From contig NZ_BCWP01000016.1 in assembly GCF_001592265.1 (NCBI RefSeq), positions 1 through 64,000 on the forward strand: DNA of 64,000 nucleotides, written 5' to 3'. This DNA is from Curvibacter delicatus NBRC 14919 (GTDB lineage: Bacteria; Pseudomonadota; Gammaproteobacteria; Burkholderiales; Burkholderiaceae_C). The position numbers were made by a program, and so were the translations under genes. Positions 1 to 64,000 of this stretch are shown piece by piece (within the stretch, counting starts at the first letter, position 1; each line of letters begins with the position of its first letter). The notes below the pieces were generated by a model that was not told the origin of the DNA, made no database searches, and saw nothing but the letters and a program-made list of their open reading frames with translations.

Positions 1-844
1 TGTTGCCTTGGGCGATCTCGCTGGAGGCGGTGGCCACCGACTCGCTGCCCTGGCGGACGCGGGTCACGACTTGGGCCAGGTTGGACTGCATGGTTGCCAG
101 GGCCTGCACCAGTTGTCCGATTTCGTCCTTGCTGGACGCCGTCAGAGGCTGGCTCAGGTCGCCATCACCGATGCGCTGGGCCGCCGCACGGGCAGCTTCC
201 ACGCCACGCGAAATGCTGCGCGAGAGATTCCAGCTCACCAGCGCCGCGAACACCATCACGGCCAGCAGCATCAGCCCGGCAAGCAGGTAGAGCTGGTGAA
301 ACAGCTGCTCGATCTCTTTGTTCGTGGCAGCCGAGTCAGCGACCAGTCCATCAAGCAACTGCTGGCCAGCGCGGATGTATTCATCGGTCACTGGCACGAA
401 CTTGCTCTTCACCAGTTCGCGGGCGCCGGCTTCGTCACCCGCCGCCTTCAAGGCATTGACCTGGTCGCGCGTCGCCAACCAGGTCTTGCGGACTTCGCCC
501 ACGTTGTCGGCGCGCTTGCGGGTCGCCTCGTCCTGAACCTTCTCCAGAAAGCTCTTTTGGATGGCGGTCGTGCCACGCGAAGTGGCTGCCATGGCCTCCT
601 TGAAGAAGTCCAGCATGGCACCGCCATCCGAGTAGCCGACGGCCAATGACCGTGCCGAGTTCTGGCGCACATCGCCCTGCCACTGCCCAGCCAAAGACAA
701 CAGCTCCGACTGCAATGCCATGCGGCCGGATGCAGCCGAAACCTTTTCAATACGCCAGGCCGTCAGGGCGGCCAGCAGCAAAAACACCACCATGATGACG
801 GCAAAACCGAGATTGAGGCGTGTCGAAATCTTCAAATTGTTCAT
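1..844 (-). CDS. Methyl-accepting chemotaxis protein, N-terminal part (cut by window edge)
   Basis: Transmembrane chemoreceptor that would signal through CheW to CheA. Only the first 281 codons are in the window; the cytoplasmic signalling tip lies beyond base 1. It starts MNNLKISTRLNLGF, with TM1 at about residues 11-30, a periplasmic four-helix-type region to about 190, TM2 at about 190-212 (rich in L, A, V), then a HAMP linker containing IGDGDLSQPL and DEIGQLVQAL, the usual pattern of Tar/Tsr-like receptors in Burkholderiales. A CTGGAG ribosome site precedes the ATG. It lies 23 bases downstream of cheW on the same strand, so the two are probably co-transcribed. The ligand cannot be inferred. 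Confidence 0.9.
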   Translation of the reverse strand, partial: MNNLKISTRLNLGFAVIMVVFLLLAALTAWRIEKVSAASGRMALQSELLSLAGQWQGDVRQNSARSLAVGYSDGGAMLDFFKEAMAATSRGTTAIQKSFLEKVQDEATRKRADNVGEVRKTWLATRDQVNALKAAGDEAGARELVKSKFVPVTDEYIRAGQQLLDGLVADSAATNKEIEQLFHQLYLLAGLMLLAVMVFAALVSWNLSRSISRGVEAARAAAQRIGDGDLSQPLTASSKDEIGQLVQALATMQSNLAQVVTRVRQGSESVATASSEIAQGN

Positions 845-867
845 TGTTGTTGTCTCCAGGAGCCCGG

Positions 868-1380
868 TTATTGAACGGCTTGCGAAATCAGGCCCATCTC
901 GGCGCTGCTCATCAGTTTCTCGATGTCCAGCAGGATCAGCATGCGGTTCTCCAGTGAGCCAATGGCCAACAGGTGATCGCTGGCAACCGCCGCCGACAAC
1001 TCCGGCACCGGGCGCAGCTGTTCAGGCGCCAGCGTGATCACGTCCGACACGCCATCGACCACCATACCGATGACCTGGTTGCCGATGTTGAGCACGATCA
1101 CCACCGTGAAGCTGTCGTACTTGACTTCGTCCAGATTGAACTTGATGCGCATGTCGATGATCGGCACGATCACACCACGCAAATTGACCACCCCCAGGAT
1201 GTAGGCCGGCGCATTGGCCATGCGTGTGGGTTGCTCGAAAGAGCGGATTTCCTGCACGCGCAGGATGTCGATCCCGTACTCCTCGGTGCCCAGCTTGAAA
1301 GCCAGAAACTCACGAACCGAGGTCATCGCTGCCGAGCCTTGTGCACGGTTGTTGGCTACTGCCGCTGTCTGCTGCTCCAT
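868..1380 (-). CDS. cheW: Chemotaxis coupling protein CheW
   Basis: Adaptor that links chemoreceptors to the kinase CheA at the inner face of the membrane. The 170-residue protein is one CheW domain from about residue 24 to 160, with the family patterns FKLGTEEYGIDILRVQEIR near the start, NLRGVIVPIIDMR in the middle and VVDGVSDVI towards the end. The first 23 residues are a low-complexity A/Q/N-rich lead. Length is normal for CheW. It is the first gene of a two-gene unit with the receptor gene downstream; a sigma-28-like promoter sits about 75 bases upstream, which fits flagellar-regulon control. Confidence 0.95.
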   Translation of the reverse strand: MEQQTAAVANNRAQGSAAMTSVREFLAFKLGTEEYGIDILRVQEIRSFEQPTRMANAPAYILGVVNLRGVIVPIIDMRIKFNLDEVKYDSFTVVIVLNIGNQVIGMVVDGVSDVITLAPEQLRPVPELSAAVASDHLLAIGSLENRMLILLDIEKLMSSAEMGLISQAVQ

Positions 1381-1453
1381 AAAAACCTTTCAAATCCGGG
1401 AAAAGTCGGGCCTCCCCTTGCAACGGGGTGAGAACGATAAGAAGTAGTTGGTG

Positions 1454-1480
1454 TTATCGGCCAGGTTGGATTCAAGCTGA
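1454..1480 (-). promoter_or_regulatory. Probable sigma-28 (FliA) promoter of cheW-MCP
   Basis: On the minus strand the octamer GCCGATAA, the full sigma-28 -10 consensus, lies at 1461-1454. Eleven bases upstream is TCAGCTTG, a partial match (4 of 8) to the -35 consensus TAAAGTTT. A transcript would begin near 1447, about 65 bases before cheW. The -10 element is exact and the context (chemotaxis genes) fits, but the -35 is weak. Apart from this site nothing was recognised in 1381-1652. Confidence 0.55.
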
Positions 1481-1652
1481 ATACACAACCTGGTGTCTGC
1501 GCGACCGACCGGATTGCAGCCGAGGCCAGACACCCTCCTGAAGGGGGCAATTTTATTGAGAAGAGGCCATCCCGAGCCGCTTTCCGGGTCGTTGACCGAA
1601 GATCGACGACGTTTTTCAGCTTTGACAAAAAGTTATCTAAAGTTTTTCAAAT

Positions 1653-2435
1653 CTAAATGATTAGACGCAATTCACGCGCAGCCTCCAACATCAAGGGCAG
1701 CAAGTCGCGCCGCATGGTGTCTGGGGCCAGCCGCGCCGTGGAAGACACGACATTGAGTGCCGCCACCGTCTGCCCTTGCAGATTGCGCAAGGGCACCGCC
1801 AGCGCATGCACCCCCAGCTCGTGCTCCTCACTGCTCAGGCAATAGTCGTCACGCCGCACCTGCTCAATCACGCGCCGCAGCTGCGGCCCGGCGGTGACGG
1901 TGTGCACCGTCAGGCGCGCCAACTGGCGCTGTTTCAACCAGTCATTGAAGACCAGTTTGGGCATGGCCGCCAGCAGGACACGGCCGGTGGAGGTCGCATG
2001 AACCGGCAAGCGCGCGCCCAGATGCAGCCCGTACGCCAGCACCGGCGCCAGCCCTTCCCCCCCGGCCTGCCGGATGTTGCCGCTGCGCGCCACGATGACC
2101 ACCTCATCGCCATTGAGCACCACGGCCGAAAAGGACTCGTGCGTCTGCGCCGCCAGCCGTTCCAGCGTGGGCTGCAACACCCGCGGCAGTCGGGCCGAAG
2201 CCAGGTAGCTGCCGGAGAAACGCAGCACCTTGCTGGAAAGCCAGAAGTAACGCCCGTCGCTCTCAAGGTAGCCCAGGTGCGCCAGTGTCAGCAGGTGGCG
2301 CCTGGCCGCCGCACGCGTGATACCGGCCTTTTGTGCCGCCAGGGTGGCGTTGAGGCGTTGGCGCTCGGTATCGAAACTTTCCAGCACGGCCAGGCCTTTG
2401 ACCATGCCCTCGATGAGATCGGCTTTCGCAATCAC
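1653..2435 (-). CDS. IclR-family transcriptional regulator (PobR/PcaR-like)
   Basis: DNA-binding regulator, probably of the divergent pobA gene. The chosen GTG start (2435) gives 260 residues beginning VIAKADLIEGMVKGLAVLESF, the usual opening of IclR proteins of the PcaU/PobR type, with GGAAAG ahead of it; an upstream ATG at 2531 would add 32 unlikely residues that run through the operator region. Residues about 12-70 form the winged HTH (TRAAARRHLLTLAHLGYLE), and 85-255 the IclR effector domain (SFSAVVLNGDEVVIVAR, STGRVLLAA, ALAVPLRN). Members of this type activate aromatic-acid catabolism genes on binding hydroxybenzoate or a later intermediate. That role here is inferred from divergence with pobA and a palindrome between the genes. 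Confidence 0.88.
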   Translation of the reverse strand: MIAKADLIEGMVKGLAVLESFDTERQRLNATLAAQKAGITRAAARRHLLTLAHLGYLESDGRYFWLSSKVLRFSGSYLASARLPRVLQPTLERLAAQTHESFSAVVLNGDEVVIVARSGNIRQAGGEGLAPVLAYGLHLGARLPVHATSTGRVLLAAMPKLVFNDWLKQRQLARLTVHTVTAGPQLRRVIEQVRRDDYCLSSEEHELGVHALAVPLRNLQGQTVAALNVVSSTARLAPDTMRRDLLPLMLEAARELRLII

Positions 2436-2494
2436 GGTTGACGTTCTTTCCGCGGTGTTCTGTCGGTGGTGTATCGGTCTGCTCGCCCCACCAT

Positions 2495-2513
2495 TTGCGC
2501 GATTGTCGCGCAA
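2495..2513. promoter_or_regulatory. Perfect palindrome between iclR-type gene and pobA (likely operator)
   Basis: TTGCGCGATTGTCGCGCAA is an exact 8-bp inverted repeat with a 3-base centre. It sits in the 170-bp divergent gap, 60 bases from the regulator start and 93 bases from pobA. A second, imperfect half-site resembling TTGTGCGAT follows at about 2525-2534 on the other strand. Position and symmetry suit an IclR-family dimer site; binding is an inference. Confidence 0.6.
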
Positions 2514-2596
2514 TCCAGGCGATGATCGCACAATTGACCTGAAGCAAGAAAGATTTTTGGCGCCCTGTCACCTAAGCTTCACCAACCGCTGTTTAG

Positions 2597-3790
<1,194 letters not shown>

Positions 3791-3807
3791 GCCCCACCCC
3801 CCCACTG

Positions 3808-3836
3808 AAACCCTGGCCTAGGCCAGGGTTTTTTTA
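3808..3836 (+). terminator. Rho-independent terminator of pobA
   Basis: An almost continuous palindrome, AAACCCTGGCC followed by TA then GGCCAGGGTTT, runs straight into a seven-base T tract. It begins 18 bases after the pobA stop codon. Confidence 0.9.
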
Positions 3837-3932
3837 TGCCTATGCCCCACCTTGGGGCATGGATTTTGGTTGAAATTTTGATTCTTATGAAATATTTGAT
3901 ATATTTGATACGAAGAAATCTGAATAGTAACT

Positions 3933-5048
3933 ATGGCGGCCCAATTTCACCAAGCATCGGTTTATGCCTTGTTCGACGCCATGCCGATCCCCCTGTTGAC
4001 CTTTGCCGTCAGTGGCGCAGTGACCTACGCCAACAGCGCGGCCAAACACCACCCAGGACGGCCCGTGGAGTCGATGAGCGGTCAGGCCGTCATCAAATCC
4101 TTGCTGGCCGATGCCACGCTGGGGAAACTCAAGCTGCCGTACAGCACGGAGGTGGAACTGGCCGACGGGCATCGCCTCAACGGCCAGTTCATGCCCGGCC
4201 CGGCGGGTCTGGACATCGCTTTTCTGGCCAGACACGAGGCGGGCGCTTCGCTGGAGACAAGCGCCGATGACCGGCAGATGCGGCTCAAGAGCATCATCGA
4301 ATTGCTACGTGATGAGGTCAGCCCGCCCCTGACCTACCTTCAGCGTCAATTGCAGGCATTGTCGACCAACCCGGACAGCACGGCACTGGAAAAGGCCGCC
4401 CTGGCACTCGACCGCCGACTGCAGCGGCTGGCCGATGTGATCACGGTCTTTGGCGACGAGATCATGCACACCCACGATCGCATCGAGCTGCTGACCGTTT
4501 TTGAGGCCGTCCGTCGTGAGCTGACCGAACGCGCAGGAAAAATGGGCGTCAGCATTGACCTGCAGACACCGGAACAGACCCTGCCGCCGATCTACGGCAA
4601 CGAAAAACTGATCCGACGTGCCCTCCATGAGTGCCTTGACAACGCATTGGTCCACTCGCGCAAGGAAGTCACCGGCGGCCAAGCCCTCAGTGTGGAGATC
4701 CGCTTCACACTGTCAGGCGAGCATGTGCTCGTCGCGGTTCGCAATCGGGGTGCGACGACGATGAAAGTGGCGGGCAACGACACCTTGCACCCCTTCGCAG
4801 CGGCCCCAAAGGGGAACACGGGCGAACCCGTCACCCGACTGGGCTTGCCCTTGGTACAGCGCATTGTGGGCTTGCACGGCGGCCAGATGCGCTTGAGCAC
4901 CACTGAACAGGACACGGTTCAGGTCCTCATGGAGTTCCCCACCGGCGCACCACAGCGCGGTCAAGCCGAACTCAGCCTGGCCCAGGCCCAACGTTACGCC
5001 CAGGATCTGGCGCAACTCATGTCACGACGCAAAAAGGAGAAAACATGA
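3933..5048 (+). CDS. Histidine-kinase-like protein lacking the phospho-accepting histidine
   Basis: A 371-residue soluble protein with a PAS-like N-terminus (about 8-105), a DHp-like helical pair (about 113-185) and a HATPase_c domain (about 215-340). In the H-box position it reads RDEVSPPLT where kinases have SHELRTPLT, so residue 127 is Asp instead of His. The N-box is recognisable (HECLDNALVHS, N237) and so is the G2 box (RLGLPLVQRIVGLHGG), but the G1 box DxGxG is reduced to RNRGATT. It probably cannot autophosphorylate in the normal way and may bind or regulate a partner. Its stop overlaps the start of the next gene, a CheY-like protein, which suggests the two act together. No signal peptide or TM segment. 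Confidence 0.8.
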   Translation: MAAQFHQASVYALFDAMPIPLLTFAVSGAVTYANSAAKHHPGRPVESMSGQAVIKSLLADATLGKLKLPYSTEVELADGHRLNGQFMPGPAGLDIAFLARHEAGASLETSADDRQMRLKSIIELLRDEVSPPLTYLQRQLQALSTNPDSTALEKAALALDRRLQRLADVITVFGDEIMHTHDRIELLTVFEAVRRELTERAGKMGVSIDLQTPEQTLPPIYGNEKLIRRALHECLDNALVHSRKEVTGGQALSVEIRFTLSGEHVLVAVRNRGATTMKVAGNDTLHPFAAAPKGNTGEPVTRLGLPLVQRIVGLHGGQMRLSTTEQDTVQVLMEFPTGAPQRGQAELSLAQAQRYAQDLAQLMSRRKKEKT

Positions 5049-5419
5049 AACGCAGTGTATTGATCGTCGATGATCAGCCTGACATCCGCAAACTCATCCT
5101 CATGACCATGGAGTCGGAGGACTTCACGTTGCACGAGACCGACAACGGCGTTGATGCCTTGCGACTGGCTCAGAACCTGCGCCCGGCTGTCGTCCTGCTC
5201 GACGTCATGATGCCCGGCGGATTGGACGGCTACCAGGTCTGCGAGAAGATCAAGTCGGACGATGCCCTGAAAAGCACCACCAAGGTGATTCTCCTGACAG
5301 CGCGCGGCCAGCGCACCGATGTGGAGCGAGGCCAGTCCGTCGGCTGCGATGCCTACCTGGTCAAGCCCTTCAGCCCGATCGAACTGCTTGACACGGTGGA
5401 TCGCCTGGTCGCCCACTGA
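5045..5419 (+). CDS. Single-domain response regulator (CheY-like)
   Basis: A 124-residue receiver domain with no output domain. All key residues are present: acidic pair D9/D10 in LIVDDQPD, phospho-acceptor D53 in LLDVMMPG, T85 in LLTARG and K107 in LVKPF. The ATGA overlap with the preceding kinase-like gene implies translational coupling, and the PAS histidine kinase gene follows after 48 bases. It probably relays phosphate from that kinase or controls another protein by contact. Its target is not visible here. Confidence 0.92.
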   Translation: MKRSVLIVDDQPDIRKLILMTMESEDFTLHETDNGVDALRLAQNLRPAVVLLDVMMPGGLDGYQVCEKIKSDDALKSTTKVILLTARGQRTDVERGQSVGCDAYLVKPFSPIELLDTVDRLVAH

Positions 5420-5467
5420 GCGACGGGTGTTACGACGGACCACGGACAACGCCCCCTGCGCACCGAC

Positions 5468-8071
5468 ATGAGCACCTCATGCCGTCAGGGTACCTGGTAT
5501 ACCCCACCCTACAGTCTTCGCACCGTCATCTTGCTGGCGGTATCGGTGGCAGCGCTGTTGTGGGCCGGGCTCTACAGCGTCATCAGCTACAACCGCCTGG
5601 CCAGCAAAACCCTGGCGTCCGCCGGGCGTTGGACCCAATCAGTTGCCAAACTGGCTGGCAACAGCAGTGCGAATGCACTGACACGAGGGGACCATGCTGC
5701 GGCGCTCTCCGCCATCCAGCAACTGCTGGTGCTGCAAGGCATAGAGGACATCGCCCTCTTCCACGGCGATGGACGGATCTGGATCCATGTCCGCAAGACT
5801 GAGGCACAACTCATTTCTGAAATCGGTGGCACCGAACAGATCAGCCCGCCAGCGGCCGGTGCGAAAACCATTGCGGCACATGTGACGGCGCACACCTACG
5901 AGTCATGGGATGTCATTGAGGGGAGTGCCGAGCCCCCCTTGGCGTGGGTACGGGTCCAGTTCAATCTGGATCGCCGTCGGGAAGCGCTTGACGGGCTGTG
6001 GCACGAATACCTGGCTGGTGCAGCCCTGGTCGTTGTCCTGGTACTGGTCAGCCTGCATATCATCCTCGGCTGGGCCTTGAGACCAATACGTGCACTCTCA
6101 CAGTTTGCTCAAACCATGAGCAGCCACCTGGGACAACAGGTCGACACGGCATCAACCTGCCTGGAAGCCACGCAATTGGCAACGGCACTGAACCAGGTCA
6201 GCCGCGGCATGGTTCAGCAAATCGGACGTGTTCAGGCCATCGTGAACACCGCTGCTGACGCCATCATTGGTCTGGATGCCAATGGCCGGGTAATCTCAAG
6301 CAATCCGGCGGCCACCAGCATCTTCGGCCGCCCGCAGGAAGACCTGGCTGGTCGACCGCTTGAGCAGTGTGTGCCTGGTCTCAGCATCGAACAGGTGCGC
6401 GAGATGTTTGGCGATGCCCCCGACCTTCTCGGGCGGCCGCGGCGTATCGTCCGGCATGACTTCTTTGGCACACGTGCCGACGGCACCCTGTTTCCGGTGG
6501 AAATCTCACTGGGTGAAGTCCTGCAGAACGATCAGCTGCGTTACGCCGGCATCGTGCGTGATGTCACCGACGAGCGCGCCGCCCAGGAAACCTCCGACCT
6601 CTATGAGCGCGCACTGGCTGGCAGCCACAACGCCGTGTTCATCACCAATGCCAGGCAGGAAAGCCAACCCATCGTCTATATCAACGAAGCATTCCAGAAA
6701 ATCACGGAGCTGCCGCCTCACAAAATACTCGGTCGCAATCTGAATCTCTTCCAGGGCGACAACCCGCATGATCCAGGCCTGCTGGAGCTCGACCGCGCCC
6801 TGCGAGAGCAACGCAACGCCAATGTCATGCTGCGACAGCGGCGCGAGAACGGTGACGCCCTGATTGCAGAAGTTTCGCTCTCCCCCGTATTGTCGGCACA
6901 GGGGGTGTTGACCCATTTTGTGGGCATCGCTTCAGATGTGACAGCCCGCGTGCAGGCAGAGCAGGCCATGGCTGATCGCAGTGCGCAGCTCGATGCCATC
7001 TTCAGCCTCAGCCCGGACGGTTTCGTCCTCTTCGATACCGACGAGCGCATGGTCTTTGCCAATCCGGCCTTTGAGCGCATGACGGGCATTCCGTGGATGA
7101 GCAACAGCCATCAAGGCATGCACTTGGACGAATTCGAGCAGACGCTGAACAAGCTGTGTGCCGTTGGCCACGGTTTGCCGCCGCGGCACAGCACCGGCAA
7201 TGAGATGGAGCCCCGGCAGGCCAGGCTGCAACTGTTGCGCCCGCAGACCCGGGTGCTGCAGACCCAGTCACGCCGCAACATGGCCGGACGCAGGGAGACC
7301 ATTCTTTATTTCCGCGATGTCACGCATGAAGACGAGGTTGATCGCATGAAGAGCGAATTCCTGGCGTCCGCCGCGCACGAGCTGCGCACACCGATGGTCA
7401 GCATCTTCGGTTTCACAGAGTTGCTGCTCAAGCGTCGTTTCGCGGCAGAGCGCCAGGCCGACATGCTGCAGACCATCCACCGCCAGTCGGGACTGCTCGT
7501 CAACATGATCAACGAACTGCTTGATCTCGCGCGCATCGAGTCCCGCCGTGGCCTGGACCTGCAAATCCGTGCATATCCATTGCGGGAGTTGGTCGACAAC
7601 AGCATCAAGGGCCTGATGCGTCAGGAGTCGGACCGACAGGTCGGCGTGGACCACGTCCCTGATGTCCTCGTGCTGGTCGATCCGGAGAAGATACAGCTCG
7701 CGCTCAACAACCTGCTGGGCAACGCCTTCAAATACTCACCGCAAGGCGGCCAGGTCTCGCTTGCGGGGGAGATCAGGACGCGGGATCAGAAGCCCTATGC
7801 CGTACTGGAAGTGCAGGACCAGGGCATCGGCATGAAACCGGAGCAGCTGGAGCGTGCTTTCGAGCGCTTCTTCCGTGCCGACACCACCGGCAACATCCCC
7901 GGCACCGGTCTGGGCCTGAGTTTGGTCAAGGAAATTGCGGATCTGCACGGCGGCCATATCGAGCTCGCCAGCGAATTCGGGGTGGGGACGACCGCACGGT
8001 TGTGGCTGCCTCTGCCGCAGGAAACGCCCGCGGCCGGTGAAGCTGGTGCGGCCGATATCTACTCGATCTGA
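5468..8071 (+). CDS. Membrane sensor histidine kinase with three PAS domains
   Basis: An 867-residue inner-membrane kinase. TM1 is at about 17-40, a periplasmic sensor domain at 41-180, TM2 at 181-203, and a short HAMP-like linker follows. Three PAS domains lie at about 255-370, 378-492 and 505-620. PAS2 carries LGRNLNLFQGDNP, the outline of a LOV domain but with Leu where the photoactive Cys would be. The DHp domain has SAAHELRTPMVSIFGF with H637, and the ATPase domain has NNLLGNAFKYS, DQGIGM and GTGLGLSLVKEI, so it is catalytically complete. No receiver is fused; the CheY-like protein just upstream is the obvious partner. The signal is unknown. Confidence 0.93.
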   Translation: MSTSCRQGTWYTPPYSLRTVILLAVSVAALLWAGLYSVISYNRLASKTLASAGRWTQSVAKLAGNSSANALTRGDHAAALSAIQQLLVLQGIEDIALFHGDGRIWIHVRKTEAQLISEIGGTEQISPPAAGAKTIAAHVTAHTYESWDVIEGSAEPPLAWVRVQFNLDRRREALDGLWHEYLAGAALVVVLVLVSLHIILGWALRPIRALSQFAQTMSSHLGQQVDTASTCLEATQLATALNQVSRGMVQQIGRVQAIVNTAADAIIGLDANGRVISSNPAATSIFGRPQEDLAGRPLEQCVPGLSIEQVREMFGDAPDLLGRPRRIVRHDFFGTRADGTLFPVEISLGEVLQNDQLRYAGIVRDVTDERAAQETSDLYERALAGSHNAVFITNARQESQPIVYINEAFQKITELPPHKILGRNLNLFQGDNPHDPGLLELDRALREQRNANVMLRQRRENGDALIAEVSLSPVLSAQGVLTHFVGIASDVTARVQAEQAMADRSAQLDAIFSLSPDGFVLFDTDERMVFANPAFERMTGIPWMSNSHQGMHLDEFEQTLNKLCAVGHGLPPRHSTGNEMEPRQARLQLLRPQTRVLQTQSRRNMAGRRETILYFRDVTHEDEVDRMKSEFLASAAHELRTPMVSIFGFTELLLKRRFAAERQADMLQTIHRQSGLLVNMINELLDLARIESRRGLDLQIRAYPLRELVDNSIKGLMRQESDRQVGVDHVPDVLVLVDPEKIQLALNNLLGNAFKYSPQGGQVSLAGEIRTRDQKPYAVLEVQDQGIGMKPEQLERAFERFFRADTTGNIPGTGLGLSLVKEIADLHGGHIELASEFGVGTTARLWLPLPQETPAAGEAGAADIYSI

Positions 8072-8112
8072 GGTTTACGACGACCGCCATGGCCGCCGCG
8101 AAAAGCTGAAGA

Positions 8113-8739
8113 TCAGGCCTGCGCGGCCGGCTTCGGCTGCAAACTGCGGGCGATGGCTTCGATTTCCTGGAACGGCACCGGTTTCTGGAACACCAGCGTG
8201 CCTTCTGGCAGACCACCACGGTCAGCAATGTCGCCCTTGCTCAAGGCGGTGACAACGATCAGGACCAGATCCTCATAACCGGAATCAGGTCGCTTGAGCG
8301 AGCGCACCATCTGAAGGCCATCCATGCCCGGCATGTTGAGATCGGTCACGACCATATCGGGACGTACCTGACCGATACGAACCAGGCCTTCAAAGCCGTT
8401 GACGGCGGTGGAGAGTTCCACTGGGAAATCCCAGCCATCAACCACCATGGTGAACAGGTTCAGCAGATCCGCATCATCCTCCACCACCAGCAACTTCAGC
8501 GGCCGGGCCTGGGAAGCGGAGGCCTCGTTCTTGACGGCCGGCTGGGAGATCACATGGGAACGCTCGGCAATGAGTTTGTCCACTGCGCTGCGTGCGATGC
8601 GTCGGTGTCCTCCTGCGGTGCGCCAAGCCGGCAGCACCCCGGACTCAACCCACAGCTGCACCGTCCTGACAGCCACGCCCAAGGCTTCGCCAGCCTCGCG
8701 GGTCGTCATCAGGTCATCATTGGCCGGTGTTTTTCGCAT
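8113..8739 (-). CDS. Excisionase-type HTH fused to a response-regulator receiver
   Basis: A 208-residue protein with reversed domain order. Residues about 11-58 form a MerR/excisionase-like HTH (TTREAGEALGVAVRTVQLWV then GVLPAWRTAGGHRRIARSAV), with the wing residues GGHRRI typical of this DNA-binding family. After a linker, residues 81-200 form a receiver with acidic residues in VVEDDADLL, phospho-acceptor D133 (TDLNMPGMDG), T164 and K186 (FQKPVPF). Ordinary response regulators carry the receiver first. It is convergent with the PAS kinase gene and may be its DNA-binding output. DNA targets are unknown. Confidence 0.88.
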   Translation of the reverse strand: MRKTPANDDLMTTREAGEALGVAVRTVQLWVESGVLPAWRTAGGHRRIARSAVDKLIAERSHVISQPAVKNEASASQARPLKLLVVEDDADLLNLFTMVVDGWDFPVELSTAVNGFEGLVRIGQVRPDMVVTDLNMPGMDGLQMVRSLKRPDSGYEDLVLIVVTALSKGDIADRGGLPEGTLVFQKPVPFQEIEAIARSLQPKPAAQA

Positions 8740-8896
8740 ATTTGGTGTTTTTAGTCTTCAAGTGACTGGCGCGATTGTATCCAATCGCCTACTGTAGCTA
8801 CCCTGAAAACATGTAAAGGGCAAGCCAGAACCTCGATGGCCGTCGCAACAGAGCAACAGCCTGCCTGGTTGCCGGCACTCGGCGCACGGCCAGAGA

Positions 8897-9658
8897 TCAG
8901 TCGCAGGCCTTGGCGCTATTGTTGATCTGCTCACGCATTTGCACGAACTGGTCAAGATGCGCAGCGAAGACGTCAAACATCTCGGGGTCAAACTTTCTGC
9001 CGCGCTGCATCTTCATCATGTCAAGTGCCCGCTCGTCGCTGAAAGCCTTGCGATACACGCGGTGCATGGTCAATGCGTCAAAAAAATCGATGATGGAAAC
9101 CACTCGCCCACACCAGGGAATCTGCGTTCCGGCAATGCCGAAGGGATAACCCGAACCGTCCCAGTTCTCATGGTGTGTCAGCGCCACCTGGGCCGCCATG
9201 GCAAACAACGGGATGTCGGATTCGCCGATGATCTCGGCTCCGATCACGGCGTGGTTGTTCATGATGGCGCGTTCGGCCAAGGTGTATTCACCCGGCTTTT
9301 TGAGCACGGAGTCCGGGATGGCGATCTTGCCGATATCGTGCATGGGCGCCACCAGCGAGAGCATCTTCGCTTCTTCGTCCGAACGCCCGATCAGCCTCGC
9401 GAGCAAGCCTGAAAAACCGCCCACCCGGTCCATGTGAACGCCGGTATCGTCGTCGCGGTATTCAGCGGCACGTGCCAGCACGGTCAGCGAGTGCAAGTGT
9501 GCTTTTTCGATCTGCTTCAGTGCCGTTTCCTTTTCGTGCATGACGCATTTCAAATCGTCGGCATACCGCGCCAGCTGCGCCATCGCCGCCGTAGGATCGG
9601 CAAAGGCCAGAGCCTGAGGCTTGGTAAATCGTGGGAGAAGACCACTGAGGGTTGTCAT
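8897..9658 (-). CDS. HD-GYP domain protein (likely cyclic-di-GMP phosphodiesterase)
   Basis: The ATG at 9658 is preferred because GGGAG lies 7 bases ahead; an ATG at 9682 would add eight residues. The 253-residue product has a short helical N-terminus (about 1-60) and an HD-GYP domain (about 62-240). It keeps the metal-binding pair in MHDIGKIAIPD and the signature HHENWDGSGYP, followed by DFFDALTMHRVYR. Enzymes of this family hydrolyse cyclic di-GMP to pGpG or GMP. There is no receiver or sensor domain, so it is probably controlled through a partner. It lies next to the two-component genes but on its own transcript. Confidence 0.9.
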   Translation of the reverse strand: MTTLSGLLPRFTKPQALAFADPTAAMAQLARYADDLKCVMHEKETALKQIEKAHLHSLTVLARAAEYRDDDTGVHMDRVGGFSGLLARLIGRSDEEAKMLSLVAPMHDIGKIAIPDSVLKKPGEYTLAERAIMNNHAVIGAEIIGESDIPLFAMAAQVALTHHENWDGSGYPFGIAGTQIPWCGRVVSIIDFFDALTMHRVYRKAFSDERALDMMKMQRGRKFDPEMFDVFAAHLDQFVQMREQINNSAKACD

Positions 9659-9788
9659 AGGAAAACTCCCGTTGAAGCGCATGCCAAGGCTATAGTGATC
9701 GGAAGCAAGGTTTGCATGAAGTTGTTGGGCTACAAATCAAAAATCATTAACGATATTTTAATCATATTTATCAAATAAACTTGAAGAA

Positions 9789-10658
9789 ATGAAAAAATTA
9801 CAGCCTCTCAAGGGACTCCGCGTGGTGAGCCTGTGCCTGAACCTGCCAGGCCCGGCGGCCTTGCTGCGCTGTCGCCAAATGGGTGCCACATGCGTCAAAT
9901 TGGAACCGCCAGCCGGTGACCCCATGCGCCACTACCAACGCAGCGCCTATGACGATCTGCACCAGGGTATTCGCATCCTGAGCGCGGACCTCAAGACAGC
10001 GGCAGGCCAGAAAACACTGCACCAGGCGCTGGCCAAGAGCGATGTGTTGCTCACCTCATTTCGCCCCTCCGCCCTCAGCAAACTGGGGCTGGACTGGAAA
10101 AAACTGCACAAGCTCTACCCTGCCCTCAGCCAGGTCGCCATCGTCGGGGCCGGTGGCGTGCGTGCGGAAGAACCCGGCCATGACCTCACCTACCTGGCGG
10201 AACACGACCTGGTCACCGGTCTGGACTTGCCGGCCACGCTGTACTCGGACATGGGTGGCTCCCTGCTGGCCAGCGAGGCGGTACTGCAGGCCGTCATGCA
10301 CCAGCAGCGCCACGGCAAAGGCATTTTTCTGGAAGTCGCCCTGTCGGACGCCGCTGCCTGGCTGGCCGCCCCGCGGCGTTGGGGGTTGACGCAAACCAAG
10401 GGTGCCGTGGGCGGCGCCCATGCGGGCTACCGCGTCTACCCCTGCAAGGACGGCCGGGTGGCGGTGGCCGCACTCGAACCGCATTTCGCAGCCGCGTTGT
10501 GCCAGGCCGCTGGCGTGGCCGGCAGCGACATGCGCAGCATGCTGGCGCCTGCCACGCAAAAAGCGATTGCCGCCTTTCTGCTCACACAAACCCGTCGGCA
10601 GCTCGACCGGCTGGCACAGGCGCAGGACATTCCGCTGCACACGCTATCAAAACAATAG
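9789..10658 (+). CDS. Short CaiB/BaiF-type CoA-transferase-like protein
   Basis: A 289-residue member of the class III CoA transferase / 2-methylacyl-CoA racemase fold. The N-terminal pattern PLKGLRVVSLCLNLPGPAA and KLEPPAGDPMR and the segment GHDLTYLAEHDL (holding the conserved Asp) are family features. Racemases are usually 360-400 residues, so about 80-100 residues are missing from the C-terminus. The last codons and the TAG stop lie inside a dispersed repeat (10641-10707), which suggests the gene was shortened by that insertion. Whether it is still active is unclear. It diverges from the HD-GYP gene and meets ygiQ tail to tail. Confidence 0.75.
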   Translation: MKKLQPLKGLRVVSLCLNLPGPAALLRCRQMGATCVKLEPPAGDPMRHYQRSAYDDLHQGIRILSADLKTAAGQKTLHQALAKSDVLLTSFRPSALSKLGLDWKKLHKLYPALSQVAIVGAGGVRAEEPGHDLTYLAEHDLVTGLDLPATLYSDMGGSLLASEAVLQAVMHQQRHGKGIFLEVALSDAAAWLAAPRRWGLTQTKGAVGGAHAGYRVYPCKDGRVAVAALEPHFAAALCQAAGVAGSDMRSMLAPATQKAIAAFLLTQTRRQLDRLAQAQDIPLHTLSKQ

Positions 10659-10707
10659 CTTCTTGCGCAGAAGAAACAAGGCCTAGAGGCCCATTTCACT
10701 CAGATCA
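10641..10707 (+). repeat. Dispersed repeat copy A
   Basis: One of five related elements in the window. It opens ACGCTATCAAAACAATAGCT, followed by TGCGCAG, AACAAGGCCTAGAGGCC and a run ending CATTTCACTC. It contains the stop codon of the CaiB-like gene. Confidence 0.7.
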
Positions 10708-10718
10708 AAGGAAACCGC

Positions 10719-13061
10719 TCACCGCGGCTTGCGCGCCGGCTTGCCCGGGCGTGCCGCGCTGCCGGTCTCACGCGGTGGCAAACCGGTGTGCTGCGTCAGG
10801 AGACGGCCCCTGCTTGGAACTGCTGCCTGACCGGCGCCGGACGGCTTGGCTGCCACCGGCGTGCTGTTCTTGCGGCGCGCGCTCTGGTAGCTGCCGTCGG
10901 TCAGTGGCTGGAAAGTCGGGATCAGGTGCTGCTTGCCATTGCCGATCAGATCGGCCCGGCCCATGGCTTTGAGCGCCTCGCGCAGCAGCGGCCAGTTGTT
11001 CGGATCGTGGTAGCGCAGGAAGGCCTTGTGCAGACGGCGGCGCTTTTCGCCACGCACGATGTCCACGCGTTCGCCCCGTGCATCCCGGTGCACGCCCTTG
11101 AGCGTGTTCAGCCCGGTGTGGTACATGGCCGTGGCGGTGGCCATCGGGCTCGGGTAGAAGGTCTGCACCTGGTCGGCGCGGAAGCCATTCTTCTTCAGCC
11201 ACAGGGCGAGGTTCATCATGTCTTCGTCGCGGGTACCAGGGTGGGCCGCAATGAAGTACGGGATCAGGAACTGCTTCTTGCCCGCCTCGGCACTGAACTT
11301 CTCGAACATCTGCTTGAAGCGGTCGTAGCTGCCGATGCCCGGCTTCATCATCTTGGACAACGGGCCCTGCTCCGTGTGTTCGGGGGCGATCTTCAGGTAG
11401 CCGCCCACATGGTGCTGCACCAGTTCCTTCACATACTCGGGCGACTTCACCGCCAGGTCGTAGCGCAGGCCGGAGCCGATCAGGATCTTCTTGATGCCCT
11501 TGAGTTCACGGGCGCGCCGGTACATGTGGACCAGCGGGCTGTGGTCGGTGTGCAGGTTCTGGCAGATGCCGGGGTAGACGCAGCTCGGCTTGCGGCAGGC
11601 GGCCTCGATCTCGGGCGAACGGCAGCCCAGGCGGTACATGTTGGCAGTCGGGCCGCCCAGGTCGGAGATGACACCGGTAAAGCCCTTCACCTTGTCGCGG
11701 ATCTCCTCCAGCTCGTGAATGACCGAGTCTTCCGAACGGCTCTGGATGATGCGGCCTTCGTGCTCGGTGATTGAGCAGAAGGTGCAGCCGCCGAAGCAGC
11801 CGCGCATGATGTTGACCGAGAAGCGGATCATCTCCCAGGCCGGGATCTTGGTGGCACCGTCATGGCTGCCGTTCTCGTCGGCGTACGCCGGGTGCGGGCT
11901 GCGCGCATACGGCAAGTCGAACACATAGTCCATCTCGGCCGTGGTCAGCGGAATCGGCGGCGGATTGAGCCAGACGTCGCGTGCCGTGCTGCCCTCGCCA
12001 TGCGCCTGCACCAGCGCACGCGCATTGCCAGGGTTGGTCTCCAGATGCAACACGCGGTTGGCGTGGGCATAGAGCACCGGGTCGGACTTGACCTGCTCAT
12101 AACTCGGCAGACGGATCACCGTGCGCTCGCGCGGTGGTCGCCGGGTTTTGCCCTGCAAGGCCGGGTTGGCGACAAAGGTCAGCGGCTGGATGGCCGGATT
12201 GGCCACCGGCTCTTCGCCCGCCTCCTTGGCGCACGTGCCGCCCTTGGCAGCGGCCTGCTCGGCCGTGGTTTGGTAGGGATTGATGTGGTCTTCGACGTGG
12301 CCCGGGGTGTCCACCTCGGTCGAGTCGATCTCGAACCATTCGGTGTCGGCCCCATGGGGCGACTCGCGGCGCACGAAGGCGGTACCGCGCACGTCGGTGA
12401 TTTCCTGCACCGGCACCTTGGCGGCCAGCCGGTGCGCCACTTCAACCAGGGCACGCTCGGCATTGCCGTAGAGCAGCAGGTCGCATTTGCTGTCCACCAC
12501 GATGGAGCGGCGCACCTTGTCGCTCCAATAGTCGTAGTGCGCGATACGGCGCAGCGAGCCTTCAATGCCGCCCAGCACGATCGGCACATCGTTGTAGGCC
12601 TCGCGGCAACGCTGGCTGTAGACGATGGCGGCACGGTCAGGCCGCTTGCCACCGACGTCTCCCGGGGTGTAGGCGTCGTCGCTGCGGATCTTGCGGTCCG
12701 CCGTGTAGCGGTTGATCATCGAATCCATGTTGCCGGCGGTCACACCCCAGAACAGGTTCGGCTTGCCCAGGGCTTTGAAAGGCTCGGCACTCTGCCAGTC
12801 AGGCTGGGCGATGATGCCGACGCGAAAACCCTGCGCCTCCAACACGCGGCCGATCACGGCCATGCCAAAGCTGGGGTGATCCACATAGGCGTCGCCCGTG
12901 ACCAGGACGATGTCGCAGCTGTCCCAGCCGAGCTGCTCCATCTCGGCGCGGCTCATCGGCAGAAACGGGGCCGTGCCAAAACGCGCCGCCCAGTACTTGC
13001 GGTAGCTGGTCAGCGGCTTGGCGGCGCGCGGAAAAAAGGAGACGTCGACAGGGGCGTTCAT
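10719..13061 (-). CDS. YgiQ-family radical SAM protein
   Basis: A 780-residue radical-SAM protein of the widespread YgiQ (UPF0313) family, whose reaction is not established. The N-terminal part (about 35-330) is the YgiQ-specific domain, beginning with [20 protein letters not shown]. The radical-SAM core starts with [15 protein letters not shown]422, C426 and C429 would bind a 4Fe-4S cluster and S-adenosylmethionine. [13 protein letters not shown] and [18 protein letters not shown] are typical later motifs. The last 70 residues are a basic, low-complexity tail. It stands alone between convergent and divergent neighbours. Confidence 0.93.
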
Positions 13062-13189
13062 GGGACCTCGGGTAACCGGCTAGTGTAAGGTTTTACGCTT
13101 GTCGGCATCGGCCTGGGGCTTCTCGGTGCACATCGGCTGCATGCCACCTAGAATCGAATCGCCCCAGCCCATTCCAGGAACGCCATCCC

Positions 13190-14608
13190 ATGTCAGACCA
13201 ACCCCGTGCCGAGCTTGTCACCCTGTTCCAGGCGCAGCAGGCCGCCTTTGCGCGCGACCGCCTTCCCAGCCTGGCCGTCCGGCTGGATCGCCTGGACCGG
13301 CTGCAGCGCCTGCTGACGCAGAACGAAGAGCGCATCGCCACGGCGATCTCGACCGACTTCGGCAACCGCTCGCGGCACGAAACCGCGATTGCGGAAGTGT
13401 TCATCGTGCTGGGGGGAATTGCCCACACGCGCAAGCACCTCAAGCGCTGGATGGCCACCCGCCGTGTCGCCACCTCGTTCCATTCACTGCCGGGTTCGAG
13501 CTGGATCACGCCGCAACCGCTGGGGGTGGTCGGCATCGTCAGCCCCTGGAACTACCCGCTGCAACTGGCCCTGGCACCTGCCGTCGAGGCTCTGGCTGCC
13601 GGCAACCGGGTTCTGATCAAACCCAGCGAACTCACACCCCACTTCTCCGAACTGCTGGCCCAGCTGATCCAGCAGCACTTTGCTGCCGACGAGTGCGCCG
13701 TTGTCACCGGCGATGCCGACCTGGCCCGCGAATTCGTGCGTCTGCCCTTTGACCATCTGTTCTTCACCGGCTCCACCGCGGTCGGCCGCCAGGTCGGCAT
13801 GGCCGCGGCAGCCAACCTGACGCCGGTCACGCTGGAGTTGGGCGGCAAGTCACCGGTGATCATCGATCCCGACTGCGACCTGGAGGATGCCGCCCGCAAG
13901 ATCGCCGCCGGCAAACTGCTCAATGCCGGCCAGACCTGCATCGCCCCTGACTATGCCCTGGTCCCGGCCGACCGGCTCGATGCCTTCGCACAGGCCCTGG
14001 TACGTGCCGCGCGCCGGCTCTACCCCACCCTGGCCGACAACAAGGACTACACCAGCATCATCAACCCACGTCACCAGGCCCGCCTGCAGGGTCTGGTCGA
14101 CGACGCACAGGCCCGCGGTGCCCGCATCCTGCCCACCCATGAAACCGAAGAAGGGCAGGCAAGCACTCGCAAAATGACGCCGGTGCTGCTGCTCGACGTG
14201 AACGATGAGATGAGCGTGATGCAGGAGGAAATCTTTGGCCCGGTCCTGCCGCTGCGTCCCTATCTGAACCTGGAGGAAGCCATCGGCTACGTTAATGCGC
14301 ACCCGCGCCCGCTGGCCCTGTACTGGTTCGGCCGCAACACCGCGCACCGCGACCAGGTGCTGCGCGAAACCATCTCGGGCGGCGTCACCCTGAACGACAC
14401 CCTCTACCACGTGGCGCAGGAAAACCTGCCCTTCGGCGGCGTGGGGCCCAGCGGCAGCGGTGCCTACCACGGTGAAACCGGCTTCCACCTCTTCTCCAAG
14501 AACAGGCCGGTGTTCGCACAATCGCGGTTCTCGGGCGCCCGGCTGTTGCAACCACCCTATGGCAAGTTGGCCGACCGCATGATCCGCCTCTTGAGAAAAC
14601 TGGTTTGA
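13190..14608 (+). CDS. Coniferyl-aldehyde-type aldehyde dehydrogenase
   Basis: An NAD(P)-dependent aldehyde dehydrogenase of 472 residues. It has the general-base segment VTLELGGKSPVI, the catalytic Cys in NAGQTCIAPDY (about residue 250) and the NAD-binding sequence VGIVSPWNYPLQL and FTGSTAVGR. APDY after the Cys and the lack of a long N-terminus match the coniferyl aldehyde dehydrogenase (CalB-like) branch, which oxidises aromatic or long-chain aldehydes. The true substrate is not shown by the sequence. AGGAA precedes the ATG. No aromatic-pathway genes are adjacent. Confidence 0.85.
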   Translation: MSDQPRAELVTLFQAQQAAFARDRLPSLAVRLDRLDRLQRLLTQNEERIATAISTDFGNRSRHETAIAEVFIVLGGIAHTRKHLKRWMATRRVATSFHSLPGSSWITPQPLGVVGIVSPWNYPLQLALAPAVEALAAGNRVLIKPSELTPHFSELLAQLIQQHFAADECAVVTGDADLAREFVRLPFDHLFFTGSTAVGRQVGMAAAANLTPVTLELGGKSPVIIDPDCDLEDAARKIAAGKLLNAGQTCIAPDYALVPADRLDAFAQALVRAARRLYPTLADNKDYTSIINPRHQARLQGLVDDAQARGARILPTHETEEGQASTRKMTPVLLLDVNDEMSVMQEEIFGPVLPLRPYLNLEEAIGYVNAHPRPLALYWFGRNTAHRDQVLRETISGGVTLNDTLYHVAQENLPFGGVGPSGSGAYHGETGFHLFSKNRPVFAQSRFSGARLLQPPYGKLADRMIRLLRKLV

Positions 14609-14626
14609 GCAGAAGCCTTCCCGCTG

Positions 14627-14650
14627 CTGGCTGCGTTTTGCTGCAGCCAG
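14627..14650 (+). terminator. Weak hairpin after the aldehyde dehydrogenase gene
   Basis: CTGGCTGC and GCAGCCAG pair around an eight-base loop, 19 bases after the stop codon. There is no T tract, so it is a stem only and termination is uncertain. Confidence 0.3.
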
Positions 14651-14675
14651 GCAGACGCCCCCTGATAATCACCTC

Positions 14676-15251
14676 ATGCAACACCCTCCGGCAGCGCCAC
14701 GAACGCAACCCCAGTCCCTGAGCGACCTGTTTGTCTCCTTCTCCGTGCTGGCCCTGCAGGGCTTTGGCGGTGTGCTGGCCGTGGCACAGCGCGAACTGGT
14801 GGAGCGCAAGCGCTGGATGACGAACGAGGAGTTCGTCGAAGAATGGGCCGTGGCCCAGATCATGCCCGGCCCCAATGTGATCAATCTGTGCATCATGATC
14901 GGCGGGCGCTACTTCGGCCTGCGCGGTGCCCTGGCTGCCCTGTCCGGCATGCTGCTGGCACCAATGCTCATTGTGTTGCTGCTGGCGCTCGTTTATGCCC
15001 AATACGCCAGCCATCCCGGTGTGGTCGGCGCGCTGCGCGGCATGGGCGCTGTGGCTGCCGGCCTGATTGTGGCCACCGGGCTCAAGCTGTTGCCGGCACT
15101 GCGCAAGAACGCGCTGGGCCTGGGTACCTGCCTGACGCTGTGTGTGCTGTGTTTTGTGGCGATTGCCATCCTGCGCTGGCCGCTGGCCTATGTGCTGCTC
15201 GGGCTCGGCTCCATCGCCTGCGTCCTCACGTACCGCAGGCTGGCACCATGA
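14676..15251 (+). CDS. Chromate transporter, first half (short-chain ChrA)
   Basis: Membrane protein of 191 residues with one CHR domain. It carries the conserved LQGFGGVLAVAQRELV (FGG motif) and WAVAQIMPGPNVINL (PGP motif), and about five TM segments. Full-length ChrA has two such domains in one chain; here they are encoded by two overlapping genes, as in the short-chain CHR pairs where both proteins are needed for chromate efflux. The stop overlaps the next start by ATGA. Substrate is inferred from family only. Confidence 0.88.
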   Translation: MQHPPAAPRTQPQSLSDLFVSFSVLALQGFGGVLAVAQRELVERKRWMTNEEFVEEWAVAQIMPGPNVINLCIMIGGRYFGLRGALAALSGMLLAPMLIVLLLALVYAQYASHPGVVGALRGMGAVAAGLIVATGLKLLPALRKNALGLGTCLTLCVLCFVAIAILRWPLAYVLLGLGSIACVLTYRRLAP

Positions 15252-15826
15252 GCGAAGTCCTGCACCTGGCCTGGGCCGACTGGTTCCAGCTCTTCTTCCA
15301 CTTCCTTTCACTCTCCCTGCTGGCCGTGGGCGGCGCCATCACCACCGCACCGGACATGCATCGTTTTCTGGTGGACCAGCAAGGCTGGTTGAGCGACAGC
15401 CAGTTCAACGCCTCCATCGCCATTGCCCAGGCCGCCCCCGGCCCCAACGTGCTGTTCGTCGCGCTGATGGGCTGGAACGTCGGTCTCAATGCAGGAGGCC
15501 TACTGCCGGCCTTGTTTGGCGTCCTGGTGTCGATGCTGGGCATCATGCTGCCCAGCTCTTCCCTGACCTACTTCGCTTCGCGCTGGAGCCATGCCAACCG
15601 CGAGCTGCGCTCCGTCCGTGCGTTCAAACAAGGCATGGCCCCGATCGTGATCGCGCTGCTGATTGCCACCGGCTGGATCCTGGCCAGCGCGCACGGCGAG
15701 CCGGCCCGGGACTGGCCGCTGTGGCTGACCACCGTCGTCACGGCCCTCATCGTCTGGCGCACGCGGCTGCACCTGCTGTGGTTGCTGGCAGCCGGCGCCC
15801 TGCTGGGCTGGTTCGGACTGGTTTAG
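15248..15826 (+). CDS. Chromate transporter, second half (short-chain ChrA)
   Basis: Partner of the preceding half-transporter, 192 residues, with the second CHR domain: SLLAVGGAITTAPDMHRFLV and ASIAIAQAAPGPNVLFVALMGWN. About five or six TM segments. The ATG at 15248 is the natural start since it gives the ATGA overlap; the reading frame continues upstream but there it only shadows the first gene. The two proteins most likely form a heteromer in the inner membrane. Confidence 0.88.
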   Translation: MSEVLHLAWADWFQLFFHFLSLSLLAVGGAITTAPDMHRFLVDQQGWLSDSQFNASIAIAQAAPGPNVLFVALMGWNVGLNAGGLLPALFGVLVSMLGIMLPSSSLTYFASRWSHANRELRSVRAFKQGMAPIVIALLIATGWILASAHGEPARDWPLWLTTVVTALIVWRTRLHLLWLLAAGALLGWFGLV

Positions 15827-15840
15827 GGCCTGTTCACACC

Positions 15841-16674
15841 ATGCGCACGCTTAACCTGGTGGGTTGCGGCAGGGTCGGCAAGACCCTGGGGCACCTGTGG
15901 CACCGGCACCAGACGCTGTTGATTCAGGATGTCCTGACCACCGCGCCCGCAACCGCTCAGTCTGCCGTGGAGTTCATCGGTGCAGGCCGTGCCGTCAACT
16001 CACTGGCGCAGATGCGCGCCGCCGACTTCTGGCTGATCGCCGTGCCGGACCGGCAGATCGACGAGACCGCCCGTGCCATGGCACAGGCCTTCGCCGGCGT
16101 GCGGCCGGCCACGGCATTTCACGCCAGCGGCGCGCTCGGGGCCGCTGTGCTGGCCCCTCTGCGCGAACGCGGCTGGCACGTCGCCAGTGCCCATTGCATC
16201 CTGAGCTTTGCCACACCGGCCACGGCCGTGCAGCAAATTGCCGGCACGCCTTGCGGACTCGAAGGCGATGCAGCGGCCCTGCATGAACTGCGGCCGCTCT
16301 TTGCCGCTGTGGGGGCTGAATGCTTTGCGCTGGAGGCCGACAAGAAAGTGCTGTACCACGCGGCCGCCGTGTTCGGCACCAATTTCCTGCCGGTGCTGCA
16401 GGCCCTGGCGGAAGACCTGTGGCGCGACAGCGGCGTGCCGCCCGAGCTGCTGCCCCGGCTACGCACCTCGCTGCTGCGCAACGCGGTGGACAACGTGCTG
16501 GCCCTCGGTCCGGCGGGCGCCCTCACCGGCCCTGCCGCGCGAGGTGACACTGCCTTGGTACAACGCCAGGGGTTGGCTGTGAGCGCATGGAACCCCACAG
16601 CGGGTGAGGCCTACCGGGCCTTGAGCGAACTGGCCCAGCGTCTGGCTCGCGAAGGCCGGCTGCGTCAGGATTGA
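15841..16674 (+). CDS. Rossmann-fold protein with DUF2520
   Basis: A 277-residue NAD(P)-binding protein. The N-terminus MRTLNLVGCGRVGKTLGHLW is a Rossmann GxGxxG-type motif like that in pyrroline-5-carboxylate or 6-phosphogluconate-type reductases; VPDRQIDETA and FHASGAL follow. The C-terminal helical half from about 145 (SFATPATAVQQIAGTPCGLE to LTGPAARGDTALVQRQ) is DUF2520. The reaction is not known. It starts 14 bases after the chromate-transporter pair and may be co-transcribed. The ATG at 15841 is chosen because the open frame before it is antiparallel noise over the transporter. Confidence 0.85.
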   Translation: MRTLNLVGCGRVGKTLGHLWHRHQTLLIQDVLTTAPATAQSAVEFIGAGRAVNSLAQMRAADFWLIAVPDRQIDETARAMAQAFAGVRPATAFHASGALGAAVLAPLRERGWHVASAHCILSFATPATAVQQIAGTPCGLEGDAAALHELRPLFAAVGAECFALEADKKVLYHAAAVFGTNFLPVLQALAEDLWRDSGVPPELLPRLRTSLLRNAVDNVLALGPAGALTGPAARGDTALVQRQGLAVSAWNPTAGEAYRALSELAQRLAREGRLRQD

Positions 16675-16702
16675 GCCGAAGGGCGTGCCGACCGCGCGGC
16701 GC

Positions 16703-17152
16703 TCACGCCTTGGGCCGGCCGAAATTGAGAATTCGCGTGGCCATCCAGGTTTCCGCCAGGAAACAGGAGAGCGCCAGCATGAAACAGAACACGCCAAACA
16801 GGAAACTCACAATCGCCCCGCTCTCGCCTTGAAAGGCGGTGGTCTCGCCCAGGAACAGCAGGATGATGGTCAGGCCGATCATGAAGGCGCACAGCGTGAG
16901 ACAGCCGATGGTGCCGTTGGCCAGCAGGCCGCGCGTGCGCAAACGGGCCAGTTCCCAATGCGCCTCGCGAATGAATTCCGCGTCGGTGGACGACTTGAGC
17001 CGATCCTCCAGCACCCGGGCACGGTCAATGATGCGCGCCAGGCGACCGGCCACGGCGCCGATCATGCCCGACACCGCAGTCAGCAAAAACACGGGGGCCA
17101 CAGCCAGCTGGATGCCGTGGATCACGGTACTGGGATCAACAAAAAGACTCAT
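16703..17152 (-). CDS. DUF2721 membrane protein
   Basis: A 149-residue inner-membrane protein with about three TM helices: near 14-35, 75-101 (TIGCLTLCAFMIGLTIILLF) and 112-135 (SFLFGVFCFMLALSCFL). Between TM1 and TM2 is the conserved cytoplasmic loop ARIIDRARVLEDRL that defines DUF2721. Function unknown. It is convergent with the DUF2520 gene. Confidence 0.85.
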   Translation of the reverse strand: MSLFVDPSTVIHGIQLAVAPVFLLTAVSGMIGAVAGRLARIIDRARVLEDRLKSSTDAEFIREAHWELARLRTRGLLANGTIGCLTLCAFMIGLTIILLFLGETTAFQGESGAIVSFLFGVFCFMLALSCFLAETWMATRILNFGRPKA

Positions 17153-17161
17153 AAGCGGATT

Positions 17162-17371
17162 CTATTTGCGCAACGGCGCAAGCAAGGACGACAGGCCATT
17201 GTGGTCAATCTCGTGCATCAACGCCAGCAGGCGGCCGATATCGCCCGGCGGAAACCCTTCACGCGCAAACCAGTTGAGGTAGTTGCCCGGCAGGTCGGCA
17301 ATCAGGTGGCCTTTGTACTTGCCATAGGGCATCTGCGTCGTCACCAGACGTTGCAGCTGATGAACGTCCAT
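17162..17371 (-). CDS. DUF3820 small protein
   Basis: A 69-residue protein with the DUF3820 core MPYGKYKGHLIADLPGNYLNWF. The ATG at 17371 lies one base past the TGA stop of the SUI1-like gene, so translation is probably coupled. Function unknown. E. coli relatives (YqiX-sized quorum-type annotations aside) give no clear role. Confidence 0.8.
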   Translation of the reverse strand: MDVHQLQRLVTTQMPYGKYKGHLIADLPGNYLNWFAREGFPPGDIGRLLALMHEIDHNGLSSLLAPLRK

Positions 17372-17372
17372 C

Positions 17373-17735
17373 TCAGCCACCCGCCCGCTTGACCGTCCAG
17401 CCCTGGGCTTGCAGCGCAGCCACCACCTTGTCGCAGTGGTCGCCCTGCACTTCAATCACACCGTCCTTCACCGTGCCGCCGGAACCGCAGGCCGCCTTGA
17501 GCTTCTTGCCCAATTCGGTGAGCGCTGCTGCATCCAGCGCCACCCCGGTGACCACTGTCACCGCCTTGCCACCACGGCCCTTGGTCTGACGCGAAACACG
17601 CACAATGCCATCCCCCGCCGGAACAGGCTTCTTGAGATGGCACACACACTGGGCCACCGGCTGGCGGCATGCCGGGCACATGCGCCCGCTGTCGGTGGAG
17701 TAAACCAGGCCACCGGTACTGCGATGCTGCTTCAT
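17373..17735 (-). CDS. SUI1/eIF1-like translation factor (YciH family) with extra cysteines
   Basis: A 120-residue bacterial homologue of eukaryotic initiation factor eIF1. The SUI1 core (about 45-120) has VSRQTKGRGGKAVTVVTG, LKAACGSGGTVKDGVIEVQG and a terminal KVVAALQAQGWTVKRAGG-type helix. The N-terminal extension GLVYSTDSGRMCPACRQPVA contains Cys at about 20, 23, 31 and 33 (CPAC and CVC), which could bind a metal and is absent from E. coli YciH. The ATG at 17735 (MKQHRSTGG) fits family starts; an upstream ATG would overlap the neighbour. Member of a tight four-gene small-protein group. Confidence 0.88.
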   Translation of the reverse strand: MKQHRSTGGLVYSTDSGRMCPACRQPVAQCVCHLKKPVPAGDGIVRVSRQTKGRGGKAVTVVTGVALDAAALTELGKKLKAACGSGGTVKDGVIEVQGDHCDKVVAALQAQGWTVKRAGG

Positions 17736-17739
17736 CGGC

Positions 17740-17994
17740 TCAGTCCGGCACGAACTTGGCATTGAAGGTGGCCACGTCGGCTTCGTTCTCGAAGGTCACC
17801 AGCTGTCCCTGTTTCATGTCGCTCAGGCGGCAGGCGGCAAACAGGCTGTACCGGCCCTTGAGGTGCATGCTAGGCAGGTCGATCAAGGCATAGGGGTACG
17901 GAACGAAGACTTCGTGCTCGAACACCACGCGATGCACGTTGCGTGGCGAGGGGAACAGCTTGTAGGTGTCGGTGGTGATCGCTAGTGAAGACAT
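17740..17994 (-). CDS. Conserved-looking small protein of unknown function
   Basis: An 84-residue protein rich in aromatic residues (HRVVFEHEVFVPYPYALIDL) with no TM segment, signal peptide or motif that I recognise. It ends 4 bases before the start of the SUI1-like gene, so it is probably the first gene of the 17162-17994 unit. Coding is supported by length, the tight spacing and GC-rich third positions. Confidence 0.6.
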   Translation of the reverse strand: MSSLAITTDTYKLFPSPRNVHRVVFEHEVFVPYPYALIDLPSMHLKGRYSLFAACRLSDMKQGQLVTFENEADVATFNAKFVPD

Positions 17995-18057
17995 CGGATT
18001 TCATGCGCCGGCACATGCGCTGGCAGAAGGCAGGAAACCCAGATTGGAGCACGATTT

Positions 18058-18333
18058 TTATCGCCTTGCGGCTGGCGCCTCCCACTGTGTCGTGAACCGC
18101 GCCATGACCACCGATTCATCAACCTCACTTGCATGCCCCATCGCGGGCAACGCGACATGGATTTCCTCGATCTTCAGTCGTACCAGATGTAAAAGTTCGT
18201 TCAGTTCGCGCGCATCCTTGTGCGCTGCTCCATGCGACGTGTTGGCAAAAACTTGCCCCATTTTCTGAACCGTGACGAAGAGCTCATACAGCTCCCGGAT
18301 GGTTTCATGTCGATCCGTCTGGTACCCGTGCAT
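18058..18333 (-). CDS. Small helical protein of unknown function
   Basis: A 91-residue, mostly helical soluble protein (HETIRELYELFVTVQKMGQV; ARELNELLHLVRLKIEEIHV). The ATG at 18333 is chosen because GGAGGTGA precedes it at ideal spacing; an open frame continues 47 codons upstream without such a site. No recognised domain. It diverges from the PAS-GAF-HD-GYP gene, so a signalling link is possible but unsupported. Confidence 0.6.
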   Translation of the reverse strand: MHGYQTDRHETIRELYELFVTVQKMGQVFANTSHGAAHKDARELNELLHLVRLKIEEIHVALPAMGHASEVDESVVMARFTTQWEAPAARR

Positions 18334-18636
18334 GGCATCACCTCCGCTGATGAAGCCGCGTGCCGCCCCGGAGCTGTAACAGCTACATCTCCTCGCCAAC
18401 ATGCACTGCCATCTCTGATGGACTTTCGCAGTGCAACACGCGCTGACCTGCCATGGTAGGCCCATCAAAACCAATTACCATCCCCCAAATGGGGGGCTCG
18501 CTCGAACGCTTTGGGGTGTGTTCCAGGTGCTATAAGACTTCCTTGATCGTCGCTCTTATCCCAGGAGGACGACTTTTGCGGCGTCATGCGCGTCACGCGC
18601 GCATCCTGTTGCACAGATTCAGGAGAGGGGGGTGCG
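18334..18636. other. Divergent intergenic region
   Basis: A 303-base gap between a small minus-strand gene and a plus-strand HD-GYP gene. It holds a short hairpin, CCCCCAAATGGGGG, at about 18483-18496 and a purine-rich ribosome site (GGAGAGGGG) just before 18637. No convincing promoter hexamers, small gene or RNA was recognised. Confidence 0.5.
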
Positions 18637-20604
18637 ATGCAACTTACAGAAATCGTCCTGCATTCAACCAGCATCATTGTTGTTGTCATCGCAGCCATAT
18701 TGGCACTGCAGCTCATCCGCCTGTCCGGCAAGACAAATACCTGGATCTACCTCTCTGTCGGCATTCTCTTGCTGGCAATTGCCAGCTTCGAGCAGTACCT
18801 TGAACACACCGGCATTTCGGCCGGACTTTTCACCAACCATGTCTTCATCGACGCCCTGCGTTTAGGCACATCGGTCCTCATGCTGGTCGCCGTCATCTCC
18901 GGCATCTCCATTTTTCGTGAACGCAAGATGGGGCTGGAGCTGATCGACAAGCAGATACAACGGCTGCAGCACGCCCCACCAGAGTCAGAGATCGGAATGA
19001 CCGACAGTGAACGGGCCACCCGCCAAGCGCTGATCCGCTCGGGGAGAAGCGGGGTTTCCGTGGTCACTGCATTGCAGTATCTGCGGGACGAGGAACAACG
19101 GATCACCCAGATGCTGAAAGACTGGCAGGCGACCTTTGACGCCATCACCATCCCTGTCTTTGTCTACGACCGCTCCTACCGCCTGATCCGCGCCAACCGC
19201 GCCTACCTCGAGCGTGCAGGCGCGACCATGCAAGACATCATTGGCAAGCCTTACTTTGACGTCTTTCCCAAATCAGGCAGCCCAATCATCGACCCGCCCC
19301 AGAACGCAGGACGAGGAATTTCGGGCAGTGACATCCGCCTGGCCACGGGTGAAATCTTTACCTCCAGGAATTACCCCATCTACAGCGAAAACGATGAATA
19401 CCGCTACACCCTGCACACGCTTGAGGAAGTGACGGTGGTCAAGCAAGCCGAGAAGTCGATCAGAAGAATCCGGCTGTCGCTCCAGGTCGTTGCCAACTGC
19501 ATCCGCGCCATGCTCAGAGAAAGCGATGAAGCACAAATGCTGCACACCATCTGCAAGATGGCTGTCAACAGCGGTTTGTACCGCACGGCCTGGATCGGCC
19601 GTGCGGAGCAGGATGAAAAGAAAACACTGAGCCTGCTGGCCTCCCATGGGCATGCGCAAGACCCCAGTCAACTGCCAGATTCAACCTGGGGCGACACCGA
19701 AGACAGCCGCACGCCCATGGGCGTGGCCATCAGCACCGGCAAGACCAGTGTCGTGCAGGATCTGGCACATGATCCGAAATTCAGTGCCTTCCGCCGCTTC
19801 GCGGTCAAAAACCACCTGGCCTCTGCCGTCAGCCTGCCGCTCTACCAAGGCGACACGATTTGGGGCGGCATCACCTTCTATTCCGACGAACCGTCTGCCT
19901 TTTCAGAGGAAGAGATCGACGCCCTCGAAATCTTGGGCGCGAGTGTGGCCTTCGGCATCACGGCACTCCACAGCGGGCCGGCCAACCAAACCGGCTTGCT
20001 GCCCACCACGCAGGGCGTCGGCAAATCAACAGCCTCGCTTGAAAAAATCATTGTGGCGCTGGAGGCCGTCATCGAAGCGCGCAGTCATTACGGCACGTCG
20101 AATCAGCGTTATGTCGGCGAGATCGGAATGGCCATCGCCATGGAAATGGGACTCACGCATGAACAGGCCTACGGCATACGCCTTGCCGGCATCGTGCACG
20201 ACATCGGAGAAATCAATGTCCCGGAAGAAATTCTTTGCAAAACCGGTGAACTGACACCCGACGAATATGCGCAGATCCAGAGCCATCCGCAGGCCGGCTA
20301 CGACATCCTGAGCAAGCTGGACCTGCCGTGGCCGCTGGCGCAAACCGTGTTGCAACACCACGAACGGATGAATGGCTCCGGCTATCCGAATGGCCTTTCG
20401 GGCGAACAGATCCAGCTGGAAGCCAGGATCATCGCCGTCGCCGACACCCTTGTCGCCATCGCCTACCAGAGCCCGAATCATCCCCATCTGGGTATTCCAG
20501 CCGCCTTGATCGAAGTGGAAAAAGGCAAGGGAACGTTGTTCGATCCGGCCGTTGTTGACGCGGCCGTCAGACTGTTCCGCGAGAAAAATTACCAGGCGCC
20601 CTGA
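18637..20604 (+). CDS. Membrane PAS-GAF-HD-GYP protein (cyclic-di-GMP phosphodiesterase)
   Basis: A 655-residue sensor enzyme. Three TM helices lie at about 8-27, 35-52 and 68-90, with almost no periplasmic part. A PAS domain (about 155-260, VFVYDRSYRLIRANRAYLE), a GAF domain (about 280-440, ending AVSLPLYQGDTIWGGITFYS) and an HD-GYP domain (about 475-650) follow. The catalytic motifs are complete: GIVHDIGEINVP and HHERMNGSGYPNGLSG. The expected action is cyclic-di-GMP hydrolysis under PAS/GAF control. The ATG at 18637 follows a strong GGAGAGGGG site; an upstream in-frame ATG does not. Monocistronic as far as visible. Confidence 0.92.
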   Translation: MQLTEIVLHSTSIIVVVIAAILALQLIRLSGKTNTWIYLSVGILLLAIASFEQYLEHTGISAGLFTNHVFIDALRLGTSVLMLVAVISGISIFRERKMGLELIDKQIQRLQHAPPESEIGMTDSERATRQALIRSGRSGVSVVTALQYLRDEEQRITQMLKDWQATFDAITIPVFVYDRSYRLIRANRAYLERAGATMQDIIGKPYFDVFPKSGSPIIDPPQNAGRGISGSDIRLATGEIFTSRNYPIYSENDEYRYTLHTLEEVTVVKQAEKSIRRIRLSLQVVANCIRAMLRESDEAQMLHTICKMAVNSGLYRTAWIGRAEQDEKKTLSLLASHGHAQDPSQLPDSTWGDTEDSRTPMGVAISTGKTSVVQDLAHDPKFSAFRRFAVKNHLASAVSLPLYQGDTIWGGITFYSDEPSAFSEEEIDALEILGASVAFGITALHSGPANQTGLLPTTQGVGKSTASLEKIIVALEAVIEARSHYGTSNQRYVGEIGMAIAMEMGLTHEQAYGIRLAGIVHDIGEINVPEEILCKTGELTPDEYAQIQSHPQAGYDILSKLDLPWPLAQTVLQHHERMNGSGYPNGLSGEQIQLEARIIAVADTLVAIAYQSPNHPHLGIPAALIEVEKGKGTLFDPAVVDAAVRLFREKNYQAP

Positions 20605-20648
20605 GCCCGCCATTCCCTGGCGTTTCTACCTATTCAGCCCCCAAACCC

Positions 20649-21107
20649 ATGAACACAGATCCTTTCCTGCAAGCAGCCATTGACGAAGCCCGGCTCGGTC
20701 TGGCCGAAGGCGGTATCCCGATCGGCTCGGTCATCGTGCACCAAGGTCGCATCATCGGCCGCGGCCACAACCGGCGGGTGCAGCGCGGCAGTGCCATCCT
20801 GCACGGCGAGATGGATGCCTTCGAGAACGCCGGCCGCCAGCCCGCCAGCGTCTACCGCGAGTCCGTGCTCTACACCACGCTGTCGCCCTGCAGCATGTGC
20901 AGCGGCGCCATCCTGCTCTACGGCATCCCGAAAGTCATCATCGGCGAGAACCAGACCTTCCTGGGTGAAGAAGCCCTGTTGCGCTCGCGCGGCGTTCAGG
21001 TGGACGTGGTGCAGGACGCCACGTGTATTGCGCTGATGCGCGGCTTCATCGCCAGCAAACCGGAGTTATGGAACGAAGACATCGGCGTGGATAAGGCCTC
21101 ACACTAA
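20649..21107 (+). CDS. Nucleoside/cytosine deaminase-family protein
   Basis: A 152-residue zinc-dependent deaminase of the CDA/dCMP fold. The zinc and proton-shuttle motif HGEMDAFENAG (His and Glu at about 55-57) and the second zinc motif TLSPCSMCSGAIL are intact. The combination and the C-terminus (GFIASKPELWNEDIG) are closest to the yeast-type cytosine deaminase group rather than TadA, which has different flanks. Likely substrate is cytosine or a related base. A four-base gap separates it from the exonuclease gene. Confidence 0.85.
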   Translation: MNTDPFLQAAIDEARLGLAEGGIPIGSVIVHQGRIIGRGHNRRVQRGSAILHGEMDAFENAGRQPASVYRESVLYTTLSPCSMCSGAILLYGIPKVIIGENQTFLGEEALLRSRGVQVDVVQDATCIALMRGFIASKPELWNEDIGVDKASH

Positions 21108-21111
21108 GCAC

Positions 21112-21708
21112 ATGCACCCCACTCCACCGATTCCCGACAAAGAGCAGATCGCCCTGCTGGATCCCTTCGAACGCCTTGGCCTGGATCGCATTGCGCTGAT
21201 CCACTCGCCGGCACAGGCAGAAAAAGCCTGCGAGGAACTGGCCGCCAGCGCCCACTGGGGTTTTGACACCGAGTCCAAACCCACCTTTCGCAAGGACGAG
21301 GTGTCCGACGGGCCGCACATCGTGCAGCTCGCCACGCTGGACAAGGCCTGGGTGTTCCAGCTGCACGATGCCACCTGCCGCGCCATGGTGGCCGAACTGC
21401 TGGCCCTGCGCGGCGTCACGAAAGCCGGCTTCGGCCTGGGCGACGACCGCAAGCGTATCACCGCCAAACTCGGCGTCGAACCCGCCGATGTGCTGGAGCT
21501 CAACACGGTGTTCCGCCAGCAGGGTTACCGCAAGGAAATGGGCGTCAAAGGCGCTGTGGCGGTGCTGTTCAACCGCCGTTTCATCAAGTCGAAAAAGGCC
21601 ACCACCTCCAACTGGGCCAACCCGCGCCTGAGCGAAGCGCAGTTGATGTACGCGGCCAACGACGCCTGGGCCGCCATCCGCGTGTTCCACGCCCTGGGCC
21701 TGGGCTGA
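21112..21708 (+). CDS. 3'-5' exonuclease-like protein (DEDD superfamily)
   Basis: A 198-residue protein with the RNase D / WRN-type exonuclease fold. The Exo I motif GFDTESKP provides the first Asp-x-Glu pair; Exo II-like residues lie in KAGFGLGDDRKRI, and the Exo III region is ARLSEAQLMYAANDAWAAIR-like with Tyr followed by Asp (DEDDy). There is no HRDC domain, unlike RNase D. It probably trims RNA or DNA 3' ends. It follows the deaminase gene closely and may share its transcript. Confidence 0.85.
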   Translation: MHPTPPIPDKEQIALLDPFERLGLDRIALIHSPAQAEKACEELAASAHWGFDTESKPTFRKDEVSDGPHIVQLATLDKAWVFQLHDATCRAMVAELLALRGVTKAGFGLGDDRKRITAKLGVEPADVLELNTVFRQQGYRKEMGVKGAVAVLFNRRFIKSKKATTSNWANPRLSEAQLMYAANDAWAAIRVFHALGLG

Positions 21709-21715
21709 ACAAGCC

Positions 21716-22018
21716 CTAAATACGGATCTCGTACATCGCATCGCCCATGTAGCGGTGTGGCCCGAACACGGCCACCACCGCCGCCGTTTCGGCCGCCTGC
21801 CATTGCTCGACGATCTCACGCTCGGCATCGGTCAGCACATCGGGGGACGGTGCCTCGCCGTAGGTGGCCACAATGCGCAGGTAAGCGCTGTAGACCGGCG
21901 CCACCAGACTGGCATCGCCCAGCGACGCTTCCAGTACTTCGCGAAAGCGTTGCTCGGCTGCGCGGCGTTGCGCGTCGGAGGCACCATCGGCATCAAACAG
22001 GGTCAGGGTGTAACTCAT
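21716..22018 (-). CDS. Small protein of unknown function
   Basis: A 100-residue acidic, soluble protein (MSYTLTLFDADGASDAQRRA; GEAPSPDVLTDAEREIVEQW). No domain recognised. The ATG at 22018 is the start that avoids a 12-residue unlikely extension. It is convergent with the exonuclease gene, 7 bases apart. Confidence 0.6.
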   Translation of the reverse strand: MSYTLTLFDADGASDAQRRAAEQRFREVLEASLGDASLVAPVYSAYLRIVATYGEAPSPDVLTDAEREIVEQWQAAETAAVVAVFGPHRYMGDAMYEIRI

Positions 22019-22110
22019 GGAGGCGCCAAGCTTAACCGCGTTCCAGGCAGGCACCGCAGCCGCGCCTGGTTGTGTACAGTGGAGCCCTCAAGGCAAGACA
22101 GGTGAAACGT

Positions 22111-22353
22111 ATGGCGACGCGGGCAAACGCAAAAGCAAGCGAATGGGCAGGCAAGGTGATGGCACTGCTCAAAGTGGGCAACACGGCGGCGGCCATTGCG
22201 CAGATCAAGGTGGCGCCGAGCGTGAAAGACCTCAAGCAACTGCAGAACAGCATCACCGCAGCCAAAGTCACCGGCCGCTGGCCCGACGTGGACGTGGCCA
22301 TCATCGAAAACCTCGCCCTGCTCTCGGCGCCGCGCCTGCACCGCTCGCCCTGA
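22111..22353 (+). CDS. Small basic helical protein of unknown function
   Basis: An 80-residue basic protein (ANAKASEWAGKVMALLKVGN; QLQNSITAAKVTGRWPDVDV). The ATG at 22111 has AGGTGA seven bases ahead; an earlier in-frame ATG at 22072 lies in the divergent promoter area. No motif recognised. It is 31 bases ahead of the DUF4389 gene. Confidence 0.55.
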   Translation: MATRANAKASEWAGKVMALLKVGNTAAAIAQIKVAPSVKDLKQLQNSITAAKVTGRWPDVDVAIIENLALLSAPRLHRSP

Positions 22354-22384
22354 TACTTTGCGCCAGCACCCAAGGGAGAACCGC

Positions 22385-22648
22385 ATGAACAACACCCCCA
22401 CCACCGCCCCCCAACGCAACATCTGGCTGCGTGCCGTGCTGATGCTCCTGATGGGTATCGGCTTTCAGCTGGCTGCCACCTTGCTGGGTGTGCTGGCCGT
22501 CGTGCAGTTCGTGCTGGCATTGATCCATGCGCCCAACACGCGCTTGAGCCAATTCGGCCGCAGCCTGGGGCAGTACCTGCGCCAGATTGCCGACTTCGTG
22601 AGCTTCACAACGGAAGAAGTGCCGTTCCCGTTCAGCGACTGGCCATGA
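22385..22648 (+). CDS. DUF4389 membrane protein
   Basis: An 87-residue protein with two hydrophobic stretches (about 15-50: LRAVLMLLMGIGFQLAATLL and GVLAVVQFVLALI) and the DUF4389-type tail NTRLSQFGRSLGQYLRQI then FTTEEVPFPFSDWP. Function unknown. GGGAGAA precedes the ATG at 22385. Confidence 0.8.
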   Translation: MNNTPTTAPQRNIWLRAVLMLLMGIGFQLAATLLGVLAVVQFVLALIHAPNTRLSQFGRSLGQYLRQIADFVSFTTEEVPFPFSDWP

Positions 22649-22663
22649 GCGCCTGAGGGCACC

Positions 22664-23389
22664 ATGCCGGCCGCTGACAACCCTCGCCTGGCAGCAGCCC
22701 TCGCCCTGCTGCAGGAAAACGCCCGCCCCGAGGCACTGGAAGGCCTGGCCCGCTTCGGCATCACCGGCGACCAGCGCCTGGGCCTGTCCATGCCCGTCAT
22801 CCGCCGCATCGCCCGCACCTTGGGGCACGACCAAACCCTGGCACAAGCCCTGTGGGATACCGGCATTCCCGAGGCCCGCATCGTCGCCGGCCTAGTGGCC
22901 GAACCGGCTCAACTGAGCTCGCGCCAGATGGACGCCTGGGCCCAAGGCTTTGCCTCCTGGGATGTGTGCGACCAGGTCTGCGGCAGCGCCTTCCTGGCTT
23001 CGCCGCTGGCCTGGCGTAAAGTGCGGGCCTGGGCCAGCCACCGCGACGAGTTCGTGCGCCGCGCCGCCTTCGCCCTGCTGGCCACACTGGCGGTGCATGA
23101 CAAACAGGCCAGCGATGAAGACTTTGCAGCCGTCCTGCCCTTGATCGAGGCCGCCGCCAGCGATGAGCGCAACTTCGTGAAAAAAGCGGTGAACTGGGCG
23201 CTGCGCAACATCGGCAAACGCAACCCGGTACTCAACGTGGCGGCCATCGCCACAGCGCGCCGCATTCAGCAACAAGGTTCACGCCCGGCGCGCTGGATTG
23301 CCAGCGATGCCCTGCGCGAGCTGCAAGGCGAGGCCGTTCAGACTCGGCTGAAGACCCAGAAACCTCCCGCGACGCGCGGGCGCCATTGA
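22664..23389 (+). CDS. DNA alkylation repair protein (AlkD-like HEAT-repeat glycosylase)
   Basis: A 241-residue all-helical protein of the AlkD/AlkC-like family, which removes N3- or N7-alkylated purines without base flipping. Recognisable segments are FGITGDQRLGLSMPVIRRIA, SWDVCDQVCGSAF, WAQGFASW and the most typical ERNFVKKAVNWALRNIGKRN. The catalytic acidic residue is expected in the ASWDVCDQV segment. It begins 16 bases after the DUF4389 gene and could be its transcript partner. No other repair genes are adjacent. Confidence 0.9.
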   Translation: MPAADNPRLAAALALLQENARPEALEGLARFGITGDQRLGLSMPVIRRIARTLGHDQTLAQALWDTGIPEARIVAGLVAEPAQLSSRQMDAWAQGFASWDVCDQVCGSAFLASPLAWRKVRAWASHRDEFVRRAAFALLATLAVHDKQASDEDFAAVLPLIEAAASDERNFVKKAVNWALRNIGKRNPVLNVAAIATARRIQQQGSRPARWIASDALRELQGEAVQTRLKTQKPPATRGRH

Positions 23390-23399
23390 TCGGCGGGCC

Positions 23400-23798
23400 T
23401 CAGGCCGCTTGAGCGCGACGACGCAGCAACCAGGCCACGCCCACCAGTAATGCCAGCCACACCCCGGTGCGTAGCGCCATGGCCAGAACGCTCTGCTCGG
23501 CCACACCCTGCCCCGCCTGCAACAGGAAGCCGGCACACGCCAGCACCAGCAAATTGAGGCAAGCAATCGTCAGACTGGCAGGCAGGGCGCGCGGCAGATG
23601 GCGCCAGATCAGGACTGCCGTGGCCACGTACGCCAGGCCCATGCCCGTGTTGTAGAGCAGCAGCGGCCGGAAAACCACATAACCGGGATCGGCCCCGCCC
23701 AGCACCCGCCCACCAGAAAACAGCGTGGCTGCGCCGAACAGAAGGGCCACAAGGGCCAGGATGAACTGCAGGGACTTCTGCGGACGAAAGGAAAACAT
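23400..23798 (-). CDS. Four-helix membrane protein of unknown function
   Basis: A 132-residue inner-membrane protein with four predicted TM helices (about 10-30, 45-65, 75-97 and 104-125) and a short basic tail LLRRRAQAA. No family recognised. The ATG at 23798 (MFSFRPQKSLQF) is chosen because the 53 in-frame residues before it are Cys/Trp-rich and unlike a membrane leader. It meets the AlkD-like gene tail to tail. Confidence 0.6.
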   Translation of the reverse strand: MFSFRPQKSLQFILALVALLFGAATLFSGGRVLGGADPGYVVFRPLLLYNTGMGLAYVATAVLIWRHLPRALPASLTIACLNLLVLACAGFLLQAGQGVAEQSVLAMALRTGVWLALLVGVAWLLRRRAQAA

Positions 23799-23960
23799 GG
23801 CTGGCGGTCTGTTGAACGGAGACGGCGCCGAGTATCCATGTCCACAGGGTCGGCGGCACTGATATTTCTCAAACGTGGTGCACGTCAACCAAGACCGTTT
23901 GCCGCCGATGCACGACCAAGCGCCTGGAAACCGCTGCTGGCCCGTGACTGGTGACAAGCC

Positions 23961-26488
<2,528 letters not shown>

Positions 26489-26527
26489 GATAGGTCTCCT
26501 TCAGTGAATACCAACGACCAGTGAAGG

Positions 26528-26863
26528 TCAGAGCTTCGCATACTCCAGCACTTCCTGCCCCATCAGCGTGCAACTGCCGCCCATGGGCGCGTAGATCAGC
26601 CGCATGCGGTAACGCGCCTTGTAGATGTAACCCCAGACCTCCAGCACCTGGAAGCGCTGCTGCTCATTGGCGGGGTTCCTGAGCGAAGGCAGCTCTTTCA
26701 CAGCCTTGTCGATCTCGATGCGGTCGTCACCGTCGGCATGGAAGCTGAGGAGCTTGCGCGCCTGCTCGATGGCGGGGGCGGCGCAGTCGGGGGATTTGGC
26801 GAAGGTGATCCCTGCAAAGGCTAGCAGGACACAGGCGACGAATGTGCGACTTGTTTTCTTCAT
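26528..26863 (-). CDS. Secreted small protein of unknown function
   Basis: A 111-residue protein with a signal peptide (MKKTSRTFVACVLLAFAGIT, cleavage near TFA-K) and a helical, charged mature part (RIEIDKAVKELPSLRNPANE). Two cysteines (PDCAAP and GSCTLM) could form a disulfide in the periplasm. First gene of a likely pair with the exported protein downstream. No family recognised. Confidence 0.65.
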   Translation of the reverse strand: MKKTSRTFVACVLLAFAGITFAKSPDCAAPAIEQARKLLSFHADGDDRIEIDKAVKELPSLRNPANEQQRFQVLEVWGYIYKARYRMRLIYAPMGGSCTLMGQEVLEYAKL

Positions 26864-26978
26864 TGTTGGCTATTACCAAAACATCTCAACCCATCGGGTT
26901 TGTCGAGCCTTAAATGGCCCCCGCGCCAGGCTAGAACGCCCTGACGCGAAGTCAATTTAGCGATGCACAAATTGCCTG

Positions 26979-28169
26979 TTAAATCGCCCGCCCCAAGCGC
27001 CTCACCCCCTCCTCAATCTTCGCCACATCCGCGGTGGCAAACGAGAGGCGCAGCGTGGCGTGATCCGGGTTGCTGGCGAAGAATGGCGCGCCGGGCACAA
27101 AGGCCACGCCCTTGTCGATGGCGCGTTTGGCCAGCTCGCCGGCATCCTTCAACTTGCCGTTGGCACCCGTGAGGCGGGCCCAGAAGAACAGGCCGCCGCC
27201 GGGTTGGGTGAATTCGATGGCCTCGCCGAGTTCGCGCTTCAAGCTCTCGCCCATCACGCGGGCGCGCTCGGCATACACCTCACGCACATGGGCCAGGGTG
27301 GCGGGCATGCGGCCGGCTTTCAGGTACTGGGCGGCGGTGGCCTGGGCGAAGGTGCTGGTGTGGGCGTCGCTGAACTGCTTGCACATGGTGGCGCGGGCCA
27401 GCAGGTCTTGCGGGGCGATCATCCAGCCCAGGCGCAGGCCGGGGCTGAGCACCTTGCTCAAGGAACCGCAATGCACCAGCCAGTCGCGGCTGCCGGGTAC
27501 TTGCGTGCTCAGAGCCAGCAGACTGGGCGGCGGGGCTTCGCCGAAGTAGAGGTCGCCATAGGGATCGTCCTCGATCACCACCGTCTGCGTGCGCACCGCC
27601 ATCTCCAGCACCTGCTTGCGGCGCGCCAGGCTGAGCGTGGCGCCGCTGGGGTTGCCGAAGGTGGGAATCAGGTAGATGAACTTGGGCTTGTGCTCGGCCA
27701 CCAGCTGTTCGAGTTCGTCGGCCTTGACGCCATGCGCGTCGATGGGCGCGGCAATCACCTGCGCGCCATAGAGGCGGAAGCACTGGATGGTGGCGAGGAA
27801 GGTGGGGCCTTCGACAATGACCTTGTCGCCGGGGTTGATGAGGGTCTTGCCAATGAGGTCCAGCGCCTGCTGGCTGCCGGTGGTGACGATCAAGCCTTCG
27901 GGCTTGACGTCCTGGGCGCCCTTGCTGGCCATGAAGGCGGCCAGCTGCTGGCGCAGCGGGTCGTAGCCTTCGGTGGCGCCGTATTGCAGCGCGCCGCCGG
28001 GCTCTTCGCTCAGCGCCTTCTCGGTGGCTTCGCGGATGCCGGCCACGTCGAACATGGCGCTGTCGGGGAAACCACCGGCAAAGGAGATGATGCCGGGCTT
28101 GCCCAGCAGCTTGAAGAGTTCGCGGATGGCGGAGGTTTCAACGTTGTTCAGGCGGTCGGCGAATTGCAT
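26979..28169 (-). CDS. PLP-dependent aminotransferase (class I/II; LysN/2-aminoadipate type)
   Basis: A 396-residue fold-type I aminotransferase. Family patterns include ISFAGGFPDSAMF near the N-terminus, LQYGATEGYDPLRQQLA, TFGNPSGATLSLARRKQV, EDDPYGDLYF and CGSLSKVLSPGLRLGWM, where the Lys binds pyridoxal phosphate. The PDSAMFDV/GATEGY combination is that of the 2-aminoadipate / branched and aromatic aminotransferase subgroup related to MocR C-termini. Exact substrate not determinable. The ATG at 28169 (MQFADRL) is chosen over a TTG four codons upstream because GAAGAAA lies just ahead. Single gene. Confidence 0.88.
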   Translation of the reverse strand: MQFADRLNNVETSAIRELFKLLGKPGIISFAGGFPDSAMFDVAGIREATEKALSEEPGGALQYGATEGYDPLRQQLAAFMASKGAQDVKPEGLIVTTGSQQALDLIGKTLINPGDKVIVEGPTFLATIQCFRLYGAQVIAAPIDAHGVKADELEQLVAEHKPKFIYLIPTFGNPSGATLSLARRKQVLEMAVRTQTVVIEDDPYGDLYFGEAPPPSLLALSTQVPGSRDWLVHCGSLSKVLSPGLRLGWMIAPQDLLARATMCKQFSDAHTSTFAQATAAQYLKAGRMPATLAHVREVYAERARVMGESLKRELGEAIEFTQPGGGLFFWARLTGANGKLKDAGELAKRAIDKGVAFVPGAPFFASNPDHATLRLSFATADVAKIEEGVRRLGRAI

Positions 28170-28234
28170 GGTTTTCTTCAATTACGAAACAAAGGTCTGG
28201 CACCAATGGTAGCCAATGCCGGCAGGCAGCACAG

Positions 28235-28299
28235 ACGCTATCAATTCAATAGCTGCCCGCACATATTCAACAAGGCACAGTGGCCAATTTGGCCTTAAT
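28235..28299 (+). repeat. Dispersed repeat copy B
   Basis: Opens GACGCTATCAATTCAATAGC, then CTGCCCGCAC, CAACAAGGCACAGTGGCCAA and a T-rich end. It fills most of the gap between the aminotransferase and the phosphatase genes and reaches the TAA stop codon of the phosphatase gene. Confidence 0.7.
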
Positions 28300-29956
28300 T
28301 CGGCAGCGGCAGCGGTTGGCCTTCGGCTGTTGCCGGTGCGGCCACCCCCAGCCAGCGGGCCACGGTGGGGGCGATGTCCACCACACCCACGCGGCTGTCC
28401 ACGCGGCCGGGTTTCACCCAGCGCGGGCCCCAGGCCAGGATGGGCACATGGGTGTCGTATTCGTAGGGCGAGCCATGGGTGGCCGTGCCGGTGCCGAACA
28501 TCCAGTACGGCTTGAGGATGTACTGCACGTCACCCGAGACCAGCGGGTGCCAGGACTTGCGCATGGGCTCGAAAAACGGCCGGCCGGGGGCACTGCCGCT
28601 CTCCAGCTCGCGGCGGGTGTAGGCAGCGGCAAAACCGGGCTCGGCCAGCAGCAGGCGGCGCGCTTCTTCGGCCAGCGCGTTGGCGTCCACCTTGGTTTGC
28701 GCCAGCAGTTGCCTGTTGAGCAGCAGCGACGAGCCGGAGTAGCTGACCCAGTTGCCGGGGCCGAAACGTTTTTCCAGGCCCTCGTTCACACGCGTCAGCA
28801 CCTGGCCGCCGTTGACACGGCCGGCATCGCGCCCCTGCGCCTGGCTGTATTCCGGCGCAGGCATGAAGCCGTGGTCGGCGGTGAGCATGGCGATGTAGTT
28901 GTCGCGGCCGACGGTGGCGTCGAGGTCGGCAAAAAAGGCTTGCAACAGGCGGTCGAGCTGCAGCAGGTGGTCGTGCGACAGGCGCGACTCGGCGCTGTAC
29001 TGGTGGTTCACGTAGTCGTGGCCCGACAGGCTGATGGACAGGATGTCGGGCACGTCGTCCTGGCCCAGGCCTTCGCCGGCGATGGCGGCGCGCGCGAATT
29101 CGAGCGACATGGCGTCCACAAACGGGCTGCGCAGCAGCTGGCTGTAGAAGGCCGGGCCGGGGGCGTCGTCATTGGGCGCGCCCATCAGCATGGGCAATGC
29201 GCCGCCGCGCGGGCCGTACCAGCGCTGGTTGTCGGGCAGCGAGCGGGCGTAGGCGGCCTCGTCCAGCAGCGGCTTCCACTGCGTCTTGAAATAACCGTCG
29301 GCCAGTTTGCGGCCATTGAAAGTATTGACCCAAGCCGGGTGCTGCTGCATGTAGTACGTGCTGGAGGCGAACTGGCCACTCTGCGCCATGTACATGTAGG
29401 CAGTGCCCGTCTTGCCGGCGGGCAGGATGGCGCCGCGGTCCTTGCCGGAGACGGCAATCACCTTGGCGCGCGGGTCGGCGCGCTTGAGCACGTCGCCTAC
29501 GGTTTCCACCCGCAGGTTCTTGGGGCTGGTGCCGTCCAGTGGCTGGGTTTTGTGACCGATGTAGGTGGCGCTGGTGTCGCCGGTGCAGTACTCGCGCTCG
29601 CCGGTCTGGGCGTCGCGCCATTCGTTGCCGATGATGCCGTTGCGATGGGTGTAGGCACCGCTCAACACGGTGGCGTGGCCGGCACCGGTGCCGGTGAAGG
29701 CATGGCCGTAGTGGGCCTCGGAGAACCAGGCGCCGCGCTCCAGGAAGCGGGCCAGCCCGTCGGACGCCAACTGGTCGCGGTAGCCGGTGATCTGGCGCTG
29801 CGGCAGGCCGTCCACCACCAAGAACACCAGCAGCTTCGGCTTGGGTTCGGGGGCCGGGGTCGGAGTTGAGGCACAACCGGCCAGCACGGCGGACAGCAGC
29901 AGGGCCAGGGGCCAACGCAGGGAATGCGGGAGATAACGGGAGAACGCGGGTTTCAT
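28295..29956 (-). CDS. Alkaline-phosphatase-family lipoprotein
   Basis: A 553-residue exported hydrolase of the alkaline phosphatase superfamily (type I phosphodiesterase/PafA-like group). The start at 29956 gives a lipoprotein signal ending in the lipobox LSAVLAGC. Metal and nucleophile motifs: VVDGLPQRQI (first metal Asp), GTGAGHATVLSGAYTHRNGI (nucleophile Thr in the GHAT turn), LSISLSGHDYVNHQYSAESR and LTADHGFMPAPEY (metal Asp/His). Likely removes phosphate from phosphomonoesters or diesters at the cell surface or in the periplasm. Its stop codon abuts a dispersed repeat. No pho box was recognised. Confidence 0.88.
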   Translation of the reverse strand: MKPAFSRYLPHSLRWPLALLLSAVLAGCASTPTPAPEPKPKLLVFLVVDGLPQRQITGYRDQLASDGLARFLERGAWFSEAHYGHAFTGTGAGHATVLSGAYTHRNGIIGNEWRDAQTGEREYCTGDTSATYIGHKTQPLDGTSPKNLRVETVGDVLKRADPRAKVIAVSGKDRGAILPAGKTGTAYMYMAQSGQFASSTYYMQQHPAWVNTFNGRKLADGYFKTQWKPLLDEAAYARSLPDNQRWYGPRGGALPMLMGAPNDDAPGPAFYSQLLRSPFVDAMSLEFARAAIAGEGLGQDDVPDILSISLSGHDYVNHQYSAESRLSHDHLLQLDRLLQAFFADLDATVGRDNYIAMLTADHGFMPAPEYSQAQGRDAGRVNGGQVLTRVNEGLEKRFGPGNWVSYSGSSLLLNRQLLAQTKVDANALAEEARRLLLAEPGFAAAYTRRELESGSAPGRPFFEPMRKSWHPLVSGDVQYILKPYWMFGTGTATHGSPYEYDTHVPILAWGPRWVKPGRVDSRVGVVDIAPTVARWLGVAAPATAEGQPLPLPN

Positions 29957-30150
29957 GGTGGCAAAAACAGACAGATTGACGAGGATCATCCCATGAAAAC
30001 AAATGCTTTCAAAGAAAGGGTTGACGCTGCCGGAAAGTGCGGTTTTTGTAGGCCAGAATACGCACTTGCAACCGATGCCGGCCTGCCCTGCCCTTGCGCG
30101 CTGCGACGGTTGCCCTGGAAGCGCCAGCGATAGCCCCTACTGGAATCTTC

Positions 30151-30957
30151 ATGTCCGATTTCTCCGCCTTCTTTCAGTCCGTCAAGCTGCCGGTGATGCC
30201 CGAGGTGGCGCACGCCCTCATCCGCACGCTGCACGAAGAAGACATTGTGCTGGGCGATGTGCGCAACATCGTCGCCAAGGACCCGACCCTCACCGCCAAG
30301 GTGCTGCGCGCCGCCAACAGCGCCGCCATTGGCCTGCGCCGCGAGGTTGGCACGCTGGATGCCGCCATCTCGATGATCGGCATGGCACAGGTGCGCACAC
30401 TGGCGCTGACCGCCTGCATGAATGTGGCCTTCCCGGTGGCACCGGGCCTGAACCGGACCGAATTCTGGATGAACTGCATGGCCTGTGCCGGTTACGCCCA
30501 GTGGCTGGCCCCGGCCGCCGGCGTTGACTGGCAGCAAGCCTGGCTGGCCGGCATGATGGTGCGGCTGGGCGAGCTGATCATTGTGCAGACGGTGCCCGAC
30601 ACCCTGACCGACATCGAGCGGCAACCCCAGATTCCCGGCGACCGCTGGAAACGCGAGCAGCACGTACTGGGTTTCACCGAAGCCCAGGTCACGGCCGAAC
30701 TGGCGCGGCGCTGGCGCTTTCCAGCCGGCATCGTGCAGGGGCTGGACACCGCCTCCGACCCGCTGGCGGCGGTGCCCTTCTGCCCACTGGGCGGCGTGGT
30801 GCACCTGGCCGGCTGGCTGGCCGACATGGCGTTCACCGAACCCGAGATCCTGGACGCGCTGCCGCATGCGGTGATTGCCAAGCTCGACCTCGACCTCGAC
30901 TGGATGCACAAGCACATGCCGCAGCCCGACAGCTTTCTCGACATCACGTCCCTGTAA
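30151..30957 (+). CDS. HDOD-domain protein
   Basis: A 268-residue single HDOD protein (residues about 10-210), the non-catalytic relative of HD hydrolases used in bacterial signalling. Characteristic segments: LPVMPEVAHALIRTLHEEDI, IVAKDPTLTAKVLRAANSAA and LDAAISMIGMAQVRTLAL. It lacks a full set of metal-binding HD residues and any partner domain. The ATG at 30151 is preferred; an earlier in-frame ATG would add 19 residues without a ribosome site. It precedes nth by 54 bases. Confidence 0.9.
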   Translation: MSDFSAFFQSVKLPVMPEVAHALIRTLHEEDIVLGDVRNIVAKDPTLTAKVLRAANSAAIGLRREVGTLDAAISMIGMAQVRTLALTACMNVAFPVAPGLNRTEFWMNCMACAGYAQWLAPAAGVDWQQAWLAGMMVRLGELIIVQTVPDTLTDIERQPQIPGDRWKREQHVLGFTEAQVTAELARRWRFPAGIVQGLDTASDPLAAVPFCPLGGVVHLAGWLADMAFTEPEILDALPHAVIAKLDLDLDWMHKHMPQPDSFLDITSL

Positions 30958-31011
30958 GATCGCTCGCAGGGGCGGACCATCCGGGCGCCCACGTTCTCTG
31001 TCACGCGCCTC

Positions 31012-31650
31012 ATGAAACCGCCCGCCATTGCCGCCTTCTTTGCCACCCTCAAGGCCGCCAACCCGCAACCCGTCACCGAACTCGAATACACCTCGGTGTT
31101 CGAACTGCTCACCGCCGTGCTGCTGTCGGCCCAGGCCACCGACGTCGGTGTCAACAAGGCCACACGCAAGCTCTTTCCCGTGGCCAACACACCGCAGAAG
31201 ATCCTGGCCCTCGGGCTGGACGGGCTGGAGAGCTACATCAAGACCATCGGCCTGTACCGCAGCAAGGCCAAGCACCTGATGCAGACCTGCCGCATCCTGG
31301 TGGACCAGCACGGCGGCCAGGTGCCGCGCAGCCGCGAGGCGCTTGAGGCCCTGCCCGGCGTCGGCCGCAAGACCGCCAACGTGGTGCTGAACTCGGCCTT
31401 CGGCGAGCCCACCATGGCGGTGGACACGCATATCTTCCGCGTCGGCAACCGCACCGGCCTGGCGCCGGGCAAGACACCGTACGAGGTGGAAATGCAGCTG
31501 CTGAAGCGGGTGCCGGCCGAGTACCTGATCGACGCACACCACTGGCTGATCCTGCACGGCCGCTACGTCTGCCAGGCGCGCAAGCCGCAATGCTGGCTGT
31601 GCAGCGTGGCCGCGTATTGCGACTTCACGCCTAAAACCGAAGCACCCTGA
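31012..31650 (+). CDS. nth: Endonuclease III (DNA glycosylase/AP lyase)
   Basis: Base-excision-repair enzyme that removes oxidised pyrimidines and cuts AP sites. The 212-residue protein has the helix-hairpin-helix LPGVGRKTANVV with catalytic K120 and the catalytic D138 in MAVDTHIFRVGNR. A C-terminal 4Fe-4S site is formed by C187, C194, C197 and C203 with the classic spacing C-x6-C-x2-C-x5-C. All these positions match E. coli Nth. It is probably expressed from its own start region after the HDOD gene. Confidence 0.97.
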   Translation: MKPPAIAAFFATLKAANPQPVTELEYTSVFELLTAVLLSAQATDVGVNKATRKLFPVANTPQKILALGLDGLESYIKTIGLYRSKAKHLMQTCRILVDQHGGQVPRSREALEALPGVGRKTANVVLNSAFGEPTMAVDTHIFRVGNRTGLAPGKTPYEVEMQLLKRVPAEYLIDAHHWLILHGRYVCQARKPQCWLCSVAAYCDFTPKTEAP

Positions 31651-31727
31651 GCACTTTCCACGAACACGACGAGCGCTTGAGCCGCGGCGCAAATCGGCCA
31701 CAATGAGCGCAACAGGGTGGAATAAGC

Positions 31728-32864
31728 ATGACGACCGTTGATCCAAGAACCGTGGTTCTGTTGACCAGCATCATGACCGCGCTGATGGCGGTGGTGCTGT
31801 TCCTCCAGTGGCGCCGCTTCCCCGGTTCGATCCGCGGCTTGGGCAACTGGACCGGCGCGCCGCTGGCCCTGTGCTCCACCACCCTGCTGGGTGCCTTGCG
31901 TGGCCGCGTGCCGGACCTGCTGACCATTGCCGTTCCCAACATGCTGCTGTTCGTTGGCTTGTACCTGGCATACCTCGGCAGCCAACGCTTTCTGAACCGG
32001 CCCACAGCGGTACGGTACTGGAGCGCCTTCATCGCCCTGCTGTGCCTGCCGGTGCTGTGGTTCAGCGTGATCGAGCCTGATTTCCGGATCCGCCTGCTGG
32101 TCGTGGCGCCCCCCTTGGCCCTGCTGTTTTTGCTGCACGCCCATTTGATCTACCGCCATGCCCGCCCGGGTCTGGCCCGCCTGCTGCTGCTGACGGCGCT
32201 GATCTGCGGCGCGCTGAACCAGCTCGTGCGCATCGTTGTCATTGGGCTGCTGCCAGTGGAGCGCACCGCGTTCGACCCGAGCACGCCGCATCCGGTCTTC
32301 CTCATGGCCTATGTGCTGATCACCCTGCTGATGACGGTCAGCCTCATCCTGATGGCTGCCGAGCGGCTGCGTACCGAATCGCGCCACCTGGCGGCGCGCG
32401 ACGCGCAAACTGGCGCCTATACCCAGCACCACATGAGCGAGGCCTGCCAGCAGGAACTGGCGCGCAGCCGTCGCCAGGGCCACACGCTGGCACTGCTGCT
32501 GATCGACCTTGATCACATCCAGCACATCCGCAACACCTACGGCCAACTGCGCAGCACCCAGCTGCTGGCCGACTTCGTGGCCCGTGTCAGGCCACTGCTG
32601 CGGCAGCCGGATCTGCTGGGCCGCTTTGACAGCGAGGGGTTCATGCTGCTGTTGCCGGAAACCCCGCTGGACGAAGCGCTGCGGGTGGCCGAACGCATCC
32701 GCACCCTGGTGGATCAGCCGGACGCGGTGCCGCACGGCAGCGTCAGCATTGGCGTCACCACCAACCGGCACGACAACGACACACTGGACACGCTGCTGAC
32801 CCGGGCCGACAAGGCGCTGTGCCATGCCAAGGACAAGGGCCACAACCGGGTCGAGTCGGCCTGA
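31728..32864 (+). CDS. Membrane protein with degenerate GGDEF domain
   Basis: A 378-residue protein with six or seven TM helices in residues 1-212 and a GGDEF-like domain at about 215-375. The active-site GGDEF is replaced by DSEGF (301-305), and the opening motif DxLTGxxNRR reads DAQTGAYTQHH, so diguanylate cyclase activity is very unlikely. The fold is otherwise kept (LLIDLDHIQHIRNTYG, HGSVSIGVTTN, LLTRADKALCHAKDKGHNRV). It may bind GTP or cyclic di-GMP, or act through protein contacts. GGTGGAA precedes the ATG. It stands at the convergent end of the cobalamin cluster. Confidence 0.88.
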   Translation: MTTVDPRTVVLLTSIMTALMAVVLFLQWRRFPGSIRGLGNWTGAPLALCSTTLLGALRGRVPDLLTIAVPNMLLFVGLYLAYLGSQRFLNRPTAVRYWSAFIALLCLPVLWFSVIEPDFRIRLLVVAPPLALLFLLHAHLIYRHARPGLARLLLLTALICGALNQLVRIVVIGLLPVERTAFDPSTPHPVFLMAYVLITLLMTVSLILMAAERLRTESRHLAARDAQTGAYTQHHMSEACQQELARSRRQGHTLALLLIDLDHIQHIRNTYGQLRSTQLLADFVARVRPLLRQPDLLGRFDSEGFMLLLPETPLDEALRVAERIRTLVDQPDAVPHGSVSIGVTTNRHDNDTLDTLLTRADKALCHAKDKGHNRVESA

Positions 32865-32877
32865 AATTTCCGTCGCC

Positions 32878-33423
32878 CTAGAGCGGCTGTTGATGCCACT
32901 CGCCAAAACCCGGCGCGTGCCGCGGCCACTGCTCGGCATGTTCCAGCCGCTCGATGCCTTGTGCCAGCAGGGCCATGGCACGGATCACGCCGGCATGGGT
33001 GACCCACACCGCATCGCCACCCTGCTGCAAGGTCTCGGCGCGCACGGCGGCCACGCGCTGCAGCAACTGGTTCACGCTTTCGCGGCCACCGAACGGGTGG
33101 GCGCCGAAGTCGGTCGTCCAGGCATCGAAGGCGCTTTGGGGGATGCTGTCCCAGCGCTGGCCTTCCCAGCAGCCGAAGTCCATCTCGGCCAGGCGTGCAT
33201 CGCGTTTCAGCATCAAATCGGGCCGAAGGCCTTGTATCTGTTGCGCCAGACGCTCACATCTTTGTAGCGGCGACGTGATGAGCGCGACACCCGGCGGCAA
33301 CTGCGGTGCCAGCTGGGCGGCGCAGGCCTGCGTGGCGGCCTCATCGGCCGGCAGGTCGCTGGCGCCGTAGCAGACGCCTGCCGCCACCAGCGGTTGCGCA
33401 TGGCGCACCAGCCAGAGTCTCAT
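32878..33423 (-). CDS. cobC: Histidine-phosphatase-family protein, likely alpha-ribazole phosphatase
   Basis: A 181-residue phosphoglycerate-mutase-fold phosphatase starting MRLWLVRHAQPLVAAGVCYG, with the phospho-acceptor His in RHA, the second Arg in TSPLQRCERLAQ, and the acid Glu and His in LAEMDFGCWEGQRW and VWVTHAGVIR. The start overlaps the cobS stop by ATGA, which identifies it as the CobC-type enzyme that dephosphorylates alpha-ribazole phosphate or adenosylcobalamin 5'-phosphate. It is the last gene of the riboswitch-led cobalamin cluster. Confidence 0.88.
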   Translation of the reverse strand: MRLWLVRHAQPLVAAGVCYGASDLPADEAATQACAAQLAPQLPPGVALITSPLQRCERLAQQIQGLRPDLMLKRDARLAEMDFGCWEGQRWDSIPQSAFDAWTTDFGAHPFGGRESVNQLLQRVAAVRAETLQQGGDAVWVTHAGVIRAMALLAQGIERLEHAEQWPRHAPGFGEWHQQPL

Positions 33424-34217
33424 AGGCTCAGTGCCAGCCCGAAGTAGACCGCCAGCTCGCACACCTGCTGTGTGGCGCCCAGACAGTCGCCGGTGAACCC
33501 CTGCAGGCGGCGCACAAAGAGGCGCCACATCCAGAGCCAGGCCAGCACCGCCACCAGCACCGGCACGAGCCAGTTGACGTCCGGATAGCACCACTGCAGC
33601 AGGGCCAGGGCGGCCAGCAGCCACACCGACGCCGCCAGCAGGCTGGCGCCACTGATCTGCTCCGCCAGCGGCTTCGACTTGGAGCGTGCCGTGTCGCCCA
33701 CATGCGGCAGCAGCCGGATCAGCAGCAGCGGCAGGAAACGCGACACCACATGCGCGGCAAACAGGCCGGCACAGGCCAGTTCCAGATCAACCTCGCCGAG
33801 CAGCGTCAGCAAGGACACCTTGGTCAGCAGCGCCAGCACCAGCGCCAGCACGCCGAAGGCGCCAACGCGCGAGTCCTTCATGATGTCCAGCGCCCGCTCG
33901 CGTTCGTAGGCACCGCCCAGGCCATCGGCCACGTCGGACAGCCCGTCTTCGTGGAAGGCACCGGTCAGCAGCACCGTGAGCACGGTGCTGAGTGAGGCCG
34001 CCACCAGCGGCGTCGCTGTCAGGTCGGGCAACAGCAGCAGCACCGCGGCGTAGCCGAGCGCGGCCACCACCCCCACCAGCCAGCCGATGCCGGGGAAATG
34101 CGCCGCGCTCTCGCGCAGCATGGCCGGGCTGTAACCGACCCACGCCGCCAGCCGCCCCGTGACCGGGATGCGGGTGAAGAACTGGATGGCCAGCAGGTAG
34201 TGGCGAATGAAGTTCAT
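33420..34217 (-). CDS. cobS: Adenosylcobinamide-GDP ribazoletransferase (cobalamin synthase)
   Basis: Membrane enzyme that joins adenosylcobinamide-GDP to alpha-ribazole (phosphate), the last bond of the nucleotide loop. The 265-residue protein begins like family members, LLAIQFFTRIPVTGRLAAW, and has the metal/substrate segment TGAFHEDGLSDVADGLGG, with several TM helices (about 45-65, 115-150, 175-215, 240-262). It follows cobT by 36 bases and overlaps the phosphatase gene. Confidence 0.95.
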   Translation of the reverse strand: MNFIRHYLLAIQFFTRIPVTGRLAAWVGYSPAMLRESAAHFPGIGWLVGVVAALGYAAVLLLLPDLTATPLVAASLSTVLTVLLTGAFHEDGLSDVADGLGGAYERERALDIMKDSRVGAFGVLALVLALLTKVSLLTLLGEVDLELACAGLFAAHVVSRFLPLLLIRLLPHVGDTARSKSKPLAEQISGASLLAASVWLLAALALLQWCYPDVNWLVPVLVAVLAWLWMWRLFVRRLQGFTGDCLGATQQVCELAVYFGLALSL

Positions 34218-34253
34218 GGAACAGGGTTTTACCCTAATCGCCCAAGCACGGGA

Positions 34254-35306
34254 TCAGGCCGACTTTTCCGACACACCCGCCGACTCGAAGCTGGCCATGT
34301 CGCGCAGCATGACGCAGGCGGACGTCAGCAGCGGCCAGGCCAGTGCCGCGCCCGAGCCCTCGCCCAGTCGCAGACCGAAGTCGAGCAGTGGCTGCTGCGT
34401 CGCACTGGCGCCCAGCTGCGCCAGCATCAGTGCATGGCCGCGCTCGCCGGAGCGGTGGGCGAACACGCAGCGCTGCAGTACCTGCGGCGCCAGCTTGCTC
34501 GCCACCAGCACGGCCGAGCTGGCAATGAAGCCGTCGACCACGATGACGCGCCGCTCGGCCGCCGCCTGCAGCACCGAGCCCACCATGGTGGCAATCTCGA
34601 AACCGCCGAAAGCCGCCAGCACGTCCAGCGGCGCTTTGGCGTCCGGGTGCTTGAGCAGCACCTCGCGCAGCACCGTGATCTTGCGCGCAATGGCCGCGTC
34701 ATCCAGGCCGGTGCCGGCGCCGGTGCAGTCGGTGATCTCCAGCCCGGCCAGGCGCGACAGCAGCAGCGAGGCGGCCGAGGTGTTGCCGATGCCCATCTCA
34801 CCCAGCAGCAGCGCGTTGCCGGGCAAGCCTTTCACGAGCTCGACACCGTTGGTCAGCGCCTGGGCGCATTGCTCCGACGTCATGGCCGGCCCGGCCGCCG
34901 AATCAGCGGTGCCGGGCGCCACCTTGCGAATCAGCAGCGATGCACGCGGCGCGAAATCATGGCGCACGCCGCAGTCCACCACGGTGAGCGCCATGCCGTG
35001 CTGGCGCGCCAGCACGCTCACACACGCGCCGCCGGCGAGGAAGTTCTCCACCATCTGCCAGGTCACATCGCTCGGATAGGCCGACACGCCCCGCGCGGCC
35101 AGGCCGTGGTCGCCGGCGAACACCACCATCTGCGGCGCTTGCAACTCGGGCGCCTCGGTACCCAGAATCAGGCCGAGCTGCAGGGCCAGTATCTCAAGAC
35201 GGCCGAGCGAGCCCAGCGGTTTGGTCTTCTGGTCGATCTTGTGCTGCAGGCGCTGGGCCAGGGCGGCGTCGGTGATGTCAGGAATGTTCGGCAGGGTGAA
35301 GGTCAT
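34254..35306 (-). CDS. cobT: Nicotinate-nucleotide--dimethylbenzimidazole phosphoribosyltransferase
   Basis: Transfers ribose phosphate from nicotinate mononucleotide to 5,6-dimethylbenzimidazole, forming alpha-ribazole phosphate. The 350-residue length is normal. Typical stretches are KTKPLGSLGRLEILALQLGL, VVFAGDHGLAARGVSAYP, LLGEMGIGNTSAASLLLSRL and the catalytic-Glu end segment AHRSGERGHALMLAQLG. GAGAA precedes the start. With bluB in the same cluster, lower-ligand synthesis and activation are both present. Confidence 0.96.
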   Translation of the reverse strand: MTFTLPNIPDITDAALAQRLQHKIDQKTKPLGSLGRLEILALQLGLILGTEAPELQAPQMVVFAGDHGLAARGVSAYPSDVTWQMVENFLAGGACVSVLARQHGMALTVVDCGVRHDFAPRASLLIRKVAPGTADSAAGPAMTSEQCAQALTNGVELVKGLPGNALLLGEMGIGNTSAASLLLSRLAGLEITDCTGAGTGLDDAAIARKITVLREVLLKHPDAKAPLDVLAAFGGFEIATMVGSVLQAAAERRVIVVDGFIASSAVLVASKLAPQVLQRCVFAHRSGERGHALMLAQLGASATQQPLLDFGLRLGEGSGAALAWPLLTSACVMLRDMASFESAGVSEKSA

Positions 35307-35329
35307 GTCGTTCTCGTTGGAAAAATCGT

Positions 35330-36799
35330 TCAGCGTCGGATCAGCGCGTCCAGCACGCCGGGTTCGAAGTGCTCGTCAATGAAGTCGGCCATGCGCTCGA
35401 ACACGGCATCCAGCGTCGGCACCTGGGCGCCGTGCCGGCCGAACAGTGCCTGCAGCGCGGCCGCGTCTTCAAACAGGCCATGCAGGTAGAGACCGAGCAC
35501 ATTGCCGGCCGGGTTCTGCCAGGCCAGATGGGGGATGAGCCGACGCGCCACATCGCCCTTGGCCGCCATGGCCGGGTGTTGCGCCGTCTGGCCGTGGTGG
35601 ATCTCGTAACCCTGCACCGAGATGCCCGAGAGCGCCACCCACGGACCGATGACGGGGGCAAACGTCGCCCGCGTGCGCTGCACCGTCTTGGCCGGCTCGA
35701 AGGCGGTGACCAGCGGCAGCAGGCCCAGGCCCGGTGCGTTGCCGTCGATGTCGTGCGGGTCGATCAGCGCCTCGCCCAGCATCTGCAGGCCGCCGCAAAT
35801 GCCCAGCACCGCCCCACCCCGCTGCGCATGGGCGGCAATGGCGCGATCCAGTCCTTGCGCGCGCAGCCAGGCCAGGTCGCTGCTGGTGTGCTTGGAGCCG
35901 GGCAGGATGACCCAGTCAACACCCTGCAGCTCCGCCGCACTGCGCACCCATTTGAGGCGCACGCCGGGCACGTTCTTGAGCGGCTGGAACTCGTCGAGGT
36001 TGCTGATGCGCGGATAGGCGACGACAGCAATGGTGGTCGTGATCTCGCCGGAGCCTGTATGCCGGTCGTCAAAAACACCATCCTCCTCCGGCAGGCCGTG
36101 CTGGTGCCACATCGGCAACGTGGCCACCGTCGGAACGCCCGTCTTTTCCTGCAGCATCTGCGGCGCCGGTGCCAGCAAGGTCGCATCACCGCGGAACTTG
36201 TTGAGCACAAAACCCTGGATCAGCGCACGATCGACCTCCGGCATCAAGGCCCAGGTGCCATAGAGATGGGCAAAAGCACCGCCGCGGTCGATATCGGTCA
36301 CCAGCAGACAAGCGGCGTTGGCATGGCGCGCCACGCGCAGGTTGACGATGTCGCTGCCCGAAAGGTTGATCTCCGCCGGCGAACCGGCGCCTTCGATCAC
36401 CACCACGTCGTTCTCGGCCATCAACTCGTCCAGCGCACGCGCCACCGTGGGCCAGACCTGCTCGCTGCGGCCACGCCAGTCCATGCGTGTGAGTGCCTCA
36501 TCCACCTGGCCGAGCAGCACCACCTGGCTGTGCGTGTCGCGCTCGGGCTTGAGCAGCAGCGGGTTCATGCGCACCTCGGGTTCGGCCTTGGCCGCCAGGG
36601 ACTGGAAGTACTGGGCGGAACCAATCTCCCCGCCCCCACCTGAGCCAGCCACCACTCTCGCGTTGTTGCTCATGTTCTGCGCCTTGAACGGCGCGACCTT
36701 CAAGCCCTGGCGCGCGTAGTAGCGACACAGCGCCGTGGTGAGCCAACTCTTGCCGGCACCGCTGGTGGTGCCCAGCACCATCACTGCTTTGGCTGTCAT
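35330..36799 (-). CDS. cobQ: Cobyric acid synthase (amidating)
   Basis: Cytosolic glutamine amidotransferase that amidates four side chains of adenosylcobyrinate a,c-diamide using ATP. The 489-residue protein has the DTBS-like ATPase domain with P-loop VLGTTSGAGKSWLTTAL, then the acid/base strand VVIEGAGSPAEINL, and a C-terminal class-I glutaminase domain with nucleophile Cys in AVLGICGGLQMLG and a His-x-Glu-type end (GLYLHGLFE). The ATG at 36799 overlaps the cobD stop (ATGA), so 12 upstream in-frame codons are not used. Confidence 0.95.
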   Translation of the reverse strand: MTAKAVMVLGTTSGAGKSWLTTALCRYYARQGLKVAPFKAQNMSNNARVVAGSGGGGEIGSAQYFQSLAAKAEPEVRMNPLLLKPERDTHSQVVLLGQVDEALTRMDWRGRSEQVWPTVARALDELMAENDVVVIEGAGSPAEINLSGSDIVNLRVARHANAACLLVTDIDRGGAFAHLYGTWALMPEVDRALIQGFVLNKFRGDATLLAPAPQMLQEKTGVPTVATLPMWHQHGLPEEDGVFDDRHTGSGEITTTIAVVAYPRISNLDEFQPLKNVPGVRLKWVRSAAELQGVDWVILPGSKHTSSDLAWLRAQGLDRAIAAHAQRGGAVLGICGGLQMLGEALIDPHDIDGNAPGLGLLPLVTAFEPAKTVQRTRATFAPVIGPWVALSGISVQGYEIHHGQTAQHPAMAAKGDVARRLIPHLAWQNPAGNVLGLYLHGLFEDAAALQALFGRHGAQVPTLDAVFERMADFIDEHFEPGVLDALIRR

Positions 36800-37815
36800 G
36801 TGCTGGCCCTTTCCTGTACGCGTACGCTCATCCAAGCCTGCTGCAGTGCGTCCTGCGCCTGTGGCGCCAGCACGCCCAGACGCACGTGGCCGGGCAGACC
36901 AAACGAAGTGGTATCGCGCAGTTTGATGCCCTGTGCCCGCAAGGCGACCAGGGCCTGCGTCAGCGCCTCGCCTTGCAACTCAGGCCGGGCGCAGAAGTAG
37001 TTGGCATGGCTGGGCAGGCAGGTCCAGCCCAGCGCCTCGCATGCGGCCAGTTGGCGGGCCTTCCATTCGTGCAGCGTGGCCAGACTGTGCTGCAACCAGG
37101 CCTGCACCCCAGGCTGCAGCCAGGCCTGCAGCAAGGCCACGCCATGCGCGCCCACCAGCCAGGATGGCGCCAAGCGCTCCAGTTGCGCCACCGCCTCCAG
37201 TGCGCCGAGTGGTGCGATGACATAGGCGGCGCGCACGCCGGTCAGGCCGAGCGCCTTGTTTGGTGTCCACAGTTGCCAGACGCGCAGCAGTTGCTCCTGT
37301 GTCAGGGCCAATGCGCCGCTCAGGCGCAGCGGCTCGTAGGCACGGTCCAGCACCAGCACGGGTGCCGTCGCCACCAGTCCGGCCAGACCCGTCTGCGGCT
37401 GTCCCAGCGGGCTGGACGGGTCGCAGGCCCAGGCCAGTTGCGCGTCCTGCGCCAACTCGACCCGCCTCAGGCCCCAGGCCTGCGCGGCGCTCGCGTAGTC
37501 GCCATAGTGCTGCGGCGGCAGCCAGACGCCGCGGCCACCCGAACCGTCCGTTTGTTGTGCCACCCAGGCGCTGACGCGGAAGATGAATTCGCTGGCGCTG
37601 CCGGCCAGCAGCACGCGTTCCGGCGCCACACCGTGCCAGGCCGCCAGCTGCACGCGCAGCTCGGTGTAGGCCGCGTCCGGGTAGCGCGTGGCATCGGCGC
37701 CCTGCACGGCGGCCAGCGCCTGCGGGCACGGACCGCAGGCATTGCTGTTGGTGGAGAAGTCATGCAGCGGCACGCCCTGGGCATCCGGGCCGCCGTGGAT
37801 ACGCAGCGCACTCAT
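36796..37815 (-). CDS. cobD: Threonine-phosphate decarboxylase-type aminotransferase
   Basis: Pyridoxal-phosphate enzyme that makes (R)-1-amino-2-propanol phosphate, the linker of the nucleotide loop. The 339-residue protein starts RIHGGPDAQGVPLHDFSTNS, as usual for CobC/CobD (threonine-phosphate decarboxylase), and has LWTPNKALGLTGVRAAYV with the PLP lysine, and GHVRLGVLAPQAQD near the end. YRDPAY is represented by TRYPDAAYTELRVQLA. The start overlaps the cbiB stop (ATGA). The product is used by CbiB encoded just upstream. Confidence 0.92.
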   Translation of the reverse strand: MSALRIHGGPDAQGVPLHDFSTNSNACGPCPQALAAVQGADATRYPDAAYTELRVQLAAWHGVAPERVLLAGSASEFIFRVSAWVAQQTDGSGGRGVWLPPQHYGDYASAAQAWGLRRVELAQDAQLAWACDPSSPLGQPQTGLAGLVATAPVLVLDRAYEPLRLSGALALTQEQLLRVWQLWTPNKALGLTGVRAAYVIAPLGALEAVAQLERLAPSWLVGAHGVALLQAWLQPGVQAWLQHSLATLHEWKARQLAACEALGWTCLPSHANYFCARPELQGEALTQALVALRAQGIKLRDTTSFGLPGHVRLGVLAPQAQDALQQAWMSVRVQERAST

Positions 37816-38804
37816 GGCTGTACCTCCTGCACCGAAAACGCTATCAAAATAATAGCTGCTGTCGCAAACATGGCAAGGGCCAGAACCACTTTCGAACCTA
37901 AAGATGCCGCCTGCCCCGTGTCGCCCGCCAGCGGCGCGTGGCCCTGGCTGTGCAGCGCATAGACGCCGGGCTTGTGCAAGCTCACGTCCAGCGCCAAGGC
38001 CATGGCCGCCATCGGCCAGCCACTGTTCGGTGATGGCGTTCGCCCCGCTTCGCGGCGCAGCGCACGCAGCGACAGGCCACCGTTCACCAGCGCCAGCAGC
38101 AAGGCCGTCAGGCGTGCCGGCAGCCAGGACAGCACATCGTCGGCGCGCGCCGCCCATTTGCCGGCCCAGGTCCAGTCGCGCCCGTTGTAGATGCCGCGGT
38201 AACCCCACATGGCGTCGGCGGTGTTGGCAAAACGGTAGAGCGCCGCGCCGGGCAGGCCCAGCAGCACGAACCAGAAGATCGGTGCCACCACCGAGTCGTT
38301 CAGGTTCTCGGCCAGCGACTCGATGGCGCTCTCGCGCACCTCGGCCTCGCTCAAGGCCAACACATCACGGCTGACCAACCAGGCCAGACGCGCACGCCCG
38401 GCCGGCAGTGATTCGGCCAAGGCGGTCTCCACCGCCAGCACCTCGCCGCGCAGCATGCGCCAGGCCAGCAAGGGCTTGAGCAGCAGGCCCAGCAGCACCA
38501 GGCCGAGCCATACCGGCAATTGCCATGCCAGTTGCTGCAGTGTGATGGACGCTATCAAAACAAGAGCGGCTCCCGCAATCCAGGCCAGGGCACCAAGCCC
38601 AAAACGCTGGTAATCGGCAGTGCCCGGCTGGGCCTGCTGCGGCGCGATGAAGGCGCCGACCCAGCCCAGGTAATTCCCCATCCACACCACTGGGTGCCAG
38701 CGTGCAGCGGGCTCGCCCAGCCAACGGTCGATGGCCAGCGCCAGCCACAGGGCGCCGACGAGCAGCAGCATCGAAGACAGGGAGAAGGCGCCGATGGACA
38801 GCAT
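37812..38804 (-). CDS. cbiB: Adenosylcobinamide-phosphate synthase
   Basis: Inner-membrane enzyme attaching aminopropanol phosphate to adenosylcobyric acid. The 330-residue protein shows WLALAIDRWLGEPAARWHPVVWMG, the marked SLAENLNDSVVAPIFWFVLL and TADAMWGYRGIYNG, all CbiB/CobD signatures, with several TM helices. Two TM stretches (about residues 65-86 and 302-323) are encoded by dispersed-repeat copies D and C read in reverse. The ATG at 38804 shares a base with the bluB stop. The cluster order places it between bluB and cobD. Confidence 0.94.
   Translation of the reverse strand: MLSIGAFSLSSMLLLVGALWLALAIDRWLGEPAARWHPVVWMGNYLGWVGAFIAPQQAQPGTADYQRFGLGALAWIAGAALVLIASITLQQLAWQLPVWLGLVLLGLLLKPLLAWRMLRGEVLAVETALAESLPAGRARLAWLVSRDVLALSEAEVRESAIESLAENLNDSVVAPIFWFVLLGLPGAALYRFANTADAMWGYRGIYNGRDWTWAGKWAARADDVLSWLPARLTALLLALVNGGLSLRALRREAGRTPSPNSGWPMAAMALALDVSLHKPGVYALHSQGHAPLAGDTGQAASLGSKVVLALAMFATAAIILIAFSVQEVQP
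37838..37900 (+). repeat. Dispersed repeat copy C, inside cbiB
   Basis: Opens AACGCTATCAAAATAATAGC, followed by TGCTGTCGCAAAC, GGCAAGGGCCAGAAC and ACTTTCG. It overlaps the C-terminal coding part of cbiB in frame; on the minus strand it encodes a hydrophobic helix (VLALAMFATAAIILIAF). Confidence 0.7.
38549..38610 (+). repeat. Dispersed repeat copy D, inside cbiB
   Basis: Opens ACGCTATCAAAACAAGAGCG, followed by GCTCCCGCAATCC and CCAGGGCACCAAGCCC. It is more diverged than the others, lies in frame in cbiB and encodes part of an early TM helix (AWIAGAALVLIAS). Confidence 0.6.
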
Positions 38805-39502
38805 CACGGTGCCTCGGCTGCAAACAGACTGGCGCCCTGGCCCCAGCGGTCGTCGAACACCAGCCCGGCCAGCGCCTCGCGCTGCGCCCACTGGTCCTGG
38901 CTCAGCATCGGTTCGCTGTAATAACCCTGCACCGGCCCCAGGCACAGCAGCGCAATCGGCGCGGCCCCGGGCGGCAGGCCCAGCAGCTGCGCCACCGCGG
39001 ACGGATCGAACAGCGAGACCCAGCCCATGCCCAGCCCTTCGGCGCGCGCGGCCAGCCACAGGTTCTGGATGGCGCAGGCGGCCGAGGCCAAGTCCATCTG
39101 CGGCAGCGTGCGGCGGCCGAACACATGGCGCTCGCGCCCGTCGGCCAACGCCACGGTGAACAGCTCGGCCGCTTCCAGCACACCCTCCACCTTGAGCTTC
39201 ATGAACGCGTCTTCCCGCTCGCCCAAGGCTCGCGCGGTCTGCACCCGCTCCTGCTCCACCAGCGCGTGCAGCTGCTGGCGCAAGACAGGCCGCGTGATGC
39301 GGATGAAGCGCCACGGCTGCATGAAACCGACGCTGGGCGCGTGGTGCGCCGCCTGCAGCAGGCGCTGCAGCACCTCGGGCGCCACGCTGCCACCGGCGAA
39401 GTGGCGCATGTCGCGCCGCTCGAAGATGGCCCGGTACACCGCCGCCGCATCAGCCGCGCTGAACGGTTCGGCCGGTACCAGGGTGGCGGGGTCGCGCGTC
39501 AT
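38804..39502 (-). CDS. bluB: 5,6-dimethylbenzimidazole synthase
   Basis: Flavin-destroying enzyme that converts reduced FMN and oxygen to the lower ligand dimethylbenzimidazole. The 232-residue nitroreductase-fold protein has the BluB patterns AIFERRDMRHF, AAHHAPSVGFMQPWRFIRI and ARAEGLGMGWVSLFDP. The ATG at 39502 is preferred to a TTG six codons upstream. It starts 8 bases after the cobO stop. Presence of bluB shows that the organism can make its own lower ligand aerobically. Confidence 0.94.
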   Translation of the reverse strand: MTRDPATLVPAEPFSAADAAAVYRAIFERRDMRHFAGGSVAPEVLQRLLQAAHHAPSVGFMQPWRFIRITRPVLRQQLHALVEQERVQTARALGEREDAFMKLKVEGVLEAAELFTVALADGRERHVFGRRTLPQMDLASAACAIQNLWLAARAEGLGMGWVSLFDPSAVAQLLGLPPGAAPIALLCLGPVQGYYSEPMLSQDQWAQREALAGLVFDDRWGQGASLFAAEAP

Positions 39503-39509
39503 GTCCGGG

Positions 39510-40079
39510 CTAGTCTTCAATGCCGCGTTGTGCCGGGATGCCGGCCTTGAACGCGTGTTTGATGAGTGTCATTTCGGTCACGGTGTCGGCCAGCTCGATG
39601 ATCTCGGGCGGGCAGCGGCGGCCGGTCAGCACCACGTGCACGTCCTTCGGCCGCGCGCGCAGCGTCGCCAGCACGTCATCGAGCGGAAGCCAGCCGTAGA
39701 TCAGCGGGTAGGTGATCTCGTCGAGCGTGACCATGAAATACTCGCCGCCCAGGATACTGGCCTTGGCGCGTTCCCAGCCGTCGCGTGCCAGTTGCGCCGA
39801 GTGCTCCAGGTCCTGGCTCTTCCAGCTGAAGCCGTCGCCCAGCCCTTCGATCGGGATGCCGAGCTGCTCGAACATGCGGTGTTCGCCGAAGCGTGCCGTC
39901 GGCACCTTCATGAACTGGTAGATCTTGACTTTCTTGCCGCGGCCGTGCGCGCGCAGCGCCAGGCCGAAGGCGGCCGTGCTCTTGCCCTTGCCGTCGCCGG
40001 TATTGACGATGACGAGGCCACGGCGTTCGCCTTCAGGTTTGTCGTAGCGCTTTTCGGTCGGGGGAGCTTCGATTTCCAT
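39510..40079 (-). CDS. cobO: Cob(I)yrinic acid a,c-diamide adenosyltransferase
   Basis: ATP:corrinoid adenosyltransferase of the CobO/BtuR type that forms the Co-C bond of the upper ligand. The 189-residue protein has the P-loop [17 protein letters not shown], then VKIYQFMKV and [15 protein letters not shown], all family motifs. The ATG at 40079 follows the ATPase gene stop by 11 bases; an in-frame ATG 13 codons upstream would overlap that gene. Works on both newly made and salvaged corrinoids. Confidence 0.95.
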
Positions 40080-40090
40080 GGTCTGTCCGG

Positions 40091-40861
40091 TTATGAGAGT
40101 TTGGGCAGCGAGAGCCATTGCCCCGCTACCTGTTGGATGTGGATGCGGTTGTCGAACACCTGCTCCAGTGCGCGGTGGGTGGCCGCATCAGCGCAGGCGC
40201 CGTGGTGCGCCACGCGGCCGGCGGCCATGATGACCAGCTCGTCGGCCTGCAGCGCCAGCGACAGCTCGTGCAGCACGCTGACCACGGTCTTGCCGTTTTT
40301 GACGAGTTCACGCACCAGCAGCAGCCAGTCCACCTGGTGCGGCGGGTCGAGGTTGGCCAGTGGCTCGTCCATCAGCAGCACTTCGGCCTGCACCGCCAGC
40401 GCACGTGCCAGCAGCACGCGCTGGCGCTCGCCGCCGGAGAGATGGCTCAGGGGGCGTTCGCGCCAGTCCCAGGCCTGGGTGGCGCGCAGCGCCTGTTCCA
40501 CCGCGGCATGGTCGGCCACGCTGGGTGGTGCCAGCCAGGGCTGGTGCGGCAGGCGGCCCAGCAAGGCGACGTCGTAGGCGGTCAGGTCGTCGGCGCTGCT
40601 TTCGTTCTGGCCCAGCCAGGCCAGGTGCCGTGCCTTTTTGCGCGCGTTGAAATGCCCGTCGGGGCAACCCAGCAAAGCCACCTCGCCGGTGTGCGGCAAC
40701 AGGCCGGCCAGTGCCTTGAGCAGCGTGGACTTGCCGGCGCCATTGGGGCCGACGATGCTGGTCCAGCGCCCCACGGGCAAATCCAGGTCGATGCCGTGCA
40801 GGACCTCGACGTTGCCCAGGCTGGCCCGGATGGCTTGCGCGCAAATGGCACTTTGGTTCAT
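40091..40861 (-). CDS. btuD: Corrinoid ABC transporter ATP-binding protein
   Basis: ATPase of the vitamin B12 importer. The 256-residue protein has Walker [13 protein letters not shown], the Q-loop near LAWLGQNES, the signature [15 protein letters not shown], Walker [14 protein letters not shown] and the switch His in [11 protein letters not shown]. The ATG at 40861 overlaps the permease stop (ATGA), so the 13 codons before it are discarded. Neighbouring btuC and btuF complete the importer; the sequence alone would also fit a siderophore system, but the operon context favours cobalamin. Confidence 0.92.
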
Positions 40862-41877
40862 AACATCCGACCCCGCTGGTTTTGCCGGTGCATCAGCCAC
40901 AGCAGGTAGCCGCCGCCCAGCACCGCGGTCAGCACACCCACCGGCAATTCAGCCGGCGCAATCAGCCCCCTTGCCAGCAGGTCGGCCGCCATCAGCAGCA
41001 CGCCGCCCATCAGGCTGGCCAGGAAGGTGAGACGGCCGTGCGTGGTCTTGACCAGCGAGCGCACCAGGTGCGGCGCGGCCAGGCCGACGAAGGCGATCAG
41101 CCCGGTCTGCGCCACCGCCGTGCCGGTGGCCAGCGCCAGCAGCGCGATCAGCGCGGCGCGCAGCGGTGCCAGCTTCAGGCCCAGGCTGGCGGCGGTGGCT
41201 TCGCCCAAGGTCAGGCCGTCGAGCACGCGGCTCAAACTCCAGGCCAGCACCATGCACAGGCCCCAGACGACGGCCATCAGCACGCAGGCGCTCCAGCCCA
41301 CATAACCGGTGCTGCCAAGCAGAAAGGCCTGCATGGCCTGCAGCACCTCGGGCACCAGCAACATGGTGAGCGAGCTCAGGGCGCCGAGCACCACACCGAC
41401 GATGACGCCGGCCAGCAGCAGGCGCAAAGTGTGCTGCACGCCACGCGCCAGCACCAGCGTGAGCAGCACCGCGCCCACGGCGCCGACGAAGGCGGCACCG
41501 GTCAGCCCCAGGCGCACCAGCCAGTGCGTGGCCAGCGGCGAGACACCGAACAGGGCCAAAGCGATGGCCACACCGAGCGAAGCGCCGGAGGCGCTGCCCA
41601 ACAGATACGGGTCGGCCAGCGGATTGCGGAACAGGCCCTGCGCCACCGCGCCGGCCAGGCCCAGCAGCGCACCGGCCAGCCAGGCGCCCAGCGTGCGCGG
41701 CAGGCGGATGTCCCACACGATCTGCCAGGCCACCGGGTCGTGCAGCGCCTGGGTCACGTTCTCGAAACCGGTGCTGCCGACACCGGCGCCCAGCAGCACA
41801 CCGGCAACGGCCAGCAAGGCCAGCACCACGCCCCACAAGGTGGCGCGGCGCTGCTGCACGGTCACGGCGGCGTTCAT
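40858..41877 (-). CDS. btuC: Corrinoid ABC transporter permease (FecCD family)
   Basis: A 339-residue inner-membrane permease with about ten TM helices. FecCD/BtuC motifs: DIRLPRTLGAWLAGALLGLA, GLFRNPLADPYLLGSASGAS, FVGLAAPHLVR and the end motif AELPVGVLTAVLGGGYLLWL. The ATG at 41877 overlaps the btuF stop (ATGA). It would form a dimer with BtuD to import corrinoid delivered by BtuF. Confidence 0.93.
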   Translation of the reverse strand: MNAAVTVQQRRATLWGVVLALLAVAGVLLGAGVGSTGFENVTQALHDPVAWQIVWDIRLPRTLGAWLAGALLGLAGAVAQGLFRNPLADPYLLGSASGASLGVAIALALFGVSPLATHWLVRLGLTGAAFVGAVGAVLLTLVLARGVQHTLRLLLAGVIVGVVLGALSSLTMLLVPEVLQAMQAFLLGSTGYVGWSACVLMAVVWGLCMVLAWSLSRVLDGLTLGEATAASLGLKLAPLRAALIALLALATGTAVAQTGLIAFVGLAAPHLVRSLVKTTHGRLTFLASLMGGVLLMAADLLARGLIAPAELPVGVLTAVLGGGYLLWLMHRQNQRGRML

Positions 41878-42731
41878 CGTGCGCCCCCCTTGTCGGCCAG
41901 GCACTGGGCCATCAGACGCGCACCTTCAGCCATGCGCGGGCCGGGGCGGATCAGCACGTCGGCCTGCTCGGCCGGGAAAATGCAGATGCGCTGCTCGCGC
42001 ACGGCGCGGATGCCGGCCCAACCCGGGCGCTGCGGCAGGCCGGGCACGTTGCGCTGGCTGATCATGATCACATCCGGGTTGGCACGCACCACGTACTCGG
42101 GGTTGAGTTTGGGGAACGGCCCCAGACTGGTGGGCACAACGTTCTTCACGCCCAGGCGTGTCAGCGTCTCGCCGATGAAGGACGACTCGCCAGCCGCATA
42201 GGGGCCGCGGTTGACTTCGAAATAGATGCGCAGGTTCTTCGCCTGCGCCGGCAGCGACTGCGCCGCCGCCGACACGCCGGCATCGATGTGGCGCCAGACA
42301 CGCTGCGCGTCGTTGACCGCCAGCAGAACGCCCACCCGCTCCAGCACACGTTGCACGTCGGCATGGCTCTTGGTCTCCAGCGCGGCCACCTTGAGGCCCA
42401 GCGCTTCGAGCCGCTCGCTGGCGCGCGACGAGACCGACATCAGCACCAGGTCGGGCTTGAGCGCGACGATGGCCTCGATGTTGGGGTCCAGCCCGCCGCC
42501 AACCTGCGGCAAGGCACGCACGCTGGCCGGGTAATTGGAATAACGGTCCACCCCGACCAGGCGCTGGCACTGGCCAAGCTCGCACACGGTTTCGGTCAGC
42601 GAAGGTAACAGGCTGACGATGCGCTGCGGCGGCTTGGGCAGCGTGACCTGTGTGCCGCGGTCGTCGGTGATCTGCAAGGCCAGGGCCGGCCAGCAGAGCC
42701 ACACCAGCACCCAAAGCAGAAGATGTTTCAT
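41874..42731 (-). CDS. btuF: Periplasmic corrinoid-binding protein of the ABC importer
   Basis: A 285-residue helical-backbone binding protein. Signal peptide at about 1-18 (LLLWVLVWLCWPALAL). The mature N-terminus ITDDRGTQVTLPKPPQRIVS and LLPSLTETVCELG are BtuF-like, followed by VRALPQVGGGLDPNIEAIVA and LKPDLVLM. It delivers corrinoid from BtuB to BtuC. The start overlaps the cobU stop (ATGA). Confidence 0.92.
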   Translation of the reverse strand: MKHLLLWVLVWLCWPALALQITDDRGTQVTLPKPPQRIVSLLPSLTETVCELGQCQRLVGVDRYSNYPASVRALPQVGGGLDPNIEAIVALKPDLVLMSVSSRASERLEALGLKVAALETKSHADVQRVLERVGVLLAVNDAQRVWRHIDAGVSAAAQSLPAQAKNLRIYFEVNRGPYAAGESSFIGETLTRLGVKNVVPTSLGPFPKLNPEYVVRANPDVIMISQRNVPGLPQRPGWAGIRAVREQRICIFPAEQADVLIRPGPRMAEGARLMAQCLADKGGAR

Positions 42732-43333
42732 GCCGTCCCCTTCAAGGTCAGCGGCAGGCCGGCGGCCATCAGCGTGACGCGCGCGCAGGCCTGCGCCACG
42801 TCCTGGTTCAGGCGGCCCAGCGCATCAACAAAGGCCCGCACTTCGCGCCCCAGGGGAATCACGCCCAGGCCGATCTCGTTACCCACCAGCACCAGCGGCC
42901 CCGGGGCGCTGCGAATTGCTCCTAAAAGCATAGCTATGGGCGCAGACGCATCGGGGGCTGGAGGTCGATTTGACTCAAAATTTTCATCCACCGGAAGCTC
43001 AAACGGCATCAGCCAGTTGGTCAACCATAGCGTCAGGCAGTCCACCACCAGCAAGTTGTCGGGGTGGCTGTGCTCGGCAATGGCCTCTGCCAGTAAGCGC
43101 GGCTCTTCCAGCGTCTGCAGGCCGGGCACGCGCTCGGCACGTTCGCGCTGGTGGCGGGCGATGCGCTGGTGCATCTCCTCGTCCCAGGCCTGACCGGTGG
43201 CGATCAGCGTGGCCTTGTGTTGTGGCGATGCGGCCAGCCACGTCTTCGCCAGCCATTCGGCGCGACGCGACTTGCCGCTCTTCTGGCCGCCTAGGATCAG
43301 CTCGCTACGGGCAATGGACAGTGCGTCAACCAT
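42728..43333 (-). CDS. cobU: Adenosylcobinamide kinase / adenosylcobinamide-phosphate guanylyltransferase
   Basis: Bifunctional enzyme that phosphorylates adenosylcobinamide and activates it with GTP. The 201-residue protein has the P-loop LILGGQKSGKSRRAE, the arm ATGQAWDEEMHQRIARHQRE containing the nucleophile His region, and VVDCLTLWLTNWL and GNEIGLGVIPLGREVRAF. It is about 15-20 residues longer than most CobU proteins because residues about 117-139 (Pro/Ala/Asp-rich) are encoded by dispersed repeat copy E. The insertion lies in a loop between two family motifs, so activity is probably kept. Confidence 0.93.
   Translation of the reverse strand: MVDALSIARSELILGGQKSGKSRRAEWLAKTWLAASPQHKATLIATGQAWDEEMHQRIARHQRERAERVPGLQTLEEPRLLAEAIAEHSHPDNLLVVDCLTLWLTNWLMPFELPVDENFESNRPPAPDASAPIAMLLGAIRSAPGPLVLVGNEIGLGVIPLGREVRAFVDALGRLNQDVAQACARVTLMAAGLPLTLKGTA
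42917..42985 (+). repeat. Dispersed repeat copy E, inside cobU
   Basis: Reads TTGCTCCTAAAAGCATAGCT, then GGGCGCAGACGCATCGGG, GGCTGGAGGTCGATTTG and ACTCAAAATTTTCA. It is in the same orientation as copies A-D but opposite to cobU, and it keeps the cobU frame open. Confidence 0.65.
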
Positions 43334-44144
43334 GGGTCTGGCTCCATTGCTTGATGATGTGGTGCAGTTGTTCGACGCCGTCGGTCAGCGCGGCCGGGCC
43401 GGGTTGCAGGATGTCGGCCGACTTGATCTCGAACAGCTGGCCATGCTTCACTGCGTTGACGTCCTGCCAACCAGCGCGCGCCGCCACCTTCTCGGCGCGG
43501 AACTTCTTGCCGCACCAGGAACCGATGATGATGTCCGGGTTGCGGCGCACGATCTCGGCGGGGTCGGCAATGATGCGCTGCTTGCCCATGGCCTGCGTCG
43601 CCAGTTCGGGAAAGATGTCGTCGCCACCGGCAATGCCCATCAGTTCCGACACCCAGCGGATGGCGCTGATGTGCGGTTCGTCCCATTCCTCGAAGTAGAT
43701 GCGCGGGCGGCGCGGCAACTGGGCCGCCGCCTGCCGGATCGCATCCAGCTTCGCCTGCATGTCGTGGATCAGTGCCAGCCCACGCTCGGCCGCCCCCACC
43801 ATGGCCGCCACCTGGTACAGCATGGAAAAGATCTCGGCCACGCTGCGCTGGTTGAACACCGTGATGGGGATGCCACGGCGGATCAGTTCGGCGGCGATGT
43901 CGGCCTGCAGATCGGAAAAGCCGAACACGCAGTCCGGCTGCAGTGCCACGATGGACTCGATGCGGGCGTTGAGGAAGGCACTGACCTTGGGTTTTTCCTC
44001 GCGTGCCCGGCGCGGCCGCACGGTGTAACCCGAAATGCCGACGATGCGGCGCTCCTCGCCCAGCAGGTAAAGCCATTCCGTCGTCTCCTCGGTCAGGCAG
44101 ACGATGCGTTGCGGGCCGAGCGTGCTGACGGCCATCAGACTCAT
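43326..44144 (-). CDS. Second corrinoid-binding-type protein, without signal peptide
   Basis: A 272-residue BtuF-fold protein (helical-backbone metal-receptor superfamily). It starts MSLMAVSTLGPQRIVCLTEE and goes directly into the mature BtuF-like fold (ETTEWLYLLGEERRIVGISG; FLNARIESIVALQPDCVFGF), with no hydrophobic leader. It might be cytosolic, exported by another route, or have an unrecognised start. Other features: IYFEEWDEPHISAIRWVSEL and IIIGSWCGKKF. It overlaps cobU by 8 bases and cbiA by ATGA. A corrinoid role rests on fold and context. Confidence 0.82.
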   Translation of the reverse strand: MSLMAVSTLGPQRIVCLTEETTEWLYLLGEERRIVGISGYTVRPRRAREEKPKVSAFLNARIESIVALQPDCVFGFSDLQADIAAELIRRGIPITVFNQRSVAEIFSMLYQVAAMVGAAERGLALIHDMQAKLDAIRQAAAQLPRRPRIYFEEWDEPHISAIRWVSELMGIAGGDDIFPELATQAMGKQRIIADPAEIVRRNPDIIIGSWCGKKFRAEKVAARAGWQDVNAVKHGQLFEIKSADILQPGPAALTDGVEQLHHIIKQWSQTHG

Positions 44145-45505
44145 GCACTCAGCTCCTGCGGCACGCGCTGCAAACCCTGGCTGAACAGGCGCGCCACCAG
44201 GGCCGGGCTCGACGGGAACCAGGCGTGGAAGTAGCTCGCGCCCACCGAGCTCTGCACATAAACCGCCTCGCCATCCTGCGCCGTGGCATTGCCTTCGGGC
44301 CGCGAGGTGCGGACCAGCGGCAGCAGCGGCGTGTCGCTGGTGGAGTAATGAAAGGTGTGGCCACGCAGTTGCTCACCATCGATCAGCAGTTGCTGCGACC
44401 CCAGGCCAGCCAGCCGTTTCTGCATGGTCACCTTGCCCGGCAGCAGGCCCCACATGATGTGACGCTGGCCGTCCTTGTCCACCAGTTCATCAAAGAGCAC
44501 CATCATGCCGCCGCACTCGGCCCACACCGGCTTGCCCTGCGCCACGTGGGCACGAAGGCTGTCGCGCAGCGCGTAGTTGGCACTCAGGCGCTCGGCGTGC
44601 AGCTCGGGGTAACCGCCGGGCAGCCAGACCGCATCGCAGGCCGGCAAGGCGCGGTCCGCCAGCGGCGAGAAATACGTCACCAGGGCACCGAGCGCCTGCA
44701 GGCACTCGATGTTGGCGGCATAGATGAAGCAGAAGGCCTTATCCATCGCCACCGCCACCGTCTTGCCCAGCAACGGCTGGCTGCGCGACACGGCATCCGC
44801 CGCGGGGAAGTTCACGATCCAGCGCTGCAGCTCGGCCGTGCCCATGCGGCCCAGCGGGGTGTCGACCAGCGCATCGGCGGCGGCATCGAGCCGCTCCATC
44901 GCATCGCTCAACTCGGTGGCCGCTACCAGGCCCAGGTGACGCTCAGGCAGCGTCAACGCCGGGTTGCGCATCAGCGCGCCAAGCCACTGGTCTGGCTCGC
45001 GCAAGCTGCCCTGCAGCATGTCGGCATGGCGTTCGCTGGCCACGCGGTTGGCCAGCACGCCGGCCAGGCGCAGACCTTCGCGGTAATGCTGCAGGCCATA
45101 GGCCAGCGCGCCGAAGGTGCCGGCCATGGACGAGGCATCGACCACCGCCAAGATGGGCAGGCCAAAGCGCTGCGCCAGATCGGCCGCGCTGGGTTCCCCG
45201 TCAAACAGGCCCATCACCCCCTCGACGATGATCAGGTCGGCCTCCTGCGCCGCCGCATGCAGGCGGGCACGACAGTCGGCCTCGCCGGTCATCCACAGAT
45301 CGAGCTGGTGCACCGGTGCGCCGCTGGCCAGGGTGTGCCAGAACGGGTCGAGAAAATCCGGCCCGCACTTGAACACGCGCACGCGCCGCCCCTGGCGCGC
45401 ATGCAGGCGTGCCAGCGCCGCGGTCACCGTGGTCTTGCCCTGGCCGGAGGCCGGGGCCGCAACGAGGATGGCGGGGCAGGCAATGGAAGATGCGGGCTGG
45501 TTCAT
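44141..45505 (-). CDS. cbiA: Cobyrinate a,c-diamide synthase
   Basis: ATP- and glutamine-dependent amidotransferase acting on the a and c side chains of cobyrinate. The 454-residue protein has the ATPase P-loop VAAPASGQGKTTVTAAL, VEGVMGLFDGEPS and a C-terminal glutaminase domain with the nucleophile Cys at about 331 (WAECGGMMVL) and the helix GGYPELHAERLSAN. The ATG at 45505 is chosen; a GTG 11 codons upstream is possible. Its presence, together with cobQ, means that incomplete corrinoids can be amidated. Confidence 0.93.
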   Translation of the reverse strand: MNQPASSIACPAILVAAPASGQGKTTVTAALARLHARQGRRVRVFKCGPDFLDPFWHTLASGAPVHQLDLWMTGEADCRARLHAAAQEADLIIVEGVMGLFDGEPSAADLAQRFGLPILAVVDASSMAGTFGALAYGLQHYREGLRLAGVLANRVASERHADMLQGSLREPDQWLGALMRNPALTLPERHLGLVAATELSDAMERLDAAADALVDTPLGRMGTAELQRWIVNFPAADAVSRSQPLLGKTVAVAMDKAFCFIYAANIECLQALGALVTYFSPLADRALPACDAVWLPGGYPELHAERLSANYALRDSLRAHVAQGKPVWAECGGMMVLFDELVDKDGQRHIMWGLLPGKVTMQKRLAGLGSQQLLIDGEQLRGHTFHYSTSDTPLLPLVRTSRPEGNATAQDGEAVYVQSSVGASYFHAWFPSSPALVARLFSQGLQRVPQELSA

Positions 45506-45545
45506 GGTGCGGTGTATGGTAGTCGCAGGCAGGTTCACGGGATGG

Positions 45546-47441
45546 CTAGCGCAGCGGCGCCCATTTCAGGGCGACGTACAGGCTGCGCCCGCTCGTGGCG
45601 TAGCCGCTGGCGAGCTGGTAGGGGGTGTCGGTCAGGTTGTCGATGCGGGCCAGCACCGTCCAGTCCTTCTCGATCCGGGTACTGGCGAAAAGGCTGGCCA
45701 AGGCATAACCGGGCAGCAGAATCGTGTTGTTGGCCGGATCGTCGTAGCGATCGCCCGACAACTGCAGATTGCCGCCGACCATCCAGCGGCCCCAGCGGGT
45801 ATCAGCGGCCAGATTGGCGTGCTGGAAAGCCCGGCGCCCCAGCGGCTTGCCGGTGATGCTGTCACGCGGGTTCTGCACGTCGAGCGAGGCTTGCAGATTA
45901 ACGTCGGCCACGCGCTGCCTGAGCGACACGGTCATGCCGGCGTATTCGGCCTGTGCCGTGCTGACGTAGCAGCCGGTGCCGTTGGCACAGCCGGTCGCCG
46001 AGTTGGAGTACGTGATCAGGTTGCTGACCAGGTTGCGATAGAACACCCAGTCGAACTGGCTCGTGCCCTGTGCGAAACGCAAACCCACTTCCTGGTTGGT
46101 GCTGCTTTCCGGCTGCAGCCCGGCCAGGCCGTAGATGCTGAAGCGCTGGTACAGGGTCGGCGCCCGGAACGCCGTGCCGACCGACGCGGTGGCACGCCAT
46201 TGCGACGTCAGTGCATAGGCGTAGGCGGCGCTGCCGGTGTCCTTGCCGCCGAATTCGCTGTCCTGGTCGTGGCGCGCATTCAGTTGCAGCGAATGCTGCT
46301 GCTGGCGCCAGCCATAACCCAGCGCCAAGGCGTCCTGCGAGCGGTCGCGCACGATGGCGGTGCGGGGGTTGACCGTCAGGCCGTTCTCCAGATAATCGGC
46401 CCGGCGCTCCAGTACGGCCGTCAGTTGATGGGCACCGACGCGCCACTCGTTCTGCCAGAGATAACCATTGAGCCGCGTCATCGTCAGGTAGGTCGACGCC
46501 AGGCCCGTCGGCCGGGTCTCGTACTGGTCGCGCGATTCGGTCAGGCTGACCAGCGTGCTGTAGCGGTCGCTCCATCTGGCGCGCCAGTTCAGGCCCTTGG
46601 TTTGCAGCAAATGCAAGGCATGGTCGTCGTACGTGGATCTGGGTGCCGTGTTGGCGCTGTCGTACTGCGCATCCGTGTTGCTCGACAGCACGCTGGCCTC
46701 GAGACGGTGCGCATCGTTGAGCTGCCAGCCCATCCGGCCGCTGACCGATTCGCTGGTGTAGCCGTCGTCGTCCTGGTTGTAGGGCTTGGTGGGCGGCGCC
46801 GGCAGCAGACGTACGTTGAAGCCGCTGCTGGCCTCGCGCGCCAGGCTGAAGGCGTAATCGACCTGGCCCTGGGTCCCGCTGAAGCCGGCCTCCCATTTGC
46901 GCGTACCGTAGGTGCCCAGGCCAACGCCGGCAAAAGGCGTGAACGGCCCCTGCCCTTTGCGCGTGAAGATCTGGACCACGCCGCCCAAGGCATCGGAGCC
47001 GTAGACCGCGCTGGCCGGGCCGCGCACGATCTCGATCCGGTCGATCTGCGGCAACGGGATCGCCTCCCAGCTGGCGCCGCCGGTGGACTGGGAATCGACG
47101 CGCACGCCATCGACGAAAACGGCGGTGAAACGCGTCTCCGCGCCGCGCAGATAGAGGCTGGTGGAACCGCCCGGGCCGCCGTTGCGCGCCATCTCGACGC
47201 CGGGCACGCGCACCAGCACGTCGCCGATGCCGGTGGCGCCGCTGCGTTCGATCTGGTCGCGGTCAATGACCGTGACATCGGCCACCAGATCGGCCAGCGG
47301 TTGCTCGGTGCGGGTGGCTGTCACCATGGTTTCCGCCAGCGTGCTGCTGCGGGTCTGTGAATGGGAAATGAGCGAAGAAAATGCGGCGGATGCAGCCAAC
47401 GCCAGCCAGGCGAGCCGCTTCGCGATGAGAACAGTTGTCAT
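45546..47441 (-). CDS. btuB: TonB-dependent outer-membrane cobalamin receptor
   Basis: A 631-residue receptor that takes up B12 across the outer membrane with TonB energy. From the ATG at 47441 a signal peptide runs to about residue 28 (SHSQ). A TonB box-like ETMVTATRTEQ, a plug domain (VTVIDRDQIERSG, RVPGVEMARNGGPGG, FVDGVRVDSQ, ERGPASAVYGSDALGGVV-like) and a beta-barrel follow, ending in a C-terminal aromatic-rich strand (SLYVALKWAPLR). First gene after the B12 riboswitch. No clear ribosome site precedes the ATG, which would fit sequestration in the leader. Confidence 0.92.
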   Translation of the reverse strand: MTTVLIAKRLAWLALAASAAFSSLISHSQTRSSTLAETMVTATRTEQPLADLVADVTVIDRDQIERSGATGIGDVLVRVPGVEMARNGGPGGSTSLYLRGAETRFTAVFVDGVRVDSQSTGGASWEAIPLPQIDRIEIVRGPASAVYGSDALGGVVQIFTRKGQGPFTPFAGVGLGTYGTRKWEAGFSGTQGQVDYAFSLAREASSGFNVRLLPAPPTKPYNQDDDGYTSESVSGRMGWQLNDAHRLEASVLSSNTDAQYDSANTAPRSTYDDHALHLLQTKGLNWRARWSDRYSTLVSLTESRDQYETRPTGLASTYLTMTRLNGYLWQNEWRVGAHQLTAVLERRADYLENGLTVNPRTAIVRDRSQDALALGYGWRQQQHSLQLNARHDQDSEFGGKDTGSAAYAYALTSQWRATASVGTAFRAPTLYQRFSIYGLAGLQPESSTNQEVGLRFAQGTSQFDWVFYRNLVSNLITYSNSATGCANGTGCYVSTAQAEYAGMTVSLRQRVADVNLQASLDVQNPRDSITGKPLGRRAFQHANLAADTRWGRWMVGGNLQLSGDRYDDPANNTILLPGYALASLFASTRIEKDWTVLARIDNLTDTPYQLASGYATSGRSLYVALKWAPLR

Positions 47442-47523
47442 GAGAACAGAAGAACATGGATGCCCTCCCCGGCTTCCCCGCCAGGGCATGGACGTCACGG
47501 CTATGCGCCAAGCGCACAACCAC

Positions 47524-47738
47524 CGTATTGGCCGGTATCCGGGCTGATGGAAACAACCTTCATCGCCTTCCCGGATGCTTGGTTCACGCATCCAGTGGCT
47601 GTTTGATGAAAGCGGAATCGCGAGCGATTCGTCCACTTACCGTTGCGGGGGCAGCGCAGGTTAGGTTTGCCGTGGCCGGCTCTCCCTCCTGCTTCCCGTT
47701 GAACTGCGGCGTGTGAACCACACCGCGAGCACCAACGG
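47524..47738 (-). promoter_or_regulatory. Cobalamin (B12) riboswitch leading the btuB-cob cluster
   Basis: Reading the minus strand, the leader contains the conserved blocks in order: GGTGCTCGCGGTG, AACGGGAAGCAGG with GAGAGCC, GCGCTGCCCCCGCAACG then GTAAGTGGACG, AGCCACTGG, GGGAAGGCG and the B12 box AGCCCGGATACCGGCC. The element ends about 80 bases before btuB. High cobalamin should shut off the cluster, presumably by hiding the btuB translation start or ending transcription; no plain terminator follows, so translational control is more likely. Confidence 0.95.
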
Positions 47739-47788
47739 GCAGGATTTTACGTCAGGCCGCTTGCGCTGAGCCTACAATCCCTTGATCT

Positions 47789-48019
47789 ATGTCGAACCCG
47801 CCCCAAATCGAGCAACTGATCGAGCGCGTGGAGCGCCTGCTGGTGCGCCACGAGGAGTTGCAACGCACCAACGCCCTGCTGGCCGCACAGGTCGACGCCC
47901 TCACCAGTGAACGTGACTCGCTCAAGTCGCGCCTGAGCGCTGCGCGCGCCCGTGTGGATGCCCTGCTGGAGCGTCTGCCGGAGGCCGTCGGCGCCGATTC
48001 GAACAAGAACACGGCATGA
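47789..48019 (+). CDS. ZapB-like coiled-coil protein
   Basis: A 76-residue protein that is almost all heptad coiled coil (IEQLIERVERLLVRHEELQR and ALLAAQVDALTSERDSLKSR). It is encoded just before zapA and overlaps it by ATGA. Small coiled-coil genes in this position usually belong to the ZapB/DUF904-type cell-division proteins that bind ZapA at the Z ring. The sequence itself is low in specific motifs, so the name is a structural and positional inference. Confidence 0.7.
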   Translation: MSNPPQIEQLIERVERLLVRHEELQRTNALLAAQVDALTSERDSLKSRLSAARARVDALLERLPEAVGADSNKNTA

Positions 48020-48381
48020 AACAACTCGAAGTCCAGATCATGGGGCAGAGCTATCTGCTCGGTTGCCCCGAAGGCGGCGAAGCCCGTCTGCTCGATGCCG
48101 TCGAGCGCGTCGACAGCGCCATGTGCAAGATCCGCGACAGCGGCAAGGTCAAGGCGCGTGACCGCATTGCCGTGCTCGCATCGCTGAACCTGGCGTTCGA
48201 CCTGTCGGAACGCGCCAGCGCGCCGGTGGCAGCGGCGCCTGCTACCACCACGTCTGCCGCCCCTGCTCCCGCGCCAACGGCGACCGCCGCGACACACACA
48301 GCAGCCCACCCGGATGACGCCATTGCCGCGCTATTGCAACGCCTCGACGCCGTACTGGGCGAAGATGGCCGCCTGATCTGA
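48016..48381 (+). CDS. zapA: Cell division protein ZapA
   Basis: A 121-residue Z-ring-associated protein that cross-links FtsZ filaments. The ZapA domain at residues 1-75 has KQLEVQIMGQSYLLGCPEGG and LLDAVERVDSAMCKIRDSGK, followed by KARDRIAVLASLNLAFDL. An Ala/Thr/Pro-rich linker (about 76-100) and a short helix close the protein; in E. coli that part forms the tetramer coiled coil. Upstream is the coiled-coil partner, downstream the 6S RNA gene, the usual proteobacterial order. Confidence 0.93.
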   Translation: MKQLEVQIMGQSYLLGCPEGGEARLLDAVERVDSAMCKIRDSGKVKARDRIAVLASLNLAFDLSERASAPVAAAPATTTSAAPAPAPTATAATHTAAHPDDAIAALLQRLDAVLGEDGRLI

Positions 48382-48383
48382 AA

Positions 48384-48551
48384 CACCCCCAGGCTTCGCG
48401 CACTGCGTGTCGCTACGCCAGACAGGCCCGCGCCAGAGGCTGTGGCTCTTCGGCCTGTCCGAGCCTGCGCAGGCAGGCTAGGAGCCGCAGGCCTCAGCCC
48501 CTTGCAGGGGGCAACGCCAGCGGCCCGGCAAAGCCGGTTCCAAGGCGTTCC
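48384..48551 (+). repeat. GC-rich intergenic element with nested hairpins
   Basis: The stretch begins CACCCCCAGGCTTCGCGCAC, has CCCCTTGCAGGGGGC and CCGGCAAAGCCGG, both able to fold as hairpins, and ends near AAGGCGTTCC. It sits between zapA and the 6S promoter. Very similar text is familiar from Comamonadaceae intergenic regions, but only one copy occurs here, so its repeated nature is from memory rather than shown. It may also end zapA transcripts. Confidence 0.45.
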
Positions 48552-48586
48552 CCGTTTGCTCATCCAGACCGCCTCCATCGCACCAT

Positions 48587-48615
48587 CTGACAGCTCACAC
48601 CAAGCGAACTACAAT
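48587..48615 (+). promoter_or_regulatory. Sigma-70 promoter of 6S RNA
   Basis: CTGACA at 48587 and TACAAT at 48610, separated by exactly 17 bases, form a good sigma-70 promoter. Transcription would begin about 48621, the first base of the 6S terminal stem. Confidence 0.75.
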
Positions 48616-48620
48616 TCACC

Positions 48621-48793
48621 TGTCTGCAATGCCGCCGGGCTTTATATTTCCTTGAACCAATGCTCATTGAGCCCGGGCTTGGAATATCGCCTGGCTAGCG
48701 TGATCGTCTCGCGTCAGATGAACCCAAAGCCAACGCTGACCTCGCCCACCTGAACCCCGGTTCAGGATGCCGGTCCGGCGGCACTTGCAGACA
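48621..48793 (+). ncRNA. ssrS: 6S RNA
   Basis: About 173 nt that fold as a long closed rod. The 5' end TGTCTGCAA plus TGCCGCCGG pairs exactly with the 3' end CCGGCGGCA plus TTGCAGACA. The interior holds opposing strands with a large central bulge region, and CACCTGAACCCCGGTTCAGG resembles the conserved CCTTGAACC hairpin of E. coli 6S near the 3' side. Downstream of zapA is the typical locus for this RNA, which binds sigma-70 RNA polymerase and lowers transcription in stationary phase. Confidence 0.88.
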
Positions 48794-48902
48794 CCTTTGC
48801 GCTTCGTTTTCCCAGTCCCTCCACACGTCCCGGGCCGGGGTGCCTGAGCCCGGCTGCATGCGGTTGCTCTTGCCCGTACCGAACGCCAGCCGTCCGTACC
48901 GC

Positions 48903-49706
48903 ATGATGTTTCTTGAACCACAACTGATCATCGAACTGGCCCTGATGGGCATCTGTGCCGGCTTCCTGGCTGGCCTGCTGGGCATCGGCGGCGGCATGAT
49001 CATGGTGCCCTTCATGACCATCATCCTGGAGTCCCAGGGATTTCCGGCGGACTACGTGGTCAAGATGGCGGTGGCCACCTCGCTGGCCACCATCTGTTTC
49101 ACCTCACTCTCCTCGGTGCGCGCGCACCACAAGCGCGGCGCCGTGCTCTGGCCGGTGGCACGTGTGCTGGCACCGGGCATCCTGGTGGGCTCGCTCATCG
49201 GTGCGCAGATCGCAGTGGCCCTGCCAACCAAGGTCCTGGGCATGGTGTTCTCGCTCTTCATCGCCTTCTCGGCCACGCAGATGTTCCTCGACCGCAAGCC
49301 CAAGCCCACACGCACCCTGCCCGGGCCGGCCGGCATGTTCGGCATGGGCGGTGTGATCGGCCTGCTGTCCTCCGTGGTGGGCGCCGGCGGCGCCTTCGTC
49401 TCGGTCCCGTTCATGACCTGGTGCAACATCAAGATCCACCAGGCGGTGGCCACATCAGCCGCCCTGGGTTTCCCGATCGCCCTGGCCGGCACGCTGGGTT
49501 ACATCCTGGCGGGCCAGTCCCTGCCCGACATGCCGCCCGGTGCCTTTGGTTATGTGTATGTGCCCGGCCTGCTGGTGATCGCCACCGCCAGCATCAGCAC
49601 CGCGCCGCTGGGTGCGCGCACGGCGCACAGCATGGACATCCGTCCGCTCAAGCGCGCCTTCGCCGTGGTGCTCTATTTGCTGGCCGCCTACTTCCTGATG
49701 CGTTGA
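48903..49706 (+). CDS. TSUP (TauE/SafE) family permease
   Basis: A 267-residue inner-membrane protein of about eight TM helices of the sulfite/sulfonate exporter superfamily. Both half-motifs are seen: GFLAGLLGIGGGMIMVPFMT in the first repeat and GLLSSVVGAGGAFVSVPFMT in the second, each with the conserved GxGGG/GAGGA turn. Substrate cannot be inferred. It follows 6S RNA. The double ATG at 48903/48906 is taken as start since the frame upstream overlaps the 6S RNA area; no clear ribosome site. Confidence 0.87.
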   Translation: MMFLEPQLIIELALMGICAGFLAGLLGIGGGMIMVPFMTIILESQGFPADYVVKMAVATSLATICFTSLSSVRAHHKRGAVLWPVARVLAPGILVGSLIGAQIAVALPTKVLGMVFSLFIAFSATQMFLDRKPKPTRTLPGPAGMFGMGGVIGLLSSVVGAGGAFVSVPFMTWCNIKIHQAVATSAALGFPIALAGTLGYILAGQSLPDMPPGAFGYVYVPGLLVIATASISTAPLGARTAHSMDIRPLKRAFAVVLYLLAAYFLMR

Positions 49707-49761
49707 TAATCGGCGCGTTCAGCATCCAGCCGCCACAGAATTCCAAGAGGGGACTCGCTTC

Positions 49762-50697
49762 ATGAGAATCGCATTCATCGGCCAGCAGGACTTTGGCAAG
49801 GCCGCACTGGAGGCCTTTGTGGCACGCGGCGACGAAATCGCCGGCGTGTTCTGCAAACCGGAAAAGCCGGGCGAGAAACCGGACGCCCTGCGCGCCGCCG
49901 CCGAGGCGCTGGGCCTGAAGGTGTTCCAGTTCGCCAGCCTCAAGAGCCCCGAAGCCGAGCAGGCCATGCGCGAGTTGCGGGCTGACATCGGCATCATGGC
50001 CTTCGTGCTGCAGTTCGTGCCGCAGTCGTTTGCCAACATTCCGACGCACGGCACCATCCAGTACCACCCCTCCTTGCTGCCCCGCTACCGCGGCCCCTCC
50101 TCCATCAACTGGCCGATTGCCCGCGGCGACCGCGAAACCGGCCTGACCATCTTCCGTCCCACCGATGGTCTGGACGAGGGTCCGGTCATCCTGCAAAAAA
50201 CCTGCCCGATCGGCCCCGACGCCACCCTGGGCGAGGTCTATTTCAATGCCCTGTTCCCGCTGGGTGTGGCCGCCCTGCTGGAAGCCGCCGATCTGGTGGT
50301 GGCTGGCCAACACCAGGAAGTCGTGCAGGACGAAAGCCAGGCCAGTTACGAAGGCTGGTTCAAGGCCGATGAGGCCCGCATCAACTGGGCCAACCACGTC
50401 GACCAGGTCTACAACCTGATCCGCGCCTGCAACCCGGCGCCCGGTGCCTGGACCGAACTGGCCGGCAGCCGGGTCTCGATCTTCGATTGCCGCAAGCACC
50501 TGACCCGGCGCTTTGCCGACGTCAGCGGCAAACCCGGTGAGATCGTGCAGATCACGGAAACATCGATCTTCATCAATGCCCAAGGCGGCCAGATCGAAGT
50601 GCTCAAGCTGCGCCCTGACGGCGGCAAGAAGATGGGTGCGGCGGACTTCGCCCGCGAACACCGGCTGACTGCGACGGCCACGTCATTGGACATATAA
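49762..50697 (+). CDS. Formyltransferase-family protein (formyl-THF hydrolase/dehydrogenase N-domain type)
   Basis: A 311-residue protein with the Fmt-type formyl transfer domain (1-190) and the OB-like C-terminal domain (205-305). The active-site segment YHPSLLPRYRGPSSINWPIA followed by GLTIFRPTDGLDEGPVILQK has the essential His and Asp, and Asn is in SSIN. These details are closer to the N-terminal half of 10-formyl-tetrahydrofolate dehydrogenase than to Met-tRNA formyltransferase. It lies next to the oxalate locus, whose central intermediate is formyl-CoA, so a role in formyl-group disposal is possible but unproven. GAGGGGA precedes the ATG. Confidence 0.8.
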   Translation: MRIAFIGQQDFGKAALEAFVARGDEIAGVFCKPEKPGEKPDALRAAAEALGLKVFQFASLKSPEAEQAMRELRADIGIMAFVLQFVPQSFANIPTHGTIQYHPSLLPRYRGPSSINWPIARGDRETGLTIFRPTDGLDEGPVILQKTCPIGPDATLGEVYFNALFPLGVAALLEAADLVVAGQHQEVVQDESQASYEGWFKADEARINWANHVDQVYNLIRACNPAPGAWTELAGSRVSIFDCRKHLTRRFADVSGKPGEIVQITETSIFINAQGGQIEVLKLRPDGGKKMGAADFAREHRLTATATSLDI

Positions 50698-50712
50698 GAG
50701 CCAGGTGATGAT

Positions 50713-50735
50713 TACAGTCAGCTGAATTGACTGTA
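50713..50735. promoter_or_regulatory. Perfect inverted repeat downstream of the formyltransferase-family gene
   Basis: TACAGTCA and TGACTGTA are exact complements separated by GCTGAAT. It begins 16 bases after the stop codon. No T tract follows directly (one comes 13 bases later), so it is either an operator or a poor terminator. Confidence 0.4.
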
Positions 50736-50766
50736 CATACGCCCTCTCCTTTTTTACGATTCGAAC

Positions 50767-50789
50767 CACGCCGCGATACACGCGGCGTG
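50767..50789. other. Second perfect inverted repeat
   Basis: CACGCCGCG and CGCGGCGTG pair exactly around the loop ATACA. It is a strong stem but lacks T runs on either strand. Function unknown; might block transcription read-through or be a protein site. Confidence 0.4.
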
Positions 50790-51137
50790 AGGTGAGTCAG
50801 AAAAAGGACGACGATGGCGAGGATCACAACAGGCCAAAGGCCAGCACAGCACCGAGGGCACGCTGGAGCGGCATGCACAGGCCTTGGCTTCGGCACGACA
50901 CATGCCCGCTACACGCGCTCCTGCCAGACGCACCGTCGGGCGCGAATCAAGCCACTGTCACGCACGCAGCCCCGTCATACCCTCTACCTTGCAGAACAGC
51001 TGCATGGCACACGTCATGCGTTTTCGCACGCATCACTGCAGACCAGTGCCTTTGTTGCCTACCGCGCGCACCACGCTGACGCATAAGCATTACCCCCATT
51101 CACGGAAACCCTAGGTTGGACACAAATTTTTGAAAAG

Positions 51138-51151
51138 TTGACCACCATCAA
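51138..51151. promoter_or_regulatory. FNR-type palindrome upstream of tctC
   Basis: TTGACCACCATCAA fits TTGA-N6-TCAA exactly at the outer bases. It lies 105 bases before the tctC start. The same pattern occurs between the Crp/Fnr-type gene and oxc. Regulation by that protein is inferred. Confidence 0.5.
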
Positions 51152-51256
51152 GAGAATTTATTCCGAATAATTCCACCATCTGCCTGTGCGAGATTCCAGC
51201 AAGAGAATTGATAGACAGATGGAAACCTGACAGTACTAACTAAACGAGGAGACATC

Positions 51257-52285
51257 ATGGTCAAAGCCATACATGCAAGGTTGAGTTCGAGCCTGGTCAA
51301 GGCCGCCACAGGGTTGATTGCCATTGCGGCACTGGCAGCCACCACAGCGGCAAACGCCGCCTGGGAACCCACCAAGCCGGTTGAGTTTGTCGTGCCCGCA
51401 GGCACCGGTGGTGGCGCAGACCAGATGGCTCGCCTGATGCAAGGCATCATCGTCAAGCACAAGCTGATGAACCAGTCGCTGATCGTCGTGAACAAATCCG
51501 GCGGTGCCGGCGCAGAAGGTTTCCTCTCCGTCAAGGAGGCCAAGGGCGACCCGCACAAGATCATCATCACGCTGTCCAACCTGTTCACCACCCCGCTGGC
51601 CACCGGCGTGCCCTTCAACTGGAAAGAAATGACGCCCGTGGCCATGATGGCGCTCGACCAGTTTGTGCTGTGGACGAATGCCGAGAAGCCTTACAAGTCG
51701 GCCAAGGAGTACATCGACGCCGTCAAGGCCGCCGGCCCGAACAAGATGAAGATGGGCGGCACCGGCTCCAAGCAGGAAGACCAGATCCTGACCGTCGGCA
51801 TGGAAAAGGCAACCGGCACCAAGTTCATCTACGTGCCCTTCAAAGGCGGCGGCGAAGTGGCTGTTCAGCTGGTCGGCGGCCACATCGACTCCAGCGTGAA
51901 CAACCCGGCAGAGGCCGTGGCCCAGTGGCGTGCCGGCAAACTGCGTGCCCTGTGCGTGTTCGACGACACCCGCATGCCTTACAAAGCCAAGGTCACCGAC
52001 ACCCAGTCGTGGAACGACATCCCGACCTGCAAGGAAGCTGGCGTGCCGACCGATTACGTGATGCTGCGCGGCATCTTCGCGGCCCCCGGCATCTCGGCCG
52101 ACCAGCTCGCCTACTACGTGAACCTGCTCAAGAAAGTCCGCGAGACACCGGACTGGAAGGAGTACATGGAAAAAGGCGCGTTCAACCAGACCTTCATGAC
52201 CGGTGCTGATTTCAACAAGTGGCTCACCGCCGCCGAAGAAACCCACCGCACGCTCATGAAGGAAGCTGGCTTCCTCGCCAAGTAA
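51257..52285 (+). CDS. tctC: Tripartite tricarboxylate transporter substrate-binding protein
   Basis: A 342-residue periplasmic binding protein of the TTT (TctC/Bug) family. A signal peptide runs to about residue 34 (ATTAANA-A). The mature start AWEPTKPVEFVVPAGTGGGA and DQMARLMQGII are characteristic of Bug folds, as are KSGGAGAEGFLSVKEAKGDP and FKGGGEVAVQLVGGHIDS. GAGGAGA precedes the ATG. It heads the operon tctC-tctB-tctA-kinase/BON next to oxalate genes; the ligand is probably a small dicarboxylate, with oxalate the leading guess. Confidence 0.92.
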   Translation: MVKAIHARLSSSLVKAATGLIAIAALAATTAANAAWEPTKPVEFVVPAGTGGGADQMARLMQGIIVKHKLMNQSLIVVNKSGGAGAEGFLSVKEAKGDPHKIIITLSNLFTTPLATGVPFNWKEMTPVAMMALDQFVLWTNAEKPYKSAKEYIDAVKAAGPNKMKMGGTGSKQEDQILTVGMEKATGTKFIYVPFKGGGEVAVQLVGGHIDSSVNNPAEAVAQWRAGKLRALCVFDDTRMPYKAKVTDTQSWNDIPTCKEAGVPTDYVMLRGIFAAPGISADQLAYYVNLLKKVRETPDWKEYMEKGAFNQTFMTGADFNKWLTAAEETHRTLMKEAGFLAK

Positions 52286-52414
52286 ACCCATGGCCCGGCA
52301 ACTCCCGGGCCTGTTTTCCCCGACACATACCTGCTTGGAATGCGCGTCAGTTGATGCTGACAGCCATTCCAGGACAGGTGCCGGCCAAAAATATCGTTTC
52401 GCCAAACTTTCGTC

Positions 52415-52936
52415 ATGGACCCGAACATGAACTCACACGAAGACAGTCGCTCAGGGCTTGCCACCCACACCGTTGACGCCATTGTCGCCATCCTGGTGCT
52501 GATCCTGGGCGGCGTGATCATCTACGGCAGTCGCCAGCTCGGCTCCGAATGGACCACCGACGGCCCCGGCTCCGGTTATTTCCCCTTCTACATCGGACTG
52601 ATCCTGGTGATCTCGGCCTTGGGCATCCTGTACCAGTCACTCGCTGGCAAGGAGAAGAACACGGAAATCTTTGTCGATCGTGAACAGCTGGGTCGCGTCT
52701 TTTCGGTGCTCATCCCTGCTGCCGTCTATGTCGGCGCCATCCAGGTGATCGGCATCTACGTCGCATCAGCGATCTACATCGCGTTGTTCATGGTCATCCT
52801 TGGCAAGTTCAGCTGGATCAAGAGCGTGACGGCAGCACTCGTCGTCAACGTCGTGTTTTTCATGATGTTCGAGGTCTGGTTCAAAGTGCCGCTGTTCAAG
52901 GGCGCCTACGACCTGCTCAGCTTCCTGGGTTATTGA
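52415..52936 (+). CDS. tctB: Tripartite tricarboxylate transporter small membrane subunit
   Basis: A 173-residue protein with four TM helices (about 22-40, 60-77, 93-113, 118-165 as a pair). It has the TctB pattern LGSEWTTDGPGSGYFPFYIG before TM2. Two ATGs (52415 and 52430) are possible; neither has a strong ribosome site. TctB supports the large subunit TctA in the inner membrane. Confidence 0.9.
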   Translation: MDPNMNSHEDSRSGLATHTVDAIVAILVLILGGVIIYGSRQLGSEWTTDGPGSGYFPFYIGLILVISALGILYQSLAGKEKNTEIFVDREQLGRVFSVLIPAAVYVGAIQVIGIYVASAIYIALFMVILGKFSWIKSVTAALVVNVVFFMMFEVWFKVPLFKGAYDLLSFLGY

Positions 52937-52970
52937 GCACGGACCTGTCCGGCACTACGGAGACAAAAAA

Positions 52971-54500
52971 ATGGAAGAACTCAACGCACTGTTTCATGGG
53001 TTTGCCGTCGTCATGACGCCCATGAACTTTCTTCTGATGGTGGTGGGCATCGTGCTCGGCGTGCTGATCGGCGTGCTGCCGGGACTAGGCGGCGCCAATG
53101 GCGTGGCCATCCTGCTGCCGCTGACCTTCAGCATGAACCCGACCTCGGCCATCATCATGCTGTCCTGCATCTACTGGGGTGCCCTCTTCGGCGGCGCCAT
53201 CACCTCGGTGCTGTTCAACATCCCGGGAGAACCCTGGTCGGTGGCCACCACATTCGATGGCTATCCCATGGCGCAACAGGGCCGAGCGGGTGAAGCGCTG
53301 ACTGGTGCTTTCACCTCTTCCTTTGTCGGCGCTTTCGTGGCCGTGGTCATGATCACGTTCCTGGCACCGCTGGTGGCCAAGTTCGCGCTCAAGTTCGGAC
53401 CACCCGAGTTCTTCTCTGTCTATCTGCTGACCTTCTGCAGTTTCGTCGGCATGGGCAAAGGCTCGCCGTTCAAGATCCTGGCGTCCATGTGCATCGGCTT
53501 CGGTCTGGCTGCCGTCGGTATGGACACCGTCACGGGCCAGCTGCGCCTGACCTTCGGCTGGCATGAACTGATGCGCGGCTTCGACTTCCTGATTGCCGTG
53601 ATCGGCCTGTTCGGGATTGGCGAGATCCTGCTGTCCATGGAAGAAGGCCTGGCCTTCTCCGGCAAGAGCGCCAAGATCGACCCCAAGGTCGTCCTGCAGA
53701 CCTGGAAGCAACTTCCCAAGTACTGGGCCACCTCGGTCCGGGGCTCGCTGATCGGCATCTGGATGGGCATCACCCCCGGCGGTGCCACCCCTGCATCCTT
53801 CATGAGCTACGGCATCGCCAAGAAGATGTCCAAGGACGGCGCCAAGTTCGGCACTGGCCAGCTCGAAGGCGTGGTGGCGCCCGAAACGGCAGCGCACGCC
53901 GCCGGCACCAGCGCCCTGCTGCCCATGCTGGCACTGGGCATCCCCGGCTCGCCAACGGCCGCTGTGCTGCTGGGCGGCCTGCTGATCTGGGGCCTGCAAC
54001 CCGGTCCGCTGCTGTTCGTCGAACAGAAGGACTTCGTCTGGGGCCTGATCGCCTCCATGTACCTGGGCAACCTGGTCGGTCTGCTGGTGGTGCTGACCAC
54101 CGTGCCGCTGTTCGCCTCCATCCTGCGCATTCCGTTCTCGATCATCGCACCGGTGATCATCGTGATCTGCGCGATTGGTGCCTACACCGTGCACAACGCC
54201 ATGCTCGACATCTGGTTCATGCTGCTGTTCGGTGTGATCGGTTATGTCTTCAAGAAACTCGACTACCCGCTTGCGCCGCTGGTGCTGGCACTGGTCCTGG
54301 GGGACAAGGCGGAAGACTCGTTCCGTCAGGCCATGCTGGTGTCGCAAGGCGAGTTGTCGATCATGTTCTCCAACCCGCTGGTCGGCTCGATCACGACCCT
54401 GGCTCTGGTGCTGCTGTTGTGGCCGCTGATTTCCAAGCTGATCGCACTGATCAAGCCACCGAAGCAGGATGAATTCGCCGCCGAGCGGCCTGTGGATTGA
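52971..54500 (+). CDS. tctA: Tripartite tricarboxylate transporter large membrane subunit
   Basis: A 509-residue permease with about 11-12 TM helices. The TctA signatures are clear: GVLPGLGGANGVAILLPLTF near residue 35, GGAITSVLFNIPGEPWSVAT and GVVAPETAAHAAGTSALLPM, followed by LGIPGSPTAAVLLGGLL. Length is normal. It takes substrate from TctC by ion-driven secondary transport. GGAGACA lies before the ATG. The kinase/BON gene starts 14 bases after its stop. Confidence 0.95.
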   Translation: MEELNALFHGFAVVMTPMNFLLMVVGIVLGVLIGVLPGLGGANGVAILLPLTFSMNPTSAIIMLSCIYWGALFGGAITSVLFNIPGEPWSVATTFDGYPMAQQGRAGEALTGAFTSSFVGAFVAVVMITFLAPLVAKFALKFGPPEFFSVYLLTFCSFVGMGKGSPFKILASMCIGFGLAAVGMDTVTGQLRLTFGWHELMRGFDFLIAVIGLFGIGEILLSMEEGLAFSGKSAKIDPKVVLQTWKQLPKYWATSVRGSLIGIWMGITPGGATPASFMSYGIAKKMSKDGAKFGTGQLEGVVAPETAAHAAGTSALLPMLALGIPGSPTAAVLLGGLLIWGLQPGPLLFVEQKDFVWGLIASMYLGNLVGLLVVLTTVPLFASILRIPFSIIAPVIIVICAIGAYTVHNAMLDIWFMLLFGVIGYVFKKLDYPLAPLVLALVLGDKAEDSFRQAMLVSQGELSIMFSNPLVGSITTLALVLLLWPLISKLIALIKPPKQDEFAAERPVD

Positions 54501-54514
54501 AGGAGAAACAGACC

Positions 54515-55348
54515 ATGCCCGTTATCGCAATGACCCAGGAAATGGGTTCACTCTCCAAAGATGTCGCCATGGAGCTGGCCGCCAGCATGAACCTGGCCGT
54601 GATGCGCCACGAAGTGGTGGACCATGTGGCCGGAAAGATGCATGTCTCCACCAGCCTGATCAACCGCCTGCGCGAAGGCAAGGCCGGCATCATCGAGCGT
54701 GTCACCACCGACACCGAGCGCGTGGCGCTCTACAGTGCCGAGGAAATGTTCGAACTGGCCAACAAGGGCAATGTCGTCCTGCGCGGCTGGGGCGCCACCT
54801 GCCTGTTGCGCCCGGTGCAGCATGTCGTGTGCGTTCGCATCACACGTTCGTTCGGCAAGCGTGTCGAATGGCTGATGAACAACCTGGAAACAGACGATCG
54901 CGAATTCGCCGAGAACGAAATTCGACGCAGCGATCACGCACACGCCAGCCGCATGCATCAGCAATTCGGCGTGACCTGGGGCGACCCGGTGCTCTACGAC
55001 CTGGTCCTCAACACCGACCGCCTCTCGGTTCACAGCTGTGTCGAGCAGATCCGTCAGCTCACCACCCGCCCGGAGTTCCAGGAATCGGAAGAGTCGCGCA
55101 AGCTGCTGGGCAACATGACGCTGGCCGCGCGCGTGCGAGCCGCGCTCAAGACCCATGAGCCGACCCAGGAGGTGAACATCACCATCGAGGCACGCAACGG
55201 ACGTGTCCAGTTGAGCGGCATCGTTCTGAACCCGACGGAAAAAAATGAAGTCGAGCAGGTCGCCGCTCAGGTGGCCGGCGTCAGCGGTGTGGACAGCAAG
55301 CTGCGCCTGATGTCACCCTCGCGTACCTTCACCTACTCCAAGACCTGA
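54515..55348 (+). CDS. Cytidylate-kinase-like domain fused to a BON domain
   Basis: A 277-residue protein. Residues 1-195 resemble the cytidylate kinase-like family (PVIAMTQEMGSLSKDVAMEL, GWGATCLLRPVQHVVCVRIT), but the usual GSGG phosphate loop is GSLSKD. Residues about 203-268 form a BON domain (VRAALKTHEPTQEVNITIEA and GRVQLSGIVLNPTEKNEVEQ), a fold usually found in periplasmic or membrane-binding proteins. There is no signal peptide or TM helix. AAGGAG precedes the ATG at 54515. Last gene of the tct operon, followed by a strong terminator; role unknown, perhaps regulatory for transport. Confidence 0.82.
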   Translation: MPVIAMTQEMGSLSKDVAMELAASMNLAVMRHEVVDHVAGKMHVSTSLINRLREGKAGIIERVTTDTERVALYSAEEMFELANKGNVVLRGWGATCLLRPVQHVVCVRITRSFGKRVEWLMNNLETDDREFAENEIRRSDHAHASRMHQQFGVTWGDPVLYDLVLNTDRLSVHSCVEQIRQLTTRPEFQESEESRKLLGNMTLAARVRAALKTHEPTQEVNITIEARNGRVQLSGIVLNPTEKNEVEQVAAQVAGVSGVDSKLRLMSPSRTFTYSKT

Positions 55349-55362
55349 CGGTCCACGACCTC

Positions 55363-55400
55363 AAGCCCTGGTTCTGCATCACAGAACCGGGGCTTTTTTG
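55363..55400 (+). terminator. Rho-independent terminator of the tct operon
   Basis: AAGCCCTGGTTCTG and CAGAACCGGGGCTT pair (one G-T-type mismatch) around a short loop and run into a T6 tract and a second T4. It starts 15 bases after the kinase/BON stop codon and ends at the tail of the convergent regulator gene. Confidence 0.9.
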
Positions 55401-55403
55401 TTT

Positions 55404-56012
55404 TCAGATCTTGCCGCGCTGCTTGAGGCGGCTGAGCGTCTCGGCCGACAGGTTCAGGTAGGCCGCGAGTTCCTTCTTGGGGATACGGTCGAACAGTTCC
55501 GCGTGCTTGCGGATAAAGCGGTGCACCCGGCCCGGCGCATCCAACAAGTGCAGCGTGATGGTGTGCGCCATGATTTCACTCATGAGGTTCATCACGTAGT
55601 ACTCGAAGGGTTTTTTCACCTCCGGATGCTGCTCCATGAAGGCAATCCACTGCGGCATCGGCAGCTTGGCCACACGCGCCTTGGTCACCGACACGATGCT
55701 GTAAGGCGTCGGTGTTTTCAGGCACCAGGCGGCATAACTGGTTTCCATGTCGCGCTCGGCCGCAAACCGCAGGATCATTTCCTTGGCTTGGCTGTTGGTC
55801 ACCACACGCTTGAGGACCCCATCGAGGATGAAGTACTGCTCCATCTCGTGCACGCCTTGGTGCAACAGGTAGTCACCCTTGTTGCACTCCACCACGGACA
55901 AGAGCTGTTCCAGCTCGGCGTTGGCGCTCTCGCTCATCTCCTTGAGAACGACGTTCTGCCTGAGCTGAACCCGGATGATGTTTTTATCTGGATGATTTTC
56001 GATGGACGACAT
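55404..56012 (-). CDS. Crp/Fnr-family transcriptional regulator
   Basis: A 202-residue regulator with a cyclic-nucleotide-type sensor domain (about 20-115, NKGDYLLHQGVHEMEQYFIL), a dimer helix and a C-terminal HTH (about 165-200, IPKKELAAYLNLSAETLSRL). The recognition helix has E-x-x-S-R (AETLSRL), the FNR pattern that reads TTGA half-sites. FNR's N-terminal cysteine cluster is absent, so it is not an oxygen-sensing Fe-S FNR; the effector is unknown. The ATG at 56012 is preferred to one 15 codons upstream. Located between the tct operon and oxc, with TTGA-N6-TCAA sites beside both. Confidence 0.9.
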   Translation of the reverse strand: MSSIENHPDKNIIRVQLRQNVVLKEMSESANAELEQLLSVVECNKGDYLLHQGVHEMEQYFILDGVLKRVVTNSQAKEMILRFAAERDMETSYAAWCLKTPTPYSIVSVTKARVAKLPMPQWIAFMEQHPEVKKPFEYYVMNLMSEIMAHTITLHLLDAPGRVHRFIRKHAELFDRIPKKELAAYLNLSAETLSRLKQRGKI

Positions 56013-56073
56013 GGGAAAAGCGTACCGCACTGCACAGCGCCCGACGCATCGGAGCAAAAGAAATGTCTCGAAA

Positions 56074-56089
56074 ATTGACCGTGGTCAAT
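56074..56089. promoter_or_regulatory. FNR-type palindrome between the regulator and oxc
   Basis: ATTGACCGTGGTCAAT is a perfect 7-bp inverted repeat with a 2-base centre, and contains TTGA-N6-TCAA. It is 62 bases upstream of the regulator start and about 190 bases upstream of oxc. It could serve autoregulation, oxc control, or both. Confidence 0.65.
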
Positions 56090-56277
56090 GGAGGAATCCA
56101 AATCGCTTTTCTATGATACCTCGACGATGAGAAATGCCCCGTACCAGCGCCTTTGCAAGACCGGGAAACGCCATCGCCGAACTTGATTGAACGCCCCTTT
56201 GGTCACTTTTTCTGAAACCGTCCACCCCAGCCACATTGCGTGCCCTTCATCAAAGTCAAACGAAGAGACATTTCATC

Positions 56278-58017
56278 ATGACAAACGAATCACACTCGCC
56301 TGAACTCACCGACGGCTTTCATCTGGTCATCGAGGCCCTGAAACTCAACGGCATCAGCAACATCTATGGCCTGCCGGGCATTCCGGTGACGGACCTGACC
56401 CGCATGATGCAGGAAGAAGGCCTGCGCGTGATTTCCTTCCGTCACGAAGCCAATGCCGGCAACGCCGCCGCGATTGCCGGCTTCATGAACGGGGCCAAGG
56501 GCGTGCCCGGCGTCTGCCTCACGGTGTCGGCCCCCGGCTTCCTGAATGGTCTGGTCGCACTCGCCAATGCCACCACCAACTGCTGGCCCATGATCCTGAT
56601 CTCCGGCTCCTCCGAGCGCGAGATCGTCGACCTGCAACAGGGGGATTACGAGGAGATGGACCAGCTGGCCATCGCCAAGCCCCTGTGCAAGGCCGCCTTC
56701 CGCGTGCTCAATGCGGAAGACATCGGCGTGGGCATCGCCCGCGCCATCCGTGCTGCCGTCTCGGGCCGTCCCGGTGGCGTCTACCTGGACCTGCCCGCCA
56801 AGCTGTTCGGCCAAGCCATGGACGCCGCCGCCGGCAAGGCTTCGCTGATCAAGGTGGTGGACCCGGCGCCGCGCCAGATTCCGGCGCCCGATGCCGTCAA
56901 GCGGGCCCTGGATCTGCTCAAGAGTGCCAAGAAACCCCTGATCCTGCTCGGCAAGGGCGCGGCCTACGCTCAGGCCGATGCCGACATCAAGACCCTGGTC
57001 GAGAAGTCTGGCATTCCCTACCTGCCCATGTCCATGGCCAAAGGCATTCTGCCCGACACCCATGAGCAGTGCGCCTCGGCCGCCCGCTCCTTCGTCCTGC
57101 CGGAAGCTGACGTGGTGCTGCTGGTGGGCGCTCGGCTGAACTGGCTGCTCTCGCACGGCAAAGGCAAGACCTGGGGCGGCAAGGACCACAAGGCGGCCGG
57201 TGGCCAGAAATTCATCCAGATCGACATCTCCCCGATCGAAGCCGACAGCAACGTGGCCATCGACGCCCCGCTGGTGGGCGACATCGGCTCCTGCGTGGCC
57301 GCCCTGCTCGCAGGCATGGGCGCCAACTGGGCCAAGCCCCCGGCCGAGTGGACCGGCGCCGTGGCCGAACGCAAGAACAAGAACGTCGCCAAGATGGCTG
57401 AGACCCTGGCCAAGGACCCGACGCCGATGAACTACCACAGCTCGCTGAACGTGGTACGCGACATCATCAAGGCCAACCCGGATGCCATCCTGGTCAACGA
57501 AGGCGCCAACGCGCTGGACTTCACCCGCTCCATCGTCGACATGTACAAGCCGCGCAAGCGCCTGGATGTGGGCACCTGGGGCGTGATGGGCATCGGCATG
57601 GGTTTTGCCGTGGCTGCCGCCGTCGAAAGCGGCCAACCGGTCATTGCCATCGAAGGTGACAGTGCCTTCGGTTTCAGCGGCATGGAAGTCGAGACCATCT
57701 GCCGCTACAACCTGCCGGTCTGTATCGTGATCATGAACAACAACGGCGTGTACCGCGGCGACGAGCTGGCACGTGGCGGATCCAAGGATCCCTCGCCCCT
57801 GGTATTCGTCAAGGGCGCCCGCTACGACAAGCTGATGGAAGCCTTCGGCGGCGTGGGCGTGCAAGCCACCACCCCGGCCGAACTGCGCCGTGCGATGGAA
57901 GAAGCCATCAAGTCGCGCAAACCGACCCTGATCAACGCCGTCATCGACGAAGGCGCGGGTACCGAGAGCGGTCGCATCACCAGTCTGAACCCGACCAGCG
58001 CGGCGAAGAAAAAGTAA
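56278..58017 (+). CDS. oxc: Oxalyl-CoA decarboxylase
   Basis: Thiamine-diphosphate enzyme converting oxalyl-CoA to formyl-CoA and CO2. The 579-residue protein (Oxalobacter's is 568) has the three-domain ThDP layout: the activating Glu region with [20 protein letters not shown] and [20 protein letters not shown]; the middle domain; and the ThDP/Mg motif [20 protein letters not shown] ending in NNNGVYRG. The ATG at 56278 gives the family-like opening; an upstream ATG adds 14 residues. frc follows 32 bases later. Confidence 0.96.
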
Positions 58018-58049
58018 TTTCACAAGAGCAACCCATAAGGAGATAGAAA

Positions 58050-59324
58050 ATGTCTGGAAACAAACCGCTTAACGGCATCAAGATCATCGACTTCACGCAC
58101 GTGCAAGCCGGCCCGGCCTGCACCCAGCTGCTGGCCTGGTTCGGCGCGGACGTGATCAAGGTCGAACGCCCGGGTTCCGGCGACGTCACCCGCAGCCAGT
58201 TGCGTGACATGCCCGATGCCGACGCGTTGTACTTCACCATGCTCAACAGCAACAAGCGCGGCCTGACGCTGGACACCAAGACCGCCGAAGGCAAGGAAGT
58301 GCTGGAAAAGCTGATCAAGACCTCCGATGTGATGGTCGAGAACTTCGGCCCCGGCGCGCTGGACCGCATGGGCTTCACCTGGGAGTACATCCAGAAGCTC
58401 AACCCCAAGATGATCCTGGCTTCGGTCAAGGGCTTCAGCGAAGGCCACCACTACGAAGACCTGAAGGTCTACGAGAACGTGGCGCAATGCGCTGGCGGTG
58501 CCGCCTCGACCACCGGCTGGTGGAAAGGTGAGAACTCCGTGCCCACCATCTCCGCAGCCGCCCTGGGTGACACCAACACCGGCATGCACCTGGCCATCGG
58601 TATCCTGACGGCCATCATCGGCCGCCAGCAGACGGGCAAGGGCCAGAAGGTGGCTGTGGCCATGCAGGATGCCGTGCTCAACCTATGCCGCGTCAAAATG
58701 CGCGACCAGCAGCGTTTGGAAAAAGTCGGCTATCTGGAAGAGTACCCGCAGTACCCGCATGAAATGGACGCGTTCAAGGACAAGGTCACACCGCGTGGCG
58801 GCAACGCCGGCGGCGGCGGCCAGCCGGGCTGGATCCTGAAGTGCAAGGGCTGGGAGACCGACCCTAATGCCTACATCTACTTCACGGTGCAAGGCCACGC
58901 CTGGGAGCCGATCTGTGACGCGCTGGGCAAACCCGAGTGGAAGACCGATCCGGCCTACACCACACCCAAGGCCCGCCAGCCGCACATCGACGAGATCTTC
59001 GCCACCATCGAAGACTTCATCAAGGACAAGACCAAGTTCGAAGCGGTCGACATCTTCCGCAAGTACGACATTCCCTGCGCCCCGGTGCTGTCCATGAAGG
59101 AACTGCTGCGCGACGAGTCGTTGCGCAAGAGCGGCTCCATCGTGGAAGTACCGCACAAGGTGCGCGGCAGCTACTGGACCATCGGCAGCCCGATCAAGTT
59201 CTCCGATCTCAAGCCCGAGATCAAGGCCTCCCCGCTGCTGGGCGAGCACACCGACGAGGTGCTGGCCGAGCTGGGTTACAGCAAGGACCAGATCGCGGCC
59301 ATGCACGCGAAAAAAGCGGTCTGA
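58050..59324 (+). CDS. frc: Formyl-CoA:oxalate CoA-transferase
   Basis: Class III CoA-transferase moving CoA from formyl-CoA to oxalate, closing the cycle with OXC and releasing formate. The 424-residue protein has Q19 and Y141 near the active site, the catalytic Asp at 174 in [11 protein letters not shown], and the glycine loop [16 protein letters not shown]. The position of Oxalobacter Trp48 is Gln (TRSQLRD), as in E. coli YfdW. AAGGAGA precedes the ATG. Followed by a strong terminator, so oxc-frc is the core transcript. Confidence 0.95.
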
Positions 59325-59349
59325 GTTCCGCTTCCCCTGACGAAACTAT

Positions 59350-59376
59350 GCGGCGCCTCAAGGCGCCGCTTTTTTT
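59350..59376 (+). terminator. Rho-independent terminator of oxc-frc
   Basis: GCGGCGCC and GGCGCCGC pair exactly around TCAA and are followed by a seven-base T tract. It lies 25 bases after the first frc stop codon. Confidence 0.93.
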
Positions 59377-59500
59377 CCCGGCCGGTTTCAGAACACCGTC
59401 GCGCGCGTCATGAAGGGCACATCACGCCACACCTTTCACACCTATCAGCAGCGCACCTGATCTGCATAAAAAACAGCAATATTTCGACGTAGGCAAACTC

Positions 59501-59556
59501 TATAAAATGCAAGTCATATACAAGACCCGTCCGGTCTATTCATAAGAAATTCTTAT
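59501..59556 (+). promoter_or_regulatory. Promoter-like and palindromic leader region of the second frc
   Basis: TATAAAAT at 59501 resembles a -10 element, though no good -35 was found at the right distance. Downstream lie two inverted repeats: AGACC-N5-GGTCT at 59523-59537 and ATAAGAAATTCTTAT (7-bp perfect, one-base centre) at 59542-59556, 21 bases before the second frc start. The pattern differs from the FNR-type palindromes, so control is probably separate. Confidence 0.4.
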
Positions 59557-59577
59557 CATTGAAATCAGGAGATTGGT

Positions 59578-60825
59578 ATGAGCAAGGCACTCGAAGGCGT
59601 CAGGATTCTCGACTTCACGCATGTGCAGTCGGGCCCCACCTGCACACAATTGCTGGCATGGTTCGGCGCGGACGTGATCAAGGTGGAAAAAGCAGGTGAA
59701 GGCGACGCCACGCGCGGCCAGTTGCGTGACATCCCCGACGCGGACAGCCTGTACTTCACCATGCTGAACCACAACAAGCGCTCCATCACGCTCAACACCA
59801 AGGACCCCAAGGGCAAGGAAGTGCTGGTCAACCTGATCAAGCAATGCGACGTGATGGTGGAAAACTTCGCGCCCGGTGCACTCGATCGCATGGGCTTTCC
59901 GTGGGAGAAGATCCAGGAGATCAATCCGCGCATCATCCTGGCCTCGGTCAAGGGCTTCGGCCCTGGCCCCTACGTGGACTGCAAGGTGTACGAGAACGTG
60001 GCCCAGTGTACCGGCGGCGCCGCCTCCACCACCGGTGACCCGGACGGCGTGCCCATGGTGACCGGCGCGCAGATCGGCGACAGCGGCACCGGCCTGCACC
60101 TGGCCCTGGGCATCGTGACCGCCCTGTTCCAGCGCGAAAAGACCGGTCGCGGCCAGAAGGTACTGGCCGCCATGCAGGACTCCGTGCTCAACCTGTGCCG
60201 CGTCAAGCTGCGCGACCAGCAACGCCTGGAACGCACCCGCGTGCTCAAGGAGTACCCGCAGTACCCCGAAATCGAGTTCGGCGAGGCCGTGCCGCGTGCC
60301 GGCAACGCCTCCGGTGGTGGCCAGCCGGGTGCCGTGCTCAAGTGCAAGGGCTGGCAAAAAGACCCCAACGCCTACATCTACTTCATCACCCAAGCCGCCG
60401 TGTGGCCGGCCATCTGCAAGATCATCGGTGAGGAGGACTGGATCACCAACCCGCACTTCGCCACCCCCGAGGCGCGCCTGCCACACCAGAAGATGATCTT
60501 CGACCGCATCGAGGAGTGGACCAAGACCAAGACCAAGTTCGAAGCCATGGACATCCTCAACGAATTCGACATCCCCTGCGGCCCCATCCTGTCGATGAAG
60601 GAAATCGCCGAGGACCAGTCATTGCGCGAGACCGGCACCATCGTGGAAGTCGACCATCCGGTACGCGGGAAGTACCTGTCTGTCGGCAATCCGATCAAGT
60701 TGTCCGACAGTCCCACCGAAGTGACCCGTTCCCCCTTGCTGGGCGAACACACCACTGAAGTGATGGCACAAATGGGCTACAGCGAAGCGCAGATCGCTGA
60801 GTTGAAAGCCGCGCGCGTCATCTGA
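59578..60825 (+). CDS. frc: Second formyl-CoA transferase homologue
   Basis: A 415-residue close relative of the preceding Frc, with [20 protein letters not shown] at the N-terminus, catalytic Asp at 168 ([11 protein letters not shown]) and glycine loop [12 protein letters not shown]. It differs around the residue 150-160 loop ([14 protein letters not shown] in place of [13 protein letters not shown]) and has one Gly fewer in the flexible loop. It may use oxalate with another CoA donor, such as succinyl-CoA or acetyl-CoA, and prime the cycle. GGAGATTGGT precedes the ATG. It has its own promoter region after the frc terminator. Confidence 0.9.
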
Positions 60826-60835
60826 TGTCACGCTG

Positions 60836-60857
60836 ACCCGCGCCAACTGGCGCGGGT
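60836..60857. terminator. Inverted repeat between convergent genes
   Basis: ACCCGCGCC and GGCGCGGGT pair exactly around AACT, 11 bases after the second frc stop and 9 bases from the convergent HD-GYP gene's stop. There is no T tract on either side, so it is a probable but unproven two-way terminator. Confidence 0.45.
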
Positions 60858-60865
60858 ATCGATCG

Positions 60866-62170
60866 TCAGATCGGTTGCGGCGAATTCGCCAGAACCCCGG
60901 CCTGCTCGAAGAAATAGCAGATTCTCTGGCGCGGCATCAGGTAGTCCAGCGCCTCGGACGGCAGATTGGCAGGCTTCAGGCTGCGCCGGATACCGATCTC
61001 GGGCGCCTGCTCCAGATCCACGATCAGGGCTTCCTGGCGGCTGATCTCCGGGTCATGCACCAGCACCCGCGGCTTGAGCGGGCGCGAGGAGTTCACCGAC
61101 ACCACCATCGCATAACGGCCATCCACCAGCTGAATGACCGAGCCGGGTGGATAGACCCCCATCATGCGGATGAACGCGCTGAGCACCATGCTGTCATAGC
61201 GGTTCTTCAACTGCGCAAAAATGAATGACAAAGCCTCGTGCGGTGTCATGGCAACTGAGCCGAGCCGCCCGGGATTGCACAGGTCATCGTAGCGGTTGAC
61301 CAGTGCCATGATCTTGGACGACAAAGGCTGGCTTTCACCTTTGCAATGCGACGGAAAGCCACTGCCATCCACCATTTCGTGGTGTTGCGCTATGGCGAGC
61401 AGAACCGCCGGGGAAAGCTCCATGCGCCTGGCCAGTTGAACCCCTTCGGCCACGTGCTCCTGGTACAGCTTGTACTCGACAGTGGAGAAACTCTCGTCGA
61501 AAAAACGGACGCGCTCCGGCAGCTCCAGCTTGCCGATGTCATGCAAGAAGGCCGCCATACCGAGGTCGACCATATCCTTTTGCGGCAGCCCCATCGCCTT
61601 GCCCAGCAGCAAGGACAAGATGGTGACGTTGACAGGATGCATCGCGTTGCGGTCGCCCATCCCCTCGGAAAGCAGGCGAATGGCCGTATCACCGTTGCAG
61701 AGCATCTCCGAGACCACGTTGTCGATGAGGCCATGGCATTTTTCGGCCACGGCCTTGGGCTGAGCCACAACCTGCTCCGCTGCATACCGGTAAAGCCGCA
61801 CCGCATCGGCGAAACGACGTTCACAGGCGAGCAGGCTACGCTGCTGGGCGGCAATCGCCTCGACGCGCAATTTGCGCAGGCGCAATGTCTCGGCCCTGGA
61901 CGCCTCCAACGCCAGCAGGTCTTCCGCACTCAAGGTGGGGTATTTGGAGGGCGTAACCTCGATCACTTTGGCAACAGCGGGGGCACTGCGTGCCGGCACA
62001 TAGCGGATCTGCTCCAAGCCAAGGCTGCAGATGGCCTCGATCTGTTTTTCTGAAGAAATCTTGAAATTGCCCTTGAGAAAAGGATGGGCCATCCACTCGA
62101 TGTCCAGCTCCACGAACATGCCTATTCGCAGCTGACTGACATCGATTAATTCGGACTGATTCTCTTGCAT
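60866..62170 (-). CDS. HD-GYP protein with DUF3391 N-terminus
   Basis: A 434-residue soluble protein. Residues about 8-140 form DUF3391 (LRIGMFVELDIEWMAHPFLK), common in front of HD-GYP domains. The HD-GYP domain at 150-340 has FLHDIGKLELPERV and HHEMVDGSGFPSHCKGE; the GYP motif is GFP here, a variant seen in active and inactive members. A C-terminal region (about 345-430) resembles the usual tail with SVIQLVDGRYAMVVSVN. It probably hydrolyses cyclic di-GMP. Convergent with the second frc gene; no link to oxalate is implied. Confidence 0.88.
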   Translation of the reverse strand: MQENQSELIDVSQLRIGMFVELDIEWMAHPFLKGNFKISSEKQIEAICSLGLEQIRYVPARSAPAVAKVIEVTPSKYPTLSAEDLLALEASRAETLRLRKLRVEAIAAQQRSLLACERRFADAVRLYRYAAEQVVAQPKAVAEKCHGLIDNVVSEMLCNGDTAIRLLSEGMGDRNAMHPVNVTILSLLLGKAMGLPQKDMVDLGMAAFLHDIGKLELPERVRFFDESFSTVEYKLYQEHVAEGVQLARRMELSPAVLLAIAQHHEMVDGSGFPSHCKGESQPLSSKIMALVNRYDDLCNPGRLGSVAMTPHEALSFIFAQLKNRYDSMVLSAFIRMMGVYPPGSVIQLVDGRYAMVVSVNSSRPLKPRVLVHDPEISRQEALIVDLEQAPEIGIRRSLKPANLPSEALDYLMPRQRICYFFEQAGVLANSPQPI

Positions 62171-62291
62171 ACGCGCTTGCGCTCCTGGACCGCCAGGAGG
62201 CAGACACGGAAAATAACATCGAAAACACCCGTATTTTATTCAATCCACAAAAAGTAGCGTTGTTACAATCCGCGCCCGAAAAAAATCCCGT

Positions 62292-63230
62292 TCAGCGGAC
62301 CTGCAAAACCACCTCACGGTGCAGTCGCTCGACATCGGCAGATTGGCAGAGTCCGGTCCCCGAACCCAGCAAAGCCGCGGAGGCCGCCGCCACACCACGG
62401 CCAAAGGCATCACGCAGCGAAGCACCGCTGGCCAGCGTATGAACCATGCCGCCCACGAAGCTGTCGCCCGCTCCCACGGTCGTTGACACCGGCACCGTCA
62501 AAGCCGGCGCAAACACGGTTTCCTGCCGTGACACCATCAAAGCCCCCTGTGCCCCCAGCGACAACACCACCACTTCAGCCCGCCCGGCATCCACCAGCTG
62601 TTGCGCTGCGGCGCGCCATTGCGTTTCACTCTCCAGCGCCTGGCCGGAAAGTTCGCGCAATTCGCGCAGGCTGGGTTTGACCAGATAGACCCCTGCCTCC
62701 AGTGCAGCCGCCAACGCCGGCCCGGAGGCATCAAGCACCAGGCGGCTGCCGCGCTCACGCATCAACCGCACCAGTTGCGCATAAAAATCAACCGGCACAC
62801 CGGGCGGCAGACTGCCGCTGAGCACCAGATAACGCGGTACCACTGCCATGCGCGTCAAATGCTGCAGACAGGCCTGCCACTCGGACGCCGCCACATTGGG
62901 CCCGGGCATGACAAAACGATAGTCTTCCGCTGTAGAGCGGTCGCGGACATGCAGGCTCTCACGCGTATCGCCGGCAATCGGAACGGGCACAGTTGGCACC
63001 TGTTCTGCCGCCAGCAGGCGCAGCAGCTGGGCACCGCTGGTGCCACCGACGGGAAACAGCGCCGCGCAAGCCCCCCCCAACCGCTGCACCACGCGCGCCA
63101 CGTTGATGCCCCCCCCACCCGGCTCACGCCGCGGTGCTTCGCAGCGCAGCTTGTGCTCGGGTGCCACCTTGGCGGTTGATGTCGAAATATCGACGCAAGG
63201 GTTCATGGTCACGGTCAGGATGTCGGTCAT
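62292..63230 (-). CDS. PfkB-family hexose kinase (1-phosphofructokinase / tagatose-6-P-kinase type)
   Basis: A 312-residue sugar-phosphate kinase. It opens with the family pattern [20 protein letters not shown], has [17 protein letters not shown] in the N-terminal substrate site and [20 protein letters not shown], holding the catalytic Asp, near residue 255. The order matches E. coli PfkB and FruK. Substrate is probably fructose 6-phosphate or fructose 1-phosphate. No PTS genes are adjacent. It diverges from the ABC transporter gene. Confidence 0.88.
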
Positions 63231-63283
63231 GGTCGAACGAGAATATCATGCTGCATTGCCGCAAACACAATGCCCAGCAGGAC

Positions 63284-64000
<717 letters not shown>

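Follow-up and report, generated by a model that had tools for sequence, protein, structure and literature searches.

Oxalate degradation is relevant to soil carbon, plant roots and gut bacteria, and the locus considered here raises the question of whether a single local protein controls both the uptake and the breakdown of oxalate. Within the window (the whole 64-kb stretch of DNA that was analysed), a gene for a Crp/Fnr-type regulator lies between a transporter unit, tctCBA, and the breakdown genes oxc and frc1, and a palindromic site stands ahead of each of the two units. The reading that we favour, at a probability of roughly 0.87, is that this regulator is a dedicated activator of an oxalate regulon, acting in class II fashion on the oxc-frc1 and tctCBA(-kinase/BON) units. 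The features concerned are:

49762-50697, fmt-like gene, a member of the 64-kb window's gene set
51138-51151, no strand assigned, putative tctC operator TTGACCACCATCAA, 105 bases ahead of the tctC ATG at 51257, exactly where the initial annotation had placed it
51174-51179, plus strand, weak -10-like hexamer CACCAT of tctC (3/6 matches), in the same register as at oxc
51257-52285, plus strand, tctC, tripartite tricarboxylate-type transporter binding protein, with its ATG at 51257
52415-52936, plus strand, tctB, small membrane subunit
52971-54500, plus strand, tctA, large membrane subunit
54497-55348, plus strand, cytidylate-kinase-like/BON fusion, last gene of the tct unit, missing from some relatives
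55363-55395, plus strand, terminator-like hairpin at the point where the tct unit and the regulator gene converge
55404-56012, minus strand, gene for the 202-aa Crp/Fnr-type regulator, probable ATG at 56012, ETLSR at residues 191-195
56074-56089, no strand assigned, putative oxc operator ATTGACC-GT-GGTCAAT, between the regulator gene and oxc
56112-56117, plus strand, predicted oxc -10 hexamer TATGAT, in the class II position, with its first base 30.5 bp away from the centre of the operator
56278-58017, plus strand, oxc, oxalyl-CoA decarboxylase (995 bits against a cutoff of 557)
58050-59324, plus strand, frc1, formyl-CoA transferase, 32 bp past oxc and predicted to form a unit with it
59350-59369, plus strand, strong terminator-like hairpin dividing oxc-frc1 from frc2
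59578-60825, plus strand, frc2

The most likely start of oxc is the ATG at 56278. Translation of the regulator likely begins at the ATG at 56012, which is common to most orthologues, and not at the TTG that opens the longest reading frame. The predicted role of the tctC-encoded transporter is oxalate uptake.

We consider first the protein itself. The N-terminus of the regulator matches the Pfam cNMP-binding-type domain PF00027 (34.6 bits against a cutoff of 27.5), and no separate Pfam helix-turn-helix domain was matched in it. As modelled by AlphaFold (mean pLDDT 89.5, with helices at residues 179-185 and 190-198), the protein combines the beta-barrel of the Crp/Fnr superfamily with a C-terminal helix-turn-helix that includes a recognition helix; the model contains no strand past the last helix (190-198), and hence no wing. 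The initial annotation had read the recognition helix as AETLSRL and had noted the absence of the iron-sulfur cysteines of FNR, and both observations are borne out: E191, T192, L193, S194 and R195 are invariant across 27 aligned orthologues, and the only two cysteines, C43 and C97, are each variable in that set. In CRP, the contacts to cAMP are made by a Glu and an Arg of the phosphate-binding cassette; a profile alignment with 4i02 places Ser and Thr at these positions of the regulator, and its match to PRK11753 fails (21.8 against a cutoff of 266). FNR-type iron-sulfur sensing was rejected because the cysteine ligands are missing, as was CRP-type cAMP sensing because the contact residues are missing; given the lack of these key residues, the regulator is not expected to sense either and would be independent of both. 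A natural guess is that it responds to oxalate, oxalyl-CoA or formyl-CoA rather than to oxygen or cAMP.

Among known systems, E. coli-type FNR resembles the regulator in its Crp/Fnr fold, E-x-x-S-R recognition helix, TTGA-N6-TCAA core and class II layout. FNR has iron-sulfur cysteines and reads the half-site TTGAT, whereas the present regulator lacks such cysteines, goes with the half-site TTGACC, has no wing and has its sites at oxalate genes. The best PDB fold matches are the cAMP-dependent proteins CRP and GlxR, which share the same two-domain plan but differ from the regulator in the Ser/Thr at its cAMP-contact positions and in its shorter C-terminus. By sequence, the best match to a solved structure is 3dn7, the cyclic nucleotide binding regulatory protein of Cytophaga hutchinsonii (2.9e-13), in an alignment that reaches near the C-terminus and with a similarly short end in the regulator, although the two are just 16-18% identical in the fold match.

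On the DNA side, the pattern TTGA-N6-TCAA, to which the initial annotation had fitted both sites, has exactly two matches in the 64-kb window, one being the tctC site at 51138-51151 and the other TTGACCGTGGTCAA at 56075-56088, within ATTGACCGTGGTCAAT at 56074-56089. The description of the latter as a perfect palindrome holds for its 7-bp arms and not for its central GT, which is not self-complementary. With a chance expectation of 0.48 matches in the window, and two or more in 7/100 window shuffles, the significance of the two sites from the window by itself is weak, and it is the relatives that make them convincing. A scoring matrix built from the oxc-side operators of 87 relatives, with the window and its closest kin excluded and with no tctC site used, ranks the window's oxc site first over the 64 kb (33.1) and its tctC site second (12.9); the third-best place scores only 4.9. 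The genome scan for TTGACC-N2-GGTCAA proposed at the outset returned one exact occurrence in all 3.76 Mb. Allowing up to two mismatches gave 314 matches against 143 with a reversed control, which is too loose for further targets to be named.

To assess conservation, we assembled a set of 119 loci comprising the window, 38 regulator-bearing stretches from relatives and named records (the best 80 of 528). The nearest named relatives among the matches listed are Curvibacter and Hylemonella assemblies. After one locus (L160, with 21 bp left) had been dropped and duplicates collapsed, 95 distinct regulator-upstream regions remained. The palindromes are indeed kept in homologous loci, the point on which the initial annotation had staked its proposal: in this set, which includes the best 80 of 528 named records and whose members are phylogenetically non-independent, TTGA-N6-TCAA occurs in 92/95 regulator-upstream regions (80/95 with exact TTGACC-N2-GGTCAA) and in 51/58 distinct tctC-upstream regions, the latter count leaving out three contig-edge loci. 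When the regulator-upstream regions are shuffled, on average 0.26 of the 95 carry the pattern and never more than 2, and of the 3840 possible pairings of an inverted four-letter word with a spacer, TTGA-N6-TCAA ranks first across the 95 regions. In an operator-anchored alignment, little information is found in most columns beyond the operator itself, the A/T bases that flank it and the -10 region, and the conservation is therefore not mere recency of descent.

The exceptions are few. The strict site was not found in three regulator-upstream regions (L043, L045 and L047), whose regulators are 64-65% identical; L043 has its oxc on the opposite side of the regulator, with the site TTGACTTGGGTCAA directly ahead of oxc. 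Among the seven tctC-upstream regions in which the strict site was not found, L035 has a high-scoring near match, and the other six have none within 600 bp. The idea that both palindromes are chance matches could appeal to the shuffles of the window described above, yet it is contradicted by the conservation, by the matrix ranks of 1 and 2, by the regulator-free controls and by the -10 spacing described below, and we have rejected it as extremely improbable.

The same loci delimit the predicted regulon. Upstream of other genes, the pattern was found at 0/26 tauE, 0/35 fmt, 0/54 tctB and 0/60 tctA regions (0/175 in total), and at 4/77 frc1 regions. We accordingly rejected tauE as operator-controlled, and also fmt, which has no operator of its own in the window. 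The matrix search upstream of frc2 and fmt in the window gave best scores of only -19 and -25. The regulon proposed by the initial annotation survives for tctCBA and oxc-frc1, on the strength of conservation and co-occurrence, but loses frc2: in this genome, frc2 stands behind a terminator and no operator was found there, so that the regulated unit is taken to be oxc-frc1 only. Across the set, 55 distinct frc1-frc2 gaps contain a perfect-stem terminator in 34 cases and an operator in 7. Culturable relatives with the locus include Hylemonella gracilis (L127 and L130), in which frc2 likewise lacks an operator, and Herminiimonas fonticola (L153).

Across genomes, the regulator and oxc largely occur together. 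Of 100 genomes (our own included), 39 carry the regulator and 36 carry oxc, and every genome with oxc also has the regulator. An order-level sample of 250 genomes, which overlaps the first, contains both genes in 42, oxc only in 3 (G496, G535 and G623), the regulator only in 6 and neither in 199 (Fisher P 1.7e-37, treating genomes as independent despite their kinship). In a class-level sample of 321 genomes, the regulator and oxc were each found in our own genome only. A phylum-level sample has oxc in 25/349 genomes; at the 19 best-scoring loci other than our own, TTGA-N6-TCAA was found within 400 bp of oxc in 0/19 (best matrix score -7.8), and the regulator profile, which matches 48/250 order genomes, was found in 0/20 of those 19 genomes plus G821. 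One of the oxc-only genomes, G623, has TTGAGTATATTCAA approximately 700 bp ahead of oxc, a poor match.

Six regulator-bearing genomes in which oxc has become detached from the regulator gave mixed results (G521 was left out, its whole-length oxc match being on another contig and an oxc piece with a site adjoining its regulator, L217). Exact TTGACC-N2-GGTCAA precedes oxc in G067 and G435, which are of one genus; G061 has a strict but low-scoring TTGA-N6-TCAA, G556 has two near matches (15.9 and 14.9) and G514 has one (8.9), and G430 offers a poor match only (0.7), essentially no site. Overall, the operators appear to be kept where relatives share the gene order and to be missing where the regulator is missing. 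Their conservation, the joint occurrence of the regulator with oxc, and the failure to find an operator at the 19 regulator-free oxc loci together support the regulon, which has a high probability of being real on this comparative evidence.

These data also bear on whether the sites might instead belong to FNR, the oxygen sensor, encoded elsewhere in the genome, with the neighbouring Crp/Fnr-like protein having a different job. The genome encodes nine cNMP-domain proteins, and among those that we read (all but L185, L186 and L190), L187 is FNR-like, with an N-terminal CxxCxxxxxC cluster and an ETVSR helix; moreover, the FNR box is TTGAT-N4-ATCAA, which the tctC half-site TTGAT (as ATCAA) fits with one mismatch. 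However, where the FNR box has T, at position 5, the oxc half-site has C in 91/91 aligned sites, the 19 regulator-free loci (in genomes sorted by regulator, not by FNR) show no site at oxc, and site and regulator remain adjacent where another enzyme replaces oxc. Binding by FNR is thus quite improbable, and we infer that it is the local protein that binds both operators.

The promoter layout addresses what such binding would do. In class II activation, the activator site is centred near -41.5, with the -10 element at a fixed distance. We searched 91 oxc-side regions (one of 92 being left out for length, and a few having another gene in place of oxc) for -10-like hexamers, defined as at least four matches to TATAAT with A2 and T6. 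In this set, which includes the best 80 of 528 named records, 91/91 regions have such a hexamer with its first base at a distance of 29.5 or 30.5 bp from the centre of the operator, compared with a mean of 0.42 at other offsets, and the oxc promoters would thereby all fit the layout of a class II activator. The tctC promoters are less uniform: with the threshold set at three matches, 39/51 have a hexamer in the class II register, against a mean of 3.04 elsewhere, while at four matches that register is not enriched (3/51) and offset 21.5 leads (15/51). On the regulator side, a -10-like hexamer lies 16.5 bp from the operator centre in 20/91 regions; these elements are too weak for proof and give no more than a hint of autoregulation.

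One might alternatively suppose that the local protein is a repressor released by oxalate, as the -35 region of oxc lies partly within the operator and the regulator-side hexamers at 16.5 bp would suit occlusion on that side. A repressor, however, needs no exact spacing, which is seen at all 91 oxc promoters and matches class II activation, and a consensus promoter scan of the window found no sigma-70-type promoter at the oxc operator. We consider repression unlikely, and activation the likely effect on transcription. Under the activator reading, a dimer of the regulator, with its Crp/Fnr fold, would read TTGACC half-sites through the E-T-L-S-R recognition helix and bind WTTGACC-N2-GGTCAAW. 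For both oxc-frc1 and tctCBA(-kinase/BON), the operator would stand in for the -35 box, and the dimer, centred near -41.5, would contact RNA polymerase in class II fashion; predicted transcription starts lie near 56123-56124 for oxc and 51186 for tctC. The operator may additionally control the regulator's own gene. TctCBA, in turn, would bring in oxalate.

A further line of support comes from loci in which the operator stands ahead of other genes. Many loci without tctCBA have MFS genes near the regulator, and when six of these MFS proteins, drawn from five loci, were tested against TIGR04259, the model for oxalate/formate antiporters, all six passed; across 96 distinct loci, ten operators precede OxlT-type genes, some of them only about 43% identical to the query. 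In the six regulator-only genomes (G066, G095, G427, G459, G470 and G509), a different TPP enzyme adjoins the regulator, with the operator ahead of it and a frc-type gene after it in 6/6. Two of these enzymes were scored as oxalyl-CoA decarboxylases, and both fell short of the cutoff of 739 bits (229 and 239); for the one that was searched against solved structures, the nearest relatives are 2-hydroxyacyl-CoA lyases. The regulon reading is supported by this presence of the operator ahead of genes that share a role without being homologous, namely those for OxlT-type antiporters and the second TPP enzyme.

For comparison, the oxalate cluster of Burkholderia phytofirmans PsJN comprises an OxlT-type antiporter, oxc and frc, and its oxc mutant has lost growth on oxalate (PMC3886118); as described there, it shares the oxc/frc pathway but has the antiporter where the window has tctCBA. 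By word search, the main text of that paper contains no occurrence of "regulator", "Crp" or "Fnr", and the main texts of PMC12927642, PMC10192776 and PMC9476978 contain none of "regulator"; the passages on transcriptional regulators in PMC4764995 concern other families. Among the titles and abstract openings of the matches listed in the open-licence literature, none was recognisable as describing a dedicated oxalate regulator of bacteria whose operator is known. As far as these searches show, the regulator is a Crp/Fnr superfamily protein so far undescribed in that literature.

We would go further only tentatively, and with less than even confidence, in proposing a wingless Crp/Fnr sensor of oxalate (or of oxalyl- or formyl-CoA) in Burkholderiales, whose regulon exposes a tripartite oxalate importer and a TPP enzyme that replaces oxc. 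If so, a tripartite tricarboxylate-type importer would stand in for OxlT, and an enzyme near the 2-hydroxyacyl-CoA lyases would replace oxalyl-CoA decarboxylase under the same operator in genomes showing no oxc, although the regulator and an frc-type gene are retained there. The analysis yields a candidate regulator with a sharp 16-bp operator and exactly spaced promoter elements, and it supplies a defined candidate DNA target for a wingless Crp/Fnr protein. The operator could also serve as a marker for pathway genes (tctCBA, OxlT-type genes and the second TPP enzyme) that oxc similarity alone would miss. In one locus (L137), a single operator lies between fmt and an OxlT-type gene, and the 96 loci hold 31 further motif matches without an assigned target. 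A further match in the genome itself, ATTGACC-N4-TCAA (L069), stands ahead of an open reading frame resembling a periplasmic binding protein.

Behind the regulator's operator, the position of oxc is occupied by a different TPP enzyme in all six genomes of the order sample (250 Burkholderiales genomes) that carry the regulator and lack oxc. This enzyme and the other features considered here are as follows (coordinates refer to the window unless preceded by the handle of a relative's locus).

L036:9284-11050, L040:8580-10301 and loci L224-L227: TPP enzyme in the place of oxc
L119:12248-13834, minus strand: porin-type gene
49762-50697: methionyl-tRNA formyltransferase-like (fmt-like) protein, near the oxalate genes
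52292-52311: hairpin resembling a terminator, separating tctC from tctB
54497-55348: fusion of a cytidylate-kinase-like domain and a BON domain, last gene of the tct unit

The TPP enzyme shares approximately 26% identity with Oxc, and the nearest relatives of solved structure for the L036 copy are 2-hydroxyacyl-CoA lyases; it is possibly a second oxalyl-CoA decarboxylase or a lyase using formyl-CoA.

Other genes also follow operators in relatives. At L036:2350-7493 and in L165, an operator stands before a series of genes of the OxlT, FAA-hydrolase and PanE types that ends with a second gene of OxlT type, the PanE-like protein being reminiscent of an oxalyl-CoA reductase reported in Methylobacterium. 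In L167, L169 and L176, the first recognised gene beyond the regulator's operator is of frc1 type, not oxc. At L119, the operator-like TTGACTGTGGTCAA is followed 94 bp on by the porin-type gene, a possible outer-membrane component of the regulon, and then by an OxlT-type gene.

A possible role of the fmt-like protein, which scores below the TIGR00460 cutoff (173.7 versus 201.5 bits), is to process the formyl group carried by formyl-CoA; in several distant relatives such a gene lies immediately 3' of frc-type genes. Within the tct unit, the hairpin could leave the binding protein in excess over the membrane subunits. The kinase-like/BON fusion gene is present in many tct-type loci and missing from some.
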